Of a stretch of 27,843 bases of DNA, positions 1 through 27,843 are shown piece after piece (positions within the stretch are counted from its first letter, which is position 1; the number at the start of each line of letters is the position of its first letter). The stretch lies in IMG/VR virus record IMGVR_UViG_3300025137_000206, positions 1 to 27,843 of that record; one strand, given 5' to 3'. The stretch is from a virus. The translations under genes were made by a program, and so were the position numbers. Below the pieces are notes generated by a model that ran no database searches, had not been told where the DNA came from, and worked only from the letters and a program-made list of their open reading frames with translations.

Positions 1-222
1 ATGCCTAGACTATTCACAAACACCCAAACCAAAGCTGATCGTCTTGCAGCTGCGGCCCGTTCCGAAAGAGCGACCAGCAAATTCCGCACCGCACTGCGCG
101 ATTACCAAATTGTGCAGACGACTCATATCCGCGCATGGGCAGTTCTCGACGTTGCCCGCGATAAAGTTGTTGCCCGCTTCGACGACGTAAGCGACGCAGC
201 CCAGTACGTGGCCACAGCATGA
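1..222 (+). CDS. Small phage protein of unknown function (5' end at window edge)
   Basis: The frame opens with ATG on the first base and encodes 73 residues, so the true start could lie upstream and no ribosome binding site can be judged. The protein is rich in Ala, Arg and Asp. Its N-terminal half is basic and probably helical; the C-terminal half reads like a short strand-helix unit (ARDKVVARFDDVSDAAQYV), a pattern seen in small phage proteins that modify or bind a partner. I do not recognise a family. The stop overlaps the next start by four bases (ATGA), so it is translationally coupled to the following tiny genes. Confidence 0.55.
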   Translation: MPRLFTNTQTKADRLAAAARSERATSKFRTALRDYQIVQTTHIRAWAVLDVARDKVVARFDDVSDAAQYVATA

Positions 223-380
223 AGTGGTACATCGGCCTTATGTATGACGGCAACGGCAACGAGACATACACCGCGCCTTTCCGCTCAACTGATGCAGACG
301 CAGCGTTCAAGTTCCTGCAAACACACTGGCCGCAACACGGCCCTGTCGACGTGCTCTACCAAGGGGAGGAAGACGAATGA
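219..380 (+). CDS. 53-residue phage protein of unknown function
   Basis: A short frame starts at ATG 219 inside the ATGA overlap with the preceding gene and ends in another ATGA overlap with the next gene. Such tail-to-head overlaps are typical of real phage early genes, and they are the main support for this call. The product begins MKWYIGLMYDGNG and has a beta-hairpin-like start followed by an acidic helical segment (DADAAFKFLQTHW). It probably folds as a very small alpha/beta unit. No family is recognised. Confidence 0.5.
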   Translation: MKWYIGLMYDGNGNETYTAPFRSTDADAAFKFLQTHWPQHGPVDVLYQGEEDE

Positions 381-478
381 TCGACCTGATCGTAGCCGCT
401 GACCCACTGATACAGATGTACCTTGCCGTATTGCTCGGTGGGATACTCGGTACGCTCATAGGTATGTTTACCAAGTGA
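377..478 (+). CDS. 33-residue single-pass membrane peptide
   Basis: ATG 377 lies in a four-base overlap with the preceding stop. An upstream GGGGAGGA (364-371) gives a good ribosome binding site about five bases away. The peptide is MIDLIVAADPL followed by a hydrophobic Gly-rich stretch of about 18 residues (roughly 12-30) and a short basic end (TK). It is very likely an inner-membrane peptide. Tiny phage membrane peptides can be holin-like, modulate host membrane proteins or act in exclusion; nothing here decides between these. It is the last gene before the 10-bp repeat array. Confidence 0.55.
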   Translation: MIDLIVAADPLIQMYLAVLLGGILGTLIGMFTK

Positions 479-480
479 GA

Positions 481-530
481 CGGTATGAGACCGTATGAGC
501 CGGTATGATACCATATGAAACCATACTCAA
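481..530 (+). repeat. Five tandem imperfect 10-bp repeats
   Basis: Five consecutive decamers in exact register: cggtatgaga, ccgtatgagc, cggtatgata, ccatatgaaa and ccatactcaa. The consensus is about CCRTATGANA. The 10-bp period is close to one helical turn, so a bound protein would line up on one face of the DNA. The array lies just after a stop codon and about 30 bp upstream of the palindrome at 558-573. It could be a regulatory or iteron-like site. Confidence 0.7.
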
Positions 531-557
531 GCAGGGGGTTGCATAATCAACTCAATG

Positions 558-573
558 TGTTTACACGTAAACA
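558..573 (+). promoter_or_regulatory. Operator-like palindrome, copy 1 (perfect)
   Basis: TGTTTACACGTAAACA is a perfect 7-bp inverted repeat (TGTTTAC/GTAAACA) around a 2-bp centre. It is the best copy of a motif found about twelve times in the window. A CATAAT hexamer at 542-547 could be the -10 element of a promoter, which would place this site near the transcription start. Confidence 0.65.
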
Positions 574-629
574 CTCACGGAGGGACGCAACGGACTGCAA
601 TGCTTCCAAGTAGCAGAGGGGAACTTTTA

Positions 630-926
630 ATGACAGAGTACAAAATAGAAAAAGACGTCAACATTCCGAGACCCGCCCAAAATGAATCAGCGACACCGTG
701 GAAAGACTTAGCTGCACAAATGCAGGTCGGGGACAGTGTCGGCGATTTAACTGCAAGCCAGAGGTCTCTTTTAGCTCAAGCTATTAAAAAAGCCTACGCA
801 CCCCCACTCCAAATATTAGGCAAGTACAGCAATGGAACGGACCGCACTAATGAGTGGGAACGCGGGGGGTACTATGTAACTCGTAAAATGCCTGACGGAA
901 AATTCAGAGTTTGGAGGGCAGAGTAA
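630..926 (+). CDS. 98-residue phage protein of unknown function
   Basis: The frame is open from ATG 555, but that start lies beside the palindrome. ATG 630 is preferred because AGAGGGG (616-622) sits at correct spacing before it. The product (MTEYKIEKDVNIP...) ends in a basic, aromatic beta-strand pattern (YYVTRKMPDGKFRVWRAE). That resembles the C-terminal 'tR...dGk.RVWR' ending common in small phage proteins of unknown function. It has no Cys pairs and no membrane segment. Its stop overlaps the start of the next gene (TAATG). It is the first gene behind the 10-bp array and operator copy 1, so it is probably the first gene of a regulated unit. Confidence 0.6.
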   Translation: MTEYKIEKDVNIPRPAQNESATPWKDLAAQMQVGDSVGDLTASQRSLLAQAIKKAYAPPLQILGKYSNGTDRTNEWERGGYYVTRKMPDGKFRVWRAE

Positions 927-1117
927 TGACAGACAACACCGACCGACTGTTCGAAAAGACCCGTTGGTTCTCCGAGGCCAAATATAATCTGGGTGAGCGC
1001 AAGCGTGGCAGACAGGGCAAAGCTAGCCCGTACATCAAGAACCAAGCGGCACGCAACGAACGTCGCAACACCAAGCGCATCATCGACTTCGAATTGCGCA
1101 CATCTGTTAACGCGTAA
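926..1117 (+). CDS. 63-residue basic protein of unknown function
   Basis: ATG 926 shares a base with the preceding stop (TAATG), and GGAGGG (913-918) is a good ribosome binding site. A TTG at 911 would extend the frame by five codons but is less likely. The product is strongly basic (GERKRGRQGKASPYIKNQAARNERRNTKR) and may bind nucleic acid. No family is recognised. The stop codon TAA is part of operator-like copy 2, and the tRNA gene starts four bases after the stop. Confidence 0.55.
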   Translation: MTDNTDRLFEKTRWFSEAKYNLGERKRGRQGKASPYIKNQAARNERRNTKRIIDFELRTSVNA

Positions 1118-1118
1118 C
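1105..1118 (+). promoter_or_regulatory. Operator-like motif, copy 2, abutting tRNA-Trp
   Basis: TGTTAACGCGTAAC matches the repeated motif with one central change. It contains the stop codon of the preceding gene and ends three bases before the tRNA 5' end. The context catctgttaacRcgtaa is repeated at 6014-6028. Confidence 0.55.
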
Positions 1119-1121
1119 TAC

Positions 1122-1197
1122 ATGGGTGTAGCTCAGTGGTAGAGCGGCGGATTCCAAATCCGCGACAGCGGGGGTTCGATCCCCTCCACCTATGCCA
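1122..1197 (+). tRNA. tRNA-Trp (anticodon CCA)
   Basis: A complete cloverleaf of 76 nt can be drawn. The acceptor stem pairs 1122-1128 with 1187-1193, followed by discriminator G1194 and an encoded CCA (1195-1197). The D stem is GCTC/GAGC (1131-1134 with 1142-1145). The anticodon stem is GCGGA/TCCGC (1147-1151 with 1159-1163), with loop TTCCAAA placing CCA at 1154-1156. The T arm is GGGGG-TTCGATC-CCCTC. The anticodon reads UGG. Phage tRNAs are usually taken to support translation during infection or to replace cleaved host tRNAs. There is no sign of an integration site here. Confidence 0.95.
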
Positions 1198-1200
1198 AAT

Positions 1201-1372
1201 AGGACAAGCGCAGGGGGCGGTCGCTTAGTTCGGTATTACTTAAAAACACCCCCAGATCGGGCAGAGGGTTCTATATTACCTTTGTGACCGATCAAACTCG
1301 CGGGGGAAGGAGACAGTGACCTATACGCCTAGGACAAGTGGCGCGACGGTCGGACTACGTTAGCCTTCCCCC
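1201..1372 (+). ncRNA. Candidate structured RNA: three consecutive hairpins
   Basis: This non-coding stretch holds three helices in a row. Helix 1 pairs GGGGG 1213-1217 with CCCCC 1249-1253. Helix 2 pairs GATCGG 1255-1260 with CCGATC 1288-1293, with further pairing inside. Helix 3 pairs GGGGGAAGG 1302-1310 with CCTTCCCCC 1364-1372 and encloses GACC/GGTC and CGCC/GGCG inner stems. A near direct repeat, TAGGACAAGYG followed by CGGTCG, occurs at 1200-1223 and 1330-1352; the second copy forms the terminal loop of helix 3. It may be a leader, a small RNA co-transcribed with the tRNA, or a terminator-like element. No known RNA family is recognised. Confidence 0.45.
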
Positions 1373-1379
1373 TTTCACC

Positions 1380-1394
1380 TGTTAACATGTAAAC
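1380..1394 (+). promoter_or_regulatory. Operator-like motif, copy 3
   Basis: TGTTAACATGTAAAC lies 7 bp after helix 3 and 15 bp before the start of the MoxR-type ATPase gene. The 20-bp context TCACCTGTTAACAYGTAAAC recurs at 17666-17684, also right after a hairpin and right before a gene. Confidence 0.65.
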
Positions 1395-1409
1395 TTAGGA
1401 ACAAATAAA

Positions 1410-2420
1410 ATGCCATCAATCAACCAAGTCAAAGAGACTGCGCATCGCATCTATCTCAAGTCATCGACTGCCGTCATCAATCTTTTGGGTGCGCCCGGTA
1501 TGGGCAAGTCCGAGTGTGCCGTTCAGATCGGCCAAGCGTTGGGTCTTACCGACGACCGCATCCTTGTAGTGCACGTCAACAACCACGACGTCGTCGACTT
1601 CACCGGTGTGCCCAGCATCGTCAACGGCATGACCGTGTTCAACCCATCGGAGATGTTCTATCGTTTCCGCGAGGGTACTGGTCCCGGTCTCATTGTGCTG
1701 GAAGAATTACCCCAGTCATCGACACACCATCAGACGTGGGCAGCTGGCTTCTGCTTGGAGCGTTCGACGCCGACGTTCAAACTAGATCCAGAGGTGCGCA
1801 TCATCGTAACCGGCAATCGTGCCGAGGATCGCTCTGGGGCCAAGCCTATGCTGGCTCACCTAAACGACCGACTGTACCACTTCGATGTCGAGACTTCACT
1901 TGACGACTGGTGCGAGTGGGCAATGGCCCATGGTGGTATCCCCCACACTGGTATTGCGTTCCTGCGCTTACGTCCCGGTCTGCTCAACGACTTCGACCCC
2001 AACCGGAGATCCAACCCAACCCAGCGGTCGTGGACCAAGCTGTTCACTGAGGTGCCAGACGACCTGCCTACTGACCTGTATATGATGGCCGCTGCTGGCA
2101 AGGTCGGCGAGGGCGCTGCTGCCGAGTGGGTCGCAGCCCGTGACATGATGCACAAGATGCCCAGCATCGACACCGTGCGTCTCCAGCCTTCCAAAGCCGA
2201 GGTGCCATCCGAACCAGCCGTAGCGTACGCTATGGCTACTGCCCTGTCCATGACTGCGACCATCAACAGCTTCGCCCGTGACATGGAGTACATGACGCGC
2301 ATGAAGACCGAGTTCCAGATGGTCTACGTGACTGACACCCTGCGCCTCAACCCTGACCTACAGCAGACCAAAGACTTCATCACGTGGGCCGTGGCCAACA
2401 AAGACATCTTCTTAGGGTGA
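1410..2420 (+). CDS. MoxR-type AAA+ ATPase
   Basis: A 336-residue AAA+ protein. Walker A is GAPGMGKS (residues 27-34) and Walker B is LIVLEE (94-99), with Glu in place of the usual Asp at 98. A sensor-1-like segment, VRIIVTGNRAED, is followed by LNDRLYHF, typical of MoxR/RavA-like ATPases. These use ATP to remodel a partner, usually a VWA-domain protein. Such a partner is encoded 1.7 kb downstream (4081-5271), with an unknown protein between them. The C-terminal third has no recognised domain and could be the partner-binding region. The start ATG is preceded only by a weak AGGA (1397-1400). Operator-like copy 3 lies just upstream. The client is unknown; the ATPase call is firm. Confidence 0.88.
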   Translation: MPSINQVKETAHRIYLKSSTAVINLLGAPGMGKSECAVQIGQALGLTDDRILVVHVNNHDVVDFTGVPSIVNGMTVFNPSEMFYRFREGTGPGLIVLEELPQSSTHHQTWAAGFCLERSTPTFKLDPEVRIIVTGNRAEDRSGAKPMLAHLNDRLYHFDVETSLDDWCEWAMAHGGIPHTGIAFLRLRPGLLNDFDPNRRSNPTQRSWTKLFTEVPDDLPTDLYMMAAAGKVGEGAAAEWVAARDMMHKMPSIDTVRLQPSKAEVPSEPAVAYAMATALSMTATINSFARDMEYMTRMKTEFQMVYVTDTLRLNPDLQQTKDFITWAVANKDIFLG

Positions 2421-2425
2421 TGGCG

Positions 2426-2635
2426 ATGACTGATCGCCCAACGGGGATGCTCGGCGACGTGCTGGGCTTCCTCAAAAACTACTACGGTGACGTAAGTTAT
2501 CAGTACGCTCAAGACGGCCTTGACTACGTTAACTACAACTCATGTGCCACGCCGTGTTTCGACACTGACGCCGAGTTTGAGCTGTACTTATCACAACTAG
2601 AAACAACCATTAAAATGTTGGAGGACAACAAATGA
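2426..2635 (+). CDS. 69-residue acidic phage protein of unknown function
   Basis: ATG 2426 is chosen because AGGG (2414-2417) lies about eight bases upstream. ATG 2420, which overlaps the ATPase stop, is in frame and adds two residues. The product (MTDRPTGMLGDVLGFLKNYYGD...) is acidic and Tyr/Asp-rich, with two helices and a C-terminal coiled segment (AEFELYLSQLETTIKMLEDNK). It overlaps the next start by four bases. The position between the ATPase and its probable partners suggests a role in the same complex, but this is inference from order alone. Confidence 0.55.
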   Translation: MTDRPTGMLGDVLGFLKNYYGDVSYQYAQDGLDYVNYNSCATPCFDTDAEFELYLSQLETTIKMLEDNK

Positions 2636-3651
2636 ATATGCAAGCACAACTGGCGGCGGCTATCGCAGCTGCCGAAGAAACACTCGACTCATCACCGCGC
2701 AACTTATCCACAGCGCCAGCCAACGACGTCGACGCACCCACCATTCCCTGGTCAACTCCCGACGTCGACGAACCCCCTGCCCCCGCACCACAACTCAAGT
2801 CACTTAGCAGTAAAGCAGTGACCGTTCAGCTGTCGACTTCGACTGTCGCCCTGAGCAAGCTGGACCATGTCGAGACCGCAAACTACGCAGCGGGTAACGT
2901 GCACACGCACATCTTCAAGAACCGTGACAATCTAGTACGGATTGCAGTCAACAAGTACCGCGCTGTCGGTTTGTACCTCAACGCTCACACTGTACCGTGG
3001 GACAAGGGCGTACGCATGGTCAACATCGTAAAGTACCAAGACATCATGTCGGGACTGCGCGAACTGATTGCAGATGCCGAAGCTGCCAAGTACGAAGCGG
3101 TGCGCAACATGGGTGCTATACTTGCTGAAGAAGCTCAGCGGTTGCAGGGTATAGCCCACGCTACAGGCAAGCCACACATCGCAGACGTATCAAAACTGCC
3201 CACCGTTGAAGACGTGGACGCTATGGGCGCTCGTTTAGAAATGTCTCCTATCGCTGACCCATCACAATTTGGCGATGTGCGCCTCGGCTCTACCGACGAA
3301 GAGACAGCCGACTACGTCAAACGGCTGAACGAGAAAGCAGCAGAAGGCGGCAAGCACTGTATCTCTGAGTGCATATCAACCATGAAAAAGTCCTCTGACT
3401 CACTGGGTGTACCTGTCGGAGATTTCAGGGGGTACCACAAGTCTGTCATCGGCAACCTTGCAGACGTGGCAAGTCGTATGGATGGTGCCAACATATCAGA
3501 CGATCCCGCGGTCAAGCAGAACATCGACGCGCTGGCCACACTGGCGGACAAGTACGACGGCGACGACACGCTCAGCCACAACCAGACCGCCCGAGACACA
3601 GCCAAGTTAGACATCGACGCACTGATGAGCAAAATGCAGGGCTTGGTCTGA
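2632..3651 (+). CDS. Unknown protein between MoxR ATPase and VWA protein, possible complex partner
   Basis: A 339-residue protein with a Pro/Ala/Asp-rich, probably disordered N-terminus (about 1-60). The middle region carries VNKYRAVGLYLNAHTVPWDKG followed by RMVNIVKYQDIM. The 'TxPWDxGxR' pattern is one I associate with a phage/proteobacterial family found beside MoxR ATPases (possibly DUF3150-like; recalled, not checked). The rest is helical with long Ala/Glu/Lys stretches. Its only two cysteines, C-x3-C near residue 243, do not suggest a metal site. It starts in a four-base overlap with the preceding gene. A third component of a MoxR/VWA system is the best inference; no catalytic motif is visible. 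Confidence 0.6.
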   Translation: MNMQAQLAAAIAAAEETLDSSPRNLSTAPANDVDAPTIPWSTPDVDEPPAPAPQLKSLSSKAVTVQLSTSTVALSKLDHVETANYAAGNVHTHIFKNRDNLVRIAVNKYRAVGLYLNAHTVPWDKGVRMVNIVKYQDIMSGLRELIADAEAAKYEAVRNMGAILAEEAQRLQGIAHATGKPHIADVSKLPTVEDVDAMGARLEMSPIADPSQFGDVRLGSTDEETADYVKRLNEKAAEGGKHCISECISTMKKSSDSLGVPVGDFRGYHKSVIGNLADVASRMDGANISDDPAVKQNIDALATLADKYDGDDTLSHNQTARDTAKLDIDALMSKMQGLV

Positions 3652-3806
3652 TGGCGACGAACGTCAGAAAGGATCGAGCCTCCAAAAAGACCGTACAGTG
3701 GGGTGAAGTTAAGAAGCAATCCACTCAACCCGAAAAACTTAAACCCGTCAACCGTCGAGCACGACGGGCCATCAAAGCTGGAAGGAAGCAGAAAGGTAAA
3801 GTCTGA
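3651..3806 (+). CDS. 51-residue very basic protein
   Basis: ATG 3651 shares its A with the preceding stop (TGATG), and the stop shares its A with the next start (TGATG). The product is about one third Lys and Arg (for example RRARRAIKAGRKQKGK), which suggests nucleic acid binding or a partner for an acidic protein. No family is recognised. Tight coupling on both sides, inside the MoxR/VWA gene run, is the main reason for calling it. Confidence 0.5.
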   Translation: MATNVRKDRASKKTVQWGEVKKQSTQPEKLKPVNRRARRAIKAGRKQKGKV

Positions 3807-4042
3807 TGCCCGAAGAATTTTACTGCACTGAGTGCGGTGGCACTAACATAATATCTGACGCCGAGTGTAGGTGGGACGTAGTCACCCAACGTTTTGGTTC
3901 TTTCGAAGTTAGCGACGGTGGAATAGACTTCTGCTTAGACTGCTCAGACGAGTGCGGAGGGGAATGGCGTGACATCACCGATCTCAAAACCCTAGCAAAA
4001 ATAGCAATACATACGGAGGAAAGCAAAGCATCAAAAACGTAA
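3806..4042 (+). CDS. Small zinc-ribbon-like protein
   Basis: A 78-residue acidic protein with two CxxC knuckles, C7-x2-C10 and C43-x2-C46, plus C21 and C50. This is a likely zinc ribbon. Between the knuckles the sequence is strand-rich (WDVVTQRFGSFEV). Zinc ribbons of this size in phages usually bind nucleic acids or host transcription or translation proteins, but the target here is unknown. It starts in a TGATG overlap with the basic protein gene. It is the last gene before operator-like copy 4, so it may close the MoxR transcription unit, with the VWA gene starting a new controlled segment. Confidence 0.6.
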   Translation: MPEEFYCTECGGTNIISDAECRWDVVTQRFGSFEVSDGGIDFCLDCSDECGGEWRDITDLKTLAKIAIHTEESKASKT

Positions 4043-4048
4043 TTAATG

Positions 4049-4063
4049 TGTTAACATGTAAGC
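4049..4063 (+). promoter_or_regulatory. Operator-like motif, copy 4
   Basis: TGTTAACATGTAAGC lies in the only gap inside the MoxR/VWA region, directly before the VWA gene. It is preceded by TTAATG; the TAATGTGTTWACATG context is shared with the sites near 11198 and 15648. Confidence 0.6.
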
Positions 4064-4080
4064 AATAAGGGACCATGTCT

Positions 4081-5271
4081 ATGACTTCACTTGCAGTAAA
4101 TATCCCACCCCCAGAGGTGCAAGACTTAGAAGCTGTGCTGGCTGACGTCACCAAAGCCAAGTCACTACTGTATCTCGACCACCCTTTCTTTGGTGCGACC
4201 GTTGCCAAGCGTCCCATCATCTACACTGACACTGTGCCTACAGCGGCCATGGCTGCGACAGGTCAAATGTATATCAACCCTGTGTTTATTGAGAACGGAC
4301 TTCAGGGTGTTCGTCTTACGATCCGCAATACTATGTACCTATTGGCTCACGAAGCGCTGCACTACATGCTCTGCCATTCGACACGTCGCGGTGCACGTCT
4401 ACCCCGAGCATGGAACATCGCTGCCGACAAAGTTATCAACGACATGCTTATACATGCCAAGGTCGGCGATCCCATCGAAGGTGGCGTCTACATGGACGGC
4501 GCACGTGAGTATGCAGCTGAGGAACTGTACGACGTCAACGACGAAGACGGTCCAGGGCTAGGCGGCATCGGCGACGACATCGGTGGTCCATGCGATGCCA
4601 ACGGGAAGCCGCTTGACGAGAGCCAGATCAACCAGATCGAAGCGCAAGCCAAGATCGACACGATACAAGCAGCCAAAGCAGCCAAGGCCGTCGGTAAGTT
4701 GCCAGCGTCAATCGAGCGTATGGTCGACAGGATGATACACGTGCTGACCCCGTGGCACACGATACTTGAGCGGTGGATGACTGGTAAGATCAAGGACGGC
4801 CAGTCTTGGCGCACACCTAATCGTCGCTTCATCCACCAAGGTCTGTACTTACCCGGCACCAACTACATACCCAAGATGGGTCCAATCGTTATCGGTGTCG
4901 ATACATCTGGCTCTATCGGCCAGCAAGAGTTGAATGAGTTCAACGCTCACATCAATCGCATCCTTGAGATGTGCAACCCCGAGATGGTCTACGTCGTGTA
5001 CTGCGATGCTAAGGTCAACAAGGTTGTCGAGTACACCCCCGACGACTTCCCCGTACAGCTGTCCCCCTACGGCGGCGGCGGTACATCGTTCCAGCCGGTG
5101 TTCGACTACATCGACGAGAACGGTATCGACCCTGAGGTCGTTGTCTACCTGACTGACGGCTACGGCGATCAGAACCACTTCACCACCAAACACGAGACTG
5201 TGTGGCTGACGACTCATAGCGAGGACTTCAGCTGGGGCACCGTCGTCAAATTCGAAAGCGAGGCAGCATGA
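4081..5271 (+). CDS. DUF2201-like protein: zinc-metallopeptidase-like domain plus VWA domain
   Basis: Numbered from ATG 4081 (396 residues), chosen because AAGGGA (4067-4072) is correctly spaced; ATG 4075 is also possible. The N-terminal half carries HEALHYMLCH (H90, E91, H94, H99), a zincin-type HExxH site, then WNIAADKVIND, a pattern of the putative metallopeptidase part of the DUF2201 family. An acidic/Gly linker follows. The C-terminal half is a VWA fold with the metal-binding DTSGS (274-278) and a second conserved Asp in YLTDGYGD (about 359). VWA proteins bind partners through this metal site and are the usual partners of MoxR ATPases, here encoded upstream. Whether the zinc site cuts peptides is unknown. 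The stop overlaps the next start. Confidence 0.85.
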   Translation: MTSLAVNIPPPEVQDLEAVLADVTKAKSLLYLDHPFFGATVAKRPIIYTDTVPTAAMAATGQMYINPVFIENGLQGVRLTIRNTMYLLAHEALHYMLCHSTRRGARLPRAWNIAADKVINDMLIHAKVGDPIEGGVYMDGAREYAAEELYDVNDEDGPGLGGIGDDIGGPCDANGKPLDESQINQIEAQAKIDTIQAAKAAKAVGKLPASIERMVDRMIHVLTPWHTILERWMTGKIKDGQSWRTPNRRFIHQGLYLPGTNYIPKMGPIVIGVDTSGSIGQQELNEFNAHINRILEMCNPEMVYVVYCDAKVNKVVEYTPDDFPVQLSPYGGGGTSFQPVFDYIDENGIDPEVVVYLTDGYGDQNHFTTKHETVWLTTHSEDFSWGTVVKFESEAA

Positions 5272-5618
5272 GTATCCCCAGAGTTAGTAATAGCGAGATG
5301 AGCGACTATGTTTGCGACCGTAAGGCGTTCACCAATACGAATCAGACTTGCTGGGGCGAGTGGAAGACCCCCGAAATGTACGTTGTGTACAGCTACGGTA
5401 CGCATTTTCCTATCTACGTATGGGATGAGCATATGGGTTGGTTAGCAAACACGGACAAATTTTCTGTAACTACATCGCGCCACCAAAATCAGGCTCACCC
5501 GAGAGCGTTCACGCGGCGCTACGACACCGCCGACATCAAGAAAATAGTTCAAGCTGGCTCGTACACTAAATACGTCGCCGACCGGATAACTATTACCCCA
5601 GAGCAGGAGGCAGCATGA
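5268..5618 (+). CDS. 116-residue phage protein of unknown function
   Basis: ATG 5268 lies in an ATGA overlap with the VWA gene. The product is rich in Tyr, Trp and Thr (CWGEWKTPEMYVVYSYGTHFPIYVW), which suggests a compact beta-rich fold, followed by a basic segment (HPRAFTRRYDTADIKKIV). The central 'YSYGTHFPIYVWD' block resembles a small phage family I have seen without an assigned role. No catalytic or metal site stands out. It is coupled to its neighbours by four-base overlaps on both sides. Confidence 0.55.
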   Translation: MSIPRVSNSEMSDYVCDRKAFTNTNQTCWGEWKTPEMYVVYSYGTHFPIYVWDEHMGWLANTDKFSVTTSRHQNQAHPRAFTRRYDTADIKKIVQAGSYTKYVADRITITPEQEAA

Positions 5619-6028
5619 GGACGGAGTACCCAAGCGACGTAGCCATCTGCATCTACGGCCCCAAAGATAATATAATTGCCCTTGTTACTGCCGCTCGTAT
5701 TGGTGGGGTCATGCCCGAGACCGACGGCAGTGACTTACAAATGTTCGACTTCGGCAACAATAAGCACATGATCCACGCCTTCTACAAAAATGTTGAATGG
5801 AATTACGGCCTCCCAGCTGTCGATACATGGAATATGTTTTTAAAGAACGCCGCCGCGTTTGACGGTGTGACCACAGAGTTTATCCGCATAGGAGAAAACG
5901 AAAACGACATCCAAATTAAAAGAGAATTCGAAGAGGAGGATGCAGATGAATATGGCGAAAATTGGTACCTCGGCGTAAACCGTTCTATGCGCTTCGATTT
6001 ACCAGAGCAAACATCTGTTAACACGTAA
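5615..6028 (+). CDS. 137-residue acidic phage protein of unknown function
   Basis: ATG 5615 overlaps the preceding stop; GAGCAGGAGG (5600-5609) is a good ribosome binding site. The protein reads as alternating strands and helices (VAICIYGPKDNIIALVTAARIG...; TTEFIRIGENENDIQIKREF) with an acidic centre (EFEEEDADEYGE). No family is assigned. The last residues (TSVNT) and the stop codon are encoded by operator-like copy 5, so coding and regulatory information overlap here, as they do at 1105-1117. Confidence 0.55.
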   Translation: MRTEYPSDVAICIYGPKDNIIALVTAARIGGVMPETDGSDLQMFDFGNNKHMIHAFYKNVEWNYGLPAVDTWNMFLKNAAAFDGVTTEFIRIGENENDIQIKREFEEEDADEYGENWYLGVNRSMRFDLPEQTSVNT

Positions 6029-6030
6029 AC
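6016..6030 (+). promoter_or_regulatory. Operator-like motif, copy 5
   Basis: TGTTAACACGTAAAC includes the TAA stop of the preceding gene and lies 13 bp before the next ATG. The context catctgttaacRcgtaa is shared with copy 2. Confidence 0.65.
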
Positions 6031-6042
6031 AAAGGAGCCAAA

Positions 6043-6744
6043 ATGAAACAGTTTGAGTTTAACCACGCACGCAAGAAGTGGGATCGCCGCAAGGTATTCC
6101 ACTACGAGTATGGCGGGTTCACCGAGTTCGAGAACGGTGAGCTAATCATCCACAACACACACAACGGGTACCGTGGGTACAAAGACAAGTACGACGTCAG
6201 AATGACGACGACGAGGGACTGCGGTATGCAGCTGTATCTCGACGAAGAGTGTACGCAGCCGGTTAAGAAAGCGTGGTTGTTGCAAGGTGGTCAGCAAGAC
6301 ATGGCCCTCGACCACGAACAGAAGGTGGCGGTTCACCTACACGGTGGGTGGCGTGGAGCCGGCAAGTCCCGCGAATTGCCCGAGCAGTACCATGGTGCTC
6401 ATGCGTTCTGGCCACGGGCTAAGCAACCGCCGATCCCCCTTAGTCAGTTCACCGTCAGCAAGCCCGACCGTTCGATTAAGAAAGCCTTGGTCGACAAGCT
6501 CGACGACACACGGGCGGCGATCACAGCCATGGTCCGTATCAACCCGTCTGCCCGTCGTTGGGTAGGCACCGACCGCAAACACCTCGCTGATCCCAAGTGG
6601 CTCGACATGCCAGTCAACGACATCATTACGTCGCTGGCTTCAGGGACCGGCTACGGCGACGACCGAGACCGCTACGCCATCGCACACAACGGGTTCTCGT
6701 ACCCACGTGCCGATACTTACCACGACTACCTCTACTTTAAATAA
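6043..6744 (+). CDS. 233-residue phage protein of unknown function
   Basis: ATG 6043 follows AAAGGAG (6031-6037) at good spacing. The protein has a basic, Tyr/Gly-rich N-terminal half (FNHARKKWDRRKVFHYEYGGFTEFENGELIIHN...). A Pro-rich linker follows near 125-135, then a helical C-terminal part (RSIKKALVDKLDDTRAAITAMVRINPSARRW) ending in Asp/Tyr-rich sequence. There is no Walker, nuclease or membrane motif. The gene is the first behind operator-like copy 5 and probably heads a unit running to 8266. Confidence 0.55.
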   Translation: MKQFEFNHARKKWDRRKVFHYEYGGFTEFENGELIIHNTHNGYRGYKDKYDVRMTTTRDCGMQLYLDEECTQPVKKAWLLQGGQQDMALDHEQKVAVHLHGGWRGAGKSRELPEQYHGAHAFWPRAKQPPIPLSQFTVSKPDRSIKKALVDKLDDTRAAITAMVRINPSARRWVGTDRKHLADPKWLDMPVNDIITSLASGTGYGDDRDRYAIAHNGFSYPRADTYHDYLYFK

Positions 6745-6755
6745 GGAGCACTACC

Positions 6756-7433
6756 ATGGCCAACGTAAGAAAAACCCAAGAACTTGTCGACGCGATCGAC
6801 AACAAAGTTCGTCATATGTCCGATGATGCGCAAGAACCGCATAGGCAGAAAGATTTAATGCTCGGCACCGCTGAGTACGATGCACTGCGGGAAGATGTTC
6901 TTACTGAAATGTGGAGTGATGCCCCGCAGCTGCGCAATCAGCTGCCTTCTGACTGGTGCACTACACCCAACCGTATCGACGTCCACATCCAAGACGATTA
7001 CGGCAAGCGTATAAAATTTACACGGGTTGACAGCACCGATCAAGACCCACTCGTTTGCCCACCTAAGGTTAACAGCAGCTACGCACCCGATCACAAGATA
7101 AAATACTCTAACCTGTCGCCAGACGTCGTAACATGGATGGAAGACAACAGGCAGCGTGCAGCCAAGTGCGCTGAGATTGAGAGCCAGTTCAACACTGTGC
7201 GGCAGCAGCTGGCGGCGTTCATGTCACAGCACAAGTCGCTCAACACAGCGCTTAAAGAAATGCCAGAGATTGAACTCTACGTCCCTGAGCGTTTCATGGA
7301 GCGCTACCGTGCCAAAGCAGCACCACGTGTCAAGCCAGAAGCACCGACCAACGTCGAAGAACTTAACATTGATCGTGACAGCCTAGCCGCTGCCGCTATC
7401 GCCCACCGCATGTCCCAATCAAACGCAGCATAG
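6756..7433 (+). CDS. 225-residue phage protein with helical C-terminus
   Basis: ATG 6756 follows AAGGAGC (6743-6749) at good spacing. Helices dominate the N-terminus (about 1-60). A strand-rich middle (NRIDVHIQDDYGKRIKFTRV, about 72-95) leads into a long helical stretch (RQRAAKCAEIESQFNTVRQQLAAFMSQHKSLNTALKEMPE, about 133-170) that could form a coiled coil. The 'hKSLNxAlkxxPexxxhVPxxhhxR' pattern recalls uncharacterised phage proteins encoded near replication genes. No enzyme motif is visible. Confidence 0.55.
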   Translation: MANVRKTQELVDAIDNKVRHMSDDAQEPHRQKDLMLGTAEYDALREDVLTEMWSDAPQLRNQLPSDWCTTPNRIDVHIQDDYGKRIKFTRVDSTDQDPLVCPPKVNSSYAPDHKIKYSNLSPDVVTWMEDNRQRAAKCAEIESQFNTVRQQLAAFMSQHKSLNTALKEMPEIELYVPERFMERYRAKAAPRVKPEAPTNVEELNIDRDSLAAAAIAHRMSQSNAA

Positions 7434-7443
7434 GAGACTACAA

Positions 7444-7956
7444 ATGAGACAGTACGGAGAAGTTGCAACCAAAGCCCGAGAGCGAGGCATTAACCCTCGG
7501 ACGGTACACACCCGCATGCACCATGGTATGACGCTTGACCAAGCTCTAAGCACGCCGGTGCGCCAATATAATATAAAAACGCGCAAGCGGAAAAAGTGGG
7601 CAGGAACAAATCCTAAAAGCCAACTAGTGTGGAACTACCTACTAGTAAATCGTACAGCAAGCCCCAAAGAAGTTGCCCAAGCCACAGGAGTATCTAGCAG
7701 CCACGTCTACCGGTTAATGAATAAAATCGGCACCCCGCTTGAAGTCTTTGAAACTGAGGCACAAGCTGCTAACGTGTCAACACAACCACCTGTGCAGGAA
7801 GACGCCTCGTACATCGAACACGTTGGCGTCGAGAAAGCCATTAAGTTGGCTGGGTTTGCAGCAACAACATCGCCAGAGCCGCAGCGAGACGGAGTGTGGA
7901 CGTCGACAATTATCTTAGCGATCGCCGCTATCGCAGCCTTAATTATCTGGGGGTAA
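7444..7956 (+). CDS. Putative DNA-binding protein with C-terminal membrane anchor
   Basis: A 170-residue protein with three visible parts. Residues about 5-40 (ARERGINPRTVHTRMHHGMTLDQALSTPVR) resemble the small repeat often found in phage homing-type and DNA-binding proteins. Residues about 72-96 (ASPKEVAQATGVSSSHVYRLMNKIG) form a clear helix-turn-helix pattern. Residues about 152-169 (WTSTIILAIAAIAALIIWG) are a single hydrophobic helix at the extreme C-terminus, as in tail-anchored proteins. A basic KTRKRKKW segment lies between the first two parts. Together this suggests a DNA-binding protein held at the cytoplasmic membrane, perhaps for DNA positioning or membrane-linked regulation. GGAG (7433-7436) is the ribosome binding site. 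Confidence 0.6.
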   Translation: MRQYGEVATKARERGINPRTVHTRMHHGMTLDQALSTPVRQYNIKTRKRKKWAGTNPKSQLVWNYLLVNRTASPKEVAQATGVSSSHVYRLMNKIGTPLEVFETEAQAANVSTQPPVQEDASYIEHVGVEKAIKLAGFAATTSPEPQRDGVWTSTIILAIAAIAALIIWG

Positions 7957-7957
7957 G

Positions 7958-8266
7958 ATGACTACACTACTCGACAAGTGGAAAGAGCTAGCCAAGATCG
8001 AAAACCAGCGGATGTTGGAAGCGCAGTGGGGCGGTCGATCCCCTAACTACGGAGTAACTTCTAGTGGTAATGGTAGTGGCAAGCCACGCATGGCAGACAT
8101 CAAACGCTCTAAGCCAGCCCAAGAACTACTGCGTCTGTCCGAGCAAGGCTACTCGTTAGCTGAGGCTGCGCGGTTCACCGCTACACCTGTGGAAGACATA
8201 ATACGCAGAAGCAGGCGTTTTCAAATTCAGTTTAAAGGCGGGTACTCGGGGCCAGTTGCTAAGTAA
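7958..8266 (+). CDS. 102-residue protein with a helix-turn-helix-like C-terminus
   Basis: ATG 7958 starts one base after the preceding stop. The N-terminus is helical (LLDKWKELAKIENQRMLEAQW), followed by a Gly/Ser-rich linker. The C-terminal half contains QELLRLSEQGYSLAEAARFTATPVEDIIRRSRRF, which reads as a helix-turn-helix of the type found in small phage regulators and terminase-like adaptors. It probably binds DNA. The gene ends the unit: it is followed by hairpins and a T-run at 8281-8358. Confidence 0.55.
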   Translation: MTTLLDKWKELAKIENQRMLEAQWGGRSPNYGVTSSGNGSGKPRMADIKRSKPAQELLRLSEQGYSLAEAARFTATPVEDIIRRSRRFQIQFKGGYSGPVAK

Positions 8267-8280
8267 TCTGCTCAGCCCCA

Positions 8281-8331
8281 GTCGGCGGTGGGCAGACCAA
8301 AAACACCGACAGCGCGGCAAAGGTCTTTTTT
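8281..8331 (+). terminator. Possible intrinsic terminator with a competing stem
   Basis: AGACC (8294-8298) pairs with GGTCT (8322-8326), running into a T-tract (8326-8331), so it can act as a weak intrinsic terminator after the gene ending at 8266. A second stem, GTCGG (8281-8285) with CCGAC (8306-8310), interlocks with the first, so the two compete or form a pseudoknot, as in attenuators. The stems are short. Confidence 0.4.
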
Positions 8332-8345
8332 CGTATTTGGTCCTT

Positions 8346-8358
8346 CGGCCTGAGGCCG
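8346..8358 (+). other. Short hairpin upstream of a small-gene cluster
   Basis: CGGCC-TGA-GGCCG forms a tight 5-bp stem with a 3-base loop, 24 bp before the ATG at 8383. It could lie in the leader of the small-gene mRNA, stabilise its 5' end, or be part of the terminator region before it. Confidence 0.4.
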
Positions 8359-8382
8359 CGCATCTAAACAAAGGAGAGCAAC

Positions 8383-8565
8383 ATGAAAAAGTACAAGGTC
8401 AATCTTTCAACCGTGAAAGAGATCGAACTTATCGTTGAGGCAGAAAGCGAAGACGCGATTGAGCAGCTGCTTGCCGACGACAAACTCTTCGACAAAGCCA
8501 CAAGCGAAGAAGAAACATTCTATGGGTGTAACCCGTGGGAGATTGCGCAGATGGAGGAAGTATGA
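8383..8565 (+). CDS. Small MKKYKV-type phage protein, copy A
   Basis: ATG 8383 follows AAAGGAGAG (8370-8378), a strong ribosome binding site. The 60-residue product (MKKYKVNLSTVKEIELIVEAESEDAIEQLLAD...) has a beta-strand, 'hVEAxSxxEA' turn and helix pattern. This is common in tiny phage proteins and similar to the DpnD/PcfM-type fold; role unknown. The first 18 bases of the coding sequence are identical to those of the gene at 8780, which points to duplication. It leads a cluster of three tiny genes linked by ATGA overlaps, ending at the XRE-type regulator. Confidence 0.6.
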   Translation: MKKYKVNLSTVKEIELIVEAESEDAIEQLLADDKLFDKATSEEETFYGCNPWEIAQMEEV

Positions 8566-8783
8566 AACGTAACTTAGAAATTTACCTGCGCGATGACGCA
8601 AGCGTAGAGCCGTTCCGTGAGAAGATCATTCACACGACTTACGTCGAGATGTTCAAAGACCACGTCATGTACTTAGCTGACGGCGACAAACACAATTCCA
8701 TCCGCATAGATAAAAACCACGACTGGTGGGTGAACGGTGAGAAGTATGAATACCTATTTGTACACGCGAGGAAGGAAGCATGA
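8562..8783 (+). CDS. 73-residue phage protein of unknown function
   Basis: ATG 8562 lies in an ATGA overlap with the preceding gene, with GGAGGAAG (8553-8560) close upstream. A frame open from 8535 is less likely. The product (MKRNLEIYLRDDASVEPFREKIIHTTYVEMFKDHVMYLADGDKHNSIRID...) looks like a small all-beta protein with a Trp/His-rich loop (KNHDWWVNGEKYEY). No family is recognised. Position between two related MKKYKV-type genes suggests one short functional cassette. Confidence 0.55.
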   Translation: MKRNLEIYLRDDASVEPFREKIIHTTYVEMFKDHVMYLADGDKHNSIRIDKNHDWWVNGEKYEYLFVHARKEA

Positions 8784-8941
8784 AAAAGTACAAGGTCGTA
8801 GTCATGCAGCAAAACGTTTTCTACGAAGAAGCCGAAACAGCAGAGGAAGCACGGCGCATCGCTTTAGAAGATCGCATCTGGGATGCAGACCAGAGCGAGG
8901 GAGATACCTACGATTATGAAATTTTTGTGGAGGAAGTGTGA
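8780..8941 (+). CDS. Small MKKYKV-type phage protein, copy B
   Basis: ATG 8780 overlaps the preceding stop, with GGAAGGAAG (8770-8778) as ribosome binding site. The 53-residue product (MKKYKVVVMQQNVFYEEAETAEEARRIALED...) repeats the strand-turn-helix plan of copy A and shares an identical 18-base start with it; after that the two diverge. It is acidic and ends in EEV, as copy A does. The A of its stop codon is the A of the regulator's ATG at 8941. Probably an old tandem duplication with the middle gene inserted between copies. Confidence 0.55.
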   Translation: MKKYKVVVMQQNVFYEEAETAEEARRIALEDRIWDADQSEGDTYDYEIFVEEV

Positions 8942-9270
8942 TGATTACATTTTGTGGAAACAAATTACGGTATTGGCGAAAGTATAGGGGTTACACCATG
9001 TCAACCATGGGAGCCGATTTGGATATGAACTACTCAATCATTTCAAGGTACGAAAGCAGCAAAATTAAAAAGCCTTCCTTTGAAAAAATTAAAAGAATGG
9101 CAAACTATTTGGAGTGCAGCATTAACGATCTGAGTTGCGAAATAGATACTTGTGATCTGTGTGTAGAAGTACGCGCAGAAGAAGCTGCCGAGGCGGAAAC
9201 TGCCGCGATGGTCATACCCCAGCGCGTTGACGTTCATGTTCATGTTAAAATTGATTGGGGGTTTTCGTGA
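8941..9270 (+). CDS. XRE-family helix-turn-helix regulator
   Basis: A 109-residue protein. Residues about 7-64 (GNKLRYWRKYRGYTMSTMGADLDMNYSIISRYES...) form a Cro/C1-type helix-turn-helix: an 'LR..R...G.t...' first helix, recognition helix around NYSIISRYE, and 'SFEKIKRMANYLECSINDL'. A small Cys cluster (C66, C71, C74) follows. The C-terminus is short and carries no LexA-like peptidase domain, so it is not a self-cleaving repressor. It is the best visible candidate for binding the repeated palindrome, but it is transcribed with the early genes, so a Cro-like role is as plausible as a lysogeny repressor. Its stop overlaps the polymerase GTG start. Confidence 0.75.
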   Translation: MITFCGNKLRYWRKYRGYTMSTMGADLDMNYSIISRYESSKIKKPSFEKIKRMANYLECSINDLSCEIDTCDLCVEVRAEEAAEAETAAMVIPQRVDVHVHVKIDWGFS

Positions 9271-11195
9271 AAATAGCAACCGTTGACCTAGAAACATACT
9301 GGGCTGTCGGTCACTCGCTGACCAAGATGTCACCCATCGCGTACTGTATGCACCCCGACACCGAGATCATCAGCTGCGCGTTTAAGTTCGGCAACGCCCC
9401 TACTGTCGTTGTGTTCGGTGAGCAGGAGGTCAAAGACTACTGCGCCAAGGTTGACTGGTCTCAATACTGGGTTGTCGGTCACAACCTGTCGGGCTTCGAC
9501 AGCATGATCCTGTCATGGCGTCTCGGCATCAAGCCATTGTTCTGGGGCTGCACGCTGGCTATGGCTCGGCCTATTCACGCTAAGGACGTGGGCCTGTCAC
9601 TGGCCAAGCTGGTCGCGCACTACGAACTCGGCGTCAAAGATCAAACGGTTCTGCACAACACCAAGGGCAGACGACTGGCTGACTTCACTGACGAAGAGAT
9701 CGCAGAGATGCGCGTGTACAACGCAGCCGACGTTGACCAGTGCTACGGGTTATTAAGACGACTCATGCCGCAGACAAATGCCGACGAACTCAAGCTGATC
9801 GACATGACCATTCGTATGCTTATCGAACCTAAGTTTGACATCAACCGGACCCTACTTGTTCACACGTCAGCAGATGAAGATGCACGCAAGGAAGCATTGT
9901 TGGCTCATGCAGCAACGGTCATGGGTGTACGAGAAGACGGCGTTAGCAACGAAGAAGCGGCGGAAGCGGCGTTGACTGTATTGTCGTCAGCGGCTAAATT
10001 CAAAAAGCTCTTGGAGGCCCTAGGTGTGGACGTACCCATGAAGGTTTCGCCGTCTGACCCAGAGAAACAAATACCCGCTTTGGCTAAGACCGACGAAGAC
10101 TTCCTAGCTCTCCAAGAGCACGATGACCCTCTTGTCGCCAACGCAGCAGCTGCCAGGTTAGAAGCGAAGTCGACGATACTACAGACGCGCATACAAGCGT
10201 TTATCGACGCGTCCGACTCACACCCCCAAAACAAGATGCCGATTCCCCTTAGGTACTACGGGGCAGACACCACCGGTCGGTGGAGCGGGTGGGGATACAA
10301 CCCTCAGAACCTGCCACGGGTAAATCCATACGACCCGAAACCATCTGACGCTCTGCGCATGTCGTTGGTAGCACCACCGGGCCATATGGTCGTCGTAGCC
10401 GATTTATCTGGTATCGAACTGCGAGTTAATCACTTCCTCTGGGACGTGTCATCCAGCACCAAACTGTTCCGTGCAGACCCCGGCGGCGCTGATCTGTACA
10501 AAGATTTCGCCAGCACTCTGTACGACATACCTATCAGCCAAGTGACCAAGACCCAGCGGCAGGTCGGCAAGGTTGCGCACCTAGGTCTGGGTTTCGGCGC
10601 TGGACACGTGACGTTCCAGAAGGTTGCCAAACTCATGGGCGGCGTAGACATTACTGAGGACGAGAGCCGTGACATTGTAGACAAGTGGCGGTCTGCATAC
10701 CCCGAGATAAAAAAGGGCTGGCGCACATGCCACAGCCGGTTAACCACTATAATGAACGGCAACACAGGCAAGGCCGTCGACCCGTGGGGTATGGTGTTCC
10801 CGATACCTGAGGGGCTGCAAACCCCCAAGGGTGTGATCCGTTACCCTGACCTACGCGAAGAAGACAACGAAGACCCCGACGACGACCGCAAGGAATTTTG
10901 GTACGGCACTGGTCGACACAAGGCGCGTATCTACGCAGGGAAGATCGACGAGAACATCGTGCAGCACCTCGCTAGATGTATTATTGCCGACAACGCACTG
11001 GCTGTCCAAAAGGCTCTGGGGTTGAACCCTGCGCTGATGGTACACGACGAACTGGTTTACGTGGTGCCAGAAGCAAATGCCCAAATGGTACTAGATACTG
11101 TGCAAGATGTTATGCGGACCCCACCATGTTGGTGGCCAGAGTTGATCACTTGGTCAGAAGGAGACATAGCCGAAAGTTATGGTAAGGCGAAGTAA
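9267..11195 (+). CDS. Family A DNA polymerase with 3'-5' exonuclease domain
   Basis: Phage replicative polymerase, 642 residues from GTG 9267, with a G-run (9257-9261) as ribosome binding site; GTGA overlaps the preceding stop. The exonuclease domain shows all three motifs: VDLET (D7, E9), GHNLSGFD (D78) and YNAAD (Y151, D155). Polymerase motif A is DLSGIELR (D379). Motif B is RQVGKVAHLGLGFG (R431 to G444). Motif C is VHDE (H593-E595). There is no 5'-nuclease domain. The residue matching E. coli Pol I Phe762 (T7 Tyr526) is Leu439; marine viral studies link Leu there to slower replication and temperate phages, which fits the integrase in this window. Confidence 0.95.
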   Translation: MKIATVDLETYWAVGHSLTKMSPIAYCMHPDTEIISCAFKFGNAPTVVVFGEQEVKDYCAKVDWSQYWVVGHNLSGFDSMILSWRLGIKPLFWGCTLAMARPIHAKDVGLSLAKLVAHYELGVKDQTVLHNTKGRRLADFTDEEIAEMRVYNAADVDQCYGLLRRLMPQTNADELKLIDMTIRMLIEPKFDINRTLLVHTSADEDARKEALLAHAATVMGVREDGVSNEEAAEAALTVLSSAAKFKKLLEALGVDVPMKVSPSDPEKQIPALAKTDEDFLALQEHDDPLVANAAAARLEAKSTILQTRIQAFIDASDSHPQNKMPIPLRYYGADTTGRWSGWGYNPQNLPRVNPYDPKPSDALRMSLVAPPGHMVVVADLSGIELRVNHFLWDVSSSTKLFRADPGGADLYKDFASTLYDIPISQVTKTQRQVGKVAHLGLGFGAGHVTFQKVAKLMGGVDITEDESRDIVDKWRSAYPEIKKGWRTCHSRLTTIMNGNTGKAVDPWGMVFPIPEGLQTPKGVIRYPDLREEDNEDPDDDRKEFWYGTGRHKARIYAGKIDENIVQHLARCIIADNALAVQKALGLNPALMVHDELVYVVPEANAQMVLDTVQDVMRTPPCWWPELITWSEGDIAESYGKAK

Positions 11196-11197
11196 TG

Positions 11198-11207
11198 TGT
11201 TAACATG
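11198..11207 (+). promoter_or_regulatory. Operator-like motif, copy 6 (half site)
   Basis: TGTTAACATG, preceded by TAATG, matches the left part of the motif; the right half is degenerate. It lies immediately after the polymerase stop and pairs with the inverted copy at 11234. Confidence 0.45.
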
Positions 11208-11233
11208 GTTGCACATGCTTTAATATGCTGCTA

Positions 11234-11247
11234 GTTACGTGTTAACA
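11234..11247 (-). promoter_or_regulatory. Operator-like motif, copy 7 (inverted)
   Basis: GTTACGTGTTAACA is the reverse complement of TGTTAACACGTAAC. With copy 6 it brackets about 27 bp of the polymerase-downstream gap, giving two motif copies in opposite orientation before the small gene at 11276. Confidence 0.6.
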
Positions 11248-11275
11248 CAACGCCACCAACTAAGTAGGAGCTTTT

Positions 11276-11425
11276 ATGAACCAGTGCCTTACACCCGCGG
11301 TAGCAGCATGTGGCGCGACAACCCAATGGGCAAACGGACCAACAGCCCCACCCTTTTTAGACCGAAATGATACTTTAACGTCGATGAATATCGGAACGCT
11401 TTTAGGAAAAGAGAAACCGGTTTAA
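11276..11425 (+). CDS. 49-residue protein of unknown function
   Basis: ATG 11276 follows TAGGAG (11265-11270) at ideal spacing, the main support for this short frame. The product (MNQCLTPAVAACGATTQWANGPTAPPFLDRND...) is Thr/Pro/Ala-rich with two Cys near the start and little predicted structure. It could be a small host-takeover protein or an untranslated spacer frame. It fills most of the gap between polymerase and the next gene and lies behind operator-like copies 6 and 7. Confidence 0.4.
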   Translation: MNQCLTPAVAACGATTQWANGPTAPPFLDRNDTLTSMNIGTLLGKEKPV

Positions 11426-11440
11426 GGGAGAGGTAAACCC

Positions 11441-12031
11441 ATGATGGGATTTACAACAGACAACTGTAGAGTGCCGCACGCGGACGAGCTGTCAGAATGT
11501 ACAGAGTATTTAGTAAACAACGGTAAGACAGTTAAGAAATGGCTTACTCTTGCAGACAAATACATGCAGAGCTACGTCGCTGAACCAGACATATTTATTA
11601 TGCCACCGTCGCATAAGTTTTTGACCCCACTGGTCGAGCTTTATGCTAGAAATACGGAAGGGTTTGTACAGTACATAATAATGGTTCGGGACTCGTTCAG
11701 CAAAGAAGATGCTGCGTGGGAACAGGTGCAAGCAGTACACCGCCGTATCAACGGCAGATTAGTGCAGCAGCTGCGACGAGAAAGATCGAACAGAGCCATT
11801 GCAAAAGCAGAAACGCTGTATGGCGAAACAGACTACCACACCCGGCTACAGTGGGTATCGACTTTAGAACACGGCTGGGCAAAGCGACGTTTGGCGTTTT
11901 TAAATGACTGGAGGAAAAAGTCGGCAGAGCCGAGATTAGACGTTGAAACAAGAGCCGAGTTACTCGCTGAGTTCTGGGACACCATCGACACAGAAATATA
12001 TGAAGCAAAGGAACTGCCCCCTTGGAACTAA
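11441..12031 (+). CDS. 196-residue helical phage protein of unknown function
   Basis: ATG 11441 follows GGGAGAGG (11426-11433); ATG 11444 is an alternative. The protein is mainly helical, with charged segments (VQAVHRRINGRLVQQLRRERSNRAIAKAETLYGE) and a basic, Trp-containing second half (WAKRRLAFLNDWRKKSAEPR). It may bind DNA or a replication protein. It is encoded between polymerase and the Cas4/RecB-like nuclease and its last ten bases overlap the nuclease start, so a role in DNA metabolism is likely by context. No catalytic motif is seen. Confidence 0.55.
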   Translation: MMGFTTDNCRVPHADELSECTEYLVNNGKTVKKWLTLADKYMQSYVAEPDIFIMPPSHKFLTPLVELYARNTEGFVQYIIMVRDSFSKEDAAWEQVQAVHRRINGRLVQQLRRERSNRAIAKAETLYGETDYHTRLQWVSTLEHGWAKRRLAFLNDWRKKSAEPRLDVETRAELLAEFWDTIDTEIYEAKELPPWN

Positions 12032-12687
12032 CTAAACCTTGGAGCTACTCAGCACTGACTGCGTTTGAGACGTGCCCAAAGCGTTACCAGCTTACGCGGG
12101 TGACAAAGCAGGTCGTTGAGAAACAGACTGAGGCTACGCTCTGGGGTAACAAAGTACACAAAGCATTGGAGTTGTTTGCCCTAGGCAAGCAGCCCCTGCC
12201 CGAAGAAATGCAGGAGTACGGGCGCTACGTCGAAAAAATATTGTCGTATGAGGGTAGACGTGTGGTAGAAGAACGCGTTGCCTTAAATAAAGGCTTTAAC
12301 CCCACTACATGGATGGCCAAGGACGTTTGGGTGCGGGGAATCATTGACATCGGTGTGGTTGGCTCTGACACTGCATACCTACTCGACTGGAAGACGGGTA
12401 AATTTCGTCCTGACTCCGACCAGCTAAAGCTGTTTGCTGCGCTGGCTTTTGCTAAATACCCTTGGGTATCCAAGGTCGTCACTGGTTTCATCTTCTTGAA
12501 ACCGAAGAAGTTTGAAAAGGAGAAGTTTACACGTAAACAGTTACCCGAAATATGGAACGATTTCGTGCCACGTCTAAGCCGGCTAGCCGTCGCCAATGCC
12601 GAAGATAAGTGGTTGCCCAAGCCGTCAGGACTTTGCAAAAATTGGTGCCCCGTAGGTCGCTCGTTATGTGAGTATTGTGGTCAATAA
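12022..12687 (+). CDS. PD-(D/E)XK exonuclease, Cas4/RecB-like, with Cys cluster
   Basis: A 221-residue nuclease starting at TTG 12022; no ATG lies before the conserved N-terminus, and AAAGGA (12007-12012) is about ten bases upstream. Family signatures occur in order: WSYSALTAFETCPKRY, GNKVHKALE (H46), GIIDIG (D109), DWKTGK (D122, K124) and QLKLF (Q134). C18 near the N-terminus plus C205, C209, C216 and C219 at the C-terminus match the arrangement that holds an iron-sulphur cluster in Cas4 and AddB-type nucleases. It probably makes 3' single-stranded ends for recombination or degrades DNA. It overlaps the preceding gene by ten bases. An internal copy of the operator motif lies at 12525. Confidence 0.82.
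   Translation: MELTKPWSYSALTAFETCPKRYQLTRVTKQVVEKQTEATLWGNKVHKALELFALGKQPLPEEMQEYGRYVEKILSYEGRRVVEERVALNKGFNPTTWMAKDVWVRGIIDIGVVGSDTAYLLDWKTGKFRPDSDQLKLFAALAFAKYPWVSKVVTGFIFLKPKKFEKEKFTRKQLPEIWNDFVPRLSRLAVANAEDKWLPKPSGLCKNWCPVGRSLCEYCGQ
12525..12538 (+). promoter_or_regulatory. Operator-like motif, copy 8 (inside a gene)
   Basis: GTTTACACGTAAAC is a perfect palindrome around AC and matches copy 1 over 14 bases, but lies in the nuclease coding sequence (residues FTRKQ). An intragenic site fits roadblock or stoperator action better than promoter repression. Confidence 0.5.
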
Positions 12688-12705
12688 GTTTACTACGGAG
12701 ATGAG

Positions 12706-12870
12706 ATGAGCGAGAATGACAAAACATTAATTGGTATGAGTAATGGAGAACTAATAGTTTACGGGTTTTCTAAAGATCAACTTACGCAGTTAGAGAACGA
12801 GTTACTGCATCGACTAGAGAGTATGGTAGAAAGATACGAGAGCGACGATCTGTATGGCGATGACACCTGA
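12706..12870 (+). CDS. 54-residue acidic helical protein
   Basis: ATG 12706 follows ACGGAG (12695-12700) at good spacing; ATG 12701 reaches a stop after two codons. The product (MSENDKTLIGMSNGELIVYGFSKDQLTQLENELLHRLESMVERYESDDLYGDDT) is acidic and mostly one amphipathic helix, so it may form a coiled coil. The last 17 bases overlap the VRR-NUC gene in another frame. No family is recognised; small acidic phage proteins sometimes inhibit host nucleases or mimic DNA, which is only a guess here. Confidence 0.5.
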   Translation: MSENDKTLIGMSNGELIVYGFSKDQLTQLENELLHRLESMVERYESDDLYGDDT

Positions 12871-13180
12871 GGGCAAAGTTAAGAAGCAAGTCAAAGAATA
12901 CTTGAAATCCATCGGGGCGTGGTACTACATGCCTGTGTCCAACGGTATGGGCCGTGTAGGATGCCCCGACATTTTAGTGTGCTACCAAGGTTTGTTTATG
13001 GCTTTCGAAACCAAAGCCCCCGGCAAGATTAAGAACGTTACTGCCAACCAGCAGCGCGAAATTGACGACATCTTACGTGTTAACGGGTTAGCACGTGTGG
13101 TAGACGACGTAGAGCAAGTGAAGGAGGCGATCCGTGACAAAATCATCGAAGCAGGAATTAGCGACGAAGAAAAAGTATAA
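12854..13180 (+). CDS. VRR-NUC domain nuclease
   Basis: A 108-residue stand-alone VRR-NUC (virus-type replication-repair nuclease). Motifs in order are TPEGKVKKQVKEYLKSIGA, GRVGCPDIL (G36, D39), FETKAP (E52, K54) and TANQQREID (Q66), matching the PD-(D/E)XK core. The end (GLARVVDDVEQVKEAI) is the usual C-terminal strand-helix. Stand-alone phage members are structure-specific nucleases thought to resolve branched DNA during replication and recombination. ATG 12854 is used; ATG 12860 is also possible. It overlaps the genes on both sides, by 17 and 47 bases. An inverted operator-like motif lies inside it at 13073. Confidence 0.85.
   Translation: MAMTPEGKVKKQVKEYLKSIGAWYYMPVSNGMGRVGCPDILVCYQGLFMAFETKAPGKIKNVTANQQREIDDILRVNGLARVVDDVEQVKEAIRDKIIEAGISDEEKV
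13073..13084 (-). promoter_or_regulatory. Operator-like motif, copy 9 (inside a gene, inverted)
   Basis: TTACGTGTTAAC is the reverse complement of GTTAACACGTAA, a 12-base match to the motif core. It lies in the VRR-NUC coding sequence, about 50 bp before the next gene start. Confidence 0.4.
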
Positions 13181-13406
13181 CGCTCGTAAAGACGTTATGG
13201 ACAGGCGCGTCGAACAGAACAAAGCCCGTCGCCAAGCTATGGCGGCAGGCAAAGTAAAAAAGGGTGACGGCAAGCACGTCGACCACAAGACCCCACTGGA
13301 CGCAGGTGGCAGCAACGCCAAGTCAAACCGTCGCGTCGTCAAAGCTAAAACCAACAAAGGTTGGCGCGGTAAAAAACCCGGCATGTACACGAAAGGTAAG
13401 ACATGA
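13134..13406 (+). CDS. Small HNH-like protein
   Basis: A 90-residue basic protein starting at GTG 13134, supported by an excellent AAGGAGG (13121-13127) six bases upstream, so a 47-base overlap with VRR-NUC is real. After a Lys/Arg-rich helix the motif GDGKHVDHKTPLDAGGSNAKSN (D50, H51, N61, N65) matches the 'VDHxxPLxxGGsnxxsN' core of small phage HNH proteins, followed by KTNKGW. The first two HNH elements are clear. The last His is replaced by Asn, which is common in this subfamily. It could nick DNA in replication or packaging, or be a non-catalytic DNA binder. The stop overlaps the next start (ATGA). Confidence 0.72.
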   Translation: MTKSSKQELATKKKYNARKDVMDRRVEQNKARRQAMAAGKVKKGDGKHVDHKTPLDAGGSNAKSNRRVVKAKTNKGWRGKKPGMYTKGKT

Positions 13407-13834
13407 ACAATTATCTGTATACAGCTTTAGGGTTGGTGGTGTTCTACATCGGTTTAAAGATGTTTTCGGGCGGCATGAAAAACATGGCGAACCTCGACCA
13501 CTTGTCGTGGTTTCTGGGCAATCCGATATATATGTTTGTCGGCAGCATAATTATGACGCTGGCATGGCAATCTTCTTCGCTAAGTACGACAGCCATTATC
13601 GCTTTAGTTGCATCAGGTGTACTGCCTCTACCTTCTGCTGTTGCTGCTATACTCGGCGCAAATATTGGCACGACAGGTACGATTTGGGCGGCAGGTCTTC
13701 TGGTTAGCAACGGTATGCCAACTGGTGACACGCTGCGTATCGCTATAATCCACACTGGGGTTAATTTGTTGATGGCAGTATCGCTGCTTCCCTTTGCAAA
13801 TCAAATAGCCAAGTTTGTTGGAAGGGTCGGATGA
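13403..13834 (+). CDS. Half-size Na+/phosphate cotransporter (NptA/Na_Pi_cotrans-like)
   Basis: A 143-residue inner-membrane protein. It has the family hallmarks: GLKMFSGGMKNM (17-28), GNPIYMFVGSIIMTLAWQSSS with the QSSS transport motif at 56-59, and AILGANIGTT (82-91). Hydrophobic segments lie at about 5-21, 41-56, 62-86 and 112-131. Cellular Na+/Pi cotransporters contain two inverted QSSS repeats, while this protein holds only one, matching the N-terminal repeat. It may work as a homodimer, modify the host transporter, or transport something else. It is locked between two genes by ATGA overlaps on both sides, so it is an integral part of the operon, not a fragment of host DNA. A possible auxiliary gene for phosphate uptake. 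Confidence 0.85.
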   Translation: MNNYLYTALGLVVFYIGLKMFSGGMKNMANLDHLSWFLGNPIYMFVGSIIMTLAWQSSSLSTTAIIALVASGVLPLPSAVAAILGANIGTTGTIWAAGLLVSNGMPTGDTLRIAIIHTGVNLLMAVSLLPFANQIAKFVGRVG

Positions 13835-14124
13835 ACCCGCGTGAATACAACGTAGGTGAGTCCGACTACTCCAAGCGTACCATACAGCCGTGGGACATCT
13901 GGTATGAGTATGAACTCAACCCGTGGGACGCTGACATCGTTAAGCGCGTCCTGCGCAACAAAGGCGAACGCCGCCTAGACTACGAGAAGATCAAACACAT
14001 CTGTGATGAGCGCATTAGACAGATAGATGAGGAAGAACAACATGCTGGTAGTTCCAGACAAACAAGCACTGCTGGTCAAGTCGAGGAACCCCGACAAGAT
14101 TCTGAATGTTCTCCCGAACGCTAA
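13831..14124 (+). CDS. DUF3310-like phage protein
   Basis: A 97-residue protein starting in an ATGA overlap. The segment YSKRTIQPWDIWYEYELNPWDADIVKRVLRNKGERRLDYEKIKHICDERIRQID matches the short phage family DUF3310: 'hYk.g.iqpiDhi....l....g.iiKYl.R...K....DleKa..yl'. The role is unknown; relatives lie among nucleotide-metabolism and replication genes. The last 27 or so residues (Ser, Gln, Glu-rich) are encoded in a region that also encodes the start of the helicase, and they look unlike a conserved domain. The dual coding of 83 bases is unusual for this window. Confidence 0.75.
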   Translation: MNPREYNVGESDYSKRTIQPWDIWYEYELNPWDADIVKRVLRNKGERRLDYEKIKHICDERIRQIDEEEQHAGSSRQTSTAGQVEEPRQDSECSPER

Positions 14125-15613
14125 GTCGATCACAGTAAAGGGCGTCCCTCTCGTCGCCGTGCCGCACAGGATCAACGAGACCAGACTTCTGCGTAACCTA
14201 GGCTACAACGCACCGGCTCCGATCCGCACATACTACGACTGGCCGGGGCGGTTTAAACCGTTCCAAGCACAGAAAGAAGCAGCCGCGTTTTTGTCTATGC
14301 ACACCAGAGCATTTAATCTGAGTGAACTCGGTACGGGTAAGTCACTGGCGTCCTTGTGGGCGTACGACTACCTGCGCAGCATAAAGCTGCTAAACAAAGC
14401 TCTGGTAATTTCGCCGTTGTCGACGTTGGAACGCACCTGGGCCGACGAGTTGTTCAACCACTTTCCACACCTGACATTTGGTGTACTGCACGGCCCCAAG
14501 AAAAAACGCATCGCCATGCTCAAAGAAGACTACGACGTTTACATTGTAAACCATGATGGCGTGGGCATACTTGAGCCGCACCTCAAGACCCGTACCGATA
14601 TTGACTTGGTGATCGTAGACGAGATAGCGCAGTGCGCCCGTAACGCTGGCACCACTAAATGGAAGATGATTAACTTGGTCGTCAATCGCCACAAAGAACC
14701 ACGGGCTTGCTGGGGTATGTCTGGCACACCGACACCGAACGCTCCGACAGATGCTTGGGCGCAGTGTAAGCTACTCGTACCCGACCAAGTGCCGCCGTAT
14801 TTCGGACGGTTCAAAGCCACAGTCATGCGGCAGATTACGCAGTTTAAATGGATACCCAAGCCTGACGCGACCGAGACAGTTCGTAAGATTATGCAGCCTG
14901 CGGTTCGGTTCACCCGTGACGAGTGCTTAGACCTACCGCCGATTATGTTTGAGACCAGAGCGGTTCCGCTGACCAAAGAACAAAACAAAGCGTACAAAGA
15001 AATGCTGTCGCGTCTGCGCACCGCAGCCGACAACGGCGAGATCACCGCGGTCAACGAAGCAGTCAAAATGGGCAAGCTAGTGCAGATAGCCTGTGGCGTA
15101 GTCTACGCCGACGACGGCAGTGAAGTAACCATCCCATCAACACCGCGCATCGACGAGACTATCAACATCATCCAAGCCGCCGAAGGTAAGGTGATCGTGT
15201 TCGTGCCGTACGTGTCCAGTGTTAAGATGTTGGCTGACGAGTTACGCAACCATTTCTCTGTCGAGGTTATACACGGCAGCGTTAAGAAATCAGAGCGCGA
15301 CAGAATATTCTCTGAGTTTCAAAAAACTAAAGACCCGAAAGTTCTGGTGGCCCAACCTGCTGCTATGTCTCACGGTCTGACGCTGACCGCCGCCAGTACA
15401 ATCGTGTGGTACAGCTGCATCACATCGAACGAGGTGTTTGAACAGGCAAACGGGCGCATCAATCGCCCCGGCCAAAAGATGAATAACTTTATAATACTGT
15501 TAGAAGGTACACCCGTAGAGTCACGCATCTATGCACGACTACGCAAGAAACAGAAGATGCAGGGCGCATTGTTAGACGAAGTAAAAGCTAACCAACAGTC
15601 GTTACTTTCTTAA
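14042..15613 (+). CDS. SNF2-family DNA helicase/translocase
   Basis: A 523-residue superfamily 2 ATPase. ATG 14042 is chosen because GAGGAAG (14029-14035) is well placed; ATG 14027 is in frame. Motif I is GTGKS (97-101), motif II is DEIA (193-196), and motif III is SGTPTPN. The second RecA-like lobe has VEVIHGSVKKSERDRIFSEF, VLVAQPAAMSHGLTLTAAS and QANGRINRPGQ (motif VI). The order and the 'GRINRPGQ' signature are those of SNF2-type phage helicases, which translocate on duplex DNA and are thought to help replication or recombination. It overlaps the DUF3310-like gene by 83 bases. It is the last gene before the 10-bp repeats at 15611. Confidence 0.92.
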   Translation: MLVVPDKQALLVKSRNPDKILNVLPNAKSITVKGVPLVAVPHRINETRLLRNLGYNAPAPIRTYYDWPGRFKPFQAQKEAAAFLSMHTRAFNLSELGTGKSLASLWAYDYLRSIKLLNKALVISPLSTLERTWADELFNHFPHLTFGVLHGPKKKRIAMLKEDYDVYIVNHDGVGILEPHLKTRTDIDLVIVDEIAQCARNAGTTKWKMINLVVNRHKEPRACWGMSGTPTPNAPTDAWAQCKLLVPDQVPPYFGRFKATVMRQITQFKWIPKPDATETVRKIMQPAVRFTRDECLDLPPIMFETRAVPLTKEQNKAYKEMLSRLRTAADNGEITAVNEAVKMGKLVQIACGVVYADDGSEVTIPSTPRIDETINIIQAAEGKVIVFVPYVSSVKMLADELRNHFSVEVIHGSVKKSERDRIFSEFQKTKDPKVLVAQPAAMSHGLTLTAASTIVWYSCITSNEVFEQANGRINRPGQKMNNFIILLEGTPVESRIYARLRKKQKMQGALLDEVKANQQSLLS

Positions 15614-15640
15614 CCTGCCTTGACCTGCTTTAACCTGCGT
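15611..15640 (+). repeat. Three tandem 10-bp repeats before the AlpA-like gene
   Basis: Three decamers in exact register, taacctgcct, tgacctgctt and taacctgcgt, start right at the helicase stop. They precede operator-like copy 10. This repeats the layout at 481-573: tandem decamers followed by the palindrome, but with unrelated decamer sequence. Confidence 0.6.
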
Positions 15641-15646
15641 TGTAAT
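15620..15646 (+). promoter_or_regulatory. Possible promoter for the AlpA-like gene
   Basis: TTGACC (15620-15625) and TGTAAT (15641-15646) resemble sigma-70 -35 and -10 boxes with a 15-bp spacer, slightly short. The operator-like palindrome (15648-15663) would overlap the transcription start, an ideal place for repression. The -35 box lies inside the decamer repeats. Confidence 0.4.
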
Positions 15647-15647
15647 G

Positions 15648-15663
15648 TGTTTACATGTTGACA
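15648..15663 (+). promoter_or_regulatory. Operator-like motif, copy 10
   Basis: TGTTTACATGTTGACA keeps the left half-site and a weaker right half. The same 16 bases occur on the minus strand at 23662-23677 inside the giant gene. It lies 19 bp before the AlpA-like start codon. Confidence 0.6.
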
Positions 15664-15681
15664 TATATAAGGCGTAACCGG

Positions 15682-15900
15682 ATGACTTTGCTTAACCACG
15701 ACGAAGTTTTGCTGAAACTTAATATAAGTAAAGCTGGTCTTTACTACCTGCGAAGACGGGACGAAGGCTTCCCCCAACCGATAAGGCTCTCAAAGAAAGT
15801 TTTACGGTGGGACGAAGAAGGGATTGATAACTGGTTAGCCGCCAAAAAGGAGAGCGAAGATGGCAAAAATATCAGAATTGGACGACGCGAACCTGCTTAA
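15682..15900 (+). CDS. AlpA-family helix-turn-helix regulator/excisionase-like
   Basis: A 72-residue protein from ATG 15682, with AAGG (15669-15672) upstream; an earlier ATG at 15655 lies inside the palindrome. The whole sequence fits the AlpA pattern: LLNHDEVLLKLNISKAGLYYLRRRDEGFPQPIRLSKKVLRWDEEGIDNWLAAKK, a winged helix-turn-helix with the 'FPxPhxLs...hRWxxxxhxxWh' wing. AlpA proteins activate integrase genes or act as recombination directionality factors. Here it follows promoter-like and operator-like sequences, so it is a good candidate for a regulated lysogeny or excision switch. Its last 41 bases overlap the next gene. Confidence 0.82.
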   Translation: MTLLNHDEVLLKLNISKAGLYYLRRRDEGFPQPIRLSKKVLRWDEEGIDNWLAAKKESEDGKNIRIGRREPA

Positions 15901-16261
15901 AATCTTTATCGGGCTACGCGACAAGCGGTCCAAGCGCAAAGCAGACTACGACGCCGACGATGCTGACGACAAATACAAACAGAACAAGATCGAAACAGAG
16001 TTCCTGCGTCGGTTCAACGAGCGTGGCATAGACAATGTATCATCCCGCGAGTTTGGTACTGCTTACAGGTCAACACGTGTGTCGGCTGTCGTATCTGACT
16101 GGGATGCAATCCTCGACCACGTCAAAGAAAATAACGCGTGGGAGCTAATAGAACGGCGGGTCAACAAGACCGCTATCAAAGAGTTCAGAGAAGAACACGA
16201 CGACCTACCCCCGGGCGTCAGCTGGAACGAAGCGCAAGTCGTAAACGTTCGGCGCAAGTAA
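15860..16261 (+). CDS. 133-residue conserved-looking phage protein of unknown function
   Basis: ATG 15860 follows AAAGGAGAG (15846-15854), a strong ribosome binding site, and overlaps the AlpA-like gene by 41 bases. The N-terminus is helical and highly charged (DKRSKRKADYDADDADDKYKQNKIETEFLRRF). The C-terminus has AWELIERRVNKTAIKEFREEHDDLPPGVSWNEAQVVNVRRK, a pattern ('hEkRVnKtAVkxhxxxxxxxPPGVxxxxxxxVxVRR') I associate with small phage proteins encoded next to SSB-type and recombination genes. It probably works in replication or recombination, by position. Its stop shares a base with the next ATG. Confidence 0.65.
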   Translation: MAKISELDDANLLKIFIGLRDKRSKRKADYDADDADDKYKQNKIETEFLRRFNERGIDNVSSREFGTAYRSTRVSAVVSDWDAILDHVKENNAWELIERRVNKTAIKEFREEHDDLPPGVSWNEAQVVNVRRK

Positions 16262-16770
16262 TGCTCACCCTAGAAGAGTTGCCAGTGGAGGCAGTAATCA
16301 TGTCTGCCCTGCGCAACGTACGCAACTACTACAACGACGGTAAGCGGCTATGTCACTCCGACGACGGCGTGGCCCCTTCCACTGAAAGCACTGAGCCTCA
16401 GGCAAAGAAATGCGCCATCTGTTTTAACAACCAGTGGGGTTCAGAAATTACACCCAACGGCAAGCGCGGCAAAAGCTGCGGTGAGTTTAACCAGCTAACT
16501 TTACGGCAGTTAGACAGCCCAGAATATGCCATGTCGTTGCGTGTTTCATCGGCTTCTCTCAAATCGTTCCGCGACTACGAGAAGCAAATTACTAGCCGAG
16601 GCGAAGCGTTAGATCGTGTGGTCACAAAGATAGACGTGGCACATGACGAACGTCGATCCTCGCTAGTGTTTAGGGTCATACGTTTTTTAGACGGTGACGA
16701 ACTAGACACCTTAACCCGATCGTCCAAGTCAACATCAATGTTTGCTGTAACGGACGGTTACACACACTAA
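16261..16770 (+). CDS. Phage protein with four-Cys (zinc-like) segment, DNA-metabolism context
   Basis: Read as 169 residues from ATG 16261, which overlaps the preceding stop. ATG 16300 with GGAGG (16287-16291) is a good alternative. C31, C51-x2-C54 and C73 in KKCAICFNNQWGSEITPNGKRGKSC form a likely zinc site. The pattern 'C..C..N.wGS....gk.GK.C' followed by LRVSSASLKSFRDYEKQI is shared with uncharacterised phage and mobile-element proteins encoded near SSB and recombinases. The C-terminal half is strand-rich and could be an OB-like or other nucleic-acid-binding fold. It sits directly upstream of the putative SSB. Confidence 0.65.
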   Translation: MLTLEELPVEAVIMSALRNVRNYYNDGKRLCHSDDGVAPSTESTEPQAKKCAICFNNQWGSEITPNGKRGKSCGEFNQLTLRQLDSPEYAMSLRVSSASLKSFRDYEKQITSRGEALDRVVTKIDVAHDERRSSLVFRVIRFLDGDELDTLTRSSKSTSMFAVTDGYTH

Positions 16771-16787
16771 GCCTATGGAGAAATATT

Positions 16788-17609
16788 ATGGCTAGATATA
16801 AAGACGCAGAATTAGTTATGGGCGTTATCGCTCAGTACCCACGTCTTAACCAGACGTACAAATACGATCGGGCAGCAGGCGAAAGAGGCATGTCTGTGCC
16901 CTGCAACCCCGCAGACGACGGGGCCAAGTACGAGCTAAACATTCGTATGACGAAAGAGCAGGCGGTGACGCTGTATAAGAAAATGAAAGCGTTCTACAAC
17001 GAGCGCAAGCAGGAAGATTGGAAAGCATTTCCCCCGTCGGTGGACAAAGTTACAGATGATGGGCATGAAATCAAAGGCGTCTTTGAAGTTGACATGGACG
17101 GGTTCTACGTTGCGTCTACCAACCGCAAGGGTTCGTACAACAAAGACGGGGTTACTCAACTGGTAACTCCCCCTGCGCAGTACGATTCCCAAAACACCCT
17201 GCTGCCCCGTGATTTTATGCTCACATCAGGCTCCGAAATTAACGTCGGGTTGCAGTTCTACGCTTACCATACCGGCACTCACCACGGCGTAACCTTGCGC
17301 TTGATGGAGTTGCAGGTGGTCAAGCTGGAGCCGATGAAGCCGCGGGAAGAGACTGCAATGGCCTCATCATTCGGCAAGGTCGACGGCGGGTTCAAATCGG
17401 AAGATGGCTTTGCCACAAGTTTTGATAAAGTCGACAAGCCAGCAAACGATGATGGTTTTGATGATGACGATGGCGGTGCAGCCCCTGCGCTTGCAGTAGT
17501 TCCTGACGCACCTAAGCCAAAGCCACAGCCCGAGGCCAAGGCAGAACCGAAAAAGGTTGAGACCAACGACATCGACGAGGCGTTGGATAACCTAGAGTTC
17601 GACGACTGA
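16788..17609 (+). CDS. Putative single-stranded DNA-binding protein
   Basis: A 273-residue protein; GGAG (16776-16779) precedes ATG 16788. The N-terminal two thirds are strand-rich, with a core like that of phage DUF2815/T7 gp2.5-type proteins (LPRDFMLTSGSEINVGLQFYAYHTGTHHGVTLRLMELQVVKL, about 141-182). From about residue 190 it is low complexity, Asp/Pro/Lys/Ala-rich, ending in the acidic tail DEALDNLEFDD. Acidic tails of this kind recruit polymerase and helicase in SSB proteins. Its place between a Cys-rich protein and primase-helicase fits. Fold assignment is by pattern and context, so moderate confidence. Confidence 0.65.
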   Translation: MARYKDAELVMGVIAQYPRLNQTYKYDRAAGERGMSVPCNPADDGAKYELNIRMTKEQAVTLYKKMKAFYNERKQEDWKAFPPSVDKVTDDGHEIKGVFEVDMDGFYVASTNRKGSYNKDGVTQLVTPPAQYDSQNTLLPRDFMLTSGSEINVGLQFYAYHTGTHHGVTLRLMELQVVKLEPMKPREETAMASSFGKVDGGFKSEDGFATSFDKVDKPANDDGFDDDDGGAAPALAVVPDAPKPKPQPEAKAEPKKVETNDIDEALDNLEFDD

Positions 17610-17634
17610 TCCGCTCCAGTCAGTAAGTCGAAGG

Positions 17635-17664
17635 GCGGCGGGGTTTGTGATGGTTCCTCGCCGC
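17635..17664 (+). other. Strong hairpin between SSB-like gene and primase-helicase
   Basis: GCGGCGGGG (17635-17643) pairs with CCTCGCCGC (17656-17664): a 9-bp stem with one G-U pair and a 12-base loop. There is no T-run after it, so it is not a standard intrinsic terminator; it may slow transcription or stabilise the upstream mRNA. Operator-like copy 11 begins six bases later, as at 1364-1380. Confidence 0.6.
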
Positions 17665-17669
17665 TCACC

Positions 17670-17685
17670 TGTTAACACGTAAACA
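17670..17685 (+). promoter_or_regulatory. Operator-like motif, copy 11
   Basis: TGTTAACACGTAAACA matches the consensus over all 16 bases and ends four bases before the primase-helicase ATG at 17689. With no ribosome binding site visible between them, the site may overlap the mRNA start. Confidence 0.7.
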
Positions 17686-17688
17686 TGT

Positions 17689-20511
17689 ATGGGCAAAACT
17701 ATGGAGACACTGGAGTTTTTCAAGTGGCTACTACCCACGTCTGGGAAAGTGGTCCTAGGCTTGTTGCAGCCCGAGGGTTGGTTCAAGAACCGAGATTACG
17801 ACACGATAGAGGAAGCGGCAGCAGCCGCAAAACAATTCGATACTACAGACGCTCAAGTCTACATGGCAGTGCACACGTTTAAAGACTGGTACAGCAACGA
17901 CAAGGGCAAGCAACAAATAAGAAAACAGGGCAACGTCGCGGCCTGTCGTGCACTGTACGATGACTTCGACGCAGACCCCAATAAAGCAACCGCGTATGAC
18001 ACCAAAGAAGAGGCACTAGCTGGCGTCGTTCAGTTGGCCAGAGCGCTTCGTCTCACCCCGTCTATCGTAGACAGCGGCGGCGGCTACCACATGTACATTC
18101 ACCTCGACAAAGACATAAGCGAGGACGCGTGGAACGAACTCGCCGACCTCAAGCGTCGGGTAACAACACATTTAGAACTCAAGTCCGACCGCTCAGTTGA
18201 CAAAGATAGCGCACGTGTACTGCGCCCAGTCGGGTGCACCAACAAGAAGAAAGACTACGCCGCCCACCTGCCCGTCACCTTGCTCAAGCAGGGCAAGACC
18301 TACAGTGTCGACGTTGTTCGCAATTCGCTCCTGGCATTCATTAACGACAACGACGTAAAACTGCCTAAGCCTACCGCCTCCGAGGGGTCTGGTTTCTTTG
18401 AAGGCAGTCCAGCACTAGATCGTTCGGCTACGTCTGAGGCGGCTATGAACGGTGTCGACTGGCACGACAACATGCTCAAGCTGATTGCTAGCTGGGTAGC
18501 CAAAGGTAACACTGACGCCGAGATTCATTCGATAGCGTCTCAACACACTTTGGATGGTTACTCAGCAGACGAAACGCGGCACGAAGTTCAGGTAATGATT
18601 GACGGTGCGAGGGGTAAAGGTTTTGCACCCCCCGAGATTGCACCGCCCGTCGAAGAGCCAAGTGATGATGACGACGACGCGGCGTCGAGTACAACGACGA
18701 ACGCAAAGACGCTAGTTGTAGCCGGTGAAACAATACACCACTGGCCCAAAGGCTTTAAGTGGAACAGCGTTGCGCTGAGCAGAGAAATTCCTGACCCCGA
18801 CGGCGGTCTCTCTACATGGCGACCGTTCTGCCGTACGTTCATCTACCCCCTTAACCGTATCCAAGACAGCGAAGGTACGTGGGTGGTGCACTGGAAGGCG
18901 CTTGAGAAGAACGGCAGTTGGCGTGAGTTTTTCATGCCCATGAACGAACTGGCATCCACCGACTTGATGGCAAAGACGCTGGCAAGCCACGAAGTATTTC
19001 TCCCCCCTATTAGAAACGCGAGGGCCGACATGGCAGAATTTGCAGTTACCATAATCGAAGAGCTACAGAAGTGGCGCATTGAGACCAAGACATACAAACA
19101 ATTTGGCTGGTTGCCTGACCGCACGGGCTTTGTAATGGGCACCAAAATGATTACCGAGAACGGTGATACTGCGGTGCTGTGCGAGGACAGTGTACCTGCC
19201 GACATCCAAGTAGACTTCGGTCGTTCTGGCACACTTGATGAGTGGGTCTCTAACATCGACAAGCTGTACAACCGTCCGAAAGCGGAGCCGTTTCAGTTTG
19301 CCCTGTGTCACTCTATGGGTTCAATCCTTGTCGAGTTGATGGGTTCGTCTAACTGGCACGGCCTTCCGCTTGCGTTCACTGGTCAAGGTGGCACGGGTAA
19401 GTCGACAGCCTGTAAGATCGCTTGTGGCTTCTACGGCAACCCGAAACTCATGGACCGGCAGACAGGCACGGACGGGTCTACGCTTAACGCTACGATCAAA
19501 CGTGTGGCGATTATGGGTTCGCTTCCTATGCTGCTCGACGAGTTCTCAGGTAGGACGCCCGACGAGTTGACGCGCACCGGCTATGCGCTGGCCAACGGCA
19601 GGGACAAGGAACGGCTCGGTACCAACGGCAAGTTTACTACGGTCGGCGGTCAGTGGTTCAAGAACAGCTTCATCACCAGCAACGACAGCATCATTGAGAG
19701 CATATCTAAACTGCCAGTGGGTTATCGTGTCGAAGCCACGCAGCTGCGCTTCTTTGAGGTTCAGTTGCCCGAAGACTTTACCAAGCGTACGTTCCCCGAC
19801 ATCACGCAGCAATTCATCGAACATCACATGGATCACGTCTACGGTGAAGCGTGTCTGCCTTTCATCCGGTTCATCATCAAGAACACAGACTGGGTACGTC
19901 GGCAGATCACGGCTGCTCGTGCCAAGTTCAACCCGCAGAGCAACGAAGATAACAAAGAACGGTTCTACCGCGACACCATCGTCACGGCTTGGGTCGCAGG
20001 CAAGATAGCGCAGAAGATCGGTCTCATATCGTTCGATGTGAAGTCCATGAAGAAGTGGTCCGAAGACCATGTGAAGACGTTGCGCGAAGGCCGCAAAGAA
20101 ACCAACGCCGACATCAGCGAACATCTGGCTGCGTTCATCGGAACGTTACAAGGACGACTCATCGTCACCAAGCGCATAGGCCACGGCAGCAGCCGCAAAG
20201 AAGACCCCGCTGTTATGCTGCGCGGCCCCGCAGCAGGGCGTGTGTGCACCGAGGACGAGCGTGCCTTTATCTCTCACAGCGCAATGGCCGACTGGTGCGG
20301 TGAAGCTGGCGTAGCCCCCAAAGCCATGCGTTCTGAGTTGGATCGGGCTGGCTACTTAGTCCCTCAAGCCGACGGGTCTCCCAGCGTGCGTATGCACTTG
20401 GGTAAAGGCTCGACCGTCCCCAGCGGCCAGACACGTTGCTACGAACTCAAATACAACAAGCTGATGGCTAGCGGCAATATCTCCGTCGTAGAGGAAAAAG
20501 CAGATGAGTGA
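17689..20511 (+). CDS. Primase-helicase (AEP-like primase plus SF3/DUF927-type helicase)
   Basis: A 940-residue fusion. The N-terminal primase part shows a metal-binding DFD (D92, D94) in LYDDFDADP, then SGGGYH (H134) and KDSARVLRPVGCTNKK, the pattern of archaeo-eukaryotic-type phage primases. A low-complexity acidic linker (about 320-335, DDDDDAASSTTT) follows. The C-terminal helicase has Walker A GQGGTGKST (565-573), Walker B LLDEF (D617, E618) and sensor FITSND, within a DUF927-like context (WHGLPLAFTGQGG). It probably primes and unwinds for the family A polymerase. No ribosome binding site precedes ATG 17689; ATG 17701 has a weak GGG. The stop overlaps the next gene. Confidence 0.9.
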   Translation: MGKTMETLEFFKWLLPTSGKVVLGLLQPEGWFKNRDYDTIEEAAAAAKQFDTTDAQVYMAVHTFKDWYSNDKGKQQIRKQGNVAACRALYDDFDADPNKATAYDTKEEALAGVVQLARALRLTPSIVDSGGGYHMYIHLDKDISEDAWNELADLKRRVTTHLELKSDRSVDKDSARVLRPVGCTNKKKDYAAHLPVTLLKQGKTYSVDVVRNSLLAFINDNDVKLPKPTASEGSGFFEGSPALDRSATSEAAMNGVDWHDNMLKLIASWVAKGNTDAEIHSIASQHTLDGYSADETRHEVQVMIDGARGKGFAPPEIAPPVEEPSDDDDDAASSTTTNAKTLVVAGETIHHWPKGFKWNSVALSREIPDPDGGLSTWRPFCRTFIYPLNRIQDSEGTWVVHWKALEKNGSWREFFMPMNELASTDLMAKTLASHEVFLPPIRNARADMAEFAVTIIEELQKWRIETKTYKQFGWLPDRTGFVMGTKMITENGDTAVLCEDSVPADIQVDFGRSGTLDEWVSNIDKLYNRPKAEPFQFALCHSMGSILVELMGSSNWHGLPLAFTGQGGTGKSTACKIACGFYGNPKLMDRQTGTDGSTLNATIKRVAIMGSLPMLLDEFSGRTPDELTRTGYALANGRDKERLGTNGKFTTVGGQWFKNSFITSNDSIIESISKLPVGYRVEATQLRFFEVQLPEDFTKRTFPDITQQFIEHHMDHVYGEACLPFIRFIIKNTDWVRRQITAARAKFNPQSNEDNKERFYRDTIVTAWVAGKIAQKIGLISFDVKSMKKWSEDHVKTLREGRKETNADISEHLAAFIGTLQGRLIVTKRIGHGSSRKEDPAVMLRGPAAGRVCTEDERAFISHSAMADWCGEAGVAPKAMRSELDRAGYLVPQADGSPSVRMHLGKGSTVPSGQTRCYELKYNKLMASGNISVVEEKADE

Positions 20512-20659
20512 TTTACAGCAAGTACAAAAGACGATTAGATTCAAGCTCCGAGCTATGACCCAAGACGCTCAGCGACGACACCGACGGGCGCTAAAGCAAC
20601 AGCTAGAAGACCTTACCCATCTGTTCGAATTGTTGGAGAGGGAGACAGAAGATGGCTAA
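20504..20659 (+). CDS. 51-residue helical protein
   Basis: ATG 20504 overlaps the primase-helicase stop by eight bases, and GAGGAAAAAG (20491-20500) is a plausible ribosome binding site. The product (MSDLQQVQKTIRFKLRAMTQDAQRRHRRALKQQLEDLTHLFELLERETEDG) is one long amphipathic helix with basic middle and acidic end, likely a coiled coil. No family is recognised. The stop overlaps the next start by eight bases. It may be a helicase or excisionase cofactor; only the position supports that. Confidence 0.5.
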   Translation: MSDLQQVQKTIRFKLRAMTQDAQRRHRRALKQQLEDLTHLFELLERETEDG

Positions 20660-20987
20660 ACCTAAACCCGCTCCCGAATGGGCCACACCCCCGCTCGACA
20701 TCCATCAAGCAGCCGAAGCACTGGGCATGTCTCGGTCCTCGCTCGACTACGCACTGAAAGACCCAACCGTAGAAGCAGGCATTCATTTTGAGCTTCGCGG
20801 GAATCGCAAAGTCTTCTACCGTGAAAATATTACAGCTGTAAGAAAGGTGTTGACGCAATGCGCCTCAAAATCAAATGGCGAAAAGGTTGGGCGTATGCCC
20901 ACGGTTCGGGTCCAGACGGGCAAAGGATCAGAGAATCTCTCTCTACTCAAGACGTTCGCAGGGCGGAAGAACTCCGGTCGCAGCTAG
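20652..20987 (+). CDS. Excisionase-like winged-helix protein
   Basis: A 111-residue frame from ATG 20652, with GGAGAGGGAGACAG upstream (20635-20648). Residues about 14-69 (PPLDIHQAAEALGMSRSSLDYALKDPTVEAGIHFELRGNRKVFYRENITAVRKVL) form a MerR/excisionase-type winged helix-turn-helix. This gene directly precedes the integrase, the classic place for a recombination directionality factor. The last 42 residues lie in 130 bases that also encode the integrase start in another frame, and they look unstructured (Ser, Gly, Lys-rich). Either this or the AlpA-like protein at 15682 could be the true excisionase. Confidence 0.65.
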   Translation: MAKPKPAPEWATPPLDIHQAAEALGMSRSSLDYALKDPTVEAGIHFELRGNRKVFYRENITAVRKVLTQCASKSNGEKVGRMPTVRVQTGKGSENLSLLKTFAGRKNSGRS

Positions 20988-21838
20988 AGTCAGACCTGTG
21001 GGCGGTGCATATGTACGGCCCGAGCGTCATAATGACGTTCGACCAAGCAGCGGTGGAGTACGCAAAGGACGGCGGCGAGGCACGCTACTTGGTAAAGATG
21101 GCCGAGCAGCTTGCGGGAGTAACGCTGCATAAGATTACCCCACAGATGGTTAGAGCCGCTGCCAAGAAAGCATTCCCCGATCAAGCAAACGCCACCGTAA
21201 ACCGACAAGGCATCGTGCCTGCCCGATCAGTTATAAACTACGCACATTCCCAAGGGTGGTGCGCGCCGATCAAGGTCGCGTCGTTCAAAGTCGACAAAGT
21301 CAAAAAAGTAGCAGTCGGGGCCGACTACCTGACCGCGCTGAAACCACACCTAATGATTCACTCGTATGCGTTGCTGCTGTTCGTGCACACGACGGGGCGT
21401 CGTATCGGAGAAGCTGTGATGCTGACACCCAACGACATCGACCTCAACAAACGGTCGGCATATATCGGAGTAACCAAAAACGGCGAACCCGCATACGCAA
21501 GTCTCGTTCCCCCACTCGTCGACATCCTTCGTGATCTTGAACCGCTGAACAACAGAGTGTTTCGCTACATGGGGTACAACGGTATTTACAAGACGCTGAA
21601 ACGAGCCTGTCGTTTAGCTGGCGTAGACTACTTAGCCACGCACCAGCCGGGTCGTCATTCGTTTGCTACGAACCTGCATGAAAATGAGGGCTGGACGAGC
21701 AAGGCAATCGCCGACGCAGGGGGGTGGAAATCACCCCGTTTGGTAGAGGAAAACTACATCCACACCAACGATGCAGCGACCCGCGCAACGGCCTTAATTA
21801 ACTCAAAAATGGCACACCCTTTAAAATCAGTTAAGTAA
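20858..21838 (+). CDS. int: Tyrosine recombinase (phage integrase)
   Basis: A 326-residue integrase. The start WRKGWAYAHGSGPDGQRIRESLST is the normal arm-binding N-terminus, supporting ATG 20858 despite the 130-base overlap with the excisionase-like gene. Catalytic residues are visible: Arg I in TGRRIGEA (R182), Lys in the beta-hairpin VTKNGEPAYAS, box II HQPGRHSFAT (H262, R266), GGWKS, and the nucleophile Tyr in ENYIH (Y300). The 'HxxGRHSFAT' form is usual in proteobacterial phage and island integrases. It would cut and join within the tRNA-Gly-like core found directly downstream (21874-21923). AAAGGTG (20843-20849) is the likely ribosome binding site. Confidence 0.95.
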   Translation: MRLKIKWRKGWAYAHGSGPDGQRIRESLSTQDVRRAEELRSQLESDLWAVHMYGPSVIMTFDQAAVEYAKDGGEARYLVKMAEQLAGVTLHKITPQMVRAAAKKAFPDQANATVNRQGIVPARSVINYAHSQGWCAPIKVASFKVDKVKKVAVGADYLTALKPHLMIHSYALLLFVHTTGRRIGEAVMLTPNDIDLNKRSAYIGVTKNGEPAYASLVPPLVDILRDLEPLNNRVFRYMGYNGIYKTLKRACRLAGVDYLATHQPGRHSFATNLHENEGWTSKAIADAGGWKSPRLVEENYIHTNDAATRATALINSKMAHPLKSVK

Positions 21839-21848
21839 GTTATTGATA
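21836..21848 (-). promoter_or_regulatory. Possible IHF site at attP
   Basis: On the minus strand TATCAATAACTTA fits the IHF consensus WATCAANNNNTTR at every fixed position. It lies 26 bp left of the tRNA-like core in an AT-rich stretch (to 21862). IHF bends attP DNA in many tyrosine-integrase systems. The consensus is short, so chance is possible. Confidence 0.4.
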
Positions 21849-21873
21849 TTATTATATTATTTAGGCAGGGCGT

Positions 21874-21923
21874 TAACCTTGCCAAGGTTAGGGTCGGGCG
21901 TTCGAATCGCCTCGCCCGCTCCA
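21874..21923 (+). other. attP: attP core: 3' half of a tRNA-Gly(GCC)
   Basis: The segment contains an anticodon arm TAACC-TTGCCAA-GGTTA (anticodon GCC at 21881-21883), a variable loop, a T arm GGGCG-TTCGAAT-CGCCT, the 3' acceptor strand CGCCCGC, discriminator T and CCA. No matching 5' acceptor strand or D arm is present upstream, so it is not a complete tRNA. A 3' tRNA fragment right behind an integrase gene is the standard attP arrangement: integration restores the host tRNA. The target is therefore predicted to be host tRNA-Gly(GCC). The D-arm-like bases just before it (ggcagggcgt) may extend the identity. Confidence 0.85.
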
Positions 21924-21928
21924 ACTAA

Positions 21929-21975
21929 AGGGTAAACAAATCAACGGCTTGCAAGAGTTTTAGTTTGTTTACCCT
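21929..21975 (+). terminator. 12-bp perfect inverted repeat just after attP
   Basis: AGGGTAAACAAA (21929-21940) and TTTGTTTACCCT (21964-21975) form a perfect 12-bp stem around a 23-base loop. No T-tract follows on the plus strand; on the minus strand the stem runs into a moderately T-rich stretch. It may terminate integrase transcription, or be carried-over sequence from behind the host tRNA. Its arms contain outward-facing half-sites (GTAAACA, TGTTTAC) of the repeated operator. Confidence 0.45.
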
Positions 21976-22049
21976 CTACCAAACATCCCATCTTTTAGTA
22001 GAACATCCGCCGTATTGTGAGAACATTATGGCACAAAATTGGCACACTC

Positions 22050-22087
22050 AAAAAAAGACCCAACAGGGGGAGAGCGCCTGCTGGGTC
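22050..22087 (-). terminator. Intrinsic terminator for the giant minus-strand gene
   Basis: Reading the minus strand, GACCCAGCAGG (22087-22077) pairs with CCTGTTGGGTC (22067-22057), a long GC-rich stem with one mismatch and a loop of about nine bases. It is followed at once by seven T residues (22056-22050). It lies 48 bp after the stop of the giant gene. This is a textbook intrinsic terminator. Confidence 0.88.
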
Positions 22088-22134
22088 CAGTTGGCCGCGT
22101 ACTGGGAGGAAAAATCGCGGCTGGGGAGAAACAG

Positions 22135-25100
22135 TTAATTTCCGGTTAATTGCTTCCGATACTTGTCTTCGCGCTTGCTCTGCCGCCGCGAGGCTTTCAT
22201 TAAGTCCGATACAGGTTGACGCTTTAGTGTGCCGCGCTCGTTGTTAAAGAACGGACGGATACGATCTTTGGACGCTTGCAGGTCACGCCACTCCTGTCGT
22301 AGCTCTTTTTGCTTGGCCCTATCGCGGTCAGCTTTTGCGTCGATGTATTCGTTGCGCAGACGACTGCTCTCACTACTAAAGTATTCCGTCAGCTCGTACT
22401 GCTGCCCTCGGGTCCATTTAATTTTGTTGATCTCGGTAGACGGCAGGCCCATGGCGTTCAGCATCAAGCTGCCGATATTTATTTCTCGGGGGTCGATCAC
22501 TACATCGCCGTTAGAAAGCGAGAACCCTTCTGTAGCCAAACGAAATGTTTCTGTGGCCGATCTCACACCCTTTGGCACCGAGTATTCGACGGCTTTTAGC
22601 ATGTCGCCTTTTTCCATGTAGCCAGCTGCTCGGGCAAAGTTAGCTGCTGTCGTACCGACTGGACCGAGAAGTCCAAACCAAACATCTTTTACGCCGTCTT
22701 CACTAGCTTCAAAGTCAACGTACGGCATCGGCTGAAATATTTTTCCCTGACTTAGCTTCGTACTCATATCGACACCGAGGAACGCAGGTAGGCCACGGGC
22801 CAGCACGTCGGCCAGCTTTTCATTTTCTATCTTAGACCGAATGTAACGCTCTAAATCTTCTGGCTCATCCTCATCCCCCAGCAGGGTCGTAAACGCCCAG
22901 TACAGGCTACCCAGCATTGGAACCCCAGTCAGCCCCGCAGTAAGTCCCGCGTGCGCCAGAGAGTAACCCAAAATGCGTCCGCCCACAGCTTTTTCTTCCT
23001 GCGAACCGAACCGAATTTGTTTAAACGCGTCAGTGTAATGCCACGCCATTAAGAACTGATACTTACGATATTGCACTGTGACTTTAGGAAGAGCTTTTAA
23101 CAGCAGTGGAGCGTCTAGCCGTGAGAAGTTACCCTGCGTATCCTGCACGACCGCTGTAGCGTACTCCATCGGCGTCATCTTCATCTGCCGCATAGCATTG
23201 GGATTTTTCTTGGCCATGTCGTACGCAGCAATCGCTGACGAGACACGGTTGTGGGCTTCGACGTAACGAGCCACTTGGTACAGGCGATGCGTCATGCCCC
23301 CGAGAAAGTCAGATGCTTTGTTTATGCTGTCGTAACCAAAATCAAATTTGTCTAAGTTGCCAAGGTCTTCTTCCATGCCGACGTCCAGCAACTGGTGCAG
23401 CTGCAAATACTCTAGCAGCCTGCGGTACTCAGGCGGGGCTTTTTCAATATTGATCCCGACTTGGTTCGTACCCATCAACCCAACAGTAGCCGCCGTCTTT
23501 ACTTGGTTAATGAAGCTCCCGTCAATAATGCTCCTAGCCACACCGTAACCTTTGAACAATGCAGCCCACGTGCCATTGTAGTCGTTAAAGTTCCCAGCAA
23601 TACGCGGTACCGTAACCATGATCGGCTGCGTAGCGTTTGTAAGGTGGTATCCGATGCTAGTTGTCAACATGTAAACAGAGTTGGCCGCAGCAATGCGATC
23701 TTGGATGGGCGTATCCACTTGGTTAAGCGTGTCTTTGTAATGCTTAACAATCATGTTGTACGTGTCTTGCTGTTCTTTACGAGCGCCGCTAGACGGCTTC
23801 GCCTCTGCAAGTGCTGCGTTTATAGTTGCCCCGTTCTCCATCTGCGAAATCAAACTAGCTTCGGCCCGTGCATGAGACAGAAACGACCGCATCATGTTTT
23901 TGTCGTAGCCTGCTCTGTTCATACGTCGTGACCCAGACAACCGAGCGCTGCGCTCGTCCAGCGACTGGAAGTACAAGTTCTTAACTAGGTCTTGGAAGGC
24001 TTTCTTGGCGTCAGCAGGTATAGCCGAGTTATTGCCAGCTTGCAGCGCACCAAGGACTTTCTCGTATACTGCTGGATTGCCGATGCGATCGCTTTCGATG
24101 TCTGCTTCTCTTTCCGACCACTGAGCAAAAGCGTATTTATTTTCGTTAGCATCAACAAATTGTTCTGCCGCCCCCGGCGTATCGAAGAAACTGATCGCAT
24201 AGTGGTCAGGGTCAGACTTTAATTTATCTATTTTTTCACGAAGTTGTTTTGTAACGGCCTTAGGGTCAAGCGCATCGCGTTTATTTTCCGCATCCACAAG
24301 CTGCTGTGACTTCAACTCCCCTGCAAAGTTACCAAATCGTTTGAGAGGCGCGTACGGCCCTTCCAACGCTGCCTCGGTAAAGAACTTTTTGTCCACGCCT
24401 AAGGCTTTGGCTATGGCAATTTTTCTCTGCCGCATGTCTTCACCATGCGCAAACACGTCCTTGGCCAGCTGCTGCTCACTCTCGCTAAGCCCATCAAAAA
24501 TGCGTTTCATTATCGGGTCTATCTTGACCGTCCTGCCCTTAATCTCAGGGTCGTAAGCCCATTTCTGGAAGAACGTTGACTTGCCGATAAAGTCGTTAAC
24601 CGCATCCAGTCGAGCGGGGTCTAAGTTTGTCGCCCGTATGGCAATGTCTTCGAACTGCCTGCGTATCTCGTTACGCGTGGCTTCTGCGGCCAGCATACCA
24701 TCGTACCAACGACCGACGGCAGGCATTTTTTCACGAGACTGGCCGACGATTTGGTGCAGGAACTTGAGAGATTGCGTACCAGCTTTGGCGATAAATTTAG
24801 CGTTGGTAAGGAACGGCTTTACTTGTGGGCCTTGTGTCTTAGCGGCCCAGCTTTCTTTAATACCATATCGAATTTCGTCCACGGTATTTTTCTTGTCGGA
24901 GACGCTTTTCCCCGGCGAACGGCCTACGACAATCAGGTTGTCTTCATCGAACACGACGTTGTTGTACGCAAGCCCTTGATCTGCCGACGTGGCACCGAGT
25001 GTCCCAGCATCAGGAAATATTATACCTTTAACGCCAAAGTCGTCCATCATCATAGAGATGACCATATCCTCTTGCCCAGAGAAGCTGTTTTTACCGCGAA

Positions 25101-27843
25101 ACGCAGGTTTACTTTTCGATTTGTCGGAAAGCTGGTCAGCCATATTGCTTAGCATAGCCGAACTGCGGGGGTGAAACTTTAGCGCCTTCTCCATGCCGCG
25201 GTACACGTCCCACCCAGAAGCACTCATAAACGTCTCACCGAGAAAATCAGTTAAGTCAGACGTCAACGCTGCTTTGGCCTTGTCTTTTTCAGCTTTGGTC
25301 CCCGGGTTGTTTGCGTCAAAAAGTGTAGGGTTGCCCATAAGAAGGGGGTCGTGCCGTTTCCTAATTTCGGTCATCCGCGAGGCGATGTCACTTGTGTTTG
25401 GGTCAGACAAAACAGGACTTTTGTCAAAAATATAGTCTAGCAGGTCAAACGCATCTACCGGTGGTAACGACATAAACATTTTTGTGAGCCTGTCTTCGAT
25501 TGCAGGGTTCTTATAAATCTCTGAACCCCACGCCATCATGTCTTTGTCTTCTACCAGCGTGTCCACAAAGACCAAGTTACCTTCTACGCCCGTCTCCTTA
25601 CGGTAGGCGGCGTAGTCTTTCGACGCTTGACCCTGTATTTTTCGAAGCTCGACCCTCGCCTCTCCGTATTTGTTCATATCAGCTTGCACGTAGTCTTTAA
25701 AGTTGTAGTCAGTCACGGCCTCTACATTAAAACTAACACGCGTCCCGCCTCTAGTTGGGTAGGTAATTATCGTTTCCGTAAGATCATCGGCTGTTTCCCG
25801 AAACTCGATACGTGGCGGTTCAAGAGGGGGTTTATGCCAACCGGGGGCGTTGCGTTCCTTAACCTCAGCTGCTGTCCCAATGGTGTTTCTTGATGGTGGG
25901 TTAAACCTCTGAATTATTTCTGACACCACTGGTGGCATATCGTCGAGTTCAATACGTTTGTTTAGTGGGTTGTTTGGGTCAGAAAGAGCCGCTTCTCTCC
26001 CCTCTTTACCTTTTCGCTTTTCGTCCTGACGTAAATACCAGCGTGCGATAGAAAAGCGTTCAGCCAGATAAGTACCCCAGCCGTAGGCTTGCGCTCCTTC
26101 ACCCATGCCCATGTACGCGTGGTTAAACCGCCTAAAGTCAGCAGTCGCCCCGTGTTTCCGAGCGCGTAGAGATATGCGTGCTGCGCCTTGCGCCAGATCA
26201 ACGACATCCTGTGCAGTAAGGTTATCGGTGTTGTACTTGATTTTACGCAAAGCCTTTTTAAACAGTGCGTACAGTTCACGCAGCAAGCGCCCTATCGGTG
26301 TCTTAACGCTTGGCTCCACGCCCATTGCCGTGGCTTCTTCCAAGAAATAAGCAAGTGTTTCCGACGTGACTATCTCTGGGTCTTTTGCCATGCGCTTATC
26401 GGCCTGCGCTGCATTTTGCACACGTTCAAGCGCTTTTTTGCTGATGATGCTTTCAAGCGAATTATCGTTCTGAGAAGCCCATTCGTTAACTTTCAGTTCT
26501 AACCTTGCTCGGGTATTGGCGTCTACCATCTGGTCGATACCTAGGTGAGAACCGACTTCGTGCATAAAGGCTGCGCGTTCGCCACCGGCTGCAATGTTGC
26601 TAAGGATGAAGTGGGCAGTAGTTGTGCCGTTACTGTCTTCCGAAACCCAACCAAATGACGCTCCGCTCTTTACGTTAGCCAGCGCGTCACCGCCAAGGTT
26701 TTTAAGTATCCGCTGTGCCACGACATCGGACTCGTTGTCGAATATCTTTACTCGCCAGTTGGTGCTTTTACCTGTCAGTTCTTTAGTGAGTTTTTCAAAG
26801 ACTTCTCTGGACCCAGTCTTAGGTTTCGGGTCAACATTAAAATCATTGCCGGTCAGGTCTTTAAACGAGAATCGAGTACCTGAGTTGTTATCCGAAGGGG
26901 CGTCAGGAGCAGCAGCAGCAGCTGGCTTTTTAAGTACCTTTTTCTTAGGCTTTGTTTCTACGACTGTTGGGCGATAATCCTCGTCGGCCTCTGGTGAGAA
27001 ATCATTGCTGTCCTCTGGAACGTTTCCTCCGCGTTCCGCTTTTTGTTTTTCGCGCCTAGCGAGTATGCCGTTTCTAGCGTCTGCTACGTTCTGTGCTTGC
27101 TCAACTGTAGGATTTATGAAGGCCGGGTCGGCTAAAATATCTTCAGCCGTAAATCTACGCGGTTTTTTCTCTACGACTGGGGCTGTTTTTGCTGCGCCTT
27201 GGACGCTTGCAGTTTCTCCATCTTGGCTAGTATCCGCTCCTGTTTCGCTGTCAACGGTACTCCCTTGTCCTTGGCTTCCCGTAGGTGGGGCGCGAGCTTC
27301 ATCAGTACGTTCCGCGCTTTGAGCTGCTGAGCCTTGGTTACTTTCGGTAGGTTGGGCGTCATTGGCTGTCTCCTCTAGGCGTTGTTCTATCTCACGCAAG
27401 TCTGCGGTCAGCAGCTGAAGGTCTTCTGGGGACTGGTTTGATTCTTGGTACTCTAGGACACTCATCATCCAGTCGTAACGATCTTGTTTACTTACCTTAG
27501 CGAACGCAGGTGTGCTATCAGATTTTAGGGCATCCCACTCACTGAAAACCATTCTTGCGTCGACTTCTTGCATTGCAGAGTCGATGTTGCGTTGCAGGTT
27601 CTTGGCGTTCTGCTCCGCGGCTTGTGCCGCCACTTCTTCGTCTGTGGTGGTTTGTTTTTGGGCGAACTCTTGTATTTGCTTGGCAGTGAGGTCTTTGACC
27701 GGCTTGAACTTTTCGGGTGTAAACTCTGTACCCGCCGCCTCAGCCTGTTTCTGCGCTAGTTCGTTTCGTTCAGCTACCGCCTTACGTTCCTGCGCGTTTG
27801 CTGCTTTGTACGCTTGCTTAGATTTAGCGTTACTTTCCGCTAT
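22135..27843 (-). CDS. Giant polyvalent virion-type protein (zincin-like, ADP-ribosyltransferase-like, PLxRFG), 5' end outside window
   Basis: The frame stays open to the window edge, so at least 1902 residues are encoded and the true start lies beyond 27843; the GTG at 27633 is internal. Parts in protein order: a charged helical and low-complexity region (27843 to about 26900); a zincin-like segment with HEVGSH (26562-26545) and a downstream Glu-rich helix TLAYFLEEA; an ART-PolyVal-like region starting FRRFNHAYMGMGEGAQAYGW (about 26130-26060) and ending GVKGIIFPDAGT...NNVVFDEDNL (about 25040-24930); a PLKRFG box (24348-24331) typical of PLxRFG proteins; long helical regions; a hydrophobic Gly/Ala-rich stretch (about 22975-22880); and a very basic C-terminus. 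Such phage proteins are thought to be packaged and injected into the host at infection. Confidence 0.8.
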   Translation of the reverse strand: MAESNAKSKQAYKAANAQERKAVAERNELAQKQAEAAGTEFTPEKFKPVKDLTAKQIQEFAQKQTTTDEEVAAQAAEQNAKNLQRNIDSAMQEVDARMVFSEWDALKSDSTPAFAKVSKQDRYDWMMSVLEYQESNQSPEDLQLLTADLREIEQRLEETANDAQPTESNQGSAAQSAERTDEARAPPTGSQGQGSTVDSETGADTSQDGETASVQGAAKTAPVVEKKPRRFTAEDILADPAFINPTVEQAQNVADARNGILARREKQKAERGGNVPEDSNDFSPEADEDYRPTVVETKPKKKVLKKPAAAAAPDAPSDNNSGTRFSFKDLTGNDFNVDPKPKTGSREVFEKLTKELTGKSTNWRVKIFDNESDVVAQRILKNLGGDALANVKSGASFGWVSEDSNGTTTAHFILSNIAAGGERAAFMHEVGSHLGIDQMVDANTRARLELKVNEWASQNDNSLESIISKKALERVQNAAQADKRMAKDPEIVTSETLAYFLEEATAMGVEPSVKTPIGRLLRELYALFKKALRKIKYNTDNLTAQDVVDLAQGAARISLRARKHGATADFRRFNHAYMGMGEGAQAYGWGTYLAERFSIARWYLRQDEKRKGKEGREAALSDPNNPLNKRIELDDMPPVVSEIIQRFNPPSRNTIGTAAEVKERNAPGWHKPPLEPPRIEFRETADDLTETIITYPTRGGTRVSFNVEAVTDYNFKDYVQADMNKYGEARVELRKIQGQASKDYAAYRKETGVEGNLVFVDTLVEDKDMMAWGSEIYKNPAIEDRLTKMFMSLPPVDAFDLLDYIFDKSPVLSDPNTSDIASRMTEIRKRHDPLLMGNPTLFDANNPGTKAEKDKAKAALTSDLTDFLGETFMSASGWDVYRGMEKALKFHPRSSAMLSNMADQLSDKSKSKPAFRGKNSFSGQEDMVISMMMDDFGVKGIIFPDAGTLGATSADQGLAYNNVVFDEDNLIVVGRSPGKSVSDKKNTVDEIRYGIKESWAAKTQGPQVKPFLTNAKFIAKAGTQSLKFLHQIVGQSREKMPAVGRWYDGMLAAEATRNEIRRQFEDIAIRATNLDPARLDAVNDFIGKSTFFQKWAYDPEIKGRTVKIDPIMKRIFDGLSESEQQLAKDVFAHGEDMRQRKIAIAKALGVDKKFFTEAALEGPYAPLKRFGNFAGELKSQQLVDAENKRDALDPKAVTKQLREKIDKLKSDPDHYAISFFDTPGAAEQFVDANENKYAFAQWSEREADIESDRIGNPAVYEKVLGALQAGNNSAIPADAKKAFQDLVKNLYFQSLDERSARLSGSRRMNRAGYDKNMMRSFLSHARAEASLISQMENGATINAALAEAKPSSGARKEQQDTYNMIVKHYKDTLNQVDTPIQDRIAAANSVYMLTTSIGYHLTNATQPIMVTVPRIAGNFNDYNGTWAALFKGYGVARSIIDGSFINQVKTAATVGLMGTNQVGINIEKAPPEYRRLLEYLQLHQLLDVGMEEDLGNLDKFDFGYDSINKASDFLGGMTHRLYQVARYVEAHNRVSSAIAAYDMAKKNPNAMRQMKMTPMEYATAVVQDTQGNFSRLDAPLLLKALPKVTVQYRKYQFLMAWHYTDAFKQIRFGSQEEKAVGGRILGYSLAHAGLTAGLTGVPMLGSLYWAFTTLLGDEDEPEDLERYIRSKIENEKLADVLARGLPAFLGVDMSTKLSQGKIFQPMPYVDFEASEDGVKDVWFGLLGPVGTTAANFARAAGYMEKGDMLKAVEYSVPKGVRSATETFRLATEGFSLSNGDVVIDPREINIGSLMLNAMGLPSTEINKIKWTRGQQYELTEYFSSESSRLRNEYIDAKADRDRAKQKELRQEWRDLQASKDRIRPFFNNERGTLKRQPVSDLMKASRRQSKREDKYRKQLTGN
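23662..23677 (-). promoter_or_regulatory. Operator-like motif, copy 12 (inside the giant gene)
   Basis: Plus-strand TGTCAACATGTAAACA is the exact reverse complement of copy 10 (15648-15663). It is the only clear copy found in the minus-strand gene, deep inside the coding sequence and far from any start. Confidence 0.45.

Follow-up and report, generated by a model that had tools for sequence, protein, structure and literature searches.

A phage family of single-repeat Na+/phosphate cotransporter proteins, proposed to act as antiparallel homodimers

The window analysed here is a 27,843-nucleotide stretch of viral DNA (IMG/VR record IMGVR_UViG_3300025137_000206, positions 1 to 27,843). Its polymerase, SNF2 helicase, primase-like and integrase genes constitute phage gene surroundings, within which lies a gene for half a Na+/Pi cotransporter. 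The gene, its motifs, its predicted structural elements and the adjoining ORFs are as follows.

13134 to 13406, + strand: 5′ neighbouring ORF, weakly HNH/endonuclease VII-like, with an ATGA overlap with the transporter gene
13392 to 13396, + strand: AAAGG, a ribosome-binding-like sequence read 5′ of the start ATG (duplex energy −3.9)
13403 to 13834, + strand: half Na+/Pi cotransporter gene, 143 amino acids plus stop, with a single PF02690 repeat
13409 to 13483, + strand: predicted helix 1, the first transmembrane helix, residues 3–27 (structure model, pLDDT 85)
13523 to 13612, + strand: residues 41–70, modelled as two short helices around QSSS and read as a putative re-entrant hairpin (compare the NaPi-II models in PMC6325988)
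13568 to 13579, + strand: QSSS, residues 56–59
13628 to 13702, + strand: predicted transmembrane helix, residues 76–100, bearing GANIGTT (structure model)
13655 to 13675, + strand: GANIGTT, residues 85–91
13727 to 13825, + strand: predicted last transmembrane helix, residues 109–141 (structure model)
13831 to 14124, + strand: 3′ neighbouring ORF of unassigned function, with an ATGA overlap with the transporter gene

The start codon of the transporter gene (ATG, 13403) overlaps the stop of the 5′ ORF, and its stop (13832–13834) overlaps the ATG of the next ORF at 13831, confirming the ATGA overlaps given for both sides in a preliminary description of this DNA (13403/13406 and 13831/13834). The same description had called the 5′ neighbour HNH-like, which stands only as a resemblance by eye accompanied by a weak endonuclease VII match in PHROGs (E = 0.003); its DUF3310-like assignment of the 3′ neighbour found no support, as ORF 13831–14124 matched no Pfam family. 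The closest match to both the window polymerase (33% identity) and the helicase (42%) is Rhizobium phage RHph_TM3_14A, where the interval from VRR-NUC to SNF2 holds two small genes and no half transporter. Elsewhere the window carries a tRNA-Trp gene (1122–1197, +), a weak AAA ATPase match (1410–2420, +) and a DUF2201 metallopeptidase/VWA-like gene (4075–5271, +), the latter two annotated in the same order in RHph_TM3_14A, as well as an 1832-amino-acid ORF without a Pfam match (22135–27633, −).

PF02690 (Na_Pi_cotrans) was detected in the 143-residue protein as one stretch (E = 1.4e-14; 54.8 bits against a cut-off of 29.1) and was the sole family above its cut-off. NCBIfam NF037997 (43.5 against 50 bits) and TIGR00704 (46.1 against 210.1 bits) fell below theirs, and no PHROGs family passed. 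The whole record contains a single PF02690 match. QSSS and GANIGTT each occur once in the translation, as had been described; cellular Na/Pi cotransporters have two QSSS repeats in one chain, and the phage protein has one. In a diverse alignment of phage relatives, all 52 of which match PF02690, S57–S59 are invariant (52/52 rows), Q56 is present in at least 90% and the GANIGTT residues are invariant, I88 excepted.

A monomer model built from 52 sequences (pLDDT 85, pTM 0.75) comprises helices at residues 3–27, 32–38, 41–55, 58–70, 76–100 and 109–141, with QSSS between the third and fourth. Residues 41–70 would form a hairpin in this model, hence a predicted three membrane crossings. PDB fold searches with it returned no confident match, and SLC34 was absent from the listed matches. 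VcINDY (4f35, Z 5.0), YdaH (4r0c, Z 4.8) and NaDC3 (8uve, Z 4.2) are of the kind expected, though they were tied with unrelated structures. An earlier model from 23 sequences (pLDDT 69) was discarded as too poor, its fold search being meaningless. By sequence, both repeats of the solved SLC34A2a (9z60) match the phage protein about equally (32 and 35 bits).

Relatives are encoded by at least 586 viral stretches, far more than chance would give. Among the matches listed, 80 relatives share 71–88% identity with the window protein, the length being 142–151 amino acids for nearly all that are full-length; scans with divergent members recovered N-extended relatives of ~164 amino acids, so that nearly all full-length viral relatives span 142–164 amino acids with a single repeat. 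Purifying selection is strong, with a median dN/dS of 0.065 and a maximum of 0.23 across 900 pairs with dS of 0.1–1. The phage protein corresponds to about half of the transmembrane part of cellular proteins, as might the remains of a captured two-repeat gene in decay or an artefact of annotation, but uniform length and selection across hundreds of viral contigs leave that reading hardly any credibility, and a remnant is already refuted by the conservation of the family. The earlier view of the gene as truly phage-borne and encoding half a transporter is strongly supported, and the search of phage databases that it called for did yield further single-repeat members, in several phage types. In INPHARED, matches had less than 39% identity and came from records without annotation (Listeria, Staphylococcus and faecal) that look like host DNA; searching with a member of the N-extended clade gave no match there. 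Four of these unannotated Listeria/Staphylococcus 'phage' records (OR846719, OR848251, OR844989 and OR849875) probably hold host DNA because the genes matched are of the cellular Na/Pi type.

Of ten long viral records (32–67 kb, possibly incomplete), every one had exactly one PF02690 match (10/10), which, allowing for fragments, indicates that no partner repeat is phage-encoded in those records. A second, oppositely biased homologue is therefore absent from the window and from each of the ten. Two-repeat Na/Pi genes do occur on contigs classed as viral (L233–L247), one of them 312 kb long (L237, IMGVR_UViG_3300032046_000001), the viral nature of these contigs being a matter of classification only.

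In cells, the repeat is found in doubled form. Across 349 genomes from two bacterial phyla, PF02690-type matches occurred in 77/198 and 30/151 genomes, other phyla being sampled through plasmid genes only. All listed cellular matches lie in ORFs of at least 252 amino acids, most of 346–723, usually with two matches per ORF, in agreement, for these two phyla, with the earlier statement that cellular members need two repeats. The only short ORFs with a single repeat in the 349 genomes (165–168 amino acids) were on two virus-like contigs. Stringent peptide patterns run against 84,980 species genomes returned just two loci, each on a contig from an uncultured MAG and with phage-like neighbours, and thus no close cellular source gene. 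Locus L119 (PAAV01000031.1), filed under a Chloroflexi MAG, looks phage-like and carries isocitrate lyase, IMPDH/GMP reductase and a solute-binding protein; L120 (DQKQ01000035.1), filed under a Flavobacteriales MAG, looks phage-like too, with an ammonium transporter and a PnrA-like gene. An apparent natural separation of the two repeats in Skermanella was rejected as a plain frameshift: on Skermanella rosea plasmid pSR-2 (L228), the reading frame of the Na/Pi gene shifts between the repeats (~2060–2130), and the annotation covers just its second part.

Two kinds of evidence on the origin of the viral family point different ways. A profile of cellular repeat 2 outscored that of repeat 1 for 118/118 phage proteins (mean 75 versus 52 bits), whereas two trees, built on short alignments with long branches, unite the phage proteins in one clade (99–100% support) nested in neither cellular repeat, at 1.8–1.9 changes per column from the sampled cellular proteins. 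Derivation from repeat 2 was accordingly rejected as a conclusion. A position outside both repeats would fit a lineage older than the duplication, but the long branches bar a firm claim, and on such short alignments a pre-duplication lineage and a fast-evolved half would look alike.

Genomic context was surveyed at 185 loci, some from the same contig. HMO-2011-type neighbourhoods were the most frequent named class (55), followed by T4-like ones (21); loci with an ammonium transporter, PnrA-like or solute-binding gene (19), a DUF4055 portal or MuF protein (14), a terminase gene (10) or only an RNR gene (5) made up the other named classes, the window's own neighbourhood (L044) was seen once and 60 loci were unclassed. 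Counting the HMO-2011-type and T4-like ones, the family spans at least five phage contexts. On the family tree, whose resolution is low, context changed 12 times against a minimum possible of 5 and the window protein was placed among HMO-2011-type copies, which together suggest that the gene has moved between phage types. Just downstream of the half-transporter gene in L062 (6454–10809, +) lies a 1451-amino-acid ORF with a Mu-F-like head domain and a single-subunit RNA polymerase domain.

Several relatives adjoin nutrient-uptake genes. An ammonium transporter lies 44–48 bp downstream of the half-transporter gene in L070, L073 and L078; Amt, a PnrA-like gene and the half-transporter gene are contiguous in L120; and a PnrA-like gene follows directly in L074. 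These arrangements favour a role in nutrient uptake over one in which a surplus half pairs with a host Na/Pi transporter and blocks or retunes it, as a heteromer or dominant negative. Interference of this kind would accord with the match of the phage protein to both repeats of cellular proteins and with the presence of two-repeat transporters in certain marine bacteria (Ruegeria and Leisingera, for example), but we regard it as improbable: the substrate-site motifs, which a mere blocker would not need, are intact under strong selection, and a host partner would often be missing if the true hosts resemble the two phyla sampled, in which the occurrence of the cellular gene is incomplete.

We propose instead, at roughly even confidence and in line with the phosphate-importing homodimer of the earlier description, a phage-specific family of minimal Na+/Pi cotransporters with one repeat per polypeptide, acting as antiparallel homodimers that import phosphate; assembly, substrate and direction are all inferred. 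Each polypeptide would supply a full repeat unit consisting of the first transmembrane helix, the QSSS hairpin, the GANIGTT helix and the last transmembrane helix. Two copies would insert in opposite orientations and then pair, rebuilding the substrate site with two QSSS motifs that cellular proteins make from two fused inverted repeats, and the pair, by bringing phosphate into the host during infection, would supply the synthesis of phage DNA. The topological part of this proposal draws on the NaPi-II proteins, whose repeat units lie in the membrane in inverted orientations and contain broken helices and re-entrant hairpins (PMC6325988), so that a protein with just one such unit should depend on an antiparallel partner.

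Charge distribution is compatible with such insertion and is no proof of it. Counted as side B minus side A, the K/R bias of the window protein is +2 and that of family members lacking the extension 0 to +3; the means for cellular repeats 1 and 2 are +3.9 and +0.8. Known dual-topology proteins range from −2 to +1, and homodimers with inverted symmetry are rare (PMC3962082); the window protein thus lies just outside the published range. The linker after helix 1 has 1.2 K/R in phage proteins versus 4.1 in cellular repeat 1, the K/R-rich helix of the latter having been lost.

T4-like relatives complicate the picture with a lysine-rich N-terminal extension (5–8 K/R) that should fix the N-terminus inside, against strict dual topology. 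In one T4-like clade the extension is conserved with synonymous variation at 12/16 codons, from which we take it to be translated, and the internal Met has a mean SD value of −6.0 versus 0.0 at the upstream start, a stronger signal than at 98.7% of the remaining internal ATGs of the loci concerned. Two start codons might accordingly give a long N-in isoform and a short, oppositely oriented one that together form the antiparallel pair. This we judge rather unlikely, for although the preserved extension and the strong internal SD speak for it, the internal Met is lost in L164, the clade with 'KKV' before Met has a weaker SD signal, the relatedness of the sequences makes the counts non-independent, and the purine-rich codons of the lysine-glycine stretch resemble an SD by themselves. 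Dual starts do not apply to the window gene, as its frame is closed just before the ATG. The broader idea that phages keep functional elevator-type transporters of a single repeat, a 143-residue antiparallel homodimer replacing the fused repeats and a dual start setting the orientations in T4-like phages, is put forward as a tentative and rather unlikely extension of the proposal.

Phosphate as the substrate of the proposed homodimer would follow from family membership. Some cellular relatives may export phosphate (E. coli YjbB), and a homo-oligomer that carries another anion, or exports, would suit both the sole reliance on family membership and the distance of the phage clade from all sampled cellular proteins; retention of QSSS and GANIGTT, and the plausibility of phosphate as a phage need, make this unlikely.

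A phosphate-import role has a precedent. PF02690 has been reported in eight genomes of HMO-2011-type subgroup I phages as a presumed phosphate importer (PMC9038755). Those genes almost certainly belong to the same family, HMO-2011-type contigs here encoding the half transporter, and the proposed role is the same; the relevant passages of that report treat the gene as an ordinary Na/Pi cotransporter, with no mention of the single repeat, the topology problem or the spread. No description of the single repeat or of spread to other phage types was found in the open-access literature. The carriers are many unrelated, mostly uncultured phages with an intact gene for one half of a transporter, and we know of no characterised protein of natural origin in the Na/Pi family that has a single repeat. 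Inverted-repeat transporters are thought to arise from small proteins through duplication and fusion; the family offers a natural way to test how transporters of two halves came about and, being small and abundant, a case on which to examine dual topology and fold origin. It also suggests a route of phosphate uptake in phages apart from pstS and phoH.

These known phage phosphate genes share with the half transporter the presumed aim of supplying phosphate during infection, but they encode, respectively, a binding protein for the host ABC system and a stress-regulon gene product, whereas the half transporter would be a membrane transporter of the phage's own. With bacterial Na/Pi symporters bearing a PhoU-like C-terminus, NptA-type proteins and animal SLC34 (NaPi-II), the phage protein has PF02690, QSSS, GxNIGTx and the predicted order of helices in common; the cellular proteins contain two inverted repeats per chain, often with extra helices and a PhoU-like part, whereas the phage protein consists of one repeat and nothing else. 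The dual-topology homodimers EmrE and Fluc/CrcB resemble it as small membrane proteins with fused inverted-repeat relatives and a single unpaired gene, and to some extent in a weak K/R bias, from which T4-like copies with the extension would depart, although their folds are unrelated and dual topology, demonstrated for them, is inferred for the phage protein.
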